A DNA stretch of 64,000 nt. It comes from Natranaerobius thermophilus JW/NM-WN-LF. Lineage in GTDB: Bacteria; Bacillota; Natranaerobiia; Natranaerobiales; Natranaerobiaceae. Below are positions 1-64,000 of this stretch, piece by piece. Made by a program: the position numbers and the translations under genes. The number at the start of each line of letters is the position of its first letter. Position 1 is the stretch's first letter. The notes under the pieces are model-generated. The model made no database searches. It was not told where the DNA came from and saw nothing but the letters and a program-made list of their open reading frames with translations. Where the stretch lies: the NCBI RefSeq assembly GCF_000020005.1, contig NC_010718.1, positions 140,001-204,000 of the forward strand. The letters run 5' to 3'.

Positions 1-1024
<1,024 letters not shown>

Positions 1025-1150
1025 CTCTATTCTCAATGTGCAGTCTTCAAAGAACAAACTTAAGTTTAAATAAATAGTTCTAGGTTTACAACTGGAATAT
1101 TTACTTAAGCTTGAGATTAAAATTTTAAATTTGATTAAAGTCTAAAGTAA

Positions 1151-1268
1151 GCCCGGTGAAAATTGCGGAGGGGCCACACCTGTTCCCATGCCGAACACAG
1201 TAGTTAAGTCCTCCAGCGCCTATGGTACTGGGAGCGTGAGCTCCTGGGAGAGTAGGTCTTTGCCGGGC
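1151..1268 (+). rRNA. rrf: 5S ribosomal RNA
   Basis: A sequence of about 118 nt opens with GCCCGGTG and closes with TGCCGGGC, which form the terminal helix. Between them are the conserved 5S segments CCACACCTGTTCCCATGCCG and GAACACAG. It follows the 23S gene by about 126 nt of A/T-rich spacer in which I see no tRNA. It is the last gene of the rRNA operon. Confidence 0.96.
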
Positions 1269-1295
1269 TTTTTTATATGTTGTTTTTTATAGGAT

Positions 1296-1327
1296 AGCAG
1301 TTTTAATAAACTGCTTTTTTTATACAT
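1296..1327 (+). terminator. rRNA operon terminator
   Basis: An 8-bp stem AGCAGTTT/AAACTGCT with loop TAAT is followed by a T run. It lies 28 nt after the 5S gene and is a convincing intrinsic terminator for the rRNA operon. Confidence 0.85.
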
Positions 1328-1377
1328 AGACGTGTTAGTGAGAAGTCTCGCAAAAAATGTAATAGCATATAAATAAA

Positions 1378-1406
1378 TTGACAGAAGTTTAAAAAAGTGA
1401 TAAATT
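1378..1406 (+). promoter_or_regulatory. sigma-A promoter of the osmoprotectant transporter operon
   Basis: TTGACA at 1378-1383 and TAAATT at 1401-1406 are separated by 17 bp. The predicted start lies about 85 nt before the first permease gene. The A/T-rich leader (1410-1487) could hold an operator, but I recognise none. Confidence 0.7.
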
Positions 1407-1499
1407 GTTAGTCAAAGAGGTAATCGGATCATGCGATAAATGTCGTAAAATGATAAAATATGTTATAAAAAGTAAAGTATTATTATCGGAGGTGGATTT

Positions 1500-2150
1500 A
1501 TGGGGATTAGCACCTCTATATTAGAGTTTTGGCAGTATTTAGTTGACCGGCAGGATATGTTTTTGAATTTATTTTACGAGCACACTCGATTAATTTTAAT
1601 TACTGCTATTATATCGATAATTATTGGTGTTATTTTGGGGTTGGTTTCTACTTATTATAAAAGTTTAGCAAACATAATTTTGACTGTAACTCAAATTCTA
1701 ATGACAATTCCTAGTTTGGCTATGATTGCTATTATTTTCCCATTGTTTGGTATAGGTCCAACGACAGGTATAGTAGCCTTAGTGCTTTACTCTTTATTAC
1801 CTATAGTTAGAAATACTTATACTGGTATAAACGAACTCGATGCTAACGTATTGGAAGCAGCTAAAGGTATGGGGATGTCGGAGAGAAAAATATTACTGAA
1901 AATCAAAATACCTTTAGCATTACCTGTAATAATTGCAGGAATCCGAACAGCTGTTGTAATGGTAGTAGGTATTGGAGCAATCGCTAGCTTGATAGGTGCT
2001 GGAGGATTAGGTGATTTTATTTTTAGAGGTATATCTAGGGATTTCCCGTTTATGATTTTAGCTGGTGCTATTGGAGTATCAATATTGGCAATAGCTTTAG
2101 ATTTACTCCTTAGTTGGCTAGAACAAAAGGTGATAGCGAGACAAAGTTAA
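1500..2150 (+). CDS. opuCB: osmoprotectant (glycine betaine/carnitine/choline) ABC transporter permease
   Basis: This is an integral membrane permease of a quaternary-ammonium-compound importer. The 216-residue protein has several hydrophobic helices. It carries the inner-membrane permease EAA loop (LEAAKGMGMSERKILLKIKI, about residues 119-138) that docks the ATPase. Start ATG 1500 follows GGAGGTG at good spacing. It is first in an operon of permease, ATPase, second permease and binding lipoprotein, the layout of Bacillus OpuB/OpuC. Family and order make uptake of betaine-like solutes likely. The exact substrate cannot be read from sequence, and OpuB and OpuC paralogues are hard to tell apart. 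Confidence 0.88.
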   Translation: MGISTSILEFWQYLVDRQDMFLNLFYEHTRLILITAIISIIIGVILGLVSTYYKSLANIILTVTQILMTIPSLAMIAIIFPLFGIGPTTGIVALVLYSLLPIVRNTYTGINELDANVLEAAKGMGMSERKILLKIKIPLALPVIIAGIRTAVVMVVGIGAIASLIGAGGLGDFIFRGISRDFPFMILAGAIGVSILAIALDLLLSWLEQKVIARQS

Positions 2151-2231
2151 TAATTTTCGCTGATAGTGAAAATTGAATTAAAGGAATTATATTGAAAAAG
2201 AGATAGGAGAAGGTACAGGAGGTTTGGTTAT

Positions 2232-3341
2232 ATGATTAAATTTGAGGATGTTAGCAAAACTTTCCCGAATGCAGACAATCCTGCAGTAAAAAATTTAAAC
2301 ATGGAAGTCTCTGAAGGTGAAATTACTGTGTTAGTCGGTCCATCAGGATGTGGAAAAACCACAACTATGAAAATGGTTAATAGAATTTATGAAATTACTA
2401 AAGGAAATATTTACGTAGATAATCAAGATATTTATGACCTAGACCCTATTGAACTAAGATTGAATATTGGTTATGTAATTCAGGAAATTGGGTTGTTTCC
2501 TCATATGACAATTGCAGATAATATCGCCACAGTTCTTTATGAAAAAAAGTGGCCAAAAGAGGAAATTGATAAACGTGTTAATGAGCTAATGGTCTTAATG
2601 GGATTAGATCCTGATATTTATAAACAAAGACGTCCCTCTAAACTTAGCGGAGGACAACGACAGAGGGTGGGAGTTGCCAGAGCAATGGCTGCTAATCCAC
2701 CGATAATGTTAATGGACGAACCTTTTGCTGCTGTTGACCCAATTACCCGTGCCAGGTTACAAAATGAATTTTTAGAATTACAAGAAAAAATGAAAAAGAC
2801 AATTATTTTTGTGACCCATGATATTAATGAAGCAATAAAAATGGGAGATAAGATTGCAGTCATGAGGGAAGGACAAATTGTTCAATATGATTCTCCAAAA
2901 AAAATATTACAAAATCCAAGAGACGAGTTTGTTGAAAAATTAGTTGGCAGTAATCGAGCGGTTAAAAGTTTATCTTTAGTAAAAATAAACGACGCTATTA
3001 TTAATCAAGTAGTCTCCTTAGAAGAGAATTCGGATATTGAGGAAATAAAACAACATCTTGATAGCAATATTAATATAGCTTTATTAAAAGATTATAATGG
3101 TCATGTTACAGGTTATGTTACTGATCTCGATTTGAGAGGGGTAAATTCGGGTAAGATAAAAGATTTTAAAAAACCTTATGAACAAGTATTAAATAAAAAT
3201 GATGATTTAAGTAAAGCCTTATCAGTAATGCTTAATCAGAGTGTCTATCACGTTCCGGTAATGGATGGGCAAAATGAATGCCTGGGGGTTATTACTGTTG
3301 ACGATGTTTTTAAGGCGGTGAGTTCTAATGACAGTCAATAA
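2232..3341 (+). CDS. opuCA: osmoprotectant ABC transporter ATP-binding protein with CBS domains
   Basis: This is the ATPase that powers the OpuC-type importer. Residues 1 to about 235 form the ABC domain: Walker A GPSGCGKTT at 36-44, signature LSGGQRQRVGVARAM near 138-152, and Walker B LMDEPFAAVDP near 160. The C-terminal third (about 250-369) matches the tandem CBS region of OpuCA/ProV proteins. In relatives this region senses ionic strength or binds cyclic di-AMP. That is notable because a diadenylate cyclase gene (disA) is encoded near 43.5 kb. The gene overlaps the next permease gene by 14 nt. Confidence 0.92.
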   Translation: MIKFEDVSKTFPNADNPAVKNLNMEVSEGEITVLVGPSGCGKTTTMKMVNRIYEITKGNIYVDNQDIYDLDPIELRLNIGYVIQEIGLFPHMTIADNIATVLYEKKWPKEEIDKRVNELMVLMGLDPDIYKQRRPSKLSGGQRQRVGVARAMAANPPIMLMDEPFAAVDPITRARLQNEFLELQEKMKKTIIFVTHDINEAIKMGDKIAVMREGQIVQYDSPKKILQNPRDEFVEKLVGSNRAVKSLSLVKINDAIINQVVSLEENSDIEEIKQHLDSNINIALLKDYNGHVTGYVTDLDLRGVNSGKIKDFKKPYEQVLNKNDDLSKALSVMLNQSVYHVPVMDGQNECLGVITVDDVFKAVSSNDSQ

Positions 3342-4173
3342 AAACACAAAATCTGAACTTAACCACCGTCAAGTCGAAATCCAAGATAAAGGTGAAAGTA
3401 GGACTCGATCTCGACAGATTAAAGTAATATTAACAAAGTACTCTCATATACTTATTCCGATCTTGTATATAACTTTGGGAACTGTTTATACGGTTATTAA
3501 TGTTCAAAATCCTGTTGATAGTTTAGCAGAAGGGTGGTTGTCATATGAAAGAATTGGTGGATTACTTTATGAACATATAATTCTAGTTGGACTTGCTACT
3601 TTAGGAGCTATCTTAACAAGTGTTCCTTTAGGTATTTTAATTACCCGGCCCACCTTTAGATGGCTCACTCCTTTTGTAGATAACCCTGTCAATGTGGGTC
3701 AAACTGTTCCTAGCATAGCTATCTTAGGTTTAGCATATTACTTTATGGGGACAGGATTACTTACAGCTTTATTTGCATTATGGTTATATTCGCTTCTGCC
3801 TATACTTCGGAACACTTCTATTGGAATTAAAAGTGTAGATCCGGAAATCTTGGAAGCCGCTAGGGGAATGGGTATGACACCTTATAGGATTTTTATAAAA
3901 ATAGAATTTCCCTTAGCGCTACCTGTTATTATGGCAGGGATAAGGACTTCAGTAGTCATTTGTACGGGAGCAGCTACCCTGGCCACCTTTATTGGAGCCG
4001 GGGCTCTTGGAGAAATCATTAATGCTGGGTTATCCATGAGGCGTATTCAACTTGTTTATCAAGGGGCAGTATTAGCAGCACTATTTGCTTTGTTGCTTGA
4101 TAATTTGATAGGGACCTTAGAAAGATATTTAACTCAAGAAGCTTATGATGAGGACGAGGTCGACGAAAATTAG
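3328..4173 (+). CDS. opuCD: osmoprotectant ABC transporter permease (second subunit)
   Basis: This is the second permease of the importer, 281 residues long. A hydrophilic N-terminal tail of about 35 residues precedes the first membrane helix. An EAA loop, LEAARGMGMTPYRIFIKIEF, resembles that of the first permease, so the two are paralogous and probably form a heterodimer. Start ATG 3328 lies inside the end of the ATPase gene, which suggests translational coupling. The C-terminus is acidic (EAYDEDEVDEN), as is common in halophile proteins. Confidence 0.88.
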   Translation: MTVNKNTKSELNHRQVEIQDKGESRTRSRQIKVILTKYSHILIPILYITLGTVYTVINVQNPVDSLAEGWLSYERIGGLLYEHIILVGLATLGAILTSVPLGILITRPTFRWLTPFVDNPVNVGQTVPSIAILGLAYYFMGTGLLTALFALWLYSLLPILRNTSIGIKSVDPEILEAARGMGMTPYRIFIKIEFPLALPVIMAGIRTSVVICTGAATLATFIGAGALGEIINAGLSMRRIQLVYQGAVLAALFALLLDNLIGTLERYLTQEAYDEDEVDEN

Positions 4174-4227
4174 TTACAATTTGTTTCAACTTCTTTCAAA
4201 CATTAAAAATGGATAAGGGGGAAAAGG

Positions 4228-5169
4228 ATGAAAATGAAGAATCTAGCGATAACTTTAGTTATCCTAAGTATGATGTTGGTTGGTGTAGGTTGTGGTCAAG
4301 ATGGGGAGGTTCAGCAAGACGGAGATGCTGTTATTGCCGTAGGTTCCAAGGAGTTCACAGAGCAATTGATACTAGGTCAGCTCACTATTCAACTATTGGA
4401 AGAAGAAGGTTATGATGTGATTGACAATACAGGTTTATCTGGTACTGCAATATTGAGAGATGCTTTTTTAGATGGTGAAGTTGATGTGAAATGGGAATAC
4501 ACGGGAACAGCTTTAATTTCTCACCTGGGTCACGATGAGGCTATCACAGACAGTGAAGAGTGCTATGAAGCTGTTAAAGAAGAAGATCTGGAAGAGAACG
4601 GAGTCGTTTGGCTTGATTATGCGGGACTTGATAATACTTATACATTAATTATGAGAGAAGATTATGCTGAAGAAGCCGGTATCCAATCTATGAGCGATTT
4701 AGCTGAAGCTGTTAATGAAGGAGAAACCCCACCCACTGGAGGAGAATGGGTTTTAGCTAGTAATGAGGAATATGCCACTCGAGATGATGGCATGGAAGGA
4801 GTCGAAGAAACATACGGATTTGAATTTGAAGATGTGGATATCATGGAACCGGGCATTATCTACGGAGTTGTACGAGATGGGGAAGCACCTGTTGGTATGG
4901 GTTTTATGACTGATGGCAGGATCGATGGATATGATTTGATAACCTTAGAAGACGATAAAGGCTTTCATCCGGCTTATAATGCGGCACCTAATGTAAGAGA
5001 AGAAGTCTTGGATGAACATCCGGAGTTAGAAGATATTTTAGCAAAATTGACTGAACGTCTTGATAATGAAACAATGCAACAATTAAATGCTAAGGTTGAT
5101 ATTGATGGCTATCAACCAGAGGAAGCAGCCGAAGAATATTTAGTTGAAGAGGGTTTGATTTCCGAATAA
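4228..5169 (+). CDS. opuCC: osmoprotectant-binding lipoprotein
   Basis: This is the extracellular substrate-binding protein (OpuAC family) of the importer, tethered as a lipoprotein. A short basic N-terminus and hydrophobic segment lead to a lipobox ending at Cys22 (VGVGC). The mature start AVIAVGSKEFTEQLILGQL is typical of the ProX/OpuBC family. The protein is very acidic throughout, which fits a protein exposed to high salt. Start ATG 4228 lies 8 nt after AAGGGGG. It is the last gene of the operon, followed by a terminator. Confidence 0.9.
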   Translation: MKMKNLAITLVILSMMLVGVGCGQDGEVQQDGDAVIAVGSKEFTEQLILGQLTIQLLEEEGYDVIDNTGLSGTAILRDAFLDGEVDVKWEYTGTALISHLGHDEAITDSEECYEAVKEEDLEENGVVWLDYAGLDNTYTLIMREDYAEEAGIQSMSDLAEAVNEGETPPTGGEWVLASNEEYATRDDGMEGVEETYGFEFEDVDIMEPGIIYGVVRDGEAPVGMGFMTDGRIDGYDLITLEDDKGFHPAYNAAPNVREEVLDEHPELEDILAKLTERLDNETMQQLNAKVDIDGYQPEEAAEEYLVEEGLISE

Positions 5170-5203
5170 TGAATTTTTAAATTAAGCGCTGTTAAATTTA
5201 TTT

Positions 5204-5218
5204 GTTGATACTGTAAAA
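5204..5218 (+). repeat. copy of the dispersed GTTGATA-CTGTAAAA intergenic motif
   Basis: GTTGATACTGTAAAAC lies between the binding-lipoprotein gene and its terminator. It matches the core seen near 26763, 47027 and 51236. It is a short, partial copy. Confidence 0.45.
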
Positions 5219-5264
5219 CTTACATGGAACTTTAATACAACTCTAAAAAGTGTATTAAAAGATT

Positions 5265-5297
5265 AGGGCTATTCCTAAGTGGAATAGCCCTTTACAT
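5265..5297 (+). terminator. terminator of the osmoprotectant operon
   Basis: A perfect 11-bp stem AGGGCTATTCC/GGAATAGCCCT with a 5-nt loop is followed by TTACATTTT. The T tract is imperfect but the hairpin is strong. Confidence 0.75.
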
Positions 5298-5344
5298 TTT
5301 GATGTAAATAGAGTAAAATAAAAAAACAAATGAATGAATATCTG

Positions 5345-5464
5345 ATACCTTCAGGGCAGGGTGAGATTCCCGACCGGCGGTAGAGCCCGCGAGCCTCTTG
5401 ATGTTAAGAGGTTGATTCGGTGAAATTCCGAAGCCGACAGTAAAAGTCTGGATGGGAGAAGGTT
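5345..5464 (+). promoter_or_regulatory. FMN riboswitch (RFN element)
   Basis: The leader carries the RFN landmarks in order: ATACCTTCAGGGCAGGGTG, ATTCCCGACCGGCGGTA, the variable arm, GAAATTCCGAAGCCGACAG, and GTCTGGATGGGAGAAGG. The aptamer binds FMN and sits directly ahead of the riboflavin genes. The intrinsic hairpin at 5511 suggests control by transcription termination. Confidence 0.97.
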
Positions 5465-5510
5465 TAAGATTGGAAACTGCTGATTAGCATCTTAGTACGA
5501 TCAGTAACCG

Positions 5511-5545
5511 ATCTTCCCTGGGGGTACAGGGAAGATTTTTTATTT
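5511..5545 (+). terminator. FMN riboswitch attenuator hairpin
   Basis: A perfect 10-bp stem ATCTTCCCTG/CAGGGAAGAT with loop GGGGTA is followed by TTTTTATTTT. It lies between the aptamer and ribD. By analogy with other RFN leaders, FMN binding should favour this terminator and switch off the rib operon. Confidence 0.88.
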
Positions 5546-5565
5546 TATAAGAAAGGGTGCGATAA

Positions 5566-6708
5566 ATGGATAACTGGATAAAAAAGGACCGCCAGTACAT
5601 GGATCGGGCGCTGGATTTAGCTTGGAAAGGTTGGGGGAAAACTAATCCTAATCCCCTAGTAGGTGCAGTACTAGTAAAGAACGATGATATAGTTGCCCAA
5701 GGTTATCATGGTAGATTAGGAGGGCCTCACGCAGAAGCTGTTGCTTTAGAAAAAGCCGGTAGAGAAGCTTCGGGAACGACAATGTATGTTACCCTTGAAC
5801 CTTGTTGTCATTACGGGAAAACACCTCCATGCACAGATAAAATTATTGAAGCTGGTGTTAAAAGGGTTGTAATTGCTTCTCTAGATCCACACGAAAAAAT
5901 GGCAGGAAAAGGTGTTAAAAAATTAAGGCAAGCAGGAATTAAAGTAGAAGTTGGACTAAAAAAAGCTGAAGCTGAGAAGCAAAATGAAATATTCAGAAAA
6001 TATATAGTAACAGGTTTGCCTTATATGATTGGCAAATGGGGGATGAGTTTAGATGGAAAGATTGCTACTCATACCGGTGATTCTCGTTGGATTACATCGG
6101 AAAAAGCCAGATTTGACACTCATCGACTTAGGGCGAGAGTAGCGGCTATTATGGTGGGAATCGGAACTGTAAAAGCTGATGACCCTCTCCTAACATGTAG
6201 GCATCCTAATTACCCTGGACAGCACCCAGTAAGAATCGTTGTAGATTCTCATCTCAGATTATCTTTACAAAGCAAAGTATTAGAAAAAATTTCTGAGACT
6301 CCAACTATTATAGCTACCTCAGAAGAAATCAAGCACAAATCAAAAGAAATGGAAATTGCTAAACAGATTGAAAATTTAGGAGGAGAAGTACTTTACTTGC
6401 CCCAAACTTCTACAGGAAAAGTGGATATATTTGAACTGGTGAAACTTTTGGGTCAAAGAGGGCTAGATAGCGTGCTTGTTGAAGGTGGAGAAACTCTTCA
6501 TGGATCTTTAATAGAAGCTAATTACTATGATAAGTATATTGTTTATCTCGGGAACTTGGTAATTGGAGGTACTAACTCACCTACACCGGTTGGTGGAAAA
6601 GGTTTTCAAGCGCTAAAAGACAGCGTGATGTTAAATAATATGGAATATGAATATTTTGGTGATTCTATCAGGATTGAAGCGTATCCATTTCTAGAAAACC
6701 AAAGATGA
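5566..6708 (+). CDS. ribD: bifunctional riboflavin deaminase/reductase RibD
   Basis: RibD carries out two steps of riboflavin synthesis: deamination of the pyrimidine formed from GTP, then reduction of its ribose side chain. The N-terminal deaminase domain shows the zinc site HAE at 55-57 and the PCC-PPC motif with Cys80 and Cys89. The C-terminal reductase domain starts near 150 (GKWGMSLDGKIAT) and includes a glycine-rich LVEGGETLHGSL segment. At 380 residues it is close to the usual length. It is first in the rib operon under the FMN riboswitch. Its stop overlaps an ATG (ATGA) at the start of the ribE region. Confidence 0.96.
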   Translation: MDNWIKKDRQYMDRALDLAWKGWGKTNPNPLVGAVLVKNDDIVAQGYHGRLGGPHAEAVALEKAGREASGTTMYVTLEPCCHYGKTPPCTDKIIEAGVKRVVIASLDPHEKMAGKGVKKLRQAGIKVEVGLKKAEAEKQNEIFRKYIVTGLPYMIGKWGMSLDGKIATHTGDSRWITSEKARFDTHRLRARVAAIMVGIGTVKADDPLLTCRHPNYPGQHPVRIVVDSHLRLSLQSKVLEKISETPTIIATSEEIKHKSKEMEIAKQIENLGGEVLYLPQTSTGKVDIFELVKLLGQRGLDSVLVEGGETLHGSLIEANYYDKYIVYLGNLVIGGTNSPTPVGGKGFQALKDSVMLNNMEYEYFGDSIRIEAYPFLENQR

Positions 6709-6722
6709 AAGTAGGTGGTAAC

Positions 6723-7424
6723 TTGTTTACCGGCATTGTAGAAGAAGTTGGAAAAGTATTGTCTGTTAATCAAGGCCCAAATTCTATTAGTTTGAATATT
6801 CAAGCTGAAAAAATAATGGATGATATTAAATTAGGTGATAGTATTTCCACAAATGGTGTATGTTTAACTGTTTCTAAAGTAGGAACAAATAACTTTGTGG
6901 CTGATGTTATGCCCGAAACTCTGCGTAGAAGCAATCTAAGATACCTTACAACTAATAGTTGGGTTAATTTAGAGCGAGCACTTAGACTCAGTGATCGCTT
7001 AGGTGGTCATTTTGTATCAGGTCATGTTGACGGTGTAGCGAAAGTGATCTCTAGAAAACACGAAGGAAATGCTGAAATTTTTAACTTTCAAGTTGTTGAA
7101 GAAAATGAACGAAATATCCAAAAGTATCTCGTAGAAAAAGGGTCTATAGCGGTGGATGGAATTAGCTTAACCATAGTGGCCTGTGAAGGTGATGGCTTTT
7201 CTGTAAGTATAGTTCCGCACTCTAAAGAAAATACAATCTTAGAGACAAGACAAGTGGGTAATTATGTAAATATTGAAGTAGATATTATTGGAAAGTATGT
7301 AGAAAAATTACTGTTTCAGGAAAAACAAGATAATGGCTCTGCCAGCACAACTGGTACTTCTGATAAAAAAGCCAAAATTGATTCCAAGATTGATATTAAT
7401 CGCTTAAGAGAGCTTGGTTATTAA
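6723..7424 (+). CDS. ribE: riboflavin synthase alpha chain
   Basis: Riboflavin synthase converts two molecules of 6,7-dimethyl-8-ribityllumazine into riboflavin. The protein has the usual two tandem lumazine-binding repeats, opening with FTGIVEEVG and, in the second repeat, VEKGSIAVDGISLT. I chose TTG 6723 because it gives the family N-terminus M-FTGIVEE and follows AGGTGG. An in-frame ATG at 6705 overlaps the ribD stop and would add six residues (MKVGGN). The C-terminus has a low-complexity tail of about 35 residues beyond the usual end. Confidence 0.93.
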   Translation: MFTGIVEEVGKVLSVNQGPNSISLNIQAEKIMDDIKLGDSISTNGVCLTVSKVGTNNFVADVMPETLRRSNLRYLTTNSWVNLERALRLSDRLGGHFVSGHVDGVAKVISRKHEGNAEIFNFQVVEENERNIQKYLVEKGSIAVDGISLTIVACEGDGFSVSIVPHSKENTILETRQVGNYVNIEVDIIGKYVEKLLFQEKQDNGSASTTGTSDKKAKIDSKIDINRLRELGY

Positions 7425-7502
7425 CAGTTCCACTATCAAACTCAAGAGGCAATTGAGTTCTAGAATAATTAATTAACCTTGATACAAGAGGGGTGAATAT
7501 AA

Positions 7503-8741
7503 ATGACTTTAAGTACCATTAAAGAAGCACTGGAAGATTTAAAAAATGGAAAAATGGTCATCGTAGTTGATGATGAGGATAGAGAAAACGAAGGTGACTT
7601 GGTAATTCCCGCAGAAAAAGCAACTCCCCAGGCAGTTAACTTTATGGCTAAGTACGGAAGAGGCCTTATCTGTATGCCGATGAAGGAGGAAAGGTTACAG
7701 GAGCTCGACATTCCTTTGATGGTAAATGACAACACCGATGAAATGGGAACGGCTTTCACAGTATCGGTAGATTATAAAGATTGTCATACAGGCATATCTG
7801 CCTACGAAAGGGCAATGACAGTTACTAAATTAATAAAAGAAGACAGCAAACCAGAGGATTTTAATAGGCCTGGGCATATATTTCCTCTTGCGGCTCGTCA
7901 GGGTGGTGTTCTAAAGAGGGCCGGCCATACAGAGGCTGCTATTGACTTGGCTTATTTAGCAGGTTGTTACCCCGCTGGTGTTATATGTGAAATAATGTCT
8001 GATGATGGAACTATGGCCAGGTTACCTGAATTAGAACAATTTGCTAGAGAGCACGACCTTAAAATTATATCAATTGCCGACTTAATTTCTTACAGGAGAA
8101 ACTCAGAACAGCTTATCGAAGCAGTTGCTGATATTAATTTACCAACAAAGTACGGAGAGTTTCAAGGAAAATTATATCAAGATACAATTTCTGGAGAGCA
8201 TCACTTGGCAATAATTAAAGGTGAACCTGATAAAGAAAAGGAGCCGGTTTTGGTTCGAGTGCATTCGGAATGTTTGACCGGTGATGTTCTAGGGTCAATG
8301 AGATGTGATTGTGGAGATCAATTGGCTAGCGCTATGCAGAAAATAGAAGAGGAAGGTGTAGGAGTAGTACTTTATATGCGTCAGGAAGGTCGTGGCATTG
8401 GTCTGGCAAATAAATTAAAGGCCTATGAACTTCAAGATCAGGGGAAGGATACTGTGGAAGCCAATGAACTGTTAGGTTTTCCTGCTGATTTAAGAGATTA
8501 CGGAATTGGTGCTCAAATTTTAAAAGATCTAGGACTAACCAAGATTTTATTGATGACTAATAACCCCAAGAAAATTATTGGTTTAAAAGGCTATGGCCTA
8601 GAAGTGGAACAGAGATTAGCCTTGGAGGCTGAGGTTACACCTCACAATAAATGTTATTTACAAACTAAGCAAGACAAACTGGGACATATATTAAATGTCC
8701 AGCAACAAAATGACAACAAGGAGGAAAATTATTATGAGTAA
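7503..8741 (+). CDS. ribAB: bifunctional DHBP synthase / GTP cyclohydrolase II
   Basis: This fusion supplies both precursors of riboflavin. The N-terminal domain makes 3,4-dihydroxy-2-butanone 4-phosphate from ribulose 5-phosphate and shows [12 protein letters not shown] at 23-34 and [10 protein letters not shown] near 96. The C-terminal domain opens the GTP ring and shows the zinc Cys cluster [15 protein letters not shown] and RQEGRGIGL. The 412-residue length is normal. Start ATG 7503 follows AGGGGTG. A small hairpin, AACTCAA/TTGAGTT, lies in the ribE-ribAB gap and might set relative expression. The end overlaps ribH by 8 nt. Confidence 0.96.
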
Positions 8742-9201
8742 AATTTATGAAGGTCAACTAAAAGCTGAAGGTCTTAAAATCGGAATAGTAGTATCTAGGT
8801 TCAATGAATTAATTACTAATAAACTACTGGGAGGCGCCATGGATTCCATTAAAAGACATGGTGGAGATGAAGATAATGTAGGAGTAATTTGGGTCCCGGG
8901 TTGTTTTGAGATACCAGGAGCTACGAAAATGGTTGTTAATTCTGGCAAGTATGATGCTGTTATTTCCTTAGGGGCTGTTATCAGAGGAGATACACCCCAC
9001 TTTGATTATGTAGCCAGTGAAGTTAGTAAAGGGGTTGCTAAAATAAGTTTAGATAGTAATGTACCTGTGATATTTGGTGTGTTGACTACTGATACTGTTG
9101 ACCAAGCCATTGAAAGAGCTGGTACAAAAGCTGGAAATAAAGGATATGATGCAGCTTGTTCGGCTATAGAAATGGCGAACCTGTATAAGCAGTTATATTA
9201 A
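8734..9201 (+). CDS. ribH: 6,7-dimethyl-8-ribityllumazine synthase
   Basis: Lumazine synthase joins the RibAB and RibD pathway products; the enzyme usually forms a 60-subunit shell. The 155-residue protein has the family segments [34 protein letters not shown] and FGVLTTDT. I chose ATG 8734, which follows AAGGAGG. The open frame extends upstream into ribAB but that start lacks a ribosome site. It is the last gene of the rib operon, followed by a strong hairpin. Confidence 0.96.
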
Positions 9202-9281
9202 AGAGAAACCATTAAAGACAGTAGATTTTTCGATATTTTAGCTAATATAATATGTTTTAAGGAAAGCCAGGTATTGAATGA

Positions 9282-9326
9282 GAGGAACTAGTCTTCCAAA
9301 GATAGGAAGATTAGTTCCTCTTCTTG
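9282..9326 (+). terminator. rib operon terminator
   Basis: A 16-bp stem (GAGGAACTAGTCTTCC with its partner at 9305-9320, one G-U pair) and a 7-nt loop are followed by TTCTT. The T tract is weak but the stem is long. Confidence 0.7.
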
Positions 9327-9391
9327 ATTAAAATGTGAGTTAAGCGTATCATTATATATGTGTTAGCTTATACATGAAAGGAGTAAATATA

Positions 9392-9931
9392 ATGGATGAA
9401 AATATAGACCAAGAAAATCACAACATAATAAAAATAGCAGGAATAATTCCTGAATGTGTGGTCAATGCCCCTGGAGGAATTAGTTATGTTATTTTTGCTC
9501 AGGGTTGTGCCCATAAATGCCCTGGATGTCATAATCCAGAGACTCACGACTTTAATGCCGGAGAAGAGTGGAGGATTGATGAAATACTAACAGATTTAAA
9601 AAATTATCCATTGTCTGGAATTGTTACTTTTACAGGGGGAGATCCCTTTTTTCAAGCTAAATCCTTTCATAAATTGGCAGTTAAATTAAAGGAGTTGAAC
9701 TATACTATAGTAGCTTATTCTGGTTTTTATTTTGAAGAACTTAAAAATGACATGGATAAGAAGAATTTACTATCTCATGTAGATATTCTAATTGATGGAC
9801 CTTATCTAGAAGAGCAAAAACAAAGAGATTTAAATTTCAGAGGTTCCCTCAATCAAAGGATACTAGATGTCAAGAATAGCATTATTGAAAATAATCCTGT
9901 TATTTTGAATAAATACTACGAAAAGTCCTAG
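9392..9931 (+). CDS. nrdG: anaerobic ribonucleotide reductase activating protein
   Basis: NrdG is a radical SAM enzyme that installs the glycyl radical on NrdD. The 4Fe-4S cluster motif CxxxCxxC is at Cys39, Cys43 and Cys46 (CAHKCPGC). TFTGGDPF is the family GGDP segment that binds SAM. ATG 9392 is preferred because GAAAGGAG precedes it. An upstream in-frame ATG at 9374 overlaps that ribosome site. The gene precedes nrdD by about 130 nt, the reverse of the common nrdD-nrdG order. Confidence 0.93.
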   Translation: MDENIDQENHNIIKIAGIIPECVVNAPGGISYVIFAQGCAHKCPGCHNPETHDFNAGEEWRIDEILTDLKNYPLSGIVTFTGGDPFFQAKSFHKLAVKLKELNYTIVAYSGFYFEELKNDMDKKNLLSHVDILIDGPYLEEQKQRDLNFRGSLNQRILDVKNSIIENNPVILNKYYEKS

Positions 9932-10059
9932 TAATTTTATGAGACAATAGTTTGAAGGTTTTTTTGAAATGGGAATGGTATATATAAATATGATAGAATT
10001 CATTGGACACATAGAAAATAGATTTAGATAAGTTAACTAAATAAAGGAGAGATGTATTA

Positions 10060-12270
10060 ATGGAACATAAGGATGTTGCTTTAGTTACTGAAGTTTCTAA
10101 GATGCCTACAAAGGTTGTGAAAAGGGATGGCCGTGAACAACCCTTTGACCCTTCAAAAATAACCAATGCAATCAAAAAAGCTCTTAAGGCTATTGACAAA
10201 GAAGATCATTCCCTTGCCCTTTCTTTGACATATCAAGTTATCAATAAATTAACTAAACATGGAGTAGACAAGCCCACAGTACCACAAATCCAAGAGATGG
10301 TGGAAAATTCACTTATGGATACCGGTCACTATGAAGTTGCTAGGGCTTATGTCATTTATAGAAACGACCGGGATAGAATTAGAGAAGCAGATACCAAATT
10401 AATGAAAGAGCTATTAAAAGTATTAGAAACCAGGGACCAAGAAAACGCCAATGTGAATGGCGATGCTCCCATGGGCAAAATGTTAAAAGGTGGCTCTGAA
10501 GCCATGAAAGAAGTGTATTTAAATCATTTTGCCAAAAATGAACACTCTCAAGCTCACAGAAATGGGTATATACATATACATGATGCCGATTTTGCTGCTA
10601 TTGGAACAACCACATGTCTTCAAATTCCATTAGATAGACTGTTAGCAGAAGGATTTAATACAGGACATGGTTGGATTACCACGCCAAAATCAATCGAATC
10701 AGCGGCATCTCTTAGTTGTATAGTGTTCCAGTCCAATCAAAATGATCAACATGGTGGGCAATCATTTGCCACCTTTGACTCTTCTCTGGCACCTTATGTA
10801 AAAATTACTTTTGATAAGATTAAAAATGAGCTTTCCCAATTAGGAATCTCAGAAAATATCGATGATAAGGCATGGGAACAGGTGAAAAAGCGGACTTATC
10901 AGGCTATGCAAATTTTTGTGTTTAATCTTAATACTATGCACAGTCGAGCAGGTGCTCAAGTGCCTTTTACTTCTGTTAATTTTGGGCTTGATACTAGCCC
11001 ATGGGGTCGTTTGATTAGCGAAATGCTACTGAAAGTATATAAGAAAGGTTTGGGTAGAGGGGAAACACCAATTTTCCCTAATTTAATTTTTTCCTTGGCA
11101 ACTGGAGTGAACAAAGAACCAGGGGATCCAAATTACGATTTGCGCCGCTTGGCTCATGAAGTTTCTTGTGAGCGTTTGTTCCCAAACTATTCTAATCAGG
11201 ATGCCTCTTATAATGCACCCTTTTATTATAGGGAAGAAGATCCTCAAGTAGTAGCTTATATGGGCTGTAGGACTCGGGTGATATCAAACAGAAGAGGCCC
11301 TGAAGTTACTGAAGGTAGAGGTAACCTTTCTTTTACTTCTATTAATTTACCTAGGATAGCTTTGGAAACAAGCTGTCCGAGTGATTTTTATCAACGGTTA
11401 GAAGACACTATTTGGTTGGTTGCAGATCAATTATATGATAGATTTAAAATCCAAAAAAATAAAAAGGCCAAAGAATTTCCTTTTCTTATGGGGCAAGGAC
11501 TTTACATGGATAGTGAAGACTTTGAGTCAGAAGAGACTTTAGAAGAAGCTTTGAAACATGGGACTTTATCCATTGGTTTTATTGGACTCGCAGAAGCATT
11601 AAAGGCCATGATAGGTGAGCACCATGGTGAATCCGAAGAGGCCTTTAAAAAGGGATTGCAAATTGTTGAATTTATGGACAATATTTGTAAAAAAGCGTCT
11701 GAACAGTACAACCTTAATTTCAGTCTCTTAGCTACTCCAGCCGAAGGACTGTCCGGCAGGTTTACAGAGCTTGACAGAGAGACCTTTGGAGAGATAGAAG
11801 GGGTTACTGATAAAGAATGGTATACTAATTCATTCCATATTCCTGTTGAGTATTCTATAAGCGCTTATGAAAAAATTAGAAAGGAATCAGCTTTTAACAA
11901 ATATACTCCTGCAGGTCATATTAATTACGTAGAATTAGATGCTGCTCCTAAAGGCAATATAGATGCCTTTGAACAGCTAGTAAATGCTGCTATGGATAAT
12001 GACTGTGGATACTTTTCTGTTAACTTTCCTGTAGATCAGTGCTTAAATTGTGCAAATAATGGAGTGATAGATTCGGAGACATGCCCTGTTTGTGGTTCAC
12101 GTAGAATTCAAAGAGTAAGAAGAGTTACAGGTTATTTGGGTGTTTTAGAAGAAATCCCCGATGAAGAGGGGGAAGGAAAAACTTCTGGTTTTAATGATGG
12201 TAAATATCATGAATGTTTAAATAGAGTCAGTCATCTACAGGGTTTTCAAACAAAAGATGATCAAAATTAA
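10060..12270 (+). CDS. nrdD: anaerobic (class III) ribonucleoside-triphosphate reductase
   Basis: NrdD reduces ribonucleotides to deoxyribonucleotides without oxygen, using a glycyl radical. An ATP-cone domain (KVVKRDGREQPFDPSKI) lies at about 17-110. The large catalytic barrel follows. Near the end are paired zinc cysteines (661/664 and 675/678) and the glycyl-radical motif RVTGYL with Gly691. At 736 residues it has normal length. Start ATG 10060 follows AAAGGAG. It is oxygen-sensitive, which fits an anaerobe; an oxygen-independent class II enzyme is also encoded at 33.4 kb. Confidence 0.96.
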   Translation: MEHKDVALVTEVSKMPTKVVKRDGREQPFDPSKITNAIKKALKAIDKEDHSLALSLTYQVINKLTKHGVDKPTVPQIQEMVENSLMDTGHYEVARAYVIYRNDRDRIREADTKLMKELLKVLETRDQENANVNGDAPMGKMLKGGSEAMKEVYLNHFAKNEHSQAHRNGYIHIHDADFAAIGTTTCLQIPLDRLLAEGFNTGHGWITTPKSIESAASLSCIVFQSNQNDQHGGQSFATFDSSLAPYVKITFDKIKNELSQLGISENIDDKAWEQVKKRTYQAMQIFVFNLNTMHSRAGAQVPFTSVNFGLDTSPWGRLISEMLLKVYKKGLGRGETPIFPNLIFSLATGVNKEPGDPNYDLRRLAHEVSCERLFPNYSNQDASYNAPFYYREEDPQVVAYMGCRTRVISNRRGPEVTEGRGNLSFTSINLPRIALETSCPSDFYQRLEDTIWLVADQLYDRFKIQKNKKAKEFPFLMGQGLYMDSEDFESEETLEEALKHGTLSIGFIGLAEALKAMIGEHHGESEEAFKKGLQIVEFMDNICKKASEQYNLNFSLLATPAEGLSGRFTELDRETFGEIEGVTDKEWYTNSFHIPVEYSISAYEKIRKESAFNKYTPAGHINYVELDAAPKGNIDAFEQLVNAAMDNDCGYFSVNFPVDQCLNCANNGVIDSETCPVCGSRRIQRVRRVTGYLGVLEEIPDEEGEGKTSGFNDGKYHECLNRVSHLQGFQTKDDQN

Positions 12271-12280
12271 AAACTAGTGA

Positions 12281-12318
12281 AAGGTTCCCCAGAAACTCTA
12301 TGGGGAACCTTATTAATT
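12281..12318 (+). terminator. nrdD terminator
   Basis: A perfect 11-bp stem AAGGTTCCCCA/TGGGGAACCTT with a 9-nt loop lies ten bases after the nrdD stop, followed by ATTAATTT. It may also serve the facing fixX transcript, which ends near 12400. Confidence 0.75.
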
Positions 12319-12399
12319 TAGTAGGCTTAGCAAAACAAAACCCATTCTGTTATCTGGTTTTAATTTTTCTTAAAAGTAAATTACTTAACTTTAATAGCA

Positions 12400-12693
12400 T
12401 TAATATTTGTAAAAGATACCATATCCCGGGCGTGGAAAGTGCCAATCAATATTTTCAAGGGGGCAGGCATAGATACATGCGCCACATTCTATACATCGTT
12501 TATAATCAATTAATGTTTGTTGATTATCATCATCAAAGTAGTAAACATGGGAAGGACAAATATAAGTACAAGGTTTAAGGTCGCACTTATCAGCACATAA
12601 ATTTGGCTCTTTTAAATAAATATGGGTTTGACTATCAGGAACTATAGTAACAAACTGTACCATATCTCTTAAATTTAAATTGCGAGAATCCAT
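12400..12693 (-). CDS. fixX: ferredoxin-like protein, FixX type
   Basis: This small iron-sulfur protein probably passes electrons to or from the adjacent FixC-like flavoprotein. Of 97 residues, the C-terminal half carries CIECGACIYACP, a 4Fe-4S binding motif, and an earlier CADKCDLKPCTYICP that retains several cysteines. ATG 12693 is preferred because GGAGG lies 8 nt upstream. The frame also extends to a TTG inside that ribosome site. It is directly downstream of fixC. No fixA or fixB electron-transfer flavoprotein genes are in the window. Confidence 0.85.
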   Translation of the reverse strand: MDSRNLNLRDMVQFVTIVPDSQTHIYLKEPNLCADKCDLKPCTYICPSHVYYFDDDNQQTLIDYKRCIECGACIYACPLENIDWHFPRPGYGIFYKY

Positions 12694-12708
12694 GCAATAA
12701 ACCTCCAA

Positions 12709-14019
12709 TTAACCAAATCTCCAATGATTGATACCCTGAATTAAATCTACAAAAGATTTTATAGGTAGCTGTTTTTGATAAACTTTACTAAAAAGTAATT
12801 TTTGTTTTTCATTTTGTTCCTTGAGATCTTCAGTGAAAAACTCATAAGCTATTTCATTCATGAGACTGTTAACAAGATAATCTGCATCAGGATGTTTAAG
12901 ATAGTAATCTTTTTCCTTGGTTTTACTTTTGATGTCTTTCATAAAAAATTGTTGATTAAGTTTATGGCTGTAATTTGCTAAAGATTTTTTTGAAAAATCT
13001 TCCCGAGCTTTAGCTTGAACTACCGTTTCCGCGGCTTTTTTACCTGATATCATAGCCAAATCTGTACCTCGACGACCACTAATCATTATAGCTGCATCTC
13101 CTACAATAAGTACTCCATCACTAAAAAGTTTAGGCATCAGACTATAACCACCTTTTGGTATCATATAAGCTTTGTATTCCAAAGAGTCGGCTCCATGAAG
13201 TAGGCGTTTTATGAGAGGATGTGATTTAAAGCGCTCTAGCATATGGTGAGGATTGAGCTGTTTTGAAACCATTTCGTTTAAACGCCCACCAACGATAATC
13301 GAAAGGTTATCATGATTCGTCCACAAACCACCTTTACCTGAACTACCACTAGTAGGGAATCCTGCAAAACCAATAGTGGCTCCTTCACCTGATTCCAATT
13401 CAAAGCGTTCTTCAATGGTTTTAGGAGATAAAGCAAGAGTTTCACATGTATAAAGAGTAAAGGCATTAGTGGGTAATTTTTTTCTTAAACCCGCCTGATG
13501 CGCTAGAGGAGCATTCACGCCTTCAGCTAATATTACAACACCAGCTTTTATTTGTGTACCATCATAAAGTTTGACGCCTTTGATACGCTTTCCTGAAGCC
13601 AAGAAACCCTTTTGATATAATAGATCAGTTACTAAAGTGTTTGTATATAATTCTGCTCCTACATCCTTAGCTTGTTCAGCTAGCCAATTATCAAATTTGG
13701 ATCGAAGAGCAGTAAATTTATTATAAGGCGGTTTTTTAAATTCTAAACCAGTAAATCCCATTTTGACAGCTGAATCATGTTCTAAAAACCAGACTTCATC
13801 AGTGATGACTGTCCTTTCTAGGGGAGCTTCTTCCCAAAAACCCGGAAAAGCTTCCTGGGTTGATCTGCGATAAATTGTACCACCATAAACATTTTTGTCA
13901 CCAGGTTTATTACCTTTTTCGAATAAAGCTACATTTAATCCCTGTTGAGCCATATGATAAGCTGCACTAGAGCCTCCTGGACCTGCTCCTACTACTATAG
14001 CATCGTAATATTCCTTCAT
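12709..14019 (-). CDS. fixC: FixC-like electron-transfer flavoprotein dehydrogenase
   Basis: This FAD-dependent oxidoreductase belongs to the geranylgeranyl reductase/FixC/ETF-quinone oxidoreductase group. The N-terminus has the dinucleotide-binding motif VVGAGPGGSSAA (GxGxxG from Gly11). A second FAD contact, GVLIVGDAAIM, lies near 300. The 436-residue length fits FixC. With FixX it may carry out electron transfer or bifurcation between ETF, quinone and ferredoxin. The partner ETF must be elsewhere, so the exact role is inferred. Confidence 0.85.
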   Translation of the reverse strand: MKEYYDAIVVGAGPGGSSAAYHMAQQGLNVALFEKGNKPGDKNVYGGTIYRRSTQEAFPGFWEEAPLERTVITDEVWFLEHDSAVKMGFTGLEFKKPPYNKFTALRSKFDNWLAEQAKDVGAELYTNTLVTDLLYQKGFLASGKRIKGVKLYDGTQIKAGVVILAEGVNAPLAHQAGLRKKLPTNAFTLYTCETLALSPKTIEERFELESGEGATIGFAGFPTSGSSGKGGLWTNHDNLSIIVGGRLNEMVSKQLNPHHMLERFKSHPLIKRLLHGADSLEYKAYMIPKGGYSLMPKLFSDGVLIVGDAAIMISGRRGTDLAMISGKKAAETVVQAKAREDFSKKSLANYSHKLNQQFFMKDIKSKTKEKDYYLKHPDADYLVNSLMNEIAYEFFTEDLKEQNEKQKLLFSKVYQKQLPIKSFVDLIQGINHWRFG

Positions 14020-14200
14020 AGTAACTAAACACCTGCCAATTTTTTGATTAGTTGTAGTTGTTATTGTGTTGAGATTTCATCTTCATTATTAGTGTGTACA
14101 TAAGATTAAATTTTAACACCAACTTATGAAGGTTTGCAGCTATAATTATAGAATTTAAACAATATTATGAATTATATACTTATTCCAGGAGGTATAAGCT

Positions 14201-15982
14201 ATGAATAGGCTAGATGATCATGACAAATTAAGTTTAACCTGGGATTTAAATAAAATTTTCTCAGGAGGAAGCGACTCTTACCAATTAAAAGAAATGATGT
14301 CTGAATTAGAACAGGAACTAAAAGATTTAGCCAATAAATCTTCAGAATTAATAGTTGATACCAAATCAGTTTCCAATCTAGTACAATCATGTCAGGATAC
14401 TCGAGATAAATTGAGAGAAGTTGGAGCTTTTATTAGATGTTTGGTTAGTCAAGACCAAACAGATAAAGAAGCCCAGCGACTAGAAGCATATCTTGGCCAG
14501 CTTGAGGCCAAATTAGAGGCAGTTATGATTGATTTAGAATCCATTGTACAAGAGTTTTGGGAAGAAGATTGGCAAAAACTTATAAACTCTCAAGAAATTA
14601 ATCCTATTAAATTCTTTATGGAAGAACTTCGAGCTAAAGGTAAGAATAAAATGGCACCAGATAAAGAAAAATTAGCAGCTGACCTGGCTGTAGACGGTTA
14701 CCATGGATGGGGACAATTATATCATACTATAATAGGCGATATAGAAATTCAATATCAAGACCAAATAATTTCTGTAGGCCAAGCCCATAATTTATTGTCT
14801 GACCCTAATCAAAATGTACGATTTGAAATAGGGCAAAAAATAGAGGAAGCTTTTCAAAATAAAGAACACTTAATTGCCAATACTTTAAATCACCTTGCCG
14901 GTTATCGCTTAAATTTGTATAAACACCGTCATTGGGATGATTTTTTGTATGAAGCTATGACTATTAATAGAGTTTCCCAAAAAACCATTGAAACTATGTG
15001 GGATACTATTTCCAAATACAAAGAAACTTTCACTGATTATTATGAGAATAAAAAGCAGTTTTTAAATTTGGAAAAGTTCGGCTGGTTTGATAGAAATGCC
15101 CCTCTTTCTAGTGATGACTCTCAGATAGAGTTCGGGGAAGGTGCTCAATTTATTATTGATCAATTTGAAAAAGTGAGCCAGGAAATGGCTGATTTTGCAG
15201 AAATGGCTTTAATTAACAGATGGGTTGAAGCAGAAAATCGTGCAAATAAGCGTCCGGGAGGCTTCTGTGCTACTTTCCCTATGAGTGGTGAAAGCAGAAT
15301 ATTTATGACTTATTCAGGTACTTCTAGAAATGTAGCAACCTTAGCCCATGAACTAGGCCATGCTTATCATCAATGGACATTAAAGGAATTACCTTCATTT
15401 TCTGCCAAATATCCCATGACCCTGGCCGAAACTGCATCTACTTTTGCTGAACAGGTGGTTTCAGATGCTGCAATAGAGGCTAGCCAGAGTAAAGAAGAAA
15501 TGATAACTTTGTTAGATGATAAAATAAGCAGAAGTTGTGCTTTTTTCATGGATCTTCATAGCAGATTTTTATTTGAAACTTCTTTTTATCGGGAAAGGGA
15601 AGCTGGCCCGGTAGATGTAGATAGGCTAAATCAATTAATGGTTGAAGCTCAAAGGAAGGCATACTTGAACTCCCTTGACCACTGGCATCCCAGGTTTTGG
15701 GCTACTAAACTACACTTTTATTTGACCAAGGTTCCATTCTATAATTTTCCTTATACATTTGGTTATTTATTCAGTATGGGAATTTATGCTCTATACAAGA
15801 ATTCGCCTGAAGATTTTCCGGAAATTTATAAGAAATTGTTAAAAGATACGGGTAGTATGACAGTGGAAGAGCTAGCTTGGAAACATATGGGTACTGATCT
15901 GACTAAACCAGATTTTTGGGAAGAAGCAGTTGCTAATTGTATTGCTGATGTTGACAAATTAAATTCAATTTTAAAAGATTGA
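14201..15982 (+). CDS. pepF: oligoendopeptidase F family zinc peptidase (M3)
   Basis: This cytoplasmic metallopeptidase cleaves short peptides. The zinc site HELGHAYH starts at His383 (HExxH), with the third ligand expected in the downstream LAETASTFAE segment. The 593-residue length matches the family. Start ATG 14201 follows CAGGAGG. A TATAAT at 14141-14146 is a likely -10 element. It is divergent from fixC across about 180 nt. A strong bidirectional terminator follows. Confidence 0.93.
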   Translation: MNRLDDHDKLSLTWDLNKIFSGGSDSYQLKEMMSELEQELKDLANKSSELIVDTKSVSNLVQSCQDTRDKLREVGAFIRCLVSQDQTDKEAQRLEAYLGQLEAKLEAVMIDLESIVQEFWEEDWQKLINSQEINPIKFFMEELRAKGKNKMAPDKEKLAADLAVDGYHGWGQLYHTIIGDIEIQYQDQIISVGQAHNLLSDPNQNVRFEIGQKIEEAFQNKEHLIANTLNHLAGYRLNLYKHRHWDDFLYEAMTINRVSQKTIETMWDTISKYKETFTDYYENKKQFLNLEKFGWFDRNAPLSSDDSQIEFGEGAQFIIDQFEKVSQEMADFAEMALINRWVEAENRANKRPGGFCATFPMSGESRIFMTYSGTSRNVATLAHELGHAYHQWTLKELPSFSAKYPMTLAETASTFAEQVVSDAAIEASQSKEEMITLLDDKISRSCAFFMDLHSRFLFETSFYREREAGPVDVDRLNQLMVEAQRKAYLNSLDHWHPRFWATKLHFYLTKVPFYNFPYTFGYLFSMGIYALYKNSPEDFPEIYKKLLKDTGSMTVEELAWKHMGTDLTKPDFWEEAVANCIADVDKLNSILKD

Positions 15983-16011
15983 TAAATTAATCTTTTAAAT
16001 GTCCATCAAAT

Positions 16012-16049
16012 AAAAGTGGGGGTCCATTAAAATGGACCCCCACTTTTTA
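16012..16049. terminator. bidirectional terminator between pepF and the anti-sigma-like gene
   Basis: A perfect 17-nt inverted repeat, 16012-16028 with 16031-16047, has A and T runs at its two ends. It can terminate pepF on the plus strand and the converging gene on the minus strand. Confidence 0.9.
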
Positions 16050-16063
16050 TAATTGTTGATTTT

Positions 16064-17413
16064 TTATGGAACAAGTGCAATTATTTTATCTTCCCTGGGT
16101 CTACCGTTAGCTTCTTCGTATAAAATAGGAACTAATTTATGACCATCTTTCAACTGATAACCCGTTTTGATTTGTCCTACAGCAAACCCTTTATCAGTGA
16201 TTTTTTCTTTTAATTGTTTTAATTCTTTGGTAGATTCTCTTGATACTTTGTTTAAATCAGCCAATTGTGTTAAGTACCCATCAGTGATATCACCGTCTGA
16301 AGTAACTACTAGATAATTATCTCGATCGAGAATAATAGAAAAATTGTCCTTTGTCTTGTGTTCAATAGCTAAATTGAAAATTTTTAACTCTGATTCGTTC
16401 TTTAGACTGTTTTTTTCTTTATCATCAGTTTTCTCAATGTCCACTTTTTCTACCGAAACATGCATTTGTAGATTATCACTTTCTTGATAATCTTGCACTA
16501 AGTTTTCCACAGAATTTTCGACTGCTTTTCGGGTTAGAGGGAAATCTTCTTTAGCTACTATATACGAAAAATTATCTTTCAAATCCTTAATTTCTATTGA
16601 TTGTTTATCTGTTTCATAAATAGGGAAGGATTCTGGCATTTCTTCTAGTATTGATTCCAACTCTTGTGTTAATTGATCATCTGTTTTTGCTGTGAAAAGT
16701 TCAGTTTCTTGTTCCTCTGATTTTTCCTTCTCTTTATTATCTCCTTCCTTGGTAATGTGAAACTCTTGTTCAGCTTCGTCTTGTTCGCTTTTTTCTATTT
16801 CGGCAATGTTTTTTTCTTTATCCTTTTCCTTGGGCTCTACAGTTGATTGTTCAGTTTCTTGTTCTGTTTTTTTGGTCTCAGGAAGGTCCTTAGTATCACG
16901 TGCTATATTTATGTCAGTTTTTTCATCATCTTTATCAAATTCTAATTGAGACTTTCCCTCATCATCAGCTTCTTCTTTTACTTCTGTTTCTTCATCATCC
17001 TTTTTTGTTAACTCCATGGATTCTTTTTCTTCTTCTTGAGCGGTAAAATAAAAATCGTTGTAATTATCTTGAGCAAATAATCCGAATCCGATAATAAAAG
17101 CTAAAAAAGCTGCCGCAGTAGCACCAATAAATTTGTACTTATGGAAATGTAAAATAGAAGAGAAAAAATTAGTAGAACTACGGTGCTTATTTAATGCTCT
17201 ATGTTCTTCAAGTAATTGTTGTTTTAATTGTTCCTGAAAATCTGAGTCAGGACTAGATTGGGACGGAGTTATTTGCGATAAATTCTTGACTAATTCAAGT
17301 TCTTGTTCATTTAAATCTTTTATCTCTTCTTTGATTTCATTGGTGATGATGTCACAGTTATTTTGTGTATTTAAATCTTGCTTTTTGTTATTATTTTTAC
17401 CGTCGGTGCTCAT
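16064..17413 (-). CDS. membrane-anchored anti-sigma-like protein with acidic external domain
   Basis: I do not recognise a named family. The 449-residue protein has a hydrophilic N-terminal part (1-90), one membrane helix near 93-112 (FIGATAAAFLAFIIGFGLFA), a very acidic Glu/Lys/Asp-rich low-complexity stretch of about 140 residues, and a C-terminal part with alternating strand-like segments. Its ATG overlaps the stop of the sigma-factor gene by 4 nt, so the two are co-translated. That arrangement and topology suggest an anti-sigma factor that binds the sigma factor inside and senses the cell surface outside. This is inferred from context. Confidence 0.65.
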   Translation of the reverse strand: MSTDGKNNNKKQDLNTQNNCDIITNEIKEEIKDLNEQELELVKNLSQITPSQSSPDSDFQEQLKQQLLEEHRALNKHRSSTNFFSSILHFHKYKFIGATAAAFLAFIIGFGLFAQDNYNDFYFTAQEEEKESMELTKKDDEETEVKEEADDEGKSQLEFDKDDEKTDINIARDTKDLPETKKTEQETEQSTVEPKEKDKEKNIAEIEKSEQDEAEQEFHITKEGDNKEKEKSEEQETELFTAKTDDQLTQELESILEEMPESFPIYETDKQSIEIKDLKDNFSYIVAKEDFPLTRKAVENSVENLVQDYQESDNLQMHVSVEKVDIEKTDDKEKNSLKNESELKIFNLAIEHKTKDNFSIILDRDNYLVVTSDGDITDGYLTQLADLNKVSRESTKELKQLKEKITDKGFAVGQIKTGYQLKDGHKLVPILYEEANGRPREDKIIALVP

Positions 17414-17973
17414 GATTGCACCTCCTTACTGTCTAGGTGGCGGGATAGTTTATTTAGTCCGCGATATAAAAGACCTTTAATAGCTCCTTCACTTTTATCT
17501 AATACTTTGGCAATTTCTTTAATTTTCAATTCATCTACAAATCTTAATTGAATAACTTCCTGTTGTTCTATAGATAAAATTTCAAGGAGTTTAAAAATTT
17601 CTTTTGAATGTTCTTCTAGTAATACATGATCTTCGGGTGTATCTATCAGAACTGTTTCATCATCGGATATAGCTTCAGAAGCCTCTTCTTTTTTTCTACC
17701 CTTTTTTCTGTAGTAATCTATCAGGGCATTACGTGCAATAGAATATATCCAGCTTTGAAAATCTTCGGGCTTTTTCAAAGATTTCAAATTTCGTAAAACT
17801 TTAAGGAAAATATCAGATACAAGATCCTCTGTTACTTCTTTATTATTTACTCGATAATAAATGTATTGATAAATTTTTGGAAAGAAATAATTGTATAGCT
17901 GTTCAAAAGCTTGTTCATTATGACTAGCTTTTGATATTAATTCCGCCAATTGTTGTTTTGACAGCTCCTTCAA
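17410..17973 (-). CDS. ECF-like RNA polymerase sigma factor
   Basis: This 187-residue protein has sigma-70 region 2 (about 20-95, with LVSDIFLKVLRNL and SWIYSIARNALIDYYRK) and region 4 (about 128-180, LSIEQQEVIQLRFVDELKIKEIA then a helix-turn-helix). Region 3 is missing, as in ECF sigma factors. Start is TTG 17973, behind AAAGGATGA. A TATAAT on the minus strand (18009-18014) may be its promoter -10. It is paired with the membrane protein downstream, its likely regulator. Confidence 0.88.
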   Translation of the reverse strand: MKELSKQQLAELISKASHNEQAFEQLYNYFFPKIYQYIYYRVNNKEVTEDLVSDIFLKVLRNLKSLKKPEDFQSWIYSIARNALIDYYRKKGRKKEEASEAISDDETVLIDTPEDHVLLEEHSKEIFKLLEILSIEQQEVIQLRFVDELKIKEIAKVLDKSEGAIKGLLYRGLNKLSRHLDSKEVQS

Positions 17974-18022
17974 TTGGAAATCATCCTTTCTTACAAGGAG
18001 CTGGCATCATTATAAGACGACA

Positions 18023-18598
18023 CTAATCTATTAAAAGTTGTGCCAACTCCGATACTTTATTTTTTAAGAGTGGTTTATCATTAATTTCACCGGCATAGTC
18101 TACCCCGCCCAGGTATAGGCCAGGTCCTAATTTAATGTTAGAGTTTATACAAAAGACCTTAATAATTTCCTGTGCGTTTTCGTAAAATCTCTGTTTATCC
18201 ATACCTGAGACAGCAATCAGAGAAGCTATTTTGTTATTTGAAGAAGGAATAATAGGTTGTTTTCTAAGATATTTAGCGGCAAAAAAAGGCTGAAATCTAT
18301 CGATAAGAATTTTTAATTGTCCTGTAATACTTCCAAAATAAATAGGACTTACGAAAACAATCACATCACTTAATTGCACTTTTTTATAAATTTCAAGCAT
18401 ATCATCTTGGATTACACAACGGCTAGTGTTGCTGCAACTTTCACAGCCTGTACAAGGGTAAATATTTAAATCTGATACTTTAATTATATCACAGGTAACT
18501 TTATTATTAAGATTTGTAAATTCCTGTTCTAATTTTGATGCTATAATACTAGAATTTCCCGTCTTTCTAGGACTTCCTGAGAAAATAGAGATTTGCAT
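18023..18598 (-). CDS. flavodoxin-fold NAD(P)H-dependent FMN reductase / iron-sulfur flavoprotein
   Basis: This 191-residue protein of the NADPH-dependent FMN reductase superfamily has the FMN phosphate loop SGSPRKTGNSS at the N-terminus and VFVSPIYFGSITGQLKILIDR for the flavin site. A cysteine run, CTGCESC then Cys after five residues, resembles the 4Fe-4S site of archaeal-type iron-sulfur flavoproteins. It may therefore be a redox carrier. I chose ATG 18598 because GTAGAGG precedes it and it gives the family N-terminus. The upstream 27-residue extension has no ribosome site. Confidence 0.82.
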   Translation of the reverse strand: MQISIFSGSPRKTGNSSIIASKLEQEFTNLNNKVTCDIIKVSDLNIYPCTGCESCSNTSRCVIQDDMLEIYKKVQLSDVIVFVSPIYFGSITGQLKILIDRFQPFFAAKYLRKQPIIPSSNNKIASLIAVSGMDKQRFYENAQEIIKVFCINSNIKLGPGLYLGGVDYAGEINDKPLLKNKVSELAQLLID

Positions 18599-18783
18599 AT
18601 CCTCTACACCCCCATTTAAAGTATAACGCATGTTATATAATATAAAAAGAATTCTTTTCAGAGAATTAAAGGAAAACATTTTTATATATGGAATATATAA
18701 ATTAGCATCTCAGACTGACGGAATTCTATCAAAATGTTAAAATTAATTATAATAAAATGAAAAATAAAAGATAGGTGATAAAA

Positions 18784-19407
18784 TTGGTAACGAGTTATAA
18801 CACAGTAAAATCAAACTCCGAAGTTGAATTATATATTAAGAAATCAAGGTTCATTTCATATGTTGCCCCAGTTGATAGCGAAGAAAAGGCCCAAGAATTT
18901 GTAAATACTATTAAGGAACAACACAGTGATGCTACCCACAACGTATACGCCTATCGAGTGGGTTTAAAGTCAGATATAAAGCGTCAAAGTGATGATGGGG
19001 AGCCAAGCGGTACTGCCGGTAAACCAGTTTTAGATGTAATAGAAAATCAAAATCTAAAGAATTTGGCAATAGTAGTCACAAGATATTTTGGAGGTATCAA
19101 ACTAGGGGCTGGTGGATTGGTTAGAGCGTATAGTAACAGTGCTAAAGAGGGTGTAGAACAAGCCGGTATTGTAACAAGGAGTTTACATAGTGAACTTAAA
19201 ATAGAAGTTGATTACTCACAATTGGGAAAAATTCAAAATGAAATTGGTGAAAGGACAAACTGGCTCTTGAGAAATACAGAATTTATGGAAAAAGTCAGCT
19301 TAATGGTAGCAGTTCCAGAAAATCAGGTTCAAGAATTTACAAACTTTGTTGAAAATATGACAGCTGGTCAAGGCCGAATTTGGGAAACAAAACAGTTATA
19401 CTTGTAA
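18784..19407 (+). CDS. YigZ/IMPACT family protein
   Basis: This belongs to UPF0029/IMPACT, a conserved family of unclear biochemical role linked to translation stress. The N-terminal domain shows the family segments KKSRFISYVAPV, DATHNVYAYRVG and SDDGEPSGTAGKPVLDVI, then VTRYFGGIKLGAGGLVRAYS. The C-terminal DUF1949-like domain follows from about 135. TTG 18784 is preferred (AGGTG 7 nt upstream); GTG 18775 is an alternative that adds three residues. It is monocistronic. Confidence 0.88.
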   Translation: MVTSYNTVKSNSEVELYIKKSRFISYVAPVDSEEKAQEFVNTIKEQHSDATHNVYAYRVGLKSDIKRQSDDGEPSGTAGKPVLDVIENQNLKNLAIVVTRYFGGIKLGAGGLVRAYSNSAKEGVEQAGIVTRSLHSELKIEVDYSQLGKIQNEIGERTNWLLRNTEFMEKVSLMVAVPENQVQEFTNFVENMTAGQGRIWETKQLYL

Positions 19408-19454
19408 ATTGTCGCTTACATATGAATTGAATCGCCTAACTTTTAGCATAGCAT

Positions 19455-19483
19455 TTGACAATAGGAAAAAATACAGTTACAAT
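19455..19483 (+). promoter_or_regulatory. trxB promoter
   Basis: TTGACA at 19455-19460 and TACAAT at 19478-19483 have 17-bp spacing. The expected transcription start (about 19490) falls inside the palindrome at 19488-19503. Confidence 0.8.
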
Positions 19484-19487
19484 CAAA

Positions 19488-19503
19488 ATACCCCCAGGGG
19501 TAT
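19488..19503. promoter_or_regulatory. CsoR/CstR-like operator at the trxB transcription start
   Basis: ATACCCC-CA-GGGGTAT is a palindrome with perfect 7-bp arms. It begins 4 nt after the -10 box and overlaps the predicted start site. The form TACCCC/GGGGTA is that of operators bound by CsoR-family repressors, which sense copper or persulfides. The family assignment is inferred from the pattern; no such regulator gene is in the window. Confidence 0.6.
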
Positions 19504-19518
19504 CAGGAGGTGCATGTA

Positions 19519-20448
19519 ATGACGGATCAATTTGATCGGGAAAATATTTATGATGTAGCAATCATTGGTAGTGGCCCCGGAGGTCTGACCGCTGCAATTT
19601 ACGCCACAAGAGCAGGATTAAAGGTTCTGATGATTGAACGCATGGCTCCAGGAGGACAATTATTAAACACTGAAGAGGTAGATAATTTTCCCGGATTTCC
19701 GGACGGAACTACTGGAGTAGAATTGGCACAAAAATTAGAAAAACAAGCCCGAAGGTTCGGGACCGAGCTAAAAATGGGAGAAGTCATTGAAACAAATCTT
19801 TCTGGATCTGAAAAAATGATCAAAACAAGAGATGAAGTCTATAAAGCAAAATCTGTAATTATTGCCACAGGTGAAAGCCCTACTGAATTATCGGCTCCTG
19901 GGGAACAGAACCTAAAGGGTCGAGGGGTTTCTTATTGTGCTATTTGCGATGGAGCTTTCTTTAAAAACAAAAATGTTGCTGTAGTTGGAGGCGGAGATTC
20001 GGCAGTAGAATCTGCTCTTTATCTCAGTAGACTAGCCAGTCAAGTCACTTTAATTCACAGACGGGATCAGTTGAGGGCAGTAGAGTATCTTAAGAAAAGA
20101 GCTATTGATTGTGAAAATTTAGAAATAAAATATAATACAGTTGTTAAGGAAATTCAAGGCGAGCAAAAAGTGGAATCTCTATTGGTGGAGGATGTAAACA
20201 CCCAGGCTCGTGAGACACTAAATTGTCAAGGAATATTTGTTTATGTAGGCGCTCATCCTAATACAGATTTTCTTTCAAATCAATTAGATTTAGAAGATGG
20301 CTATTTAGTTACAAGTGAAACAATGGAGACTAATTTGAAGGGTGTTTTTGCTGTTGGTGATGTCAGAAAAAAAGAATTGAGACAGATAGTTACTGCTGTC
20401 TCTGATGGAGCAATTGCTGCTTTTCACGCTGAAAAATTATTATCATAA
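19519..20448 (+). CDS. trxB: thioredoxin reductase
   Basis: This flavoenzyme reduces thioredoxin with NADPH. It shows FAD motif GSGPGG at 17-22, the redox pair Cys140-Ala-Ile-Cys143, NADPH motif GGGDSAVES, and the C-terminal FAD segment GVFAVGDVR. At 309 residues it has normal length. ATG 19519 lies 8 nt after AGGAGG; the frame extends three codons further to a GTG inside that site. trxA follows 26 nt downstream. Confidence 0.96.
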
Positions 20449-20474
20449 TTTTAAAAATGGAAGGAGAGATTAAT

Positions 20475-20798
20475 ATGTCAAAAATTTTAGAAGTGAATGA
20501 TACAAACTTTAAGGAGCAGGTACTGGAAGCTGATAAACCTGTATTAGTTGAGTTTTGGGCTCCTTGGTGCGGTCCATGTAAAATGGTTGCCCCAGTATTA
20601 GAAGAGCTTGCAGAAGAAATGGATGGAAAAATTAAAATTTGTAAAGTAAATGTTGATGAAAACACAGATACTGCAAGTGATTACGGTGTTATGAGTATTC
20701 CAACAATGGTATTGATTAAAGATGGAGAAGTTCAGGAACAGGTAGTAGGTTACTTACCACGTGAAGAACTGCAAAACAAAATAGAAGAAAATATTTAA
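20475..20798 (+). CDS. trxA: thioredoxin
   Basis: This is the small disulfide reductase used by many cell enzymes, including some ribonucleotide reductases. It has the active site WCGPC (Cys32, Cys35) in the family context EFWAPWCGPCKM, and cis-proline in MSIPTM. It is 107 residues. ATG 20475 follows AAGGAGAG; six more in-frame codons upstream have no ribosome site. It forms an operon with trxB. Confidence 0.97.
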   Translation: MSKILEVNDTNFKEQVLEADKPVLVEFWAPWCGPCKMVAPVLEELAEEMDGKIKICKVNVDENTDTASDYGVMSIPTMVLIKDGEVQEQVVGYLPREELQNKIEENI

Positions 20799-20813
20799 TC
20801 AATTAATTGACTT

Positions 20814-20838
20814 ACCCGTCTTTAGGACGGGTTTTTTT
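20814..20838 (+). terminator. trxBA terminator
   Basis: A 7-bp stem ACCCGTC/GACGGGT with loop TTTAG runs directly into seven T residues. Confidence 0.9.
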
Positions 20839-20901
20839 GTATTATTTTATTAGTTACGTTGAATGCTAACAGTAAGACTAAAAAATTGGAGGTTTAAGAT
20901 A

Positions 20902-21681
20902 GTGCGACCTTTATGGAAAGGAGCAATTAGTTTCGGCTTAGTTAACGTTCCTGTGAAAATGTACGCTGCTACCGAAAAAAAGAATGTAAAATTTAGATAC
21001 CTCCACAGGGACTGTAATGCTCCCGTAGAATATAAAAGAGTTTGTTCAAACTGTAAAAAGGAAGTGCCTTATGAAGAAATAGTCAAAGGTTATGAATATG
21101 AACCAGGTAAGTTTGTAGTACTAGAAGATGAAGACTTTGAGGCATTGCCCCAGGAGGAAGCACGTTCTATCAACATTGTTGAATTTGTAAATTTATCAGA
21201 AATAGATCCAGTTTACTATGATAAAACTTACTATTTGACACCTCAAGAAACAGGTGAAAAACCATACCAACTATTGAAACAAGTGTTGAAAGAAAAGGGA
21301 AAAGTTGCAGTTTGTAAAGTTGTAATTAGATCCAAGTCTAATTTATCTTGTATTAGAATTTATGACGAAGTTTTGACTTTAGAAACTATGTATTTCCCTG
21401 ATGAAGTCAGAAATCCTAAAGAAGAACTAGAGATTGAAGAGCAGCCAGAGGTCATGTCAAGGGAATTAGAGATGGCTGGACAATTAGTTGACAGTTTAGA
21501 AGGGGAATTTCAACCAGAGAACTATCAGGACGAATACCGTGAGCATCTCATGGATTTAATTAAGGCTAAAATTCATGATGAAGATGTAACAATTCCAGAG
21601 AGACCTAAAGACGAACGTGTTGTCAATTTGATGGAGGCATTAGAAAAAAGTGTTGACTTAGTCAAAGAAAAATCCGGATAG
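20902..21681 (+). CDS. ku: Ku protein for non-homologous end joining
   Basis: Bacterial Ku is a homodimer that binds DNA ends and recruits LigD. The protein opens with MRPLWKGAISFGLVNVPVKMY, the family signature, and contains the C-x2-C pair CSNCKKEV near residue 40. GTG 20902 is chosen because GGAGGT precedes it and it gives the family N-terminus. At 259 residues it is typical. Ligase and polymerase genes lie directly downstream, so an end-joining system is complete here. Confidence 0.95.
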   Translation: MRPLWKGAISFGLVNVPVKMYAATEKKNVKFRYLHRDCNAPVEYKRVCSNCKKEVPYEEIVKGYEYEPGKFVVLEDEDFEALPQEEARSINIVEFVNLSEIDPVYYDKTYYLTPQETGEKPYQLLKQVLKEKGKVAVCKVVIRSKSNLSCIRIYDEVLTLETMYFPDEVRNPKEELEIEEQPEVMSRELEMAGQLVDSLEGEFQPENYQDEYREHLMDLIKAKIHDEDVTIPERPKDERVVNLMEALEKSVDLVKEKSG

Positions 21682-21684
21682 AGC

Positions 21685-22668
21685 TCAAATTATAAAACCA
21701 TTTATAACAGGATGCCGTAGATTTCCTCCTGGAGTCCAATTAGTATATTTTACCTGTAGCTTTAATTGTGGAGACAAAAAAACTACAGATTCTTTAGAAT
21801 CAGCTAGTTCTAAATCCACCTTAGATAGGTTGCCAAAGGGAGAGTTAGAGACTCTATTCTTAAAAGCAAAATCTTTTAACATATTTAACTCTTTTTGAGT
21901 AAGGCCAGTACTAGCCCTTCCTATATAGTTTAGTTTGTAATCAGCCAGATCACTTTTTTGTCCTAGTAATAAACTTTTTATTTGGTTTTCTTTGACTATT
22001 ACGCCTCCTAAATAAGCTTGTAAATACTTGAGGTGTTTTATTTTAAACCACTCACTGTGTTTTTTTCCTGGATGATAAATTGAATTACTTTTTTTTGCCA
22101 CAATACCTTCATGGTTTTGTTGGCTAGTAATATTAAAAAGACTTAATCCATCTGAATAAGAACGAATTATTTGTAAGAACTTGTTATTATTAAAATGTTT
22201 GTTGAGTAATTCTCTCCTTTTTATAAAGGGTTCATTTACTAGCCACTGATTATCAATCATTAATAGATCAAAAACTTTATACCGCACGGGGAAAGTTTTT
22301 AAAAGCTTTTGGGTTGGATTCTTGGTTCTATCTCTTTTAAGGACATGAAAAAAATTAGCTCCAACTTCCTCACAGGATTCATTGGTTGTAATAAATTTGG
22401 GGTGGTCTGATTTGTCTGTTTGATTTGCGACAATTATTTCTCCATCTAATAACCAAGTGGTATTTCCGAACTCTTTAGTTAGTTCATTTAATTCTGGGTA
22501 CTCAGTTGTTCTTTTAAAGCCTTTTTTAGTTCTAAGTTTAATGGAATTTCCATCAAAAAAAGTTAAGATTCTAATTCCATCCCATTTTATTTGATAGAAC
22601 CAATCATCTCCTGTAGGTACTGATTGTCTAGGTATTGGCTCCATAGCTTGGATTTGAAAAAACTCCAT
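21685..22668 (-). CDS. ligD: ATP-dependent DNA ligase, LigD ligase-domain type
   Basis: This ligase seals breaks in the NHEJ pathway. Motif I KWDGIR holds the adenylated Lys28. Motif III-like LLDGEIIV follows near 90, and EGIVAKK (motif IV) and WFKIK (motif V) are present, then an OB-fold region. At 327 residues it is only the ligase part of LigD; the polymerase part is a separate gene on the other strand and no phosphoesterase domain is seen. ATG 22668 follows AGGGGTGG. It converges on ku with 3 nt between the ends. Confidence 0.93.
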   Translation of the reverse strand: MEFFQIQAMEPIPRQSVPTGDDWFYQIKWDGIRILTFFDGNSIKLRTKKGFKRTTEYPELNELTKEFGNTTWLLDGEIIVANQTDKSDHPKFITTNESCEEVGANFFHVLKRDRTKNPTQKLLKTFPVRYKVFDLLMIDNQWLVNEPFIKRRELLNKHFNNNKFLQIIRSYSDGLSLFNITSQQNHEGIVAKKSNSIYHPGKKHSEWFKIKHLKYLQAYLGGVIVKENQIKSLLLGQKSDLADYKLNYIGRASTGLTQKELNMLKDFAFKNRVSNSPFGNLSKVDLELADSKESVVFLSPQLKLQVKYTNWTPGGNLRHPVINGFII

Positions 22669-22705
22669 TGCTACCACCCCTAGTGATATAGTTTTAATAT
22701 AGCTA

Positions 22706-22746
22706 TATTAAAGTTGAATGTTGATAACTGTTAAATTTCATTTCAC
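22706..22746 (+). repeat. copy of the dispersed TTAAAGTTGAATGTTGATAACTG motif
   Basis: The 25 nt at 22706-22730 are identical to 51222-51246, and both are followed by AAATTTCA-type sequence. The copy sits in the spacer between the divergent ligase and polymerase genes, so it may overlap their promoters. Confidence 0.6.
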
Positions 22747-22816
22747 TAAAAAATGCTTAAGTTTGATATATCTTGGACTTGGATTCAGGTATTAATAGTA
22801 GAAATAGGTGGTGAAT

Positions 22817-23737
22817 TTGAGATATATGGTCAATAGTCAAACCTTAGATGTCCACGGACGCGAAGTTGTGTTAACTAATTTATTAAAACCTATCTGGCCA
22901 GAAAAAGATATTACAAAATATGACTTAATCAAATACTTTCTTGATATGTCACCTTATATATTGCCCCATTTAAAAAATCGTCCTTTGGTTATAACTAGGT
23001 TCCCTGAAGGTGTGCATAAGGAAGGATTTTATCAGAAAGATATTAAGAAAGCAGGTAATTCACCTTCCTGGTTAAAAACAATTACAATTCCGACTAAAAA
23101 TAAAGAAAGAGAAAGACAAGTTATAGACTATTTAGTTGTAGATCATCCAGCAACTTTGGTATGGCTGGGGAATTTAGCGGCTGTAGAACTTCATCCATGG
23201 TTATCAAGTGTAGAGTCTTTAGATTATCCGGATTTTGGTGTTTTTGACTTAGATCCCATGCCCCAAGCTGACTTTTATCAAGTTAAAACTCTAGCTTTCA
23301 GTATCAAAAAAATTTTAAATCAGCTTGAGATAACAGGTTATCCCAAGCTGACAGGCTCTAGTGGCTTACAAATATTTGTACCTTTTTATCCCAAATATAC
23401 TTATCAAGAAATCCGAGAATTCATTCATAAAGTATGTTTGCAGGTTTTGGATCACCATGCTGATATTGCAACGATTGAGCGCAAAGTAAATCAGCGTCCC
23501 TCTCATAAGGTTTATCTGGATTATTTGCAAAATGCAAAAGGTAAAACAATTTCTGCTATTTATGGCCCTAGAGCCAACAAGGGCGCTCATGTGTCGGTTC
23601 CGGTTAACTGGGAGGAACTGGCGAATATTGAAACATCCCGACAGTATGATGTGCTATCTGTAGGAGCTCGGATGAAAAATACCGGCGATGTATTTAAAAC
23701 CATCTTAGAGAATAAACAAAAATTAAACTTTTGCTAA
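22817..23737 (+). CDS. LigD-type polymerase/primase domain protein
   Basis: This archaeo-eukaryotic primase-type polymerase fills gaps during end joining. Family segments include NLLKPIWPEKDITKYDLIKYF, NRPLVITRFPEG, the metal-binding GVFDLDPM near 150, and KLTGSSGLQIFVP. It is the stand-alone equivalent of the LigD polymerase domain. TTG 22817 gives 5-nt spacing from AGGTGG; an ATG at 22826 and a GTG at 22808 are alternatives. It is divergent from the ligase gene across about 150 nt. Confidence 0.9.
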   Translation: MRYMVNSQTLDVHGREVVLTNLLKPIWPEKDITKYDLIKYFLDMSPYILPHLKNRPLVITRFPEGVHKEGFYQKDIKKAGNSPSWLKTITIPTKNKERERQVIDYLVVDHPATLVWLGNLAAVELHPWLSSVESLDYPDFGVFDLDPMPQADFYQVKTLAFSIKKILNQLEITGYPKLTGSSGLQIFVPFYPKYTYQEIREFIHKVCLQVLDHHADIATIERKVNQRPSHKVYLDYLQNAKGKTISAIYGPRANKGAHVSVPVNWEELANIETSRQYDVLSVGARMKNTGDVFKTILENKQKLNFC

Positions 23738-23777
23738 TATATTCTTGTGAGAAGATTATATGTTATAATCTGACATA

Positions 23778-23981
23778 TCATCTTGAATTATCCTGGCTAA
23801 TATTGCTACCCTCTTCAGGTGACCATTTATTTGACCACCAACCTTTCATAGGCAAATCAAAAGGATGGTAAGCTAATTCAATTTCATCTACTCTATCCAG
23901 AAAAAAGCTGTCAACCTCATGTTTATAAGGAGGTTTCATATTTTTGAACGGGGGGTGTTTATGCAACATATTTTTATACAT
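23778..23981 (-). CDS. small hypothetical protein
   Basis: A 67-residue frame with ATG 23981 lies 8 nt after a strong GGAGGTG on the minus strand. I do not recognise it. The composition is Pro, Lys and aromatic-rich (MYKNMLHKHPPF at the start, PMKGWWSNKWSPEE near the end), with no signal peptide or membrane helix. Its start lies only 39 nt from the divergent mgtC gene. The ribosome site is the main evidence that it is real. Confidence 0.5.
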   Translation of the reverse strand: MYKNMLHKHPPFKNMKPPYKHEVDSFFLDRVDEIELAYHPFDLPMKGWWSNKWSPEEGSNISQDNSR

Positions 23982-24020
23982 ATTTAATACACCTCCATAT
24001 AGAGAATAAGGGGGAATTTT

Positions 24021-24728
24021 ATGATATCACCTTTTGAAATAGTACTTCGATTAGTTTTGGGCGGAATACTGGGAGGAGTAGTTGGTTTTGAAAGGGAACA
24101 ACATAACCGGCCTGCAGGATTTAGAACTCATATTTTAGTGTGTGTAGGAGCTACCTTAATTATGCTAGTTTCAATATATACTTTTACAGGTCCGGAAGGT
24201 GAAATAAGCAGAGGTGCTGATACGGCGCGTATAGCCGCCCAGGTGGTTAGTGGAGTTGGGTTTCTAGGTGCAGGTACTATTTTGCGACAAGGAAGTACCA
24301 TAAGAGGTTTAACCACTGCGGCTAGTCTTTGGGTGGTCGCCGGTATTGGGTTAGCAGTTGGTGGTGGTTTTTATTTAGGAGCCTTTACTGCTACAGCTGT
24401 GGTAATGGTTAGTCTGTACATTTTAGGGAATGTGGAACGATTTTTAGCACAGAAAAGACGCTTAAAAGAACTGTGGGTCAGGGTAATCGATCGTCCAGGT
24501 CAATTAGCTAAAATCTCTAGTCTTATTGCAGAGAGAAATGTAAATATTCACAAAGTAGAAATGACAGAACCCGAATACATGGAAGGATATCAGGTAAAAG
24601 CTATTGATATCACATTATTATTAAAAGTACCTACCAGGTTGGATGACAATGAATTTTTATCTGCAATTATGGAAATGGAAGGTGTTCTTGAGCTCAGTTG
24701 GGAAGGAAAGAACGTTAATGAAGGATAA
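24021..24728 (+). CDS. MgtC/SapB family membrane protein
   Basis: MgtC-family proteins are inner-membrane proteins linked to magnesium limitation and regulation of ATP synthase or membrane potential. The N-terminal 140 residues have the conserved GGVVGFEREQHNRPAGFRTH segment, then AAQVVSGVGFLGAGTIL and GLTTAASLWVVAGIG across four or five helices. A soluble ACT-like domain (about 150-235, with RVIDRPGQLAKISSLIAERN) follows. ATG 24021 follows AAGGGGG. It is monocistronic and ends at a terminator used as an intron insertion point. Confidence 0.9.
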   Translation: MISPFEIVLRLVLGGILGGVVGFEREQHNRPAGFRTHILVCVGATLIMLVSIYTFTGPEGEISRGADTARIAAQVVSGVGFLGAGTILRQGSTIRGLTTAASLWVVAGIGLAVGGGFYLGAFTATAVVMVSLYILGNVERFLAQKRRLKELWVRVIDRPGQLAKISSLIAERNVNIHKVEMTEPEYMEGYQVKAIDITLLLKVPTRLDDNEFLSAIMEMEGVLELSWEGKNVNEG

Positions 24729-24740
24729 GATGGTGACCCT

Positions 24741-24770
24741 AGCAGGTAGTTTTACGACTACCTGCTTTTT
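24741..24770 (+). terminator. mgtC terminator, target of the group II intron
   Basis: A perfect 10-bp stem AGCAGGTAGT/ACTACCTGCT with loop TTTACG is followed by TTTT. The group II intron starts four bases after the T run. Group IIC introns use such hairpins as target sites. Confidence 0.9.
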
Positions 24771-24774
24771 CATT

Positions 24775-26689
24775 GTGCGCCATGCATGACGATTAGCTAG
24801 GTGGTGTAAGTCCACTATGGGGGTTTGTAGTTACCAACCATTAGCCAAGAGCAAGGGTGCCCATCGTGAGGTGGGATCTGAAGGAAGCTTAAGGCAAAAT
24901 TCCGACCCAAGGCACACGAACATCATCAGGCATAAGGTATGGGATGAGTTTGCAATACAAAACGAAGTCCAATCAACTACACGGACATACCAGTGTAAAT
25001 GATGTGGGTACATGGAATGAAAGTTAATCGTCTTACCGTGGGAGGTCTCATGGACGTGGCAAGATGAACTTCGAACCACGGTTGAAATAAGATTTGTCAT
25101 GAGAAGTCAGCAGACTCCATAGTACTTGATGAGGTCGACATCATTAAGGAAGGGATGAACCTAGGAGGAGATCAGTAAATGACTGTTACCAATAAAGGAA
25201 TGAAGTGCCGCCAACTTCTGACAGGCGAAAGCTGCAAAGAAGGCTCACCGCAGAAGAATAGTGCGGAACACGAAGGATATGCGGGAGTGCACAGTTCTTT
25301 AAGGATAACTGAAAACAACATCTCCAATGCAAACTTGTCGAAGGGGAATTTGCTAGAGGAAATTTTGGATAGAGACAACATGAATAAAGCATTCAAGAAA
25401 ATAAAATCCAACAAAGGCTCTCACGGGATTGATGGGATGGGAGTAGATGAACTTCTACAATATCTCAAAGAAAACGGGGACCACCTCAGGCAAAGAGTCC
25501 TGGACGGTAAATACCGCCCTAATCCCGTCAGAAGGGTAGAGATACCTAAAGAAGATGGGAAGAAAAGAAAATTAGGCATACCTACAGTGGTAGACAGGGT
25601 AATCCAACAAGCAATAGCCCAAGTACTATCTCCAATATATGAGGAGCAATTCTCAGATAACAGCTATGGTTTTCGCCCTGGACGCAGTACTCATGATGCA
25701 ATTAAGAAAAGTCAACAAAACATAAATGAAGGATACAAATATGTAGTAGATATGGACTTGGAGAAATACTTTGACACAGTAAACCAGAGCAAATTGATAG
25801 AAGTGCTATCTAAGACAATAAAAGACGGTCGAGTAATATCTCTTATCAACAAATATCTAAGAGCAGGAGTAATGATCAAACACACCTATAAGGATACAGA
25901 AGTTGGCGTGCCCCAGGGCGGGCCTCTTAGCCCTATCCTCAGTAACATAATGCTCCACGAATTGGATAAAGAACTTGAGAAAAGGGGGCACGAATTCGTC
26001 CGCTATGCGGACGACCTGCTAATCTTTTGTAAAAGCAGAAGAAGTGCCGGACGCACCTTGAAGAACATACTACCCTTCATCGAAAATAAACTATTTCTCA
26101 AAGTAAATAAAGATAAAACTGTAGTTGCCTATGTAGGAAAGGTAAGATTTCTTGGGTTTGGCTTTTACAGACATAAAGGAAAAGCCAGATTAAGAGTTCA
26201 TCTTAAATCAGTTACAAAGATGAGAACGAGAATAAAAGAACTCACATCTAGAAGTTATGGAATAAGCAACGAAGCCAGAGCAAAGAAACTTAGCCGATAC
26301 ATTATGGGTTGGGTTAACTACTTTAAACCAGCTGATATGAAGAATCTGTTAATAAATACTGACAGTTGGATGAGAAGGCGTATTCGCATGATTTACTGGA
26401 AACAATGGAAGAAAGTGAGAACAAAATTTAAAATGCTCAAGTTCTTTGGAGCCAATAAATACAAAGCATGGGAATATGCAAACACAAGAAAGGGCTACTG
26501 GAGAATTTCCAATAGCCCCGTCTTATCCAAATCCCTTGGAAATGATGTAATCAAAGGATTTGGTTTCCTATTCTTTTCGGAATATTATCGACAAGTTAAA
26601 GCGTAAACTAGGAACCGCCGTGTACCGAACGGTTTGCTCGGTGGTGTGAGAGGTCGGTAGATAAAATAATTATCTACCTCCTACTCGAT
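24775..26689 (+). mobile_element. group IIC intron with its reverse transcriptase gene
   Basis: This is a retroelement of about 1.9 kb. The 5' end GTGCGC at 24775 fits the GUGYG rule. Domain V is at 26613-26646 (AACCGCCGTGTACC... with a CGC triad as in class C introns), and a domain VI hairpin ends in CTACTCGAT near 26689. The 5' exon end TTTCATT (24768-24774) is complementary to AATGAAA at 25016-25022, a good IBS1/EBS1 pair. The IEP gene is open, so the intron may be active. The exact 3' end is uncertain by a few bases. Confidence 0.9.
25179..26606 (+). CDS. ltrA: group II intron reverse transcriptase/maturase
   Basis: This intron-encoded protein splices the intron and copies it into new DNA sites. 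The 475-residue protein has an RT domain at about 65-330, including RRVEIPKEDGKKRKLGIPTVVDR, YGFRPGRSTHDAI, VPQGGPLSPILSNIML and the catalytic YADD at 276-279. Then comes the maturase X region with LSRYIMGWVNYFK. I see no H-N-H endonuclease at the C-terminus, as expected for class C. ATG 25179 follows GGAGGAG. The frame is intact. Confidence 0.94.
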   Translation: MTVTNKGMKCRQLLTGESCKEGSPQKNSAEHEGYAGVHSSLRITENNISNANLSKGNLLEEILDRDNMNKAFKKIKSNKGSHGIDGMGVDELLQYLKENGDHLRQRVLDGKYRPNPVRRVEIPKEDGKKRKLGIPTVVDRVIQQAIAQVLSPIYEEQFSDNSYGFRPGRSTHDAIKKSQQNINEGYKYVVDMDLEKYFDTVNQSKLIEVLSKTIKDGRVISLINKYLRAGVMIKHTYKDTEVGVPQGGPLSPILSNIMLHELDKELEKRGHEFVRYADDLLIFCKSRRSAGRTLKNILPFIENKLFLKVNKDKTVVAYVGKVRFLGFGFYRHKGKARLRVHLKSVTKMRTRIKELTSRSYGISNEARAKKLSRYIMGWVNYFKPADMKNLLINTDSWMRRRIRMIYWKQWKKVRTKFKMLKFFGANKYKAWEYANTRKGYWRISNSPVLSKSLGNDVIKGFGFLFFSEYYRQVKA

Positions 26690-26762
26690 TGGTTCTGTTA
26701 TAGTCCGTTGTTGATAGTTGTCTCTTACACAGCCTTTCACTTAGGCATTGTTATTTTTAGTT

Positions 26763-26811
26763 GTTGATATTGTAAAAATTTTCTTCGAATTGAAATTTTA
26801 CAGTTATCAAC
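26763..26811. repeat. imperfect palindrome of the dispersed GTTGATA-TGTAAAA family
   Basis: Arms GTTGATA-t-TGTAAAA (26763-26777) and TTTTACA-gt-TATCAAC (26796-26811) form a long hairpin around an A/T-rich centre. The reverse of the right arm continues into AATTTCAATT, as in other copies of the family. It lies in the roughly 290-nt gap between the intron and ctsR; apart from it and the ctsR promoter I see nothing else there. Confidence 0.6.
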
Positions 26812-26909
26812 TATGACTTTAGTGTTGAAATTTAAATTTTGATATTTAAATCTTTTCACTAATATGTGGTTAAAATAAGTGTGTAGAGCTCAATTTTTAT
26901 TTAATAATG

Positions 26910-26938
26910 TTGCAAAAAAAGGAAAAAAATTTTATAAT
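26910..26938 (+). promoter_or_regulatory. ctsR operon promoter
   Basis: TTGCAA at 26910-26915 and a perfect TATAAT at 26933-26938 with 17-bp spacing. The start site would be near 26945, next to the CtsR box. Confidence 0.85.
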
Positions 26939-26949
26939 AAGAATTGAAA

Positions 26950-26966
26950 GGTCAAAAATGGTCAGG
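26950..26966 (+). promoter_or_regulatory. CtsR operator
   Basis: GGTCAAAAATGGTCAGG matches the CtsR heptad repeat (RGTCAAANANRGTCAAA) at 15 of 17 positions. It lies just after the promoter -10, where bound CtsR would block transcription. This is the expected autoregulation of the heat-shock operon. Confidence 0.85.
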
Positions 26967-26977
26967 GGTGAGATGGA

Positions 26978-27442
26978 ATGGGAAGTCTTTCAGATAATAT
27001 AGAAAAATACCTAAAAAATTTAATCGAAGAAAGTCCTAATAAAGCAATCGTAGTTAAACGTTGTGACCTGGCCTATAAGTTTAATTGTGTTCCATCTCAA
27101 ATAAACTATGTATTGAGTACACGATTCACGGAAGATAAAGGATATCTAGTGAGTAGTCGCCGTGGTGGTGGTGGATATATTGAAATCAGAAGATTGAGAT
27201 TAGCTGGTGAGACTCCTCTTTACAAACTAACTGATTTAATTGGAAACTCTATTTCTGAACAAGAGGCTAATGGTTTAATTACTCGATTGGCAGATGAGGG
27301 AATTATCAAGGAACGCGAGGAAGGATTACTTAAAAGTTGTGTAAAAAGGGAAAGTATTCCTGTTCCTCTACCTTGGAGAGACGAAATAAGGGCCGCTCTG
27401 TTTAAAAATGTATTGCTGGAGATACTAAAATTCAAGGAATAG
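26978..27442 (+). CDS. ctsR: class III stress response repressor CtsR
   Basis: CtsR represses clp and related heat-shock genes and is inactivated by heat and by the McsB arginine kinase. The 154-residue protein has the N-terminal winged-helix region with FNCVPSQINYVLSTRF, and the arginine- and glycine-rich wing SSRRGGGGYIEI that contacts DNA and acts as the thermosensor. ATG 26978 follows AGGGGTGAG. It is first in the classic four-gene operon ctsR-mcsA-mcsB-clpC. Confidence 0.96.
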   Translation: MGSLSDNIEKYLKNLIEESPNKAIVVKRCDLAYKFNCVPSQINYVLSTRFTEDKGYLVSSRRGGGGYIEIRRLRLAGETPLYKLTDLIGNSISEQEANGLITRLADEGIIKEREEGLLKSCVKRESIPVPLPWRDEIRAALFKNVLLEILKFKE

Positions 27443-27476
27443 TAAATTGTTAAGGCCTGTTTAGGAGGTGATTATT

Positions 27477-28004
27477 ATGATGTGCCAAAATTGCAATAAA
27501 CGTCCTGCCACTGTACATTGGACTAAAATTATCAATAACAAGAAAACCGAAGTACATTTATGCGAAAAATGTGCCAAAGAATCTGAACAGATTGAATTCG
27601 ACTTCGAAAACAGTTTCCCTCTTCAAAATTTCTTGTCCGGGTTAATGGGATTCGATAAAACAGCGGGAGAGGGTAGTGCACAAAGCTTTCATGTGAGTGC
27701 TGATCAACAAGGGCAATGTGAAACTTGTGGTTTAACTTATCAGCAATTTGGTAAAATGGGAAGGTTTGGATGTAGTAATTGCTACGAAAAATTTGGTGAA
27801 CGCTTAAAACCAATGCTAAAAAGAATTCATGGTAGCACAGGTCATCATGGTAAAGTACCTAAACGCGCAGGTGGAACTCTTAGGTTGAAAAAGCGAATTA
27901 GTGAATTAAAAGAGGAATTACAAAGAAGTATACACCGTGAAGAATTTGAACGTGCAGCCGAAATTAGAGATGAAATAAAGAAACTGGAAAAGGAGCTTGA
28001 GTAG
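27477..28004 (+). CDS. mcsA: McsA, activator of the McsB arginine kinase
   Basis: McsA binds and activates McsB. The 175-residue protein has four CxxC pairs forming zinc sites (CQNC, CEKC, CETC, CSNC) within the first 100 residues. A C-terminal UVR motif (about 140-172, REEFERAAEIRDEIKKLEKEL) also occurs in UvrB/UvrC and ClpC. ATG 27477 follows AGGAGGTG by 6 nt; ATG 27480 is equally possible. mcsB begins 11 nt after its stop. Confidence 0.94.
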   Translation: MMCQNCNKRPATVHWTKIINNKKTEVHLCEKCAKESEQIEFDFENSFPLQNFLSGLMGFDKTAGEGSAQSFHVSADQQGQCETCGLTYQQFGKMGRFGCSNCYEKFGERLKPMLKRIHGSTGHHGKVPKRAGGTLRLKKRISELKEELQRSIHREEFERAAEIRDEIKKLEKELE

Positions 28005-28015
28005 GGGGGATGACG

Positions 28016-29086
28016 ATGCTTGATAAATATATTAGGGAAACGGGTGCAAAATGGATGGAAGGCGAAGGACCCCATCACAATATCGTCCTATCAAGTCGCA
28101 TTAGATTAGCGCGAAATTTTCGGGAAGTACCGTTCCCCTCCTTAGCAGGTGATGAAGAAACAGAACAAGTAATAAATTCAGTTCAGGAAAGTTTAAAAAG
28201 AGGAGAAAGTGGCTTAGGACGACCGAAAACTATTAAGATGAAAGATTTAAGTTCCATTGACAAACAAGTTATGGTTGAAAAACATTTAATCAGTCCGTTA
28301 CTTGCAAAAGAAGATAGAAATAGTGCTGTAATTCTCAGCCAGGATGAAGACATTAGCATTATGCTCAATGAAGAGGATCATATTAGAATTCAGTGCCTGT
28401 TTCCTGGATTACAACTAGAGAAAGCCTTTGAAATGGCTGATCATATTGATGATTTAATTGAAGAATCGGTCGATTACGCCTTTGACGAAGAACTGGGTTT
28501 TATGACAGCATGCCCTACCAATGTTGGCACGGGAATGAGGGCTTCAGTTATGCTACATTTACCAGCTTTAGCTATAACCGGTCAAATTAACAGAATCTTG
28601 TCAGCAGTAGGGCAAGTAGGCCTAGCAGTCAGAGGATTATATGGTGAAGGGTCTGAAGTGGTTGGAAACATATTTCAGATATCCAATCAAATAACCCTGG
28701 GACAATCTGAACAAGATATGATTGAGAATTTGCTGGGAGTTACGAAACAAATAGTTGAGCAAGAAGAGCAAGCCAGGAAAAAATTAGAAGAAGATAGTGA
28801 GTTAAAAGTTGCCGATAAAGCAGGACGTTCCTTTGGGCAGTTGAGTTATGCTAGAATTGTCACCACAAAAGAAGCCCTAGATCTATTGAGCCAAGTAAGA
28901 TTAGGTGTGGATATGGGCTTATTAAAAGAAGTAGATGCTACAATTTTAGATGATCTAATGGTTCTAATCAGACCGGCCAACTTACAGAAAATAGCTGGTA
29001 AGGAACTAGAATCAGGTGAGAGGGATACCAAACGAGCGGAAATTATACAGAAAAGAATAAATATGAATACAGATAAACAAGAATAA
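28016..29086 (+). CDS. mcsB: protein arginine kinase McsB
   Basis: McsB phosphorylates arginine residues and marks proteins for degradation by ClpCP. The protein shows the guanido-phosphotransferase segments VLSSRIRLARNFREVPFP and the active-site loop CPTNVGTGMRASVMLHLP with Cys166. At 356 residues it has normal length. ATG 28016 is chosen since it lies 6 nt after AGGGGGG; ATG 28010 abuts that site. Its partners McsA and ClpC flank it. Confidence 0.95.
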   Translation: MLDKYIRETGAKWMEGEGPHHNIVLSSRIRLARNFREVPFPSLAGDEETEQVINSVQESLKRGESGLGRPKTIKMKDLSSIDKQVMVEKHLISPLLAKEDRNSAVILSQDEDISIMLNEEDHIRIQCLFPGLQLEKAFEMADHIDDLIEESVDYAFDEELGFMTACPTNVGTGMRASVMLHLPALAITGQINRILSAVGQVGLAVRGLYGEGSEVVGNIFQISNQITLGQSEQDMIENLLGVTKQIVEQEEQARKKLEEDSELKVADKAGRSFGQLSYARIVTTKEALDLLSQVRLGVDMGLLKEVDATILDDLMVLIRPANLQKIAGKELESGERDTKRAEIIQKRINMNTDKQE

Positions 29087-29116
29087 GGAAATTACTATTT
29101 AAAGCGGGGTGATAGT

Positions 29117-31561
29117 ATGTTTGCTAGATTTACTCAAAGAGCCCAAAAAGTCATGGCTCTATCACAAGATGAGGCGAAAAGACTAAATCATAATTATATA
29201 GGCACTGAACATTTACTACTGGGTCTTATTAGAGAAGGTGAAGGAATTGCTGCCCAGACCTTCAAGAACTTAGGAGTTGATTTGGAAGAAGTTAGAGAAG
29301 CTGTGGAGAATTTAGTACAACCGGGTGAAGAACAAGTTAGTGGAAATGTGGGCTATACACCCAGGGTCAAAACAGTAATTGAACTATCTATGGAAGAGGC
29401 ACGGCGAATGGGTCACAACTATATAGGAACCGAGCACTTATTGTTGGGATTAGTTAAAGAAGGAGAAGGTATAGCCGCTAAGGTACTTCAAGAATTAGGT
29501 GTTGACTTAGATAAAGCCCGGGAAGAAGTGCTAAAAATAATTGGTGGTAGTCAGCAGCCAAAAGGTCAAGCCAATTTTGGTCAGGCTCAAAATCCCAAAA
29601 TGGCAAATAGAGACAAAACACCTACTTTAGATAATTTTGGAAGAGACCTGACTAAACTAGCTGAAGAAGGCAAACTAGATCCGGTGATTGGACGTAAAAA
29701 GGAAATTGAACGGGTTATCCAGGTATTAAGCAGAAGGACAAAGAATAATCCTTGTTTAATAGGTGAACCAGGAGTAGGTAAAACTGCTATTGCTGAAGGT
29801 TTAGCCCAAAAGATAATTGAAGGTGAGGTACCCAAGATACTCGAAAACAAACGAGTTGTCACTCTTGAATTGTCTGCAGTGGTTGCAGGAACAAAATATA
29901 GAGGTGAGTTTGAGGAAAGATTACGTAAATTGATTGATGAATTAACTGATAGTGGTGAAGTTATTATCTTCATTGACGAAATCCACACTATGATTGGCGC
30001 AGGTGCCGCTGAGGGAGCTATCGATGCTTCAAATATTCTCAAACCAGCTCTAGCAAAAGGGGAACTACAATGCATAGGTGCAACTACCCTTGATGAATAT
30101 CGAAAATATATTGAAAAAGATTCGGCCCTAGAGCGTCGTTTCCAGCCAGTTACCGTTGATGAACCTAGTAAAGAAGCAACTGTTGAAATACTTAAAGGTT
30201 TAAGAGATCGTTATGAAGCTCATCATAGAGTTCAAATAACAGATGACGCCATTGAAGCTAGTGTGAAAATGTCAGACAGGTATATTACTGATAGATATTT
30301 ACCTGACAAAGCTATAGATTTAATTGATGAAGCTGCTTCTAATGTTAAACTTAAAACTAATACTGCACCGCCAGATATGAGGAAACTGGAAGAAGATCTT
30401 GAGGAAATAGAAAAAGAAAAAGAAGCTGCAGTTAAAAGTCAAGATTTTGAACAGGCAGCCAAATTAAGGGATAAAGAACAAGAAATTAAAAAAGAGTTAG
30501 AAGATATGGAAAAAAGCTGGGAGAAAAAACAGTTGTCCGACGAAGCTCAAGTAACTGAGGAGGATATAGCTAGAATTGTGTCGGATTGGACTGGAATACC
30601 TGTAAAGCGCTTGGCCCAGGAAGAAACCGAACGTCTGTTGAATATGGAAGACGCTCTCCACCAACGAGTTGTAGGTCAAGAAGAGGCGGTCCAGTCGGTA
30701 TCAAATGCTATTAGAAGAGCACGCTCTGGTCTAAAAGATCCCAAAAGACCTATTGGCTCTTTTATATTCCTTGGGCCTACAGGGGTAGGAAAAACTGAAC
30801 TTGCCAGAGCTCTGGCTGATGTGTTATTTGGCGATGAAGATGCTATGATTAGATTAGATATGTCAGAGTATATGGAAAAGCACACGGTTTCGAGACTACT
30901 AGGGTCACCACCGGGATACGTAGGCCACGAAGAATCTGGACAGCTAACGGAAAAAGTTCGTCGCCGCCCTTATTCGGTTATTCTACTTGATGAGATAGAA
31001 AAGGCCCATCCAGAAGTCTTTAATACATTGTTGCAAGTTCTAGAAGATGGTCGCTTAACTGACGCTAAAGGTAGAACTGTAGATTTTAGAAATACTGTTA
31101 TAATTATGACCTCCAATGTAGGAGCAAACTTAATTAGAAATGAAAGCAAGGTAGGTTTCAAACCTCAAACCAGTGAAGATTCATATAAAGAAATGAAAGA
31201 TAATGTTATGAGTGAACTTAAGAACTCATTCCGACCAGAGTTTTTAAATCGAGTAGATGAAGTAATCGTTTTCCATGCACTTGAAAAAGAACATTTATCT
31301 GACATTGTGGAACTAATGCTAGAAGAATTGAAGGAAAGAATGGCCGAATTTAACATGAACTTAGAGTTTACGGAAGAGTCTAAAAAACATTTGGCAGAGC
31401 AGGGCTATGACCCTACCTACGGAGCCCGTCCTTTACGCCGTGTAATTCAAAAGCAAGTAGAAGATGTCTTATCTGAGAAAATGCTAAGCGGCGAGTTTGC
31501 CCACGGTGAAACAGTTGTTATCGATGCCGAAGACAATGAACTAAGCTTTAAAAAGAAGTAA
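29117..31561 (+). CDS. clpC: ATP-dependent Clp protease ATPase subunit ClpC
   Basis: ClpC is the Hsp100 unfoldase that feeds proteins into ClpP. The 814-residue protein has two N-terminal Clp_N repeats, each with [13 protein letters not shown] (about 25 and 100). Two AAA domains follow, with Walker A GEPGVGKT at 216-223 and GPTGVGKT from 553. A UVR motif near 420-455 lies between them, which binds McsA/MecA-type adaptors. ATG 29117 follows GGGGTGA. It is the last gene of the operon before a terminator. Confidence 0.97.
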
Positions 31562-31578
31562 CTAATGAAATATTAATA

Positions 31579-31605
31579 AAAAACGGGGCAAATGCCCCGT
31601 TTTTT
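31579..31605 (+). terminator. ctsR-clpC operon terminator
   Basis: A perfect stem AAAAACGGGGCA/TGCCCCGTTTTT with a 2-nt centre is followed by T residues, 18 nt after the clpC stop. Confidence 0.92.
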
Positions 31606-31688
31606 ATTATTTTATTTTTATTGACTATTTGAAGGAATAGTATTAGTTTTTGTCGAATCATGGTGGAAGGTCAATGGAGGTGAATCTA

Positions 31689-32723
31689 ATGAAAAAAGAA
31701 CAATTTGTAAAAGATATCAATGTTGGAGATAAAATAGATGCTCCTTTTGTAGTCGTTGAAAAAAAGATGATGGATTTTAATACCCAGAAAAAAACTGGGG
31801 AAAAGTTTATGTTACTGCGCTTACGAGATAATACTGGCACCATTAAGGCCGTTTTGTGGGAACGGGCTGAACAGACAGCTAATTATGTGCATGAAGATAC
31901 TATTGTCTGGGTGAAGGGAAAAACTCAGGAATATAAAGGAGTCCAAATAATAATTGATGAAATCGAAGCTATAGCTGAAGATATTGATCTGACTCCCTTT
32001 GTCCCCTCCAGTTCTATAGGAAGTGAAGAGCTTAAAAAAGAATTACGAAAAACTATCAAAAATATCAATAATAAATACTTGACCGAGCTACTTAATACAA
32101 TATTTGAAGATCAAAAACTTCTTAGTTTATATCTCAAGGCCCCAGCAGGCAAGAAAGTGCATCACAATTATCTGGGGGGCTTGGCGGAACACAGTTTAGA
32201 AGTTATCAAAATAGTTTCATCAATGTATCAGCTGTATCAAGATAGAATTAACTGGGATCTTCTTGTTACAGGGAGCTTACTCCATGATATAGGTAAAATT
32301 TACGAATATGATTTAAATAGTCCTAGTTTTCAAATGACTGATAGAGGAAAACTATTGGGACATATTGCATTGGGAGAAGAGTTGATAAGGTCTAAAATTG
32401 ATAGATTATCGTATTTTCCCGAATCACTGGCTGTGGAGATTAGGCATATGATTTTAAGCCATCACGGAGAGAAAGAATGGGGTTCTCCAGAAGTCCCAAA
32501 AACCTTTAACGCTTTATGTTTATTTTATGGAGATCTGATTAGCAGTCGGCTAAATCAGGTTGATAAATTGTTTTTTGAGGCTGAGACTGGAGAGCAAGAA
32601 GAAAACTTTAATTGGACTAATTTTGATCCTTTAATGGGTAGAGCTTTTTATTTGCCTCAAGAAGAAACTAGTGAACAGATAGAAGGAAGCCAGCTAAGTC
32701 TTGATAATTTAACTGAATCTTAA
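31689..32723 (+). CDS. yhaM: 3'-5' exoribonuclease YhaM family protein
   Basis: YhaM trims RNA and DNA from the 3' end. The 344-residue protein has an N-terminal OB-fold nucleic-acid domain (about 15-95, LLRLRDNTGTIKAVLWE) and an HD hydrolase domain (from 150), with HHNYLGGLAEHSLEV, LLHDIGKIYEY and HMILSHHGEKEWGSP supplying the metal ligands. ATG 31689 follows GGAGGTG; a longer frame of 13 more codons has no ribosome site. It is monocistronic. Confidence 0.92.
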   Translation: MKKEQFVKDINVGDKIDAPFVVVEKKMMDFNTQKKTGEKFMLLRLRDNTGTIKAVLWERAEQTANYVHEDTIVWVKGKTQEYKGVQIIIDEIEAIAEDIDLTPFVPSSSIGSEELKKELRKTIKNINNKYLTELLNTIFEDQKLLSLYLKAPAGKKVHHNYLGGLAEHSLEVIKIVSSMYQLYQDRINWDLLVTGSLLHDIGKIYEYDLNSPSFQMTDRGKLLGHIALGEELIRSKIDRLSYFPESLAVEIRHMILSHHGEKEWGSPEVPKTFNALCLFYGDLISSRLNQVDKLFFEAETGEQEENFNWTNFDPLMGRAFYLPQEETSEQIEGSQLSLDNLTES

Positions 32724-32753
32724 AATAAGCTATGTGATAAAATAAAAAAATAA

Positions 32754-32781
32754 CAAAACCCCGCTTTAAAACGGGGTTTTG
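32754..32781. terminator. terminator between yhaM and the converging YlbF-family gene
   Basis: A perfect 10-bp stem CAAAACCCCG/CGGGGTTTTG with an 8-nt loop. It lies 30 nt after yhaM and 37 nt after the end of the minus-strand gene, so it can serve both. Confidence 0.85.
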
Positions 32782-32817
32782 CTATCTAAAAGTTCATGGT
32801 TTTCTGCGTTAGTATGT

Positions 32818-33141
32818 TTATTTAAGGGAAGTTAGTACAGTTTGGTTAACTTCTTGCAGCAAATTGTCAAATTGCTGTTGAGCATCCATTAATGTTTTAA
32901 TGGTTTCATTATTTTGCATTTCTTGCTGCAAGGACTGCAATGTTTGAATTTCTTCTTGACTGACTTCTTGTCCTTGTTGTTGTGATTGTTGAAGATTTTG
33001 CTGCTTGTCCTGAAATTTTTGCAACAATTCTTGAGCTGTAACATCAAGATTTAATTTGTTTTCAGCACTTTTCAAAGTCTCAAATTCTTCAGTTTCCTTA
33101 ATTGCTTCAGCCAATTCTTTGGCTTTTTGCTCTACACTCAA
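32818..33141 (-). CDS. YlbF/YmcA family protein
   Basis: This is a small, almost entirely helical protein of 107 residues, rich in Gln and Glu, with segments AKELAEAIKETEEF and QELLQKFQDKQQNLQ typical of the YlbF/YheA/YmcA superfamily. Relatives YlbF and YmcA assist RNase Y and sporulation or biofilm control in Bacillus. Which branch this is cannot be decided. TTG 33141 is the likely start (GGAGGTG 7 nt upstream). The frame extends to a TTG that overlaps the ribosome site. Confidence 0.8.
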   Translation of the reverse strand: MSVEQKAKELAEAIKETEEFETLKSAENKLNLDVTAQELLQKFQDKQQNLQQSQQQGQEVSQEEIQTLQSLQQEMQNNETIKTLMDAQQQFDNLLQEVNQTVLTSLK

Positions 33142-33363
33142 AAAACACACCTCCAAAATTTTTCCCTAAGTAATATGGATACCTTTACTATTGTAGCTTA
33201 AATAGATATCAATTGTAAAGTAGGAAATCAAATTGATCTTATTGAATTGTATATGATACTGAGTTAATTAATATCTAATTATTATTTTTACCAATAAACT
33301 TAGGTTCTACAACAGAATAATAGATTTTTGTGAGGAAATTTAATACACAGGAGGGATGAATGA

Positions 33364-35622
33364 ATGGAATTGACAAAGAACGCCAAAATGGTCCTTGAAA
33401 AGAGGTACTTAAAGACCAATGAGAAAGGTGAAACTGAAAATCCAGAAGATATGCTGAAACGAGTAGCTGATAATATTGCTCAAGTTGAAAAAGATGTTTA
33501 TCAAAAAGATAAACAGGAAGTATCGAAAGTTTCCCAGAATTTTTTTGACCTTATGGACAATCAATATTTTATGCCAAACTCTCCTACTTTGATGAACGCT
33601 GGGAGAGAATTGCAACAATTGGCTGCTTGTTTTGTTTTACCTATAGAAGATTCTATGGAGAGTATATTTGAAGCGATTAAAAATGCAGCGTTAATTCATA
33701 AGAGTGGAGGAGGTACAGGCTTTTCCTTCTCAAACTTACGCCCTAAAAATGATATAGTTTTATCTACAGGTGGTGTAGCCAGCGGGCCTGTATCCTTTAT
33801 GAAAGTTTTTAACTCGGCAACTGAAGCTGTAAAACAAGGTGGTACTAGACGTGGAGCCAATATGGGTATTCTCAGGGTGGATCATCCAGATATACAGGAA
33901 TTTATTACATGCAAACGTGACAGTGATGAAATCAATAATTTTAATATCTCTGTTGGAATAACCGAAGAATTTATGGAAGCCGTAAAACAAGATGGTGAAT
34001 ACTCCCTTAAAAACCCCAAAAATGGTCAAGCAGTTAAAACTCTCAGGGCAAGAGAAGTTTTTGATAAAATAGTAGAAATGGCTTGGGGAAATGGCGAACC
34101 CGGGATAGTTTTTATTGACAAGATGAATGAAAATAATCCCACTCCCCATATTGGTGAAATTGAATCAACAAACCCTTGTGGTGAACAACCTTTATTGCCC
34201 TTTGAATCTTGTAATTTGGGATCTGTCAATCTTTCAAAGATGGTAAACAATGGTGCAGTGGACTATCAATTATTAAAGGAAACTGTCCATACTGCAGTTC
34301 ATTTTCTTGATAATGTAATTGATGCCAATAGATATCCTTTACCAGAGATTGAAAAGACGTCAAAGGAAAATAGAAAAATTGGTTTAGGAGTAATGGGTTT
34401 TGGAGATATGTTGTTTAAACTAAGAATACCTTATAACTCTCAAGAAGCCCTGGATTTAGCCGAAAAAGTCATGGGTTATATTGATCAAGAATCAAAAGCC
34501 AAATCTCAAGAACTAGCTAAAGAAAGAGGAGCTTTTCCCAACTTTAAAGGCAGTATATATGATCAAAAAGGTGAAGAACCCATTAGAAATGCAACAACTA
34601 CTACCATTGCTCCCACTGGAACCATTTCCATTTTATGTGGAACCTCTAGCGGAATAGAGCCATTATTTGCCCTGGCATTTACAAGAAATGTGCTCGATAA
34701 TGATAAACTAGTGGAAGTAAACCCTGTATTTAAAGAGGCAACTGAAGAAGCGGGTTGTTATAGTTCTGAATTGATGGAAAAAGTGGCAGATAAGGGAAGT
34801 ATACAGGATATTGATGAAATTCCGGATAGTATCAAAAAGGTATTTGTAACATCTCATGATATATCCCCAGAATGGCACTTGAAGATGCAGGCAGCTTTCC
34901 AGAAAGCAACCGACAATGCGGTAAGCAAAACTGTTAATCTGCCTAATGAAGCTGACCTAAAAGATGTTTATGAAATTTATAATCTGGCTCACGAATTAAA
35001 CTGTAAAGGCGTTACAGTTTACAGAGACGGTAGTCGTGATACCCAAGTACTGCAGACAAGTAAAGCTAAATCAAAGCAAGAAGAACAAAAACAACAAAAA
35101 CCACAAAAAAGTGAACCTAAAGAAGGCCGAGCCGGTGAAATTGTTCCCAGAAAACGACCCGATGCCACTATCGGCCGGACTGAGAGAATAAAAACTGGTT
35201 GTGGTAATTTATATGTTACGATTAATGAAGATGAAGAAGGTCTTTGTGAAGTTTTTGCGTCCATGGGTAAATCCGGAGGTTGTGCTGCTAGTCAATCCGA
35301 AGCTACTGCCAGGCTGGTAAGTATGGCCTTGAGGTCCGGTTTAAAAGGTGAATCCATAGTAAAAGAATTGAGAGGTATTCGGTGCCCAAGCCCTGCCTGG
35401 AACAAAGGAGGGGGAATGGTACTAAGCTGTCCAGATGCCATTGGCATCGTCTTAGACCGTTATCTTATTAGAAAAGAACAAGGAGAAGAACCGGTTCAAT
35501 CTAATAATGGTATAGACAAATTAGATATGTTAATGGGTGCTTGTCCTGATTGTGGTAGCCCAGTTTCCCATGAAAGTGGGTGCATTACATGCTATTATTG
35601 TGGATACTCTAAATGTAGCTAG
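33364..35622 (+). CDS. nrdJ: adenosylcobalamin-dependent (class II) ribonucleotide reductase
   Basis: NrdJ reduces ribonucleotides using vitamin B12 and works with or without oxygen. The catalytic barrel has [20 protein letters not shown], the substrate segment [24 protein letters not shown], and [20 protein letters not shown]-terminal extension includes a lysine/glutamine linker near 560-590, then a conserved small domain with [15 protein letters not shown], and ends in a CxxC-rich tail ([15 protein letters not shown]). ATG 33364 lies 7 nt after AGGAGGG. At 752 residues it has the usual length for this long type. Confidence 0.95.
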
Positions 35623-35640
35623 TTAATAGATATTTCAAAT

Positions 35641-35669
35641 AAAAGAGGCAGCTTAAACTGCCTCTTTTT
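35641..35669. terminator. nrdJ terminator
   Basis: A perfect 11-bp stem AAAAGAGGCAG/CTGCCTCTTTT with loop CTTAAA is followed by T residues. It may also end the converging MBL-hydrolase transcript. Confidence 0.9.
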
Positions 35670-35695
35670 GACACTTTGTTATTTTCTTAATTTTA

Positions 35696-36457
35696 TCATT
35701 CGACTTGGATAGTTAAATTATCAAAGGCCGGTTTTATATTAACTGGTAATTGTTCATTTAACTGATAGTAGTCTAGATCATGAGTCATATGTGTAAAGTA
35801 AGCAACTTCAGGATTTATTTTATTTACAGTCTCTACAGCTTCATCAACACTTAAATGGTTAGGGTGAGAACGATACCTCAAAGCACCGATCACTAGAGTA
35901 TGCAGACCCTGTAAAAATTTATATGAATCGGGAGGAATCTGAGAACAATCTGTAAGATAAGCGAACCTACCGATACGATAACCCAGGATTAAAGACTTCC
36001 CATGATATATTGGAATTGGGTTGATGGTCAAGCCATTGAGTTCAAAACTACTCGAGATTGAATGTAAAGTAACTTTGGGACTACTAGTATAGGGATCTCC
36101 ACCTCTAAAGACATAAGAATACATGTTTTTTAGATTCTTTACAGTTTCTGAACTGGCAAAACAAGGAATAGATTCCCTTTGAATTTCATTGAAGCGTCTT
36201 AAATCGTCAAAACCGTGAACATGGTCAGCATGGGGATGGGTAAAAAGCACTCCATCTATCCTGTGTATATTGTTATTGATCATTTGCAACCGAAACTCCG
36301 GTGGAGTATCAATTAACAGGTGATTATTTTCATATTTGATGATCACGCTCGACCGGTACCTGGTGTTTTTTGAATCTTTACTTGAACACACTGAACAGCT
36401 ACAACCAATTACCGGGACCCCGTGAGATGGCCCTGTACCTAAGAATGTTACTTTCAT
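35696..36457 (-). CDS. MBL-fold metal-dependent hydrolase, PhnP-like
   Basis: This metallo-beta-lactamase-fold hydrolase is probably a phosphodiesterase. It starts MKVTFLGTGPSHGVPVIGC, with a cysteine group SCSVCSS as in PhnP-type enzymes. The metal site THPHADHVHGFDD gives HxHxDH near residue 75. Later HYGKS-like and THMTHD segments give further ligands. ATG 36457 follows TGAGGGA. The 253-residue length is usual for the group. Its substrate cannot be named; no phosphonate genes are nearby. Confidence 0.85.
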   Translation of the reverse strand: MKVTFLGTGPSHGVPVIGCSCSVCSSKDSKNTRYRSSVIIKYENNHLLIDTPPEFRLQMINNNIHRIDGVLFTHPHADHVHGFDDLRRFNEIQRESIPCFASSETVKNLKNMYSYVFRGGDPYTSSPKVTLHSISSSFELNGLTINPIPIYHGKSLILGYRIGRFAYLTDCSQIPPDSYKFLQGLHTLVIGALRYRSHPNHLSVDEAVETVNKINPEVAYFTHMTHDLDYYQLNEQLPVNIKPAFDNLTIQVE

Positions 36458-36511
36458 ATATTCATCCCTCATTTTCTTTTAATACTAATTACTGCGAAAG
36501 GAGGCCTATTA

Positions 36512-37270
36512 ATGGCTGATAACAAAAAATTTCAAGATCTAAAAGAAAAACTATTGTCTTCCGAGGAACCTTATGTACTAACTGGAGCCGGAATCAGTAC
36601 AGAAAGTGGTATACCAGATTTTAGAGGCAAAGATGGCTTGTGGACCAAAATTGATCCTATGCAATATTCTACTAGAGAAGTATTGATGTCGGTGCCGGAA
36701 AAATTTTATGAATATGGTTTCGAAAGATTTAAGCAACTGGCCAACAAAGAACCCAATCAGGGTCATAAGATTTTAGCTGATTTAGAAAAACATGGTGTGA
36801 TAAGTGGTATAGTCACACAAAATATCGATGGTCTTCATCAAAAAGCAGGTTCAAAACAAGTATTTGAAGTCCATGGTAATACCAGAAAGTGCTATTGTTT
36901 AGGATGTAATCAAGAGTATCCTTTCCAAGAATTAAGCGATCAATTAGAAAAAGAACAAAAAGATGTCCCTAAATGTAAGGAATGTGGAGGTATGTTACGA
37001 CCTGATATCATACTATTTGGTGATCAAATGCCAGATCTATTTTTTAAAGTTACCACAGTTTTGAAACAACGGTGCGACTTTTTATTGGTTATAGGTACCA
37101 GTTTACAGGTGTACCCTGTGGCTGCCCTAGCTGAACTAGGTATTCCCATGGGTATAATTAATCTTGAGGAAACCCCCTTTGATCGACAGGCAGAAGTAGT
37201 TATACAGGGTAAATGTGGAGAGACTCTGTCACAACTATGGGATCATATGAAAGACGAATTATCACAATAA
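36512..37270 (+). CDS. Sir2 family NAD-dependent protein deacylase
   Basis: Sirtuins remove acyl groups from lysines using NAD. The 252-residue protein shows the NAD-binding GAGISTESGIPDFRG near 24-38, TQNIDGLHQKAG, the catalytic histidine in EVHGNTRK, a four-cysteine zinc site (CLGC, CKEC), and VIGTSLQVYPVA. ATG 36512 follows AAAGGAGG. It is divergent from the MBL-hydrolase gene across 54 nt. Confidence 0.94.
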   Translation: MADNKKFQDLKEKLLSSEEPYVLTGAGISTESGIPDFRGKDGLWTKIDPMQYSTREVLMSVPEKFYEYGFERFKQLANKEPNQGHKILADLEKHGVISGIVTQNIDGLHQKAGSKQVFEVHGNTRKCYCLGCNQEYPFQELSDQLEKEQKDVPKCKECGGMLRPDIILFGDQMPDLFFKVTTVLKQRCDFLLVIGTSLQVYPVAALAELGIPMGIINLEETPFDRQAEVVIQGKCGETLSQLWDHMKDELSQ

Positions 37271-37302
37271 TGAAATCCAGTAGTTAATATAACAAATCAA
37301 TA

Positions 37303-37614
37303 TTATTCAGTTTGGGACATTTTTGAAGTGACAGAACTGACTTTTTGGTTCATACTTGCTGTTTTATCTCTGCGATCATCTATTTTAATGTTTGTCACGA
37401 CTCTCTGCGCTTCTGAATCAAAGGGTACTTGATGCATTTGTTTAACAATATCCAAACAATCGTTCAGATCACCTTCTAAAATGGTTCCCATTGGTGTTAG
37501 TTTGTAATTAACCTTTGATTGAGATTCCAGTATTTGATGACAGTCAGCCACATAAGGGCTGATGCTTGGAGAGCCAGTTCCCAGTGGAGCTACACTAACC
37601 TCTACAATGGCCAA
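37303..37614 (-). CDS. MTH1187/YkoF-type thiamine-binding protein
   Basis: This small protein of 103 residues belongs to the UPF0045/MTH1187 family, whose members bind thiamine or related pyrimidines. The start MAIVEVSVAPLGTGSPSISPYV and the central KLTPMGTILEGDLNDCLDIV are characteristic. TTG 37614 is the start, 7 nt after GGAGGG. The role in this organism is unknown; no thiamine transport genes are adjacent. Confidence 0.88.
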   Translation of the reverse strand: MAIVEVSVAPLGTGSPSISPYVADCHQILESQSKVNYKLTPMGTILEGDLNDCLDIVKQMHQVPFDSEAQRVVTNIKIDDRRDKTASMNQKVSSVTSKMSQTE

Positions 37615-37754
37615 AGCTTATCCCTCCTTGTGGTATAGTTTATTAAATAATTGAAATTACATGTATCTCTTTATAAGTTCGCGCTTTAGCCGTTATTTTC
37701 CTGTTGTTAATATGGCTAATCCCGTAATTTAATTTCATAGGTGAGGTGAACAAG

Positions 37755-38327
37755 GTGCAAATAAACCCTTTTAATAAACCTACAGAAATAGATAAACAGT
37801 TATTGGACGGTGTGATATCACAAGGTGATAGAGTAGTTGATGCAACTTGTGGGAATGGACACGATACTGAATATTTAGCCAATCGAGTTGGTGATCAGGG
37901 GCTTGTGTATGCTTTTGATATTCAAAAGCAAGCTCTTGAAACTACTTGGAAACGTTTACAGCAGGAGGGACTGCATGAGCGAGTAAGATTACTTAATAAA
38001 GGTCACGAAAAATTGATTGAGGATGTGGAAGGGCCGGTTAGTTGTGTTATGTTTAATTTAGGTTATTTGCCTGGTAGTGACAAGAAGGTAGTGACAGAAC
38101 CTCAGAATACTATCCGAGCTATTGAAGGAGCTTTAAGTTTATTGAAGGCCGGTGGATTATTGACAATAGTATTATATCCAGGTCATGAGACAGGAATGAT
38201 AGAATCTCAAGTGGTTCAAGATTACCTTATGAGACTAGATCAGACTAAATTCCATACAAAGAAAATTATATCTTTAAATTTTAAAAACAATCCACCGTAT
38301 CTAATGGCAGTTTTAAAAAACAAGTAA
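37755..38327 (+). CDS. tRNA-modifying class I methyltransferase, YtqB/MnmM-like
   Basis: This SAM-dependent methyltransferase has the nucleotide-binding loop VVDATCGNGHDTEYLA near 30, the acidic strand YAFDIQ, and NLGYLPGSDKK, the catalytic-type NPPY-like motif of the YtqB family. Relatives methylate the wobble uridine modification (mnm5s2U) of tRNA. GTG 37755 is taken as start (AGGTGAGG about 8 nt before). GTG 37746 is an alternative with three more residues. endonuclease IV follows 48 nt later. Confidence 0.84.
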   Translation: MQINPFNKPTEIDKQLLDGVISQGDRVVDATCGNGHDTEYLANRVGDQGLVYAFDIQKQALETTWKRLQQEGLHERVRLLNKGHEKLIEDVEGPVSCVMFNLGYLPGSDKKVVTEPQNTIRAIEGALSLLKAGGLLTIVLYPGHETGMIESQVVQDYLMRLDQTKFHTKKIISLNFKNNPPYLMAVLKNK

Positions 38328-38375
38328 AAACTAGACAGTGAATTGCGGTTTGAACATACGATAGGGGGGAAAGTT

Positions 38376-39230
38376 ATGAGATTGGGTTTTCACATGCCCC
38401 TTTCGGGTGGTGTGGGTAAACAATTAAATCGTGCTAGTGAATTAGGTATGGAATGTATACAAATTTTTTCAGGGAATCCAACTAGCTGGAAGCCAGGCAA
38501 AATCACACCAAAATCTCGAGATTTATTTATAAAAAAACAGGAGGAATTACAGATAAAACCTTTAGTGTTTCATACTCCCTACTTGATTAACCTGGCTTCT
38601 CCTAAAAATGATATTAGGGAAAAATCAATCTACTTATTGAATGCTGCCTTGGAAAAAGCCAAAGCTTACGATGCTCCTTATGTGGTAACTCATATCGGTA
38701 GTCATGTGGGTGAAGGAGTTGAAAAGGGAATTGATCTGGTGAGTTATAGTTTAGAAAAGATTATGGAGGATTGGCCTGAGGGGGTAGAATTACTACTGGA
38801 AAACACTTCAGGAGCTGGATCTACTCTAGGTGGTAGTTTAACCGAACTTAAAAAAATTATAGATAAATTTTCAGGAACCCAGGTGCTCGGGTGCTGTTTT
38901 GATACTGCTCATGCTTGGGGTGCCGGTTACGACATTTCAAATGTCAAGGAGGTAGAGACCACTCTGGAACTGGTTAATGAACAGCTGGGCCTGGATTTGA
39001 TCAAAGTTTGCCATGCCAATGATACCAATGTCCCTTTAGGATCTACTAAAGATAGGCATCAACATATTGGTGAAGGTAATATCACAGATGAGGGATTCGG
39101 TGCTTTGTTAACTCATGATTCATTTACACCAAAGGCAGTTATTATGGAAACACCAAAAAATGGTACAGACTGTGACCAAATAAACTTACAACGATTAAAA
39201 AAGGTGGTTGGCAGGCATGAAGAAGAATGA
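38376..39230 (+). CDS. nfo: deoxyribonuclease IV (AP endonuclease)
   Basis: Endonuclease IV cuts DNA at abasic sites during base-excision repair. The 284-residue TIM-barrel protein opens with MRLGFHMPLSGGVGK and has QIFSGNPTSWKPG, LLENTSGAGSTLGG, CFDTAHAWGAGYD, HANDTNVPLGSTKDRHQHIGEG, and a final METPKN, all family metal-site segments. ATG 38376 follows AGGGGGG; an 11-codon extension lacks a ribosome site. Its end overlaps the rtcB start region. Confidence 0.95.
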   Translation: MRLGFHMPLSGGVGKQLNRASELGMECIQIFSGNPTSWKPGKITPKSRDLFIKKQEELQIKPLVFHTPYLINLASPKNDIREKSIYLLNAALEKAKAYDAPYVVTHIGSHVGEGVEKGIDLVSYSLEKIMEDWPEGVELLLENTSGAGSTLGGSLTELKKIIDKFSGTQVLGCCFDTAHAWGAGYDISNVKEVETTLELVNEQLGLDLIKVCHANDTNVPLGSTKDRHQHIGEGNITDEGFGALLTHDSFTPKAVIMETPKNGTDCDQINLQRLKKVVGRHEEE

Positions 39231-40605
39231 TTTTAAAATGACAGAACAGAATATTTATTCATATATGTCCCCCGATAATATTAAAGTGGAGGTGTTTTTA
39301 TCACCTCTATTATTTGAGTACTTAGAAGAGAGTTCGTTAAAACAGTTGTTAGATGCCAGTGAGTTACCTGGTGTGATTCCACCTGTGATAGGAATGCCTG
39401 ATATCCATGAGGGTTTTGGATTACCTATCGGTGGAGTGTTAGCAACTGATGGTAATGACGGTATAATATCGGCAGGGGCAGTGGGGATGGATATTAACTG
39501 TGGTGTTAGGCTGATAAATACAGACATTGATTATGGAGATATTAAGGACGAGCTTCCCAAGTTATTGGAAAAAATCACTTCATCGGTTTCTCCTGGAGTC
39601 GGTGGTAAAACAAAATACTTAAAAGCAAAAAGCTTGGATATCCAAAATGTATTGGAACAGGGCGTGCCTTATTTGATTCGTCAGGGCTTTGGTAATATGG
39701 AGGATTTAGATCACATTGAAGATGGTGGTGTTATATCAGAAGGAGACAGCTCTGTTCTGAGTCATGAAGCTGTTAAGAGGGCTAAAGAGCAACTTGCTAC
39801 TCTAGGTTCTGGGAATCATTTCATTGAAATCTGCTTGCTTGAAACTGATTTTAATCAAAAAGAAGCCAATGATTTAGGAATTAATTACGGGAAGGTTTGC
39901 TTTTTAATTCATACAGGTAGTAGAGGGATCGGGCATCAAGTTTGTACGGAATATATGGACAGAATGAAAAAAGCCTTAAAAAAAGATAGACAGCCACTTC
40001 CAACAAAAGGGCTAGCCTATGCCGAAATTAAGAGCCCTTTAGGTAGAGAATACTTTAGTGCTATGGCAGCTGCAAGTAATTTTGCTTTTGCTAATAGACA
40101 GCTATTGACGACAGCTATAGAAGAAGCCATTGGTTGCAAAACGAATTTAATTTACGATGTTCCCCATAATATAGCTAAGTTCGAAACAATAGATAATCAA
40201 AAATTACTTGTACACAGAAAAGGAGCTACTAGAGCTTTCCCGGCAGGTCACTCTGCCTTAGCTAAAAAATTCAAAAACACGGGACAACCAGTCATTATCC
40301 CAGGAACTATGGGTACCGGATCTTATATTATGCTTGGTACAGAAAATCTGAGACGTACATTTTATTCGGTCAATCATGGAGCGGGTCGTCAGCTATCAAG
40401 AAAGCAGGCCAAAAAAAGTATCACCAAAAAACAATTCAAACAAATGATGAATGGGATAGAAATGAGTATACCGGGGGTTAAAAATGTAATAGATGAGGCT
40501 CCTCAAGCTTATAAAGATGTTGATGAAGTGGTTAATACTCTTTGCGATATCGGTTTAACTAAAAAAATAGCCAGGTTGCGCCCCATCGGTGTGATAAAAG
40601 GTTAA
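39217..40605 (+). CDS. rtcB: RtcB family RNA-splicing ligase
   Basis: RtcB joins RNA ends with 2',3'-cyclic phosphate and 5'-hydroxyl, using GTP and Mn2+. The protein has the family segments GMPDIHEGFGLPIGGVLATD, AVGMDINCGVRLI, LGSGNHFIEI, FLIHTGSRGIGHQV, HRKGATRAFPAGH and the guanylylated-histidine motif NHGAGRQLSR. It has 462 residues. ATG 39217 overlaps the end of nfo, so expression is coupled. An alternative ATG lies at 39238. No archease or RtcA gene is nearby. Confidence 0.93.
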   Translation: MKKNDFKMTEQNIYSYMSPDNIKVEVFLSPLLFEYLEESSLKQLLDASELPGVIPPVIGMPDIHEGFGLPIGGVLATDGNDGIISAGAVGMDINCGVRLINTDIDYGDIKDELPKLLEKITSSVSPGVGGKTKYLKAKSLDIQNVLEQGVPYLIRQGFGNMEDLDHIEDGGVISEGDSSVLSHEAVKRAKEQLATLGSGNHFIEICLLETDFNQKEANDLGINYGKVCFLIHTGSRGIGHQVCTEYMDRMKKALKKDRQPLPTKGLAYAEIKSPLGREYFSAMAAASNFAFANRQLLTTAIEEAIGCKTNLIYDVPHNIAKFETIDNQKLLVHRKGATRAFPAGHSALAKKFKNTGQPVIIPGTMGTGSYIMLGTENLRRTFYSVNHGAGRQLSRKQAKKSITKKQFKQMMNGIEMSIPGVKNVIDEAPQAYKDVDEVVNTLCDIGLTKKIARLRPIGVIKG

Positions 40606-40613
40606 TATCAAGG

Positions 40614-40637
40614 GCCAGGGGCGACCTGGCTTTTTAT
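40614..40637 (+). terminator. rtcB terminator
   Basis: A 6-bp G/C-rich stem GCCAGG/CCTGGC with loop GGCGA is followed by TTTTTATTTATTTT, nine bases after the rtcB stop. Confidence 0.85.
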
Positions 40638-40673
40638 TTATTTTAATAACTCCTCAGAGTTCATCTTGTAGTT

Positions 40674-41609
40674 TTACTCAAAGATTTCTACAAGTATCTC
40701 TCGCGTTTCGTCAATGGATTTTTCTTCTCCTAAAAAGCGTTGATCTTCTCCCAACCATATTTCCATATGGAGGTGTGGGCCGTCATCTCTTCCTTCTGCT
40801 GCAGCTCCAGTCCCCGTATTCCCTACACCACCGAGAACTTCTCCTTGCTCTATTTGGTAACCTTCCTCTATGTGTGCTTCAATGCTGTTTAAATGGGCAT
40901 ATCTGACGACAATATTATGTTCGTGTTCCACCCAAACTTGCTTTCCTCTGAGCTTGTCCAAAGTATCTTCTGGTGTTTTACCAAGTTCTGCTGTTTCTTC
41001 AAGTAATTCATCACGATAAGACTTTTCTAGCTCCTTAAAATCATGATCTGCTCTGATTACCTCTCCCTCAGCGACAGACTTAACTGGAGTATCAATTTCT
41101 ATTGGAACGCCTACATATTCATTAAAATAATCTATTCCTTCGTGGACACCATTACGATAAGCTCTATCCGCACCCGGTAAGTGACTATCAGCATAAGTAA
41201 TTACAGCATCTTCAATAGGTGAGATAAAATGGTCTAATTTAGATACGATTAAGTCTCGGTCCCATTCTTCTGAAGGTGGTATTTCTGCGCTTTGATCTGC
41301 ATCTTCCTGATCGGTTTCTTCTTTACCATTTTCCGTTTCTTGTTTTTCTTTGTCTTTTTGACCGTTAACTACTTCCTCTTCATCACCTTCTGATACCACG
41401 TCTTTAGTTTCTTCACTGTCTTTGTTTTCTTCATCTTTAACTTTTTCTCCATTATCACCTGCTACTGGGTTCGTTCCTTGGATATCGTCAATATCCAAAT
41501 AAATCCAACCAGCTGTCAGGATAATGCCAACAAGCAAAATGGGTATAAATAAATGTCGAAACTGCTTTTGAGAGCTCCCTCTGGTATTTTTTACAAATTT
41601 TGGTTTCAT
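40674..41609 (-). CDS. membrane-anchored M23 family peptidase
   Basis: This is a cell-wall-type zinc endopeptidase or its degenerate relative. The 311-residue protein has one N-terminal membrane helix (about 22-40, LFIPILLVGIILTAGWIYL), then an acidic Glu/Asp/Lys linker to about 105, then the M23 domain. NGVHEGIDYF supplies His and Asp, GNTGTG the usual turn, and HLHMEIW the last two histidines. ATG 41609 follows GTGGAGG. It resembles sporulation SpoIIQ-type proteins in layout, but that is uncertain. Confidence 0.84.
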   Translation of the reverse strand: MKPKFVKNTRGSSQKQFRHLFIPILLVGIILTAGWIYLDIDDIQGTNPVAGDNGEKVKDEENKDSEETKDVVSEGDEEEVVNGQKDKEKQETENGKEETDQEDADQSAEIPPSEEWDRDLIVSKLDHFISPIEDAVITYADSHLPGADRAYRNGVHEGIDYFNEYVGVPIEIDTPVKSVAEGEVIRADHDFKELEKSYRDELLEETAELGKTPEDTLDKLRGKQVWVEHEHNIVVRYAHLNSIEAHIEEGYQIEQGEVLGGVGNTGTGAAAEGRDDGPHLHMEIWLGEDQRFLGEEKSIDETREILVEIFE

Positions 41610-41787
41610 CTCTAGTTCCTCCACTTCTTTTGTATTATTTACTTGTACTTTTTAAATTATAATATTTTTAAATTCAAATGTAAAACAATACTCTATAGCG
41701 TAAAATTACCTATATTATCCTGAGCTTGTTCAGCACAAACTAAAAATAGCCTTAAAACCCTTTAAATTTAATGGAGGTGTCGCTCTA

Positions 41788-41979
41788 ATGGCACGTAGGC
41801 GAAATAGAGGTGTCATGAGTGAAGAGCTGAAGTATGAACTGGCCAAAGAGCTGGGAGTTTTTGATACAGTGGCCCGAGAAGGTTGGGGAAGTGTTCCATC
41901 TCGAGATTGTGGGAACTTAACCAAGTTGGCCATTGAAAAAGCTGAACAGATGATGCGAGATCAAAATCAAGGGTTTTAA
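41788..41979 (+). CDS. alpha/beta-type small acid-soluble spore protein
   Basis: SASPs coat and protect DNA in dormant spores and are degraded at germination. The 63-residue protein has both signature segments: ELKYELAKELGVFD, which includes the germination-protease cleavage region, and GWGSVPSRDCGNLTKLAIEKAE. The N-terminus (MARRRNRG) is basic. ATG 41788 follows GGAGGTG. Together with sigH at 59.5 kb it argues that the organism makes spores, or recently did. Confidence 0.94.
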   Translation: MARRRNRGVMSEELKYELAKELGVFDTVAREGWGSVPSRDCGNLTKLAIEKAEQMMRDQNQGF

Positions 41980-41992
41980 GGCAAGGATGAAT

Positions 41993-42071
41993 AAACCCAG
42001 ACGAACTGGGTTAAGATAGTAATGAAGGCAGGTTAACTCCTCTCCCTTTAACAATATCATGCCTTCCCAGG
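41993..42071 (+). other. structured intergenic region between SASP gene and radA
   Basis: Two hairpins precede the terminator at 42072. AACCCAG/CTGGGTT lies near 41994-42012. Then GAAGGCA (42024-42030) pairs with TGCCTTC (42060-42066), enclosing a GTTAA/TTAAC pair. The stretch has no frame of note. It may be the SASP 3' leader or a small RNA. I recognise no known family. Confidence 0.4.
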
Positions 42072-42110
42072 CAAGCGGCGGCCAAATCTTGGTCGTCGCT
42101 TGTTGTTTTT
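42072..42110 (+). terminator. intrinsic terminator before radA
   Basis: A 12-bp stem CAAGCGGCGGCC with GGTCGTCGCTTG (two G-U pairs) and loop AAATCTT is followed by TTGTTTTT. It ends the SASP transcript or a small RNA. Confidence 0.85.
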
Positions 42111-42157
42111 ATGGCTAAAATAGTGATATAATTTTATTAACAAGGGGAGTGGAAAAA

Positions 42158-43528
42158 TTGAAAAAATCGACAATATATTACATGTGTTTAGACTGTGGAC
42201 ATACGGAATTAAAGTGGTTAGGTAAGTGTCCTGCATGTTCTAATTGGAATACATTTCAAAAAAAATATCAACAACCGAGCGATAATAAGCATAAATCTAA
42301 CATTGGTTCATCTGAATCAGAACAATCTTCTCAAGTAATCACCTTGTCAGAGATTGACTTAGAAAAAGAACCTCGTATGAGTACAAGCATCGATGAACTT
42401 GATAGAGTTTTAGGTGGAGGTATTGTACCTGGCTCAGTAGTTCTCTTTGGAGGAGACCCTGGGATAGGTAAAAGTACCCTGATGTTGCAAGCCTCTCATA
42501 ATTTGGATACATTAAATTTCAGTACCCTTTATGTTTCTGGTGAAGAATCACTGTCTCAATTAAAACTAAGATGTGAAAGACTAGGACTAAACTCTGAATC
42601 CTTATTGTTTGCTTCTATCACAGACCTCAGGGAACTAGAAAATAGATTAAATGAACAAAAACCACAAATATTAATAATTGATTCTATTCAATCATTATAT
42701 ACTCCTGAAATTGAAGCCCCGCCTGGAAGTTTATCCCAAGTTAAGCACTGTGCAGCAGTTTTACACTCAGTTGCTAAAGAAAATGAAATTGCTTGTTTGA
42801 TAGTTGGGCATGTTACTAAGGCAGGCCAAATAGCCGGCCCTAAAGTTTTAGAACATATAGTAGATACTGTTTTATACTTTGAGGGAGATCATCATCAAGA
42901 CTATAGGATATTGAGAAGCATAAAAAATAGATTCGGCCCCATAGAAATTGGTGTTTTTGAAATGCGTCAAACTGGATTACAGGAAATTACTAACCCGTCC
43001 AAATTGTTTTTAAGGAAAAGACCAGACTACACCGTAGGTTCTGCTATCTTACCCAGTTTAGAAGGAACAAGGGCCTTTTTGGTAGAGATTCAAGCTCTGG
43101 TCAGTACCAGTCAACTAGGCACTCCCAGAAGAGTTGTCACAGGTATTGACAGTAACCGAGCAGCATTAATAACTGCCGTTTTAGAGAAAAAATCCGGTTT
43201 GCACTTAGTAGGTGACGATATTTTTATTAATGTGGTTGGTGGTGCTAAAGTAGCTGAACCTGCAGCCGACTTGGCTGTGGCTCTAAGTTTGATCTCTAGC
43301 TTTAAAGAACAAGGGTTTCCGGGAGATTTAGTTGTCATGGGAGAAATAGGTTTAACAGGTGAAATACGATCATGTAATCAACCAGAAAAACGCCTTTTAG
43401 AAGCAGAAAGAATGGGTTTTAAAAAAGCAATATTACCCGAAGCTTGCCGTTTAAATCATCATCAAGGAAACATTGAGATTTATCCGGTATCCTATTTGAA
43501 AGATGTTTTAGAAATATTATCAGGGTAG
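42158..43528 (+). CDS. radA: DNA repair protein RadA
   Basis: RadA (Sms) is a RecA-like helicase that processes recombination intermediates. The 456-residue protein has a zinc finger (Cys10, 13, 24, 27), Walker A GGDPGIGKST near 100, Walker B ILIIDSIQS, the family motif KNRFGP near 260, and a C-terminal Lon-like domain. TTG 42158 is chosen because AAGGGGAG lies about 8 nt before; a GTG at 42149 overlaps that site. disA begins 10 nt after its stop, the usual radA-disA pair. Confidence 0.95.
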   Translation: MKKSTIYYMCLDCGHTELKWLGKCPACSNWNTFQKKYQQPSDNKHKSNIGSSESEQSSQVITLSEIDLEKEPRMSTSIDELDRVLGGGIVPGSVVLFGGDPGIGKSTLMLQASHNLDTLNFSTLYVSGEESLSQLKLRCERLGLNSESLLFASITDLRELENRLNEQKPQILIIDSIQSLYTPEIEAPPGSLSQVKHCAAVLHSVAKENEIACLIVGHVTKAGQIAGPKVLEHIVDTVLYFEGDHHQDYRILRSIKNRFGPIEIGVFEMRQTGLQEITNPSKLFLRKRPDYTVGSAILPSLEGTRAFLVEIQALVSTSQLGTPRRVVTGIDSNRAALITAVLEKKSGLHLVGDDIFINVVGGAKVAEPAADLAVALSLISSFKEQGFPGDLVVMGEIGLTGEIRSCNQPEKRLLEAERMGFKKAILPEACRLNHHQGNIEIYPVSYLKDVLEILSG

Positions 43529-43538
43529 GTGATTGCGC

Positions 43539-44624
43539 TTGACATATTTATCAAAATTACATGATAATAAGGAGTTTTTAGATACTCTGGCTATGCTAGC
43601 TCCCGGGACGGGGCTTCGAGCAGGACTTGAAAATGTTTTAAGGGCAAAAACTGGGGGATTGATTGTATTAGGTGACAATGAAGAGGTGCGTGAGCTCATT
43701 ACAGGGGGCTTTAAAATTGATGCCACCTTTTCTCCCAGTAATATGTATGAGTTAGCCAAAATGGATGGGGCTTTAGTTTTGAGTAGTGATGCAAGAAAGA
43801 TCGTTTACGCCAATGTTCATCTAAACCCTGATTCCAATATTTCTTCCAGTGAGACTGGAATTCGACATAGAACAGCTGAAAGGGTGGCTAAACAAACTCA
43901 AAAGACTGTAGTTGCAATATCCCAAAGGAGAAATATTATTACTATTTACCATAATAACTGGAAATATGCTATGAGTGATATTGGTGTGATTTTAACAAAG
44001 GCAAATCAAGCAGTGCAAACTCTGGATAAATACCGATCTGTACTGGATCAAGATTTGACTAATCTTTCGGCATTAGAATTTGAAGAATCAGTGACTTTAG
44101 CTGATGTGGTGAAAGTGATTCAAAGATCTGAAATGGTTATGAGGATAGTAAAGGAAATAGAAAAATACATTACCGAATTGGGGACTGAGGGACGTTTGGT
44201 GAAGATGCAGCTAGATGAGCTAATTGTGAATGTTGAAGATGACAGTTATCTGTTGATTAAGGATTATTATAATTCAGAGGGGCATTATTCGCCTGCGGAA
44301 ATATCAAATAAAATTTCGGAGATCGAATCAGATGAATTATTAGAGCCTGAAAAAATATTAGAAGCTTTAGGATATCCAAAGAAAGCTAGTTATTTAGATC
44401 AAAAGGTCATGTCCCGTGGTTTTAGAATTTTGAATAAAATTCCTCGTTTACCTATAAATATTGTGGAAAATGTGGTTGAAAGATTTGGCGATTTGAGAGG
44501 AATATTAAATGCTTCAATAGAAGAATTAGATGACGTAGAAGGTATAGGGGAAATTAGAGCGCGAGTGATAAAGGATGGTTTACGAAGGATTAGAGAGCAA
44601 GCTTTAATAGATAGATATGTATAA
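43539..44624 (+). CDS. disA: DNA integrity scanning diadenylate cyclase DisA
   Basis: DisA makes cyclic di-AMP from two ATP and scans DNA for branched structures. The N-terminal cyclase domain shows Asp76-Gly-Ala and GIRHRT at 107-112. A long helical spine follows, then the DNA-binding helix-hairpin-helix domain with LDDVEGIGEIRARVIKDGLRR at the end. It has 361 residues. TTG 43539 gives a 6-nt gap from AGGTGA; TTG 43533 would abut that site. Cyclic di-AMP may act on the OpuC-type transporter of this window. Confidence 0.95.
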   Translation: MTYLSKLHDNKEFLDTLAMLAPGTGLRAGLENVLRAKTGGLIVLGDNEEVRELITGGFKIDATFSPSNMYELAKMDGALVLSSDARKIVYANVHLNPDSNISSSETGIRHRTAERVAKQTQKTVVAISQRRNIITIYHNNWKYAMSDIGVILTKANQAVQTLDKYRSVLDQDLTNLSALEFEESVTLADVVKVIQRSEMVMRIVKEIEKYITELGTEGRLVKMQLDELIVNVEDDSYLLIKDYYNSEGHYSPAEISNKISEIESDELLEPEKILEALGYPKKASYLDQKVMSRGFRILNKIPRLPINIVENVVERFGDLRGILNASIEELDDVEGIGEIRARVIKDGLRRIREQALIDRYV

Positions 44625-44645
44625 GTTGTAGGAGGAGGTTAATTC

Positions 44646-45302
44646 TTGGATATTAAAAAAATACTACCAAATATATTGACTATAGCCAATTTGACAGTGG
44701 GTTTTGCCGCCATCCTATTGATTTCTGGCGAATATTATAGTACAGCTGTTTCTTTTGTGATAATTGCCATGGTTCTTGATGGTTTAGATGGAAAAGTGGC
44801 TCGCAAATTTCAGGTGTCAGGTGATTTTGGAACAGAACTTGATTCCCTGTGTGATGTGGTATCTTTTGGAGTAGTACCTGGTTATTTTATGTGGGCAAAT
44901 AATTCTGAGACAAGCCCACTGATAACAACTTTATTTACAATTACAGCTCTTTTATTTTTGATATGTGGTGCCTATCGTTTGGCCAGGTTTAATGTGGAAA
45001 CAACCAGTGGTGAAGACTTTACAGGAATACCTATTACAATTGCAGGAGGAATTTTGGTTTTAGGTTCTTTTTACATTGCCCCGTTTAGTGCTATATTGGT
45101 AATAATGTTAGCTGTGATTTTATCACTTTTAATGATTAGTGAAGTACCTTATCCTTCTTTTAAAGGGGTAACTTTGCCAAATGAGTACTGGTGGTATCTT
45201 ATTTTTTTAGGGATTATTATCTTGTTTATATTATTTCCTTTATTGTTTTTATTTTTATTGAGTATTTATTTTATAAGTGGTTTTGTCAAATTAATTATTT
45301 AA
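44646..45302 (+). CDS. pssA: CDP-diacylglycerol-serine O-phosphatidyltransferase
   Basis: This membrane enzyme makes phosphatidylserine, the precursor of phosphatidylethanolamine. The CDP-alcohol phosphotransferase signature is complete: DGLDGKVARKFQVSGDFGTELDSLCD (about 41-66). About seven hydrophobic helices cover the rest of the 218 residues. TTG 44646 follows GGAGGAGG. It lies behind disA with a 21-nt gap and is probably co-transcribed. No psd gene follows. Confidence 0.92.
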   Translation: MDIKKILPNILTIANLTVGFAAILLISGEYYSTAVSFVIIAMVLDGLDGKVARKFQVSGDFGTELDSLCDVVSFGVVPGYFMWANNSETSPLITTLFTITALLFLICGAYRLARFNVETTSGEDFTGIPITIAGGILVLGSFYIAPFSAILVIMLAVILSLLMISEVPYPSFKGVTLPNEYWWYLIFLGIIILFILFPLLFLFLLSIYFISGFVKLII

Positions 45303-45332
45303 TGAATGTGGTATTAAAATAAATTTAGGATG

Positions 45333-45373
45333 TGTAAGTTGAATGTTGATAGTTGAACTTTTCAATTTCACAT
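45333..45373 (+). repeat. copy of the dispersed AAGTTGAATGTTGATA motif
   Basis: The 16 nt AAGTTGAATGTTGATA are identical to the copies near 22711 and 51227, followed by a related TTCAATTTCA. It lies between pssA and its terminator. Confidence 0.5.
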
Positions 45374-45411
45374 CCAATGTTTCAGGTTGGTACATCTAAA
45401 CTGTTGTAAAT

Positions 45412-45444
45412 AAAAATAAACCGGATAAAGGCCGGTTTATTTTT
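45412..45444. terminator. terminator between pssA and the converging gene
   Basis: A stem AAAAATAAACCGG/CCGGTTTATTTTT with a 7-nt loop, A-rich on one side and T-rich on the other, is suited to ending both converging transcripts. Confidence 0.85.
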
Positions 45445-45467
45445 ATTAGCTTTTTAAATCAATATTT

Positions 45468-45866
45468 TTATGTAAGATTAAAAAAACCAAGAGTAGAAAT
45501 TTTATCGCTTTCATTGTCAATGACATCATTGAGATTAATATTCAATGTATTAGCCAATGCTGCCATATAAAATAAGTGATTACCAATTTCGTTGGTCAAA
45601 ACTTCATGGCAGTTATCGCAGAGATCGCCTTTTAAGTGTGTACTCAGGTGTTTATGAAAATCTTCAATGGTAGCACTTTCAGGAATCACCTGTTTATCAG
45701 CATCTACTTGTAAACACCCGCAATTAGTTACGGACTTAATCACAGCTCGATTGACTCTTGCGTTAGATTCTTGGAATTTAGTAATATTGTCTAGAATACT
45801 TTTATGTCGTAAGAGTAATTGAGAGACTTGCTTTTGAAGATCTTGACAATTATTTTGAGTGCCCAA
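45468..45866 (-). CDS. conserved hypothetical protein, MazG-like helical
   Basis: I do not assign a function. The 132-residue protein looks soluble and helical, with segments that feel like a conserved Clostridial family: NARVNRAVIKSVTNCGCLQVDADKQ, HLKGDLCDNCHEVLTNEIGNHLFYMAALANTLNI and a final ISTLGFFNLT. The helix with EIGNHLFYMAALAN resembles MazG nucleotide pyrophosphohydrolases, and the CGC and CxxC cysteines could bind metal. Start TTG 45866 follows GTGGTGA. It is monocistronic. Confidence 0.75.
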   Translation of the reverse strand: MGTQNNCQDLQKQVSQLLLRHKSILDNITKFQESNARVNRAVIKSVTNCGCLQVDADKQVIPESATIEDFHKHLSTHLKGDLCDNCHEVLTNEIGNHLFYMAALANTLNINLNDVIDNESDKISTLGFFNLT

Positions 45867-46089
45867 TTTATGTCACCACACTTTCTGCATTATTAATGCT
45901 ATAAAAAGTAATGTAACAACATTATAAAAATAAGTTTAACCTTTGTCAATGAACAGGCCCATTATAATGCAGTCAGTGTGTGACAATAATTGATGTAAGT
46001 TACTATTTGTGGCAAAGTAAAAATATTGACAGATGATTAGAGGGTTAAGCTTAATGGCTAAAATAAGATCAAATCAATCCCAAATCAGA

Positions 46090-46944
46090 CTATGTGTTTG
46101 ATTCCGAGAGATTTTGTGCTGTTGAAATAAGATTTTCTGATATTTCCGTCATTTCTTGAACGCTTGCAAGAATTTCCTGGGTGGAAGCAGCTTGACTTTC
46201 AGCTACATCACTGCTGGTTTGGATTTCACTATTCATTTCCTTGATATGATTTACAACCCTTGTTATAGTTTCTTCAACTTCTTGGATAGAATTACTACTG
46301 TCATCGGCTAATTTTTTCACTTCAGTGGCGACAACTCCAAAGCCTTTTCCTTTTTCGCCAACCCTTGCAGCTTCTATAGCGGCGTTCAAGCCAATTATTC
46401 TTGTTTGATTCGCTATTTTTTGTATAAACTCTAAAACTTCATTAATACTGTTAGCATCGGACTCAGCATCCTTAGCTCGTTTGCTTAAATCTTGTCCTAA
46501 ATTTGCCAAGTTTTCTGCTCCTGTAGTAATTTCTTCCATGGAAGATTTTATTTGTTGGATATTGGAACTAAGAGTGTTAGCTACATCAGTCAATTGATCG
46601 GCTTGAGCCTTTAGATTTTCGTTCATTTGCTCCCTATCTTCTACAGTGTAGATCAAAAGATTGGCAGCTGATGGATCCATGATGCTGACTCCATGGGGAA
46701 CTAGCTCTTTCAGTTGTTCATTTACTTTAGCCACTCCCGTCACATCAATAACTACATCTAAATCCGTGTTAATATAATCATTAAAATCCGAAATTGTTCT
46801 TATACCCATATCTTTTGCGAGAACAATGGCAGGTGCCTCTGTATTAATGTCACAGACCCAAAAGATATTAACATCATCTAAATCACGAAAAAGTTTTAGT
46901 AAAGACTCACCACCATTGCCACCGCCAACAATTCCTACATTCAT
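46090..46944 (-). CDS. soluble chemoreceptor-like protein: Rossmann domain fused to MCP signalling domain
   Basis: This 284-residue protein has two parts. Residues 1 to about 110 form a nucleotide-binding Rossmann fold ([19 protein letters not shown], then WVCDINTE and DVVIDVTG), like the NAD domain of dehydrogenases. Residues about 125-284 form a methyl-accepting chemotaxis signalling coiled coil, whose tip [24 protein letters not shown] is nearly canonical. There is no membrane helix, so it must sense inside the cell. The likely input is NAD(H) or a related ligand. ATG 46944 follows a G-rich region. No chemotaxis genes are nearby. Confidence 0.86.
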
Positions 46945-47020
46945 TCAACCCCCCCCTAGGCTTAAATTAAGTCATTATTTAATTATCTATTATTAAAGGT
47001 GCTGTTATATTTAGTTAGTT

Positions 47021-47068
47021 GTTGTACTGTAAAATTTTCTATTGAGTGAATAAATTCAAATTTTACAG
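47021..47068. repeat. copy of the CTGTAAAATTT palindrome family
   Basis: CTGTAAAA at 47027-47034 faces TTTTACAG at 47061-47068 with A/T-rich DNA between. It lies in the roughly 300-nt gap between the Rossmann-MCP gene and the THF riboswitch. Otherwise that gap only shows A/T-rich DNA, with a possible TATAAA at 47232-47237. Confidence 0.5.
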
Positions 47069-47243
47069 AATCAGCTTTTAACTTTAAATACAACCCTGTA
47101 TTGCAACTACAAAAAACAATTCTATATTTAGTAAATATTTCCTCCTGATATATCAAAAGATTGTCGAAATGTCATAAAGTTAAGAAAATCACAAATTGTT
47201 TTTACTAGCCGCAAAAATAATTCTGTGTTATTATAAAACTTAA

Positions 47244-47343
47244 GGCAGAGTAGGGGTCTTGCGTTAAGTGCTGGAGGATGGAACGTTGCCTCCAGACGAA
47301 AGTCCTGGAAAGGACTTGCGATAAGATCTCGCGTTCGCTGCCA
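47244..47343 (+). promoter_or_regulatory. tetrahydrofolate (THF) riboswitch
   Basis: The leader shows the THF aptamer landmarks: GGCAGAGTAGG, CTTGCGTTAAGTGC, GGATGGAACGTTG, GACGAAAG, and CTCGCGTTCGCTGCC at the closing side of P1. It lies directly upstream of the folate transporter gene folT, the standard target of this class. Confidence 0.93.
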
Positions 47344-47348
47344 CATTT

Positions 47349-47410
47349 TAAGAGAAAGCCCCCTTTCTCTTAGTGTGGCAGTAAGCCGCCACACAAAAGA
47401 GAAAGGAGGG
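47349..47410 (+). promoter_or_regulatory. THF riboswitch expression platform with anti-SD hairpins
   Basis: CCCCCTTTCTCTT (47359-47371) can pair either with AAGAGAAAG just upstream, or with AAGAGAAAGGAGG (47398-47410) that includes the folT ribosome site. A second hairpin, GTGTGG/CCACAC (47373-47394), shares TGTGGCAG with the P1-side CTGCCACA. Mutually exclusive pairing suggests control at translation. Confidence 0.65.
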
Positions 47411-47415
47411 AAAGA

Positions 47416-47955
47416 GTGTTTAAGAAAAAGTTTACCACAAGAGATCTGGTTTTTATGGCCTTGTTGATTGCCTTAAATGTAATCCTTACCCGTTATGGTT
47501 CACTAAGAATTAATTTCGGCGGTGTAGAAGCTGTTCGTATAGGTATAGGAGCTCTACCGGTTATTCTAACAGGGGTGTTTTTTGGGCCAATAGCTGGTGG
47601 TATAGTTGGTGGAATTGGAGATGTAGTAGGTTTTATGATGTTTCCCATGGGAGCATATATGCCCCACTTCACTTTAAGTGCTTTTTTAACAGGTTTTATA
47701 CCAGGATTATTACTATATCAATGTGAGAAAGATAATTTAACATTTCCGAAATTAATTCTTGCAATAGGTGTTGGCCAAGTTGTGACCAGTCTACTTTTGA
47801 CCCCATATTTTCAAAACACTTTATTTGGAATTCCCTTTGCAGTAACAATACCTGCTAGATTAATTAGCCAAGCCATTAATATTCCCTTGTACTCTCTTCT
47901 CATTAAGATGATTGCATTAAAATGGAATACAATCTTTGCTCATAATCATAGTTAA
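47416..47955 (+). CDS. folT: folate ECF transporter S component
   Basis: FolT captures folate and docks on a shared ECF energizing module that is not in this window. The 179-residue protein has about six membrane helices, with the folate-family pattern RYGSLRINFGGVEAVRIGIGALPVIL and GPIAGGIVGGIGDVVGFMMFPMGAYMPHFTLSA. GTG 47416 follows GGAGGG at 5 nt, a site covered by the riboswitch expression platform. It is monocistronic. Confidence 0.92.
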   Translation: MFKKKFTTRDLVFMALLIALNVILTRYGSLRINFGGVEAVRIGIGALPVILTGVFFGPIAGGIVGGIGDVVGFMMFPMGAYMPHFTLSAFLTGFIPGLLLYQCEKDNLTFPKLILAIGVGQVVTSLLLTPYFQNTLFGIPFAVTIPARLISQAINIPLYSLLIKMIALKWNTIFAHNHS

Positions 47956-47959
47956 AAAT

Positions 47960-48004
47960 AAGACAAGCGTAGCTAATACATAATTAGCTACGCTTGTCTT
48001 ATTA
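47960..48004 (+). terminator. folT terminator
   Basis: A perfect 18-bp stem (47960-47977 with 47983-48000) has a 5-nt loop. The following ATTATATG is a poor T tract, but the hairpin is very strong. Confidence 0.75.
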
Positions 48005-48016
48005 TATGATTATTTG

Positions 48017-48045
48017 TTGACAATAAAAAAGTCGTGTGATATACT
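48017..48045 (+). promoter_or_regulatory. carD promoter
   Basis: TTGACA at 48017-48022 and TATACT at 48040-48045 with 17-bp spacing, a near-consensus sigma-A promoter, about 70 nt before the carD start. Confidence 0.85.
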
Positions 48046-48117
48046 ATTTTAATTTGACTTACAAATGCCAATGTGTTATCATATTTTATATACTGGTGTT
48101 CTGAGAGGAGGATTCAT

Positions 48118-48603
48118 GTGTTTAAAAAAGGGGATAAAGTGGTTTATCCCATGCATGGCGCGGGTGTTATTGAAGGGGTTGAAGAACGGGAAGTTTTAGG
48201 TAAAAAACACATGTATTATATTATGAAGATTCCTGTGGGAGATATGAAAGTTATGATTCCCAAAGAAAGAGTTGATGCTATAGGACTTAGAGAAATCGTT
48301 GATAAAAATAGTGTAAAAAAAGTTTTGGCTATTTTAAAAGCTGAGGAAACTAATGTAAATCACAACTGGAATCAAAGATACAGGGCTAACTTAGAAAAAA
48401 TCAGGAGCGGTGATATTTACCAAGTCGCTGAAGTTATTAGGAACCTGGTATTTTTAGATGATGAGAAAGGTCTTTCAACAGGTGAAAAGAAAATGCTTGA
48501 AAATGCCAAGCAAATATTAGTTAGTGAATTAGTTCTTGCTAAGGATATTGAAGAAGAACAAGCTCATGAAATTATAAATGATACTTTATTAACAACTTCA
48601 TAA
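48118..48603 (+). CDS. carD: CarD family transcriptional regulator
   Basis: CarD-type proteins bind RNA polymerase beta and stabilise open promoter complexes. The 161-residue protein has the N-terminal RNA-polymerase-interacting Tudor-like domain FKKGDKVVYPMHGAGVIEGVEERE and a helical C-terminal DNA-binding half. GTG 48118 is chosen, 7 nt after GAGGAGG. The frame extends 15 codons upstream without a ribosome site. In this position it is the usual neighbour of yacL. Confidence 0.92.
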   Translation: MFKKGDKVVYPMHGAGVIEGVEEREVLGKKHMYYIMKIPVGDMKVMIPKERVDAIGLREIVDKNSVKKVLAILKAEETNVNHNWNQRYRANLEKIRSGDIYQVAEVIRNLVFLDDEKGLSTGEKKMLENAKQILVSELVLAKDIEEEQAHEIINDTLLTTS

Positions 48604-48706
48604 TCATATTAAAGTGATTAACAGGGGTATTATCATTTTAACCGCCAAAAAATTATCAAGTTAAAAAAGCTTATTCAAACAAACTTAACTGAATTTACTC
48701 GAAATA

Positions 48707-48736
48707 TTGAAAGCTGATTAGTTTTTAGGGTATAAT
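48707..48736 (+). promoter_or_regulatory. yacL promoter
   Basis: TTGAAA at 48707-48712 and a perfect TATAAT at 48731-48736 with 18-bp spacing, just before the ribosome site of the PIN-TRAM gene. Confidence 0.75.
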
Positions 48737-48767
48737 AACTAGACAAGGCAAAGGAGGTGAAATTTGA

Positions 48768-49868
48768 GTGATTCGTCGTACGGTTAGAATATTAATGACA
48801 ATTATAGGCTTTGTGGCAGGCTATCAACTTTCCTATGGACTGACTACTCTAGACGCTGTAAGCGGAATGGACCTTGGTGAATCTACTGTCCTGGGGATAA
48901 CATTATTAGGTGGAGCTGTTTTAGGACTGATATTTTATTTTATTGCCCCTATGATGATGGAACGAGTAATTCAGCTAACTAAATGGATAGAAAGAAAAAT
49001 GCGTCCAATACCTACTAGAGACATTTTGCTGGGTTCCTTTGGTTTGTTGTTGGGTTTGTTACTTGGATATTTGATTAGTATTCCTATATACAGAATTCCT
49101 TGGGTTGGAATTTATCTGGCCCTGGCTGTTAATTTGTTCATGGGTTATTTGGGAATTATCCTTACTTTTAATCGCAAAGAAGAGTTATTAACTTTGATGA
49201 CTTTTCTTAAGTCAGGTAAAAACGAATATTTTGCTAAGGAAGATCAGAAGAACAAGTCCACTATTAAGGTTCTTGACACTTCGGTGATCATTGATGGCCG
49301 AATCTACGATGTATGTAAAACTGGTTTTCTAGAGGGGACCATGATGATACCTGAGTTTGTGTTAGAAGAATTGCGTCACATAGCTGACTCTTCGGATCTA
49401 CTTAAACGCAATCGTGGGAGAAGAGGCTTAGATATTTTAAATAAGATGCAAAAGGAAGACTCTATTGATGTAGAAATTTATGAAGGCGATGTGGATGAAT
49501 CCGAAGTTGATAGCAAACTAGTGAAACTAGCCAAGGTGATGAGTGGTAAAGTTATCACCAATGACTATAACTTAAATAAAGTATCGGAATTACAAGGGGT
49601 GCCGGTTTTGAACATCAATGAACTGGCAAATGCAGTTAAACCTGTGGTATTGCCAGGCGAGGAAATGGCCGTCAAAGTTATAAAAGATGGCAAAGAAGCC
49701 GGCCAAGGTGTTGCTTATTTAGATGACGGAACTATGATAGTAGTTGATGGCGGAAAGAGACATATTGGAGAAAAATTGGAAGTTATGGTAACAAGTGTAC
49801 TACAAACAGCTGCAGGAAGAATGATATTTGCAAAGCCTAAATATCAATTGGATAAAAGTCATGCATGA
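48768..49868 (+). CDS. yacL: PIN and TRAM domain membrane protein, YacL family
   Basis: This putative membrane-bound ribonuclease has several hydrophobic helices in residues 1-150, then a PIN domain opening with IKVLDTSVIIDGRIYD, with acidic sites also in KVITNDYNLNKV. A TRAM RNA-binding domain is at the end (about 295-355, AVKVIKDGKEAGQGVAYLDDGTMIVVDGG). It has 366 residues. GTG 48768 follows GGAGGTG by about 10 nt. It is the standard gene between carD and ispD in Firmicutes. Confidence 0.92.
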   Translation: MIRRTVRILMTIIGFVAGYQLSYGLTTLDAVSGMDLGESTVLGITLLGGAVLGLIFYFIAPMMMERVIQLTKWIERKMRPIPTRDILLGSFGLLLGLLLGYLISIPIYRIPWVGIYLALAVNLFMGYLGIILTFNRKEELLTLMTFLKSGKNEYFAKEDQKNKSTIKVLDTSVIIDGRIYDVCKTGFLEGTMMIPEFVLEELRHIADSSDLLKRNRGRRGLDILNKMQKEDSIDVEIYEGDVDESEVDSKLVKLAKVMSGKVITNDYNLNKVSELQGVPVLNINELANAVKPVVLPGEEMAVKVIKDGKEAGQGVAYLDDGTMIVVDGGKRHIGEKLEVMVTSVLQTAAGRMIFAKPKYQLDKSHA

Positions 49869-49879
49869 GGTGAAAAAGC

Positions 49880-50638
49880 TTGTGTAATTCAAACTTAAAT
49901 GTTTCAGTGATTTTACCAGCAGGCGGTCAAGGGTCGAGAATGGGTCAGTCTATAAATAAACAGTACCTTAATTTGAGAGGTCAACCGATTTTGGCAAGAA
50001 CATGGCGGGTGTTTACCCGCCTTCCTTGTGTTAAGGAAATTTTTTTAGTTGTAGCATCGGGAGAAGAAAGATTCTGTTGGGAAAATGTAGTCTACCCCTA
50101 TAAAGATCTTGAAAATACTGTTAATATCCAGGTCCTTTCAGGGGGTAAAGAACGTCAAGACTCTGTTTATGAAGGATTGAAACGGGTTTCTGAAGAAAGC
50201 GACTATACAATAATTCATGATGGGGCTAGGCCTTTAATTACACAACAAAATATTGAAAACAGTCTGATTCAAGCTAAAGAGTCAGGTGCCTCTATTGTCG
50301 CGGTCCCTGTAAAAAATACTATTAAAAGCTTGCAGTACCCATTAAAAGTCAAGAGTTTAAGTAACGGAGATGAAGTTCCTAAAGTTAAAGAAACTCTTCC
50401 CAGAAATACCTTGATAGAAGTTCAAACTCCTCAAACCTTTAAATCTACTTTGATTAAAGATGCATATCAGTGGGCGCTTCGACAAAACATTACAGCTACA
50501 GACGATTCTTCTTTAGTAGAAAAAATGGGTCATCAGGTGTCTGTAGTTCAAGGAAGTTTTGAAAACATTAAAGTAACAACTCCAGAAGACCTGTTTATGG
50601 CAGAAGAGATATTGAAAAAACGGGAGGAGCAAATATGA
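49880..50638 (+). CDS. ispD: 2-C-methyl-D-erythritol 4-phosphate cytidylyltransferase
   Basis: IspD adds CMP to methylerythritol phosphate in the MEP isoprenoid pathway. The protein has VILPAGGQGSRMGQSINKQYL, the nucleotide-binding motif, HDGARPLI, and ATDDSSLVEKMG. It has 252 residues, slightly longer than usual because of an insertion near 150-170. TTG 49880 follows GAGGTG. Its last codons overlap ispF by 4 nt. Confidence 0.94.
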   Translation: MCNSNLNVSVILPAGGQGSRMGQSINKQYLNLRGQPILARTWRVFTRLPCVKEIFLVVASGEERFCWENVVYPYKDLENTVNIQVLSGGKERQDSVYEGLKRVSEESDYTIIHDGARPLITQQNIENSLIQAKESGASIVAVPVKNTIKSLQYPLKVKSLSNGDEVPKVKETLPRNTLIEVQTPQTFKSTLIKDAYQWALRQNITATDDSSLVEKMGHQVSVVQGSFENIKVTTPEDLFMAEEILKKREEQI

Positions 50639-51111
50639 GAATAGGACATGGAGTAGATGTACATAAATTGGTTAAAGGTGAAGACTTAGTTTTAGGTGGA
50701 GTTCAGATTCCATCAGACCTTGGCTTGAAAGGTCATTCCGATGCAGATGTGTTAATTCATGCAATTATGGATGCTATGTTAGGGTCACTGGCTCTAGGTG
50801 ATATCGGTAAACACTTTCCAGATGACGACCCTCGCTATCATCAGATAGATAGCAAAGTATTACTTAAAAAAACTTATCAATTAATTACTTCTTATGGCTA
50901 TCAGTTGATAAATTTAGATAGTACAATTATGGCAGAAAAACCAAAACTGGCACCATATATTGACGAAATGAGAATTACTATTAGTGATGTTTTAGATCTT
51001 TACCCTAGTCAGATTGGAATTAAAGCCACTACCTTTGAAAAATTGGGCTTCGTGGGTTCGGGTCAAGGTATTATGGCACAAGCAGTGGTGTTAATGGAAA
51101 GACTGTATTAA
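50635..51111 (+). CDS. ispF: 2-C-methyl-D-erythritol 2,4-cyclodiphosphate synthase
   Basis: IspF closes the cyclodiphosphate ring in the MEP pathway. The 158-residue protein shows GHGVDVHKL, the metal ligands D-x-H near 8-10, LKGHSDADVLIHAIMDA, GDIGKHFPDDDPRY, and the C-terminal KATTFEKLGFVGSGQGI. The ATG is inside the ATGA shared with the ispD stop. The two genes work in sequence, with IspE elsewhere. Confidence 0.96.
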   Translation: MRIGHGVDVHKLVKGEDLVLGGVQIPSDLGLKGHSDADVLIHAIMDAMLGSLALGDIGKHFPDDDPRYHQIDSKVLLKKTYQLITSYGYQLINLDSTIMAEKPKLAPYIDEMRITISDVLDLYPSQIGIKATTFEKLGFVGSGQGIMAQAVVLMERLY

Positions 51112-51221
51112 AGCCTGTTCATGGCTATTGTAGATAAATAGTAGCTTTGATATAATTTACAAGAACTGATTTGAATTGATAACACACATTAACATAGAAG
51201 TTTTTAAATTGATGGCTGCTG

Positions 51222-51262
51222 TATTAAAGTTGAATGTTGATAACTGAAATTTCAATTTCAAA
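51222..51262 (+). repeat. copy of the dispersed TTAAAGTTGAATGTTGATAACTG motif
   Basis: The copy upstream of gltX has 25 nt identical to 22706-22730, followed by AAATTTCAATTTCA. It lies 40-80 nt before the gltX start, in a 190-nt gap that otherwise shows no clear promoter or T-box. Confidence 0.6.
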
Positions 51263-51301
51263 ACTAAACAGCGCCAAATTGAAAAAGAGGGGGAATACCA
51301 A

Positions 51302-52768
51302 TTGACTAATAAAGCGAGGTTGCGATTTGCTCCAAGCCCTACTGGACAGATCCATATCGGCAACATTCGTACCGCATTATTTAACTGGTTGTACTCTAGA
51401 CATATTGATGGAGAATTTATATTAAGAGTAGAAGATACTGATATGAACAGATCAGTTGAAGAATACGAACAGATAATCTTTAGAGCGTTAAGTTGGCTGG
51501 GATTAGATTGGGATGAAGGCCCCCAAAAAGGTGGAGATTTCGGTCCCTACAGACAGAGTGAGAGAAAAGATATTTATCACAAATATGCCAATAAATTATT
51601 AGAAGCTGGAAAGGCTTATTATTGCTACTGTACCGAAGAAGAGCTGGAAGAGATGAGAGAAGCTCAGAGGGCTAGAGGTGAAATGCCTAGATATAGCGGC
51701 AAATGTGCCGATCTCAGCTCCGAGGAACGAGCAGAATTAGAAAATGAAGGGCGTAAGTCAGTGATTAGATTTAAAGTTCCAGAAAATCAGACTATTCGTG
51801 TAAACGATCTGGTAAAAGGTGAAGTAGACTTTGAAAGTGATGGGATCGGAGATTTTATATTAATAAAAAGTGATGACATGGCTTCATATAATTTTGCATG
51901 TGTAGTTGATGATTACTTAATGAACATTACCCATGTTTTAAGGGGAGAAGATCACCTTTCCAATACTCCCAAACAAGTAATGATTTATGAGGCTCTGGGC
52001 TTTGAGACTCCTGAATTTGGACATTTATCTTTGATTTTAGGTCCTGATAAAGCAAAACTAAGTAAACGTCATGGTGACACCTTTATAGGGGAATATCGAG
52101 AAAAAGGTTATCTACCTGAAGCAATGGTAAACTTTTTAGCTTTATTAGGTTGGTCTCCGCCTGGAGAAGATGAACTTTTTACCCAAGATGAACTAATTAG
52201 ATTATTTGATATAGGTAGAGTTTCGAAAAGTGCCGCAGTCTTTGATGTGGATAAATTAAATTGGATGAACTCACACTATATTAAAGAGGCGGATACAGAA
52301 AGATTGCTTAACCTTTCTAAAGAATATTTAATTAATTCCGACCTAGTGTCGCAAGAACAGTTAGAGCACGATTGGGAATGGTTCGTTTCTGCTGTGGATT
52401 TAGTCAAGGAAAAAATTGATATGCTATCGGAATTACCTCCACAGTTAAAAATCTTTTATGGAGACGATGTAGACCTTAAAGGTGAGGAAGTAGAATTTTT
52501 AGAGAAGGACCACGTTCCTGAATTACTTTCAGAAGTTATTAATCAATTTAATGATTTAGACTCCTTTGAGGATCCTAAAGCTATCAAGAAAGCAGTTAAT
52601 AAAGCCGGTAAGCAGGTTGGTGTCAAAGGTAAGCAGCTTTTTATGCCTGTAAGAATTGCAGTGAGTGGACAAATGCACGGCCCTGAGCTTGATCAGCTAA
52701 TTTCTTTATTGGGCCGAGAACGAGCGATTAATAGAGTGAATAGCACTCTTTCACAAATTCAAAGTTAA
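51302..52768 (+). CDS. gltX: glutamyl-tRNA synthetase
   Basis: This class I enzyme charges tRNA-Glu (and often tRNA-Gln in Firmicutes). The 488-residue protein has HIGH-type PSPTGQIHIGNIRT at 11-24, the cysteine-containing YCYCTEEELEEM, and KMSKS-type DKAKLSKRHGD near 246. The C-terminal anticodon-binding helices follow. TTG 51302 follows GAGGGGGAA. It is monocistronic or follows ispF with a long spacer. Confidence 0.95.
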   Translation: MTNKARLRFAPSPTGQIHIGNIRTALFNWLYSRHIDGEFILRVEDTDMNRSVEEYEQIIFRALSWLGLDWDEGPQKGGDFGPYRQSERKDIYHKYANKLLEAGKAYYCYCTEEELEEMREAQRARGEMPRYSGKCADLSSEERAELENEGRKSVIRFKVPENQTIRVNDLVKGEVDFESDGIGDFILIKSDDMASYNFACVVDDYLMNITHVLRGEDHLSNTPKQVMIYEALGFETPEFGHLSLILGPDKAKLSKRHGDTFIGEYREKGYLPEAMVNFLALLGWSPPGEDELFTQDELIRLFDIGRVSKSAAVFDVDKLNWMNSHYIKEADTERLLNLSKEYLINSDLVSQEQLEHDWEWFVSAVDLVKEKIDMLSELPPQLKIFYGDDVDLKGEEVEFLEKDHVPELLSEVINQFNDLDSFEDPKAIKKAVNKAGKQVGVKGKQLFMPVRIAVSGQMHGPELDQLISLLGRERAINRVNSTLSQIQS

Positions 52769-52819
52769 AATATTGACAAGAGGTATGTAATAGTTTATAT
52801 TCATAAATAATAATTATTA

Positions 52820-52848
52820 TTGACATAAAAACGAACTGAATCTAAGAT
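52820..52848 (+). promoter_or_regulatory. promoter of the T-box leader
   Basis: TTGACA at 52820-52825 and TAAGAT at 52843-52848 with 17-bp spacing. The start would be near 52855, just before the T-box stem I. Confidence 0.75.
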
Positions 52849-52854
52849 AATTTT

Positions 52855-53081
52855 ATGCGGAGGAATCAGTAGCTGGTCCTACAGAGAGATATCCCATGGG
52901 CTGAAAGGATATTGTTTCCAGCGAATTGCCCCTCCAAATGCTTTTTTGAAAGTGGGTTTTGCCATTAGTATGAAAAGCCGGTTAGAGACCGTTATCATGC
53001 CAAAGTTGACGCATTATGCGTAAACAGAGTGGAACCGCGGTAAAACCGTCTCTGTATAGTTTATCAGAGGCGGTTTTTTTG
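52855..53081 (+). promoter_or_regulatory. T-box leader with Cys specifier codon
   Basis: This is a tRNA-sensing leader. Stem I shows ATCAGTAGC with GA-rich loops. The specifier region GCGAAT-TGC-CC places TGC (Cys) at 52927-52929. The T-box proper AGAGTGGAACCGCGG is at 53026-53040, and the terminator follows. Uncharged tRNA-Cys should stabilise the antiterminator. Its natural target, cysE-cysS, lies beyond the IS110 element at 53231-54640. Confidence 0.9.
53045..53081 (+). terminator. T-box terminator
   Basis: The stem ACCGTCTCTG/CAGAGGCGGT (one G-U pair) with a 10-nt loop ends in seven T residues. CTCTG can alternatively pair with the CAGAG at the T-box antiterminator. Confidence 0.9.
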
Positions 53082-53230
53082 ATAATCAAAAGTTTATAAA
53101 AAACTGTTACTTATAGCTTTTGGAATCACTTTGCGAAAAGATTCTCTATGTAAAGGATAAAACTCTGTAAAATTTTGGAAACACAGGATACAGTAATCCA
53201 AATTTGAAATTTTGCTCTTTTAAAACTAAA

Positions 53231-54430
53231 TTAAGCAGCGTGTTTTTCTCTAGCTTTTATGAACTTGCTTTCGTTGTAGGGCTCTTTGTTTACCCACATA
53301 GCAAAGAGTATCCTAACCCAAATATTAGCTAGAGTCCTTACAGCTTCATGATGCTGTTTACCTTCTTTGCGCTTTTTGTAGTAATAGTCTTTGGCCCAGG
53401 GGATCCACCTTGTAGTTTGTAGAGCGAACTGATGTAAAGCGTTTCGAAAAGGCTTAATACAAGAGTGTCGCCTTTTTACAATACGCATTTTGCCACTTTG
53501 ATGGAGTACTGGTGAAGTTCCCGCAAGGGCCTGTACCACCGAGGCGTCAGCATAACGGCTGCGATCGTCTCCCCACTCTGCCAGCAGCCTCGGTGCAATT
53601 CGCTTACCGGCACCTGGTATGCTGTCGAAAATTTTACTGTCAGAGTGGGACTTAAAAAGTTTCTCGATTTCCTTGTCGTACTCATCAATATGTTCTAATA
53701 AAGGCTCTAGCTGATCTAGGATAGTAAATAAAAACTTAGACTTGGCAGAACAAATGGCTCTGTTTCCTTCTAAATTAGGTTTTTGAAGCTTTGTGAAGAT
53801 CTCATTAGCTTTAGACGTAGGGTTAGGATGTTTTTGCTTTTTTAAAAACTTAAAGATCTCATCTCTACTAGCTTTTCGAGCCTGTTTTGGAGTAGGATAT
53901 TTCCTTAAAAAAGCTAGAGAAACAGGTAGAGTTATTTTAGAAAACAATTCAAGAGCAACAGGGTAATATTCTTTCAGGGTTGAAATCAGTCTATTTGTTA
54001 ACCTAGCACTTTCTTGTATAAGAGCTTCTTGATCTCTGGTGAGTACTTTAAGTTCTTGGATGTGTTCAGAATCAGGCTCTAGCTTATGTAAGTCATGGAG
54101 CTCTGATCTACCCATATTAGCTAGTATTTTAGCATCAATAAAGTCAGTTTTAGCCCCAGAAGCTTTTCTTCTAGCATCAACTAGTTTGGGGTTAACAGAA
54201 TAAACAGTGAAGTTATTTTCTAAAAGATATTGGGTTAAAAGTCCATGTTTAGTTTCAATTAAGCAATAGAAGTTTTCAGGATCGTCATCATGTTTTAATA
54301 GCTTGTTTTTTAGAGTTTCAAAACCATCTTTAGAATGTTGAATAGTGAAGTTATCTAGTTCTCTACCATCGCCACTCATGACCAGGATATCATGTTTTGT
54401 ATCAGCCCAATCAATCCCAACAAAGTACAT
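53231..54430 (-). CDS. IS110 family transposase
   Basis: This RNA-guided recombinase has 399 residues. The N-terminal RuvC-like domain has the DEDD residues Asp7 (GIDWAD), Glu59 (LIETKHG), Asp96 and Asp99 (TDFIDAK). The C-terminal Tnp20 domain has IPGAGKRIAPRLLAEWGD and the conserved ALAGTSPVLHQSGK with the likely nucleophile Ser312. The frame is intact. ATG 54430 follows a plus-strand CCTCCTTAAG, i.e. AAGGAGG on the coding strand. Confidence 0.94.
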   Translation of the reverse strand: MYFVGIDWADTKHDILVMSGDGRELDNFTIQHSKDGFETLKNKLLKHDDDPENFYCLIETKHGLLTQYLLENNFTVYSVNPKLVDARRKASGAKTDFIDAKILANMGRSELHDLHKLEPDSEHIQELKVLTRDQEALIQESARLTNRLISTLKEYYPVALELFSKITLPVSLAFLRKYPTPKQARKASRDEIFKFLKKQKHPNPTSKANEIFTKLQKPNLEGNRAICSAKSKFLFTILDQLEPLLEHIDEYDKEIEKLFKSHSDSKIFDSIPGAGKRIAPRLLAEWGDDRSRYADASVVQALAGTSPVLHQSGKMRIVKRRHSCIKPFRNALHQFALQTTRWIPWAKDYYYKKRKEGKQHHEAVRTLANIWVRILFAMWVNKEPYNESKFIKAREKHAA

Positions 54431-54459
54431 TCTAAGACCTCCTTAAGGTGATGGTATTT

Positions 54460-54602
54460 AGTAGCAGAGGTAAGCCTTGTCTAGCATCAGTGCTCGAGGC
54501 ACAACTTCTCTATAGTCCGTAACTGCTACTTATGGTATCCGGGGAAGACAGTTCTTTTTTAAGTAGTCGTACTAACTAGGGGTGTTTGGTCTTTCCCCGG
54601 AT
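54460..54602 (-). ncRNA. candidate bridge RNA of the IS110 element
   Basis: The non-coding DNA upstream of the transposase start holds two long hairpins. AGTAGCAG (54460-54467) pairs with CTGCTACT (54523-54530) around a loop of about 55 nt. ATCCGGGGAA (54537-54546) pairs with TTCCCCGGAT (54593-54602) around a loop of about 46 nt. Two large guide-like loops in this place are the layout of IS110 bridge RNAs. The loops were not tested for matches to target and donor ends. Confidence 0.55.
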
Positions 54603-54687
54603 GGCCACCTTTACTTTATTATTACGTGATCCAAGAGGGGCTTTCCTGCCCTTCTATAAATAACTATAACAGACAAGGGGTGTTATT

Positions 54688-55356
54688 ATGATTCAAACAA
54701 TCAAGAGTGATATCAGGGCAGTCTTTGAACGTGACCCTGCAGTCAAATCTTTATTAGAGATCCTCTTGTGTTATCCCGGTATTCATGCTATTTTACTACA
54801 CAGAATGGCTCATTTTTTATATAATAAGAGAGGGTATTTAATTGCGCGATTCATATCTCAGATCAATAGATTGTTGACAGGTATAGAAATTCATCCAGGG
54901 GCGAAAATTGGAAAGAGTTTTTTCATTGATCATGGAATGGGAATTGTCATAGGCGAAACTGCTGAAATCGGTGATAACGTCACTTTATACCAAGGAGTCA
55001 CCTTAGGAGGTACAGGTAAAGAAAAAGGTAAGCGACATCCTACTTTAAAGGATAACGTGGTAATAGGAGCTGGAGCCAAGGTGCTAGGACCAATTACCAT
55101 TGAAGATAATGTAAAAATTGGGGCGGGTTCTGTAGTATTAGATCATGTACCTAACGATTCGACTGTGGTAGGAGTACCTGGAAGAATTGTGGTGAGAAAG
55201 GGGAAAAGACTCAATAATGTGGATCTGAATCATCACGAGCTTCCAGACCCTGTTGCTAGACAAATTGAATATTTGGAAAGAAAAATTGAAAAGTTGCGTT
55301 TTGAAATAGAAGATATCAAGAGAGGTGATCATGAAAATGAGCATAAAGCTCTTTAA
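54688..55356 (+). CDS. cysE: serine O-acetyltransferase
   Basis: CysE makes O-acetylserine, the carbon precursor of cysteine. The protein has 222 residues. The N-terminal helical part ([15 protein letters not shown]) leads to left-handed beta-helix hexapeptides ([43 protein letters not shown]). The catalytic His is in [12 protein letters not shown] 54688 follows AAGGGGTG. It overlaps the cysS start by 20 nt. A Cys T-box lies upstream beyond an IS110 element; a local TATAAA near 54655 could give a new promoter. Confidence 0.94.
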
Positions 55357-56740
55357 TACAATGAAAAAAAAGAAAGAGGAATTTGTCCCCAAACAAGAAG
55401 GAAAAGTTGATATGTATGTTTGTGGTCCAACAGTATATGATTATTTTCATGTCGGAAATGCCAGGGCATTTTTAATTTTCGATGTGGTACGCAGATATTT
55501 AGATTACAAAGGTTATCAAGTGACTTATGTTCAAAACATTACTGATATAGAAGACAAAATGATTAATAGAGCTAATGAAGACGGGATAACTGTTGCTGAG
55601 TTAGCAGAGAAATACACTAGTGAGTACTTTGATGATGCTCGTGCTATAGGTATTAAAGATGCAGACCATCATCCGAAAGCTACTGAGCATATAGCCGAAA
55701 TTATTGAAATTATCCAGGATCTTCTGGATAAAGGTTATGCCTACCGTCAAGGAGGAGACGTTTACTTTGATACAGCAGCCTTTGACGATTACGGAAAATT
55801 ATGCAGACAAGACCCTGAAGAGCTGGTGTCTGGTGCTAGAGTGGCAGTGGATGATCGTAAGAAAAATCCTGCAGACTTTGTTTTATGGAAAAGCAAAAAG
55901 GAAGGGGAACCGGCCTGGGACAGCCCCTTTGGTCAAGGTCGGCCAGGTTGGCATATAGAGTGTTCTGCTATGAGCATGAAATACTTGGATACGCCCCTGG
56001 ATATCCATGCTGGGGGATCCGACTTAGTTTTCCCACACCACGAAAATGAAGTGGCTCAGAGTGAGGCCGCTACAGGACAAGACTTTTGCAAGTATTGGAT
56101 GCATGTAGGTTATTTAGAGATTGATAACCGAAAAATGTCGAAATCTATGGGGAACTTTTTAACTGTTCGTGACTTTAGACAAAAGTATGATCCTCGTGTT
56201 TTAAGATTGTTTTTAATGAGTGCTCACTATAGAAGTCCTCTTAATTTTACCGATGAATTAATTGAACAGGCAAAAAGCAGCTTAGACAGATTGGATAACT
56301 TTTACAATAATCTTAAGTTTTATCTTGAAAAAAGTCGAGAACAAGAACTTACGGATAAAGAGCAAGATATTATGGAATATCTAAAACAAGCTAGAACAGA
56401 ATTTGAAGCAGCTATGGATGATGATTTCAATACGGCCAGTGCACTGGCTGTTATATTTTCATTAGCAAAAGAAATTAACAGCTATATTGGAAATGGAGGA
56501 GAGAATGCCCTAGTTTTCAAAAACACTTATGACCTGTTGTTAGAATTTGATCAAGTTATGGGGCTCCTGCCAGAAACAGATGAAATATTACCGGAAGAAA
56601 TAGAGCAAAAAATTCAAGAACGAGAGCAAGCTCGCAAACAAAAAGATTTTCAACGAGCAGACGCAATTAGAGATGAACTTCGTGACCGAGGAATTATTTT
56701 AGAGGATACTCCTGAAGGAGTGAGGTGGAAACGAACTTGA
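55337..56740 (+). CDS. cysS: cysteinyl-tRNA synthetase
   Basis: This class I synthetase charges tRNA-Cys. The 467-residue protein has the zinc-binding Cys29 in [24 protein letters not shown], and [11 protein letters not shown], with HIGH-type FHVGN and KMSKS at about 269 ([11 protein letters not shown]). ATG 55337 gives the family N-terminus MSIKLFNT and good spacing from AGAGGTG; ATG 55331 is too close. It is co-transcribed with cysE and mrnC. Confidence 0.96.
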
Positions 56741-57162
56741 AAGCATTTGAAAAAACTATAGAACAAAAGACAAAAACGGGTCAATTTTCACCTCAAAGCT
56801 TAGCTTATTTAGGGGATGCTGTTTATGAGTTATATGTCAGGCTACAAAGTACTGCAACTCCGTATAATTCAGTGAGCAATCTACATGAAAATACTGTTAG
56901 ACTAGTTTCTGCTCCCACCCAAGCTGTTTTGTTGGATAAAATCTATCCCAAACTAACCAAAGAAGAACAGGCAATAGTAAGAAGAGGCAAAAACGCCAAG
57001 GTTCATCAACCTCCTAAGGGTGTGAGGTATTACGAGTACCGTCTGGCAACGGGCTTTGAAGCTCTTGTTGGATATCTTTACCTAAAAGAAAGAGAAGATA
57101 GAATAGAAGAGCTGCTAATAAATGAAGTTAACAGGGAACTGTCAAATGAAGAATGTAAATAA
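56737..57162 (+). CDS. mrnC: Mini-ribonuclease 3
   Basis: Mini-III processes 23S rRNA ends in Gram-positive bacteria. It is an RNase III catalytic domain without a dsRNA-binding domain. The 141-residue protein has SLAYLGDAVYELYVR, the metal-binding signature near 20, and LATGFEALVGYLYL near 106. TTG 56737 overlaps the cysS stop (TTGA); a GTG at 56725 is an alternative start. In Firmicutes it always follows cysS. Confidence 0.93.
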   Translation: MKAFEKTIEQKTKTGQFSPQSLAYLGDAVYELYVRLQSTATPYNSVSNLHENTVRLVSAPTQAVLLDKIYPKLTKEEQAIVRRGKNAKVHQPPKGVRYYEYRLATGFEALVGYLYLKEREDRIEELLINEVNRELSNEECK

Positions 57163-57200
57163 AAACACCAAATATCTTTTAAAGGGGAGGAGTTGATATA

Positions 57201-57893
57201 ATGAAAGTTATTGATCCACAAGTTCTAATACCAGAGAAAGAAATGGATGAAGCCAAATTGAAAAAAATCGAAAGATATGCCAGGGTTTGTTATAAATCCG
57301 AAGACAAAATGAAAGGGAATTATAATCAGAGCTTATTAGAGTTTTTGGTAGAACAGGGCCACGAATCAGTTATTGAACATGAAAAGGTTACTGTTATGAT
57401 GATTATTGACAGGGGTTTATCCCATGAAATTGTGCGTCACCGCCTAGCTAGTTATAGTCAAGAATCCACAAGATACTGCAACTATCAAAAAGATAAGTTT
57501 GGAAATGAGATCACACTTATAAGACCGTATTTCTATTCTCATAGAGATAAAGAGTATCAGTTGTGGGAATCAAGCTGTCAAGAAATAGAACAAAAGTACT
57601 TTGAATTACTTGAAACAGGTTCAACACCTCAGGAAGCCCGTTCAATTTTACCTAACTCACTTAAGACGGAAATTGTAGTTACTTTTAATATGAGGGAATG
57701 GAGACATTTCTTTAAATTAAGATGTGATAAGGCGGCCCACCCACAAGCTAGGCAAATTGCTATTCCTGTGTTAAAAGAGTTTAAAAATAAATTCCCTGTC
57801 CTGTTTCAGGATATAGACTATGATAAATCTTTTGATCAAGAACATTATGCTAGTGTAATATATACTGATGAAATGTTTCAACCTTTAAAGTAA
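57201..57893 (+). CDS. thyX: FAD-dependent thymidylate synthase
   Basis: ThyX methylates dUMP with FAD and methylene-THF. The 230-residue protein contains the ThyX motif RHRLASYSQESTR starting near 79, and EWRHFFKLRCDKAAHPQAR toward the end. ATG 57201 follows AAGGGGAGG. It lies in the mrnC-rlmB run as in many Clostridia. It uses folate, which links it to folT in this window. Confidence 0.95.
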   Translation: MKVIDPQVLIPEKEMDEAKLKKIERYARVCYKSEDKMKGNYNQSLLEFLVEQGHESVIEHEKVTVMMIIDRGLSHEIVRHRLASYSQESTRYCNYQKDKFGNEITLIRPYFYSHRDKEYQLWESSCQEIEQKYFELLETGSTPQEARSILPNSLKTEIVVTFNMREWRHFFKLRCDKAAHPQARQIAIPVLKEFKNKFPVLFQDIDYDKSFDQEHYASVIYTDEMFQPLK

Positions 57894-57920
57894 AGATTGT
57901 GAAATTTTTGTGCTAGACAA

Positions 57921-58045
57921 ATGTTTGCCTGTTTTCAAAACAGTTTGTCAATGGCTTGTTATAACTTTAAATACTACGATTAACAGTAATTTTGGATAGC
58001 AATTTTGGTAATATGGCTACTATTAAAGTGAAAACAGGCAAACAT
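57921..58045. repeat. 125-bp element with 17-bp terminal inverted repeats
   Basis: ATGTTTGCCTGTTTTCA at 57921-57937 is exactly inverted at 58029-58045. Between them lies about 90 bp of A/T-rich DNA with no frame. It fills most of the thyX-rlmB gap. It could be a MITE, or a long RNA hairpin in the rlmB leader. Confidence 0.6.
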
Positions 58046-58083
58046 ATTTATATATGTCAAGAGTAAAAGGAGTGCTATAGGAA

Positions 58084-58827
58084 ATGCGGACTGACAGCCT
58101 TGTACCCGGGAAAAATCCAGTGGTTGAAGCCATAAGAGGAAATAGGAAAGTTTTTCGTATCTATATTTCTAAAGATTCTAACAAAAATTTTCAGGATGAG
58201 ATGCTAAAATTGGCTCAACAGCATAATATTAATTTAGATAAGGTTCCATTAGACCGATTGGATAAAATGGTGCCTACTACTGAACATCAAGGGATAGTTG
58301 CAGAAACCGAACCCTTTAAGTACTCCCAGTTAGACACAGTTCTTAAAGGATTTGATTATAATAATCAAAAACCACTCACCTTATTGATTTTAGACCATTT
58401 GACAGATCCTCAAAACTTTGGCGCTATTATCAGAACGGCTGATGCGGTGGGAGTGGATGGAGTAATTATTCCGAAACGTAGAAGCGTAGATGTTAACCCA
58501 ACCGTGATGAAAGCATCCAGTGGTGCAGCTGAACATGTTCCTATAATAAAGGTATCAAATTTAAGACAAACTATTTCAAAATTAAAAGAGCAATGGATCT
58601 GGATTTTGGGAACTGATATAGATGGTGATAGAGGAATTTTCGAAGAAAATTATAATATTCCCCTGGCCCTTGTGGTGGGAAACGAAGCCAGTGGTATGAG
58701 TCCATTGGTAAAGAAAGAATGTGATTTTATAGCCAATATTCCTATGATTGGCCGGGTGAATTCCCTTAATGCAAGTGTAGCAACAGCTGTAGTGCTTTAT
58801 GAAATATACCGCCAAAAAACTAATTAG
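58084..58827 (+). CDS. rlmB: 23S rRNA 2'-O-methyltransferase RlmB (SpoU family)
   Basis: This enzyme methylates the ribose of G2251 in 23S rRNA. The 247-residue protein has an N-terminal substrate-binding domain (VPGKNPVVEAIRGN), then the knotted SPOUT fold with LILDHLTDPQNFGAIIRTADAVG, ALVVGNEASGMSPLV and the final NSLNASVATAVVLYE. ATG 58084 follows AAAAGGAG. yacP follows 32 nt later. Confidence 0.94.
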   Translation: MRTDSLVPGKNPVVEAIRGNRKVFRIYISKDSNKNFQDEMLKLAQQHNINLDKVPLDRLDKMVPTTEHQGIVAETEPFKYSQLDTVLKGFDYNNQKPLTLLILDHLTDPQNFGAIIRTADAVGVDGVIIPKRRSVDVNPTVMKASSGAAEHVPIIKVSNLRQTISKLKEQWIWILGTDIDGDRGIFEENYNIPLALVVGNEASGMSPLVKKECDFIANIPMIGRVNSLNASVATAVVLYEIYRQKTN

Positions 58828-58859
58828 TGAAGCATGAGCCAGATCGGAGTGATATCTAA

Positions 58860-59372
58860 ATGACAGATTATTTAATTGTAGACGGTTATAATATTATTAA
58901 TGCTTGGGACCATTTAAAAAAATCTGCCGAAGAAAATTTAGAAATTAGTCGAATTGAACTAATAGACGAATTATCCGAGTACAAAGGGATTTTGTGGGGA
59001 AAGATCGTTGTGGTTTTCGATGCCCACTCAGCCAAGCAAAAAAACCGCCATACTGAACAAATCAATGGAATTTTGGTTATATACACTAAGGAAGGGGAAA
59101 CGGCTGATAGTTTGATTGAGGCTTTAGTGTATGATTTGGTCGATAAAGGCAATGTTGATGTAGCCACCTCCGACTGGCAAGAACAACGTGTAATTATGGG
59201 GAAAGGTGCTGTCCGACTTTCGGCTCGTGATTTAAAAAAGCTCATTAGGGAGACTAAGGAAAAAATACGTAAAAATTTCATTGAAAAAGAAGAAGGTAAA
59301 CGAAATACTCTCGATAATCTCCTCGATCAGCAAGTTAAAGAGAAACTCAATATTCTTCGACATAAAAAGTGA
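58860..59372 (+). CDS. yacP: YacP-like NYN domain ribonuclease
   Basis: This protein family includes Rae1, which cuts mRNA on ribosomes. The 170-residue protein begins MTDYLIVDGYNIINAW, the NYN/PIN-like acidic site, and has VVFDAHSAKQK, TKEGETADSLIEALVYDL and VATSDWQEQRVIMGKGA with further acidic residues. A basic tail follows. ATG 58860 follows GGAGTGA. It sits between rlmB and sigH, as in Bacillus. Confidence 0.9.
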   Translation: MTDYLIVDGYNIINAWDHLKKSAEENLEISRIELIDELSEYKGILWGKIVVVFDAHSAKQKNRHTEQINGILVIYTKEGETADSLIEALVYDLVDKGNVDVATSDWQEQRVIMGKGAVRLSARDLKKLIRETKEKIRKNFIEKEEGKRNTLDNLLDQQVKEKLNILRHKK

Positions 59373-59388
59373 AAGTTCCTTCTTTAGC

Positions 59389-59418
59389 TTGACGGTATAT
59401 TTTAATATGCGGTATAAT
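59389..59418 (+). promoter_or_regulatory. sigH promoter
   Basis: TTGACG at 59389-59394 and TATAAT at 59413-59418 with 18-bp spacing, about 57 nt before the sigH start. Confidence 0.8.
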
Positions 59419-59475
59419 ATGTTTATGCATAGGGGGGCTTGTTTCCCGTAGAAAACTAAAGCGGAGGCGATTCAT

Positions 59476-60117
59476 GTGAGTCAAAGTGCCCAAGATATTT
59501 TTGAAAAGTATGATCTCAATAGTGACGAAGAAGTTGCTAAAAGAGCCCGCGAGGGATGTCATGAGGCTCTTGAATTTTTGATTGGGAAATATAAAAATTT
59601 TGTTAGAGCTAAGGCGAGGTCATACTTTTTAATAGGAGCTGACCGAGAAGATATTATTCAAGAAGGTATGATTGGCCTTTATAAAGCTATCAGGGACTTT
59701 CGCGGGGACAAGCTGTCATCTTTTAAGGCATTTGCCGAGTTATGTATTACAAGACAGATAATTACAGCAATCAAAACGGCAACCAGGCAAAAACACATCC
59801 CCTTAAACTCTTATGTTTCCTTAGATAAACCAATTTACGATGAGGATTCTGATAGGACTTTACTAGATGTCATTTCAGGTGTTAGAATTACCGATCCTGA
59901 ATATTTGATGGTTAATAGGGAAGAATACAATGATATCGAGCTAAAGATGACTGAAATCCTGAGTAGCTTAGAATGGAAGGTGTTGATGCTGTACTTGGAA
60001 GGCAAAAGTTATCAGGAAATAGCCCAGGAATTAGATAGGCATGTTAAATCTATCGACAATGCATTACAGAGAGTAAAAAGAAAACTAGAGAGATATCTAA
60101 ATATTAGAAGTGAATAG
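59476..60117 (+). CDS. sigH: sporulation sigma factor SigH
   Basis: Sigma-H (Spo0H) directs early sporulation and stationary-phase genes. The 213-residue protein has region 2 (KYKNFVRAKARSYFLIGADREDIIQEGMIGLYKAIRDF), the FKAFAELCITRQIITAIKTATRQKHIPLNSYVSLD stretch typical of SigH, and region 4 at the end (EGKSYQEIAQELDRHVKSIDNALQRVKRKL). GTG 59476 lies after GGAGGCG. Gene order yacP-sigH matches Bacillus. Confidence 0.96.
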   Translation: MSQSAQDIFEKYDLNSDEEVAKRAREGCHEALEFLIGKYKNFVRAKARSYFLIGADREDIIQEGMIGLYKAIRDFRGDKLSSFKAFAELCITRQIITAIKTATRQKHIPLNSYVSLDKPIYDEDSDRTLLDVISGVRITDPEYLMVNREEYNDIELKMTEILSSLEWKVLMLYLEGKSYQEIAQELDRHVKSIDNALQRVKRKLERYLNIRSE

Positions 60118-60201
60118 CAACGACTCTATCAAATATCAAGTAAGGCATTTTGCAATTCTAATCAGCTAAAATAAAATCATAAAACTTTTTAACAATAAGG
60201 G

Positions 60202-60231
60202 TTGACTTTTGCAGGGAGTCTGATGTATAAT
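60202..60231 (+). promoter_or_regulatory. promoter of the tRNA cluster
   Basis: TTGACT at 60202-60207 and TATAAT at 60226-60231 with 18-bp spacing, about 57 nt before tRNA-Tyr. It may also drive tuf by readthrough. Confidence 0.85.
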
Positions 60232-60287
60232 TACACATGCTTAACAGGGCGCAGTGCAGTATCGCTGCGTTTACAAAAGCTCTATAC

Positions 60288-60375
60288 GGAGAGGTACCCG
60301 AGTCTGGCCAAAGGGGGCAGACTGTAAATCTGCTGGCGCAAGCCTTCGGAGGTTCGAATCCTCCCCTCTCCACCA
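60288..60375 (+). tRNA. tRNA-Tyr (GTA)
   Basis: A type II tRNA with acceptor GGAGAGG/CCTCTCC, anticodon loop CTGTAAA, a long variable arm and a T-loop GTTCGAATC. CCA is encoded. Confidence 0.96.
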
Positions 60376-60394
60376 ATTATGTAAAGATGACCGA

Positions 60395-60468
60395 GCGGGC
60401 GTAGCTCAGTGGTAGAGCCCTGGCCTTCCAAGCCAGTCGCGTGGGTTCGATTCCCATCGCCCGCTCCA
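60395..60468 (+). tRNA. tRNA-Gly (TCC)
   Basis: Acceptor GCGGGCG/CGCCCGC, anticodon stem GGCCT-TCC-AAGCC region, T-loop GTTCGATTC. CCA is encoded. Confidence 0.96.
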
Positions 60469-60485
60469 GTTTCACCAATAATCGA

Positions 60486-60563
<78 letters not shown>

Positions 60564-60580
60564 GATTTAAATTTAAGCGA

Positions 60581-60658
60581 GCTCACGTAGCTCAGCTAGG
60601 TTAGAGCGCATCCTTGGTAAGGATGAGGCCACCGGTTCAAATCCGGTCGTGAGCTCCA
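60581..60658 (+). tRNA. tRNA-Thr (GGT)
   Basis: Acceptor GCTCACG/CGTGAGC, anticodon loop TTGGTAA, T-loop GTTCAAATC. CCA is encoded. Confidence 0.95.
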
Positions 60659-60662
60659 TTAT

Positions 60663-60739
60663 GGCGGCGTAGCTCAGTTGGCTAGAGCATGCGGTTCATA
60701 CCCGCAGAGTCCGGGGTTCAAATCCCTGCGCCGCCACCA
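60663..60739 (+). tRNA. elongator tRNA-Met (CAT)
   Basis: Acceptor GGCGGCG/CGCCGCC is fully paired, anticodon loop TTCATAC, CCA encoded. The paired acceptor and body resemble elongator Met rather than initiator. A minor Ile tRNA with modified CAT is less likely. Confidence 0.92.
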
Positions 60740-60992
60740 TTACTTTAAATATGTTTTTATACATATTTTTTTTGTTTTACTGTCTAAACTATTATAATAT
60801 TAAACTGCAAATTTCAGTTTTGATTTTTTTATAGCTATCAATTATAATTATATGCAGTAATGTTTATTTCGATTGGACATGTTCAGAAAATTAAAATGTT
60901 TTGCATTAAACTGGAAGAAATAAGTGAAAGCTAGTAAAAGATATGGAAGTGAATAAAAGTGAATAAAAAATTTAAGTAAGGAGGAGTAAGCC

Positions 60993-62195
60993 ATGGCAAA
61001 GGAGAAGTTTGAGAGGACGAAACCGCATGTCAACATAGGTACGATAGGTCACGTAGACCACGGGAAGACAACGTTGACAGCAGCGATGACTACTTGCTTA
61101 TCCACAGCAGGTGGTGCAGAAAAGATGGAATACGACAGTATTGATCGAGCGCCTGAAGAGAAAGAGAGAGGTATTACGATCAGTACAGCTCACGTAGAAT
61201 ATGAATCAGATAATCGTCACTATGCTCACGTAGACTGTCCAGGACACGCAGACTATGTAAAGAACATGATCACCGGAGCAGCTCAGATGGACGGTTCAAT
61301 CATGGTAGTAAGTGCAGCAGATGGTCCAATGCCACAGACGAGAGAGCACATTTTGTTGAGTCGTCAGGTAGGGGTTCCTCATATAGTAGTATTTTTAAAC
61401 AAAGCAGATATGGTAGATGACGAAGAGCTACTAGAGCTAGTAGAGATGGAAGTAAGGGACTTGTTGAACGAATATGACTTCCCAGGAGACGACACACCTG
61501 TAGTAACAGGTTCAGCTTTAAAAGCAATAGAGTGTGGTTGTGGAGACAGAGAGTGTGAAAACTGTGGACCGATTTGGGAACTAGTAGATGCCATTGATGA
61601 CTACATTCCAACCCCAGATCGTGATGTAGATAAGCCATTCTTGATGCCAGTAGAGGACGTATTCAGCATAACAGGTAGAGGTACAGTAGCGACAGGAAGA
61701 GTAGAGCGAGGAAATATCAATGTACAAGACGAAGTAGAAATTGTAGGTATGGCAGATCGTCCTAAGAAGACAGTAGTCACAGGGGTAGAGATGTTCAGAA
61801 AGTCAATGGACTATGGTGAAGCAGGAGACAACATTGGAGCCTTGCTACGAGGAGTTGACCGAGAAGAGATCGAAAGAGGTCAAGTTCTAGCCAAGCCAGG
61901 CAGCATCAATCCTCATACCAAGTTTAAAGCAGAGGTATATGTACTGAAGAAAGAAGAGGGAGGTCGTCATACTCCATTCTTCCAAGGATACAGACCTCAG
62001 TTCTACTTCAGAACAACAGACGTAACCGGGGTTATTGAGTTACCAGAAGGAGTAGAGATGGTAATGCCTGGTGACAACGTACAGATGGAAATCAACTTGA
62101 TTACGCCTATAGCTATAGAAGAAGGATTGAGATTCGCTATTCGTGAAGGTGGCAAAACAGTAGGTGCTGGTGTTGTTACTGGCATCATTGAGTAG
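60993..62195 (+). CDS. tuf: elongation factor Tu
   Basis: EF-Tu carries aminoacyl-tRNA to the ribosome. The 400-residue protein has GTP motifs GHVDHGKTT at 19-27, [12 protein letters not shown], and the domain 2 and 3 segments [21 protein letters not shown] and [16 protein letters not shown] short cysteine-rich insertion (Cys181, 183, 188, 191: CGC, CENC) lies in the late G domain, as in some Clostridia. ATG 60993 follows AAGGAGG. It lies behind the tRNA cluster and ends at its own terminator. Confidence 0.97.
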
Positions 62196-62205
62196 GGAGT
62201 AGCAT

Positions 62206-62232
62206 AGCCAGGGCTTAGTCCCTGGCTTTTTT
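62206..62232 (+). terminator. tuf terminator
   Basis: An 8-bp stem AGCCAGGG/CCCTGGCT with loop CTTAGT runs into six T residues, 10 nt after the tuf stop. Confidence 0.92.
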
Positions 62233-62260
62233 GATACATTTTTATATATAATTTAAGATG

Positions 62261-62289
62261 TTGACATTGACTATATGTTGTGATAGATT
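62261..62289 (+). promoter_or_regulatory. rpmG-secE-nusG promoter
   Basis: TTGACA at 62261-62266 and TAGATT at 62284-62289 with 17-bp spacing. The -10 is weak, but the position just after the tuf terminator supports it. Confidence 0.55.
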
Positions 62290-62342
62290 TTTAGAAGTGA
62301 CAAATTGACTGAGACGAGTGCACAAGCGGGAGGTGCGAAAAA

Positions 62343-62492
62343 ATGCGGGAAAAAATCACTCTTGAATGCACAGAATGCAAACAGAGGAATTACAAAAGTT
62401 TTAAAAATAAACAAAACGACAGAGATAGAATTGAACTCAAGAAATATTGTAAATTTTGTAACAGACACACTTTACACAAAGAAAGTAAGTAA
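62343..62492 (+). CDS. rpmG: 50S ribosomal protein L33
   Basis: This small ribosomal protein has 49 residues: [20 protein letters not shown] then [20 protein letters not shown] and RHTLHKESK. Two CxxC pairs (CTEC, CKFC) make it the zinc-binding form of L33. ATG 62343 lies 7 nt after GGGAGGTG. It sits at the canonical place before secE-nusG. An overlapping 72-codon frame at 62305-62523 is in another frame and not real. Its last codons fall in a short tandem repeat. Confidence 0.95.
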
Positions 62493-62519
62493 CAAAGAAA
62501 GTAAGTACAAAGAAAGTGC
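62476..62519 (+). repeat. tandem repeat at the end of rpmG
   Basis: About three copies of a 15-16 bp unit (ACAAAGAAAGTAAGT-) run from inside the last codons of rpmG (HKESK) into the spacer. The third copy is shorter and diverged. It suggests slippage-type duplication at the rpmG 3' end. Confidence 0.75.
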
Positions 62520-62597
62520 TTGACTAACTAACAATTAACAAAAGAGTATAGTAATTTGAAATTAAGTGAAAACTTCACTTTAAAAGGTGGGTAAGGT

Positions 62598-62789
62598 ATG
62601 GGCTTAATTCGCAAGGCGCTTAAATTTTTAAGAGAGACGAAGATAGAATTGAAAAAAGTCAATTGGCCTAATAGGCAACAGTTAATAACTTATACAGGCG
62701 TTGTACTGATGACTGTTGCTATAGTTGGAGTTTATTTCTGGATTCTTGACACTGCCTTTATAGGTATTATCCAATTGATGATTCAATAA
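62598..62789 (+). CDS. secE: preprotein translocase subunit SecE
   Basis: SecE is the essential clamp of the SecYEG channel. The 63-residue protein has the amphipathic segment IRKALKFLRETKIELKKVNWPNRQQL before a single membrane helix (about 33-53). ATG 62598 follows AAAGGTGGG. It lies between rpmG and nusG, the common Firmicute order. Confidence 0.95.
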   Translation: MGLIRKALKFLRETKIELKKVNWPNRQQLITYTGVVLMTVAIVGVYFWILDTAFIGIIQLMIQ

Positions 62790-62808
62790 ACTTATAACAG
62801 GAGGGAAA

Positions 62809-62823
62809 GGATCTCGTAGATCC
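62809..62823 (+). other. hairpin between the strong SD and the nusG start
   Basis: GGATCT-CGT-AGATCC forms a 6-bp hairpin. It sits between AGGAGGG (62799-62805) and the nusG ATG (62834). A weaker CGAGGT lies 4 nt before the ATG. The hairpin could bring the strong site closer to the start. Confidence 0.4.
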
Positions 62824-62833
62824 TCGAGGTATT

Positions 62834-63358
62834 ATGGAAAAACAATGGTTTGTGGTTCATACTTATTCGGGTTATGAAAACAAAGTAAAAACGAACCTGG
62901 AAAAACGCGTGGCTTCTATGGGTATGGATGATAAGATCTTTCGTATTGTTGTGCCTACTGAAACGCAGATAAATATTAAAGATGGGCGTCGACAAGAGAA
63001 AGAAAAGAAGGTTTTTCCGGGATATGTGATAGTAGAAATGGTTATGGATGAAGATTCCTGGTATGTAGTGAGGAACACTCCAGGAGTCACAGGTTTCGTG
63101 GGTTCAGGAGCCAAACCTGTTCCCCTTAATGAAGATGAAGTAGCTAGTATTATGAAGCAAATGGGTTATGAAGAGCCCAAAAAAGAAGTTGATTTGGAAG
63201 CTGGCCAAGAAGTTAAAATCCTAGAAGGTCCTTTTGAGAATTTCAGTGGACAAATCGAAGAAGTATATCCGGACAAGGAAAAAGTTAAAGTCACTGTTTC
63301 CATGTTTGGGAGAGAAACTCCTGTTGAATTGGATTTTGAACAAGTTGAAAAAGTGTAA
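62834..63358 (+). CDS. nusG: transcription termination/antitermination factor NusG
   Basis: NusG binds RNA polymerase and controls pausing and termination. The 174-residue protein has the N-terminal NGN domain (KQWFVVHTYSGYENKVKTNLE, VFPGYVIVEMVMDEDSWYVVRNTPGVTGFVG) and a C-terminal KOW domain (about 120-174, GQEVKILEGPFENFSGQIEEV). ATG 62834 is the only good start; see the hairpin upstream for its ribosome site. Confidence 0.96.
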   Translation: MEKQWFVVHTYSGYENKVKTNLEKRVASMGMDDKIFRIVVPTETQINIKDGRRQEKEKKVFPGYVIVEMVMDEDSWYVVRNTPGVTGFVGSGAKPVPLNEDEVASIMKQMGYEEPKKEVDLEAGQEVKILEGPFENFSGQIEEVYPDKEKVKVTVSMFGRETPVELDFEQVEKV

Positions 63359-63433
63359 CAGTTATATGTGTATATAGTTAAGTTGACTTATTTAGAATTT
63401 TTAGTTTAAGTTTTGAAATAGGAGGTGTGGATA

Positions 63434-63859
63434 ATGGCCAAAAAAGTTGCTCAGGTTATTAAGCTTCAGATTCCAGCCGGCAAAGCAACGCCTGCTCCCC
63501 CTGTTGGCCCCGCTTTAGGCCAGCATGGTGTCAATATAATGTCATTTTGTAAAGAATTTAATGAACAAACTGCTAATCAAGAAGGCATGCTAATACCGGT
63601 GGAAATCACTGTATATGAAGACCGATCTTTTACCTTTATCACTAAAACGCCACCAGCTGCTGTATTGTTGAAAAAGGCTGCTGGGATTGACAAAGCCAGT
63701 GGTGAACCTAACAAAAATAAGGTTGCAACTGTAGGTAAAGATAAAGTGAAAGAGATTGCTGAGCTGAAGATGCAAGATATGAATGCTTCTGACTTGGACG
63801 CAGCCATGAAAATGGTTGAAGGTACTGCCAGAAGCATGGGTATTATTGTTGAAGGATAA
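63434..63859 (+). CDS. rplK: 50S ribosomal protein L11
   Basis: L11 forms the stalk base with 23S rRNA and binds the GTPase factors. The 141-residue protein begins [43 protein letters not shown], the conserved N-terminus, and ends in [22 protein letters not shown] 63434 follows GGAGGTG. Three more codons upstream (MWI) are possible but lie on the ribosome site. rplA follows. Confidence 0.97.
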
Positions 63860-63946
63860 GTAAAAGCGAGCTCATAATCTTGCGAGCTAATAATTTTGAT
63901 CATATAAAATTTTTTGATCTTTTTAATCCAAGACGAGTTTAAATAT

Positions 63947-63973
63947 GTGGGAGGGAATTTCCCGCTAAACCAC
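63947..63973 (+). promoter_or_regulatory. probable ribosomal protein L1 binding site
   Basis: GTGG-GA-GGG-AATTT-CCC-GCTAAA-CCAC forms two short helices split by an asymmetric loop, the general form of L1 mRNA targets. It lies 14 nt before the rplA start and next to its AAGGAGG. L1 bound there would block translation. Confidence 0.65.
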
Positions 63974-63987
63974 AAGGAGGTATTACA

Positions 63988-64000
63988 ATGGCAAAAGCAA
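63988..64000 (+). CDS. rplA: 50S ribosomal protein L1, start only
   Basis: ATG 63988 lies 7 nt after AAGGAGG and gives MAKA before the window ends. Position after rplK and the L1-like leader make rplA very likely. Only four codons are visible. Confidence 0.75.

Follow-up and report, generated by a model that had tools for sequence, protein, structure and literature searches.

CsoR copper repressors with type-2 operators, as described from S. lividans, B. subtilis and S. aureus, are PF02583 proteins; at their promoter sites a TAC/GTA dyad encloses G-tracts. The usual operator of this type is TAC-N9-GTA, and in S. lividans CsoR the mutation of either R57 or Q81 leaves no detectable operator binding (PMC3902906). 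For the Firmicutes, a meta-regulon study of the gut lists csoR and copA as CsoR targets (PMC4938975). CstR, a persulfide repressor, is known from S. aureus and E. faecalis; the staphylococcal cstR-cstA intergenic boxes have a spacing of N8, and among the CstR targets of E. faecalis is a CoA-persulfide reductase (PMC9405070). A further repressor of the CsoR family, TTHA1953 of Thermus thermophilus, comes off its operator once its cysteines are joined in disulfides, and the thioredoxin-like gene soxW is among its targets (PMC10318464). Changing the spacing of its operator by one base costs TTHA1953 10-15-fold in affinity.

OxyR is a LysR-type regulator, of a protein family unrelated to CsoR. The E. 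coli protein is described as a sulfane-sulfur sensor that induces the genes for sulfane-sulfur removal (PMC6831875). Thioredoxin regulation in anaerobic Firmicutes is poorly known. For C. difficile, sigma-B and O2 have been described, and no sulfur or metal repressor (PMC10880999).

Here we examine a palindrome on the start of the trxB-trxA operon of Natranaerobius thermophilus. The box is nearly identical to the copZA2 site of S. lividans, ATACCCCCTAGGGGTAA (PMC3902906). Unlike in the known CsoR systems, it is the thioredoxin genes that are boxed while the copper-type ATPases are not, and the spacing at trxB is N8 rather than N9, as in CstR. As with the E. faecalis CstR target, a CoA-disulfide-reductase-like gene of this genome is boxed too. 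The locus differs from CstR in that His, absent in S. aureus CstR, is kept in CsoR1, the candidate repressor discussed below, and in that the genome lacks a CstR-side protein. With TTHA1953 it would share the tie of a CsoR-family repressor to a thioredoxin-type gene, although the TTHA1953 operator, TACNNTACNNNNGTANNGTA, has no G-tract and serves Sox targets. The OxyR case is comparable in that a sulfane-sulfur sensor turns on removal genes. In a literature search from which subscription journals were largely missing, we found no paper that counts trxB-trxA among the targets of CstR and none that describes, for Clostridia, a regulon joining CsoR and thioredoxin; the novelty of the link is therefore provisional. 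An earlier note on this DNA likewise knew of no standard trxB regulator of this type in Clostridia, and the searchable literature agrees, yet the arrangement itself proves to be common.

The palindrome and its promoter

The window, that is, the whole stretch of 64,000 nucleotides that was analysed (contig NC_010718.1), contains the features collected in Table 1. The earlier note, made from the letters alone, had described a perfect 7+7 palindrome directly after a strong promoter and had assigned it to the CsoR/CstR operator type. The sequence is exactly as claimed. The promoter has 11 of 12 consensus bases and is the best of the region in a promoter scan; the palindrome begins 4 nt past the -10 element (CAAA between), over the expected trxB transcription start, and the AGGAGG lies between palindrome and ATG. 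The assignment to an operator type is supported as well, the TAC/GTA inverted repeat around G-tracts at a promoter conforming to type-2 CsoR operators and its spacing resembling that of staphylococcal cstR promoters.

Table 1. Features of the trxB-trxA locus, in positions of the window.
Feature	Position	Strand	Basis
-35 element TTGACA, trxB-trxA promoter	19455..19460	+	sequence; promoter scan
-10 element TACAAT, spacer 17 nt	19478..19483	+	sequence; promoter scan
operator-like palindrome ATACCCC-CA-GGGGTAT (TAC-N8-GTA)	19488..19503	+	sequence; recurring architecture in relatives
ribosome-binding site AGGAGG	19505..19510	+	sequence
trxB, thioredoxin-disulfide reductase, 309 aa	19519..20448	+	TIGR01292 above cut-off, 386.7 bits
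trxA, thioredoxin, 108 aa, WCGPC	20472..20798	+	TIGR01068 above cut-off, 135.1 bits
intrinsic terminator ending trxB-trxA operon	20814..20832	+	terminator scan: 8-bp stem, T tail
yigZ-type gene (UPF0029), 5' neighbour of trxB	18775..19407	+	PF01205

Within the window, and likewise within the whole genome (three contigs, 3,191,453 bases, the main contig having 3,165,557), the exact 16-mer has a single copy; base composition leads one to expect about 0.004 copies per 3.19 Mb. Allowing up to 3 mismatches brings the matches in the window to 4, where 1.4 are expected, so that only the exact site stands out there. When the motif is loosened to TACCC-N3..6-GGGTA, the whole genome yields 9 exact matches and the mirrored control 8. 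Because there is no excess, the weak motif alone proves nothing, and the weak-motif scan, whose matches lie mostly within ORFs, was dropped as evidence.

The evidence is carried by promoter placement and not by such counts. Among the exact-motif and 17-mer hits, three show the placement typical of CsoR sites, namely those at trxB, at a CoADR-like operon and at fmdB, and most others are inside ORFs. The box ATACCCCCGAGGGGTAT follows TTGACA-N17-TATATT, and downstream of it are encoded an FAD enzyme of 455 aa and a NapH-like ferredoxin protein. The PDB matches of the FAD enzyme are CoA-disulfide reductases and a CoA-persulfide reductase (8a56); we call it only CoADR-like since its score is below the NCBIfam cut-off. 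The other box, ATACCCAATAGGGGTAT, follows TTGACA-N17-TAAAAT ahead of an FmdB-family zinc-ribbon gene. The earlier note had proposed a search for the same box elsewhere: the exact 16-mer does not recur, and matching boxes stand on two other promoters of the genome. No box was found at the promoters of its two copper-type P-type ATPases or at its ccdA orthologue. Two sets of candidates were rejected, TTACCCCCAGGGGTAA at C2:210337, which is inside an RNA-polymerase-subunit-like ORF, and the other inspected 17-mer matches (L374-L381), which lie within or overlap ORFs. We conclude that a repressor of the CsoR family very probably docks on the palindrome at the trxB-trxA start.

Boxes and gene order in relatives

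In the sister genus (G001, L074) the order yigZ, box, trx and ku is kept, with trxA replacing trxB-trxA, and the trxA promoter reads TTGACA-N17-TACAAT-N4-ATACCCCGCAAGGGTAT. A second box of the same geometry precedes a DsbD/CcdA-type (ccdA) gene in that genome. When these two are taken together with the three boxed promoters of N. thermophilus, the arrangement TTGACA-N17-TANAAT-N4-box is seen in 4 of the 5. Near-identical TACCCT-N4-AGGGTA palindromes also occur six times in G001 (L077, L078, L080, L081, L082 and L086); they are probably a repeat family and inflate the motif counts in that genome.

Further afield, the 500 bp ahead of trxB contain a box (score 12/14 or better) at 12 of 70 loci, N. 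thermophilus included, against 0.66 in shuffles; the controls gave none inside genes and one for the mirrored motif. Boxed trxB-trxA operons are present in G094, G056 and G010, and boxed yccU-trxB operons in G004, G039, G080 and G089. Most of the relatives' boxes overlap a -10-like hexamer or start 0-14 nt past it, a few of the promoter calls being uncertain. The regulator gene is itself drawn into this neighbourhood: 29 of 101 genomes, from about 21 families, have csoR and trxA as neighbours (at most 600 bp apart on one strand), where about 0.03 pairs would be expected by chance. The usual order is aspS, a moeB-like gene, csoR and trxA, a box often standing immediately upstream of csoR, and in G063 and G019 csoR precedes trxB. 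At the level of gene order and predicted boxes, the comparison, which took in about 100 relatives, shows that the link of CsoR-type regulators with thioredoxin recurs across the phylum.

Candidate reader and signal

The earlier note had made its reading depend on the presence of a CsoR-family gene, and the genome has two of PF02583, encoding CsoR1 (G000:C2:1366132, L001) and CsoR2 (G000:C2:1340871, L002). The csoR1 gene lies 3' of aspS and a 6S RNA, and csoR2 beside an aminotransferase-like gene. The csoR1 locus corresponds to the aspS side of the relatives' csoR-trxA locus, with trxA missing; no trx genes adjoin it in this genome, its own promoter has no box, and no copper genes were found beside it. 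Both proteins keep C-H-C, and the best match of each in a PDB search is a CsoR (4m1p).

We propose that CsoR1 is the local member of a group of CsoR-family repressors that, throughout the phylum, are linked to thioredoxin genes. In its reduced state and without ligand, CsoR1 would occupy the box and block RNA polymerase. Modification of its cysteine pair by persulfide or polysulfide, or by disulfide stress, is the favoured trigger of release, with Cu(I) binding as the alternative. Release would raise TrxB and TrxA together with the CoA-disulfide/persulfide-reductase-like enzyme and the FmdB-type protein, and thioredoxin would in turn re-reduce its targets, possibly the CsoR1 sensor among them, which would close a feedback loop. 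Such a loop is plausible because thioredoxin has been described as cleaning persulfidated proteins (reviewed in PMC9774590) and because thioredoxin-2 is reported to reduce the polysulfide link in the SqrR sensor (PMC10044876). Binding, repression, signal and feedback of CsoR1 at trxB are what we infer from sequence comparison, and the explanation as a whole, a CsoR-family operator read by CsoR1 with a thiol signal favoured, appears to us to have a good claim to be correct. If true, a CsoR-family switch would put the main repair system for protein thiols under the direct influence of reactive sulfur or copper, a connection relevant to anaerobes of sulfide-rich habitats.

The choice between the two signals draws on the ligands of the regulators. 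The copper signature Y-C-H-C-E is found in 42 of 45 copA-linked regulators and in 8 of 25 trxA-linked ones (p = 1e-7; here and below the rows are related by descent, and the p-values overstate their independence). Both cysteines are kept in all 25 trxA-linked regulators, and in 10 of them His has become Tyr, Asn or Gln. This is the pattern expected if the trx-linked regulators rely on the cysteine pair in the manner of CstR and TTHA1953. Since these regulators retain Cys and mostly lose the copper signature, and since the copper-type ATPases of N. thermophilus are unboxed, the comparative evidence leans toward thiol or persulfide as the inducer of trxB-trxA, for which the earlier note had named persulfide or metal stress. 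The same operator and reader could, however, respond to Cu(I), CsoR1 being then a classic copper sensor with thioredoxin in its regulon because copper attacks thiols. CsoR1 does carry the complete Cu(I) signature, and G004 and G039, with one CsoR gene each, have boxes at csoR-trxA, at yccU-trxB and at a copA-like gene, which speaks for copper there. Against this stand the unboxed ATPases already mentioned, the mostly thiol-redox character of the boxed genes and the loss of His or the second-shell Tyr by trxA-linked regulators in most families, so that we regard a copper signal as possible but rather unlikely.

A broader proposal is that, across the phylum, one branch of the CsoR family serves mainly in the thiol/persulfide-redox regulation of the thioredoxin system (csoR-trxA, trxB, CoADR-like and ccdA), a branch in which the copper ligand was repeatedly lost and the Cys pair kept and a dyad spacing of 8 versus 9-10 separates CstR- from CsoR-type; for this we consider the balance to be even. 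The comparison offers testable rules, by which a kept cysteine pair with a lost copper ligand would point to thiol sensing, Arg/Lys versus Thr in helix 1 to the reading of type-2 operators, and 8 versus 9 bases to a CstR- versus a CsoR-type operator.

As to the reader, the genome has just one further CsoR-family protein, CsoR2, which, having C-H-C, might serve in place of CsoR1. At the positions equivalent to R57 and Q81 of the S. lividans protein, CsoR1 has Arg and Gln and CsoR2 has Thr and Gln. Among 120 regulators, a type-2 box lies upstream of 0 of 26 with Thr or Asn at the R57 position and of 42 of 93 with Arg or Lys (p = 3e-6, the grouping having been chosen after the table was inspected). 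Arg alone at this position was rejected as a predictor of the box (p = 0.34), whereas Arg/Lys versus Thr/Asn separates fully. CsoR1 is likely to be the reader of the trxB box because it has the Arg and Gln needed for type-2 operators, Thr standing at the Arg position in CsoR2. In a tree built on few columns, CsoR1 groups weakly with aspS/trxA-linked rows (83/73) and CsoR2 lies inside a copA-dominated group (99/82); the trxA-linked regulators do not form one clade in this tree. The match to 7mq1 scores 60.6 bits for CsoR1 and 43.8 bits for CsoR2 in the PDB search, this entry being the same sequence row as 7MQ2, which is named as a CstR structure (PMC9774590). With its Thr, shared with regulators that have no box upstream, and its copA-linked relatives, CsoR2 is a very improbable reader. 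A protein of the CstR clade (two Cys, His replaced) was not found in the genome, CsoR1 and CsoR2 being its sole family members, and both lie across a 97/97 branch from the CstR of S. aureus, for which a query sequence was used that annotated cstR genes match at 84-91%.

For CsoR1 the main loose end is the spacing of the box, which has 8 bases from TAC to GTA and not the usual 9 of type-2 CsoR operators. The CoADR-like and FmdB boxes of the same genome have N9, as do those of trxA and ccdA in G001. Upstream of CstR-side regulators the boxes have N8 in 8 of 8 cases, and upstream of all other regulators N9 (32) or N10 (3); four cstA-cstR intergenic regions of staphylococcal plasmids, from which the known CstR operators were taken, also have N8 boxes. 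The trxB box thus has the spacing of CstR-type operators, though the genome lacks a CstR-side protein, and in view of the spacing effect in TTHA1953, CsoR1 might bind it weakly. Either CsoR1 accepts both N8 and N9, or its operator at trxB is a weakened one.

That the palindrome works in RNA, as a 5' hairpin (6 bp, 4-nt loop) stabilising or regulating the trxB message, is very improbable. The transcript would indeed begin with a small stable hairpin, but the 76-nt leader is not more stable than shuffles (z -1.0), the boxes of relatives, given their position on or just past the -10 element, are often partly untranscribed, and pair mismatches are tolerated where TAC/GTA is kept, in a scan that required TAC/GTA. 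Just as little credit can be given to a palindrome that arose by chance or that serves some unrelated repressor: weak versions of the motif are as frequent as control patterns in the genome, but the exact 16-mer is expected only about 0.004 times per genome, and the box keeps its position in the sister genus and is met again at trx and csoR promoters of many families.

Neighbouring features

Elsewhere in the genome, ATATCCTAGGGGGTAT at G000:C2:1516535 (L010) lies between the -35 and -10 elements of rpsO, a MerR-like placement, and is without the left TAC. A second pair, TrxB-like (43% identity) and TrxA-like (35%), is encoded at G000:C2:498686-500297. The 6S RNA between aspS and csoR1 (L001, 1262-1442) is also present in G001 (L286, 2144-2322).

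Right after trxB-trxA, at 20902-23737, the window contains a Ku-type gene and two LigD-like ORFs, one for a ligase (minus strand) and one for a polymerase, which, judged from the translated ORFs alone, form a bacterial NHEJ set; Ku is beside trxA in G001 too. A group II intron with a reverse-transcriptase-like ORF follows at 24860-26606 (Rfam RF02001, RF01998), and the window further holds an FMN riboswitch at 5343-5467 and a THF riboswitch at 47244-47342.
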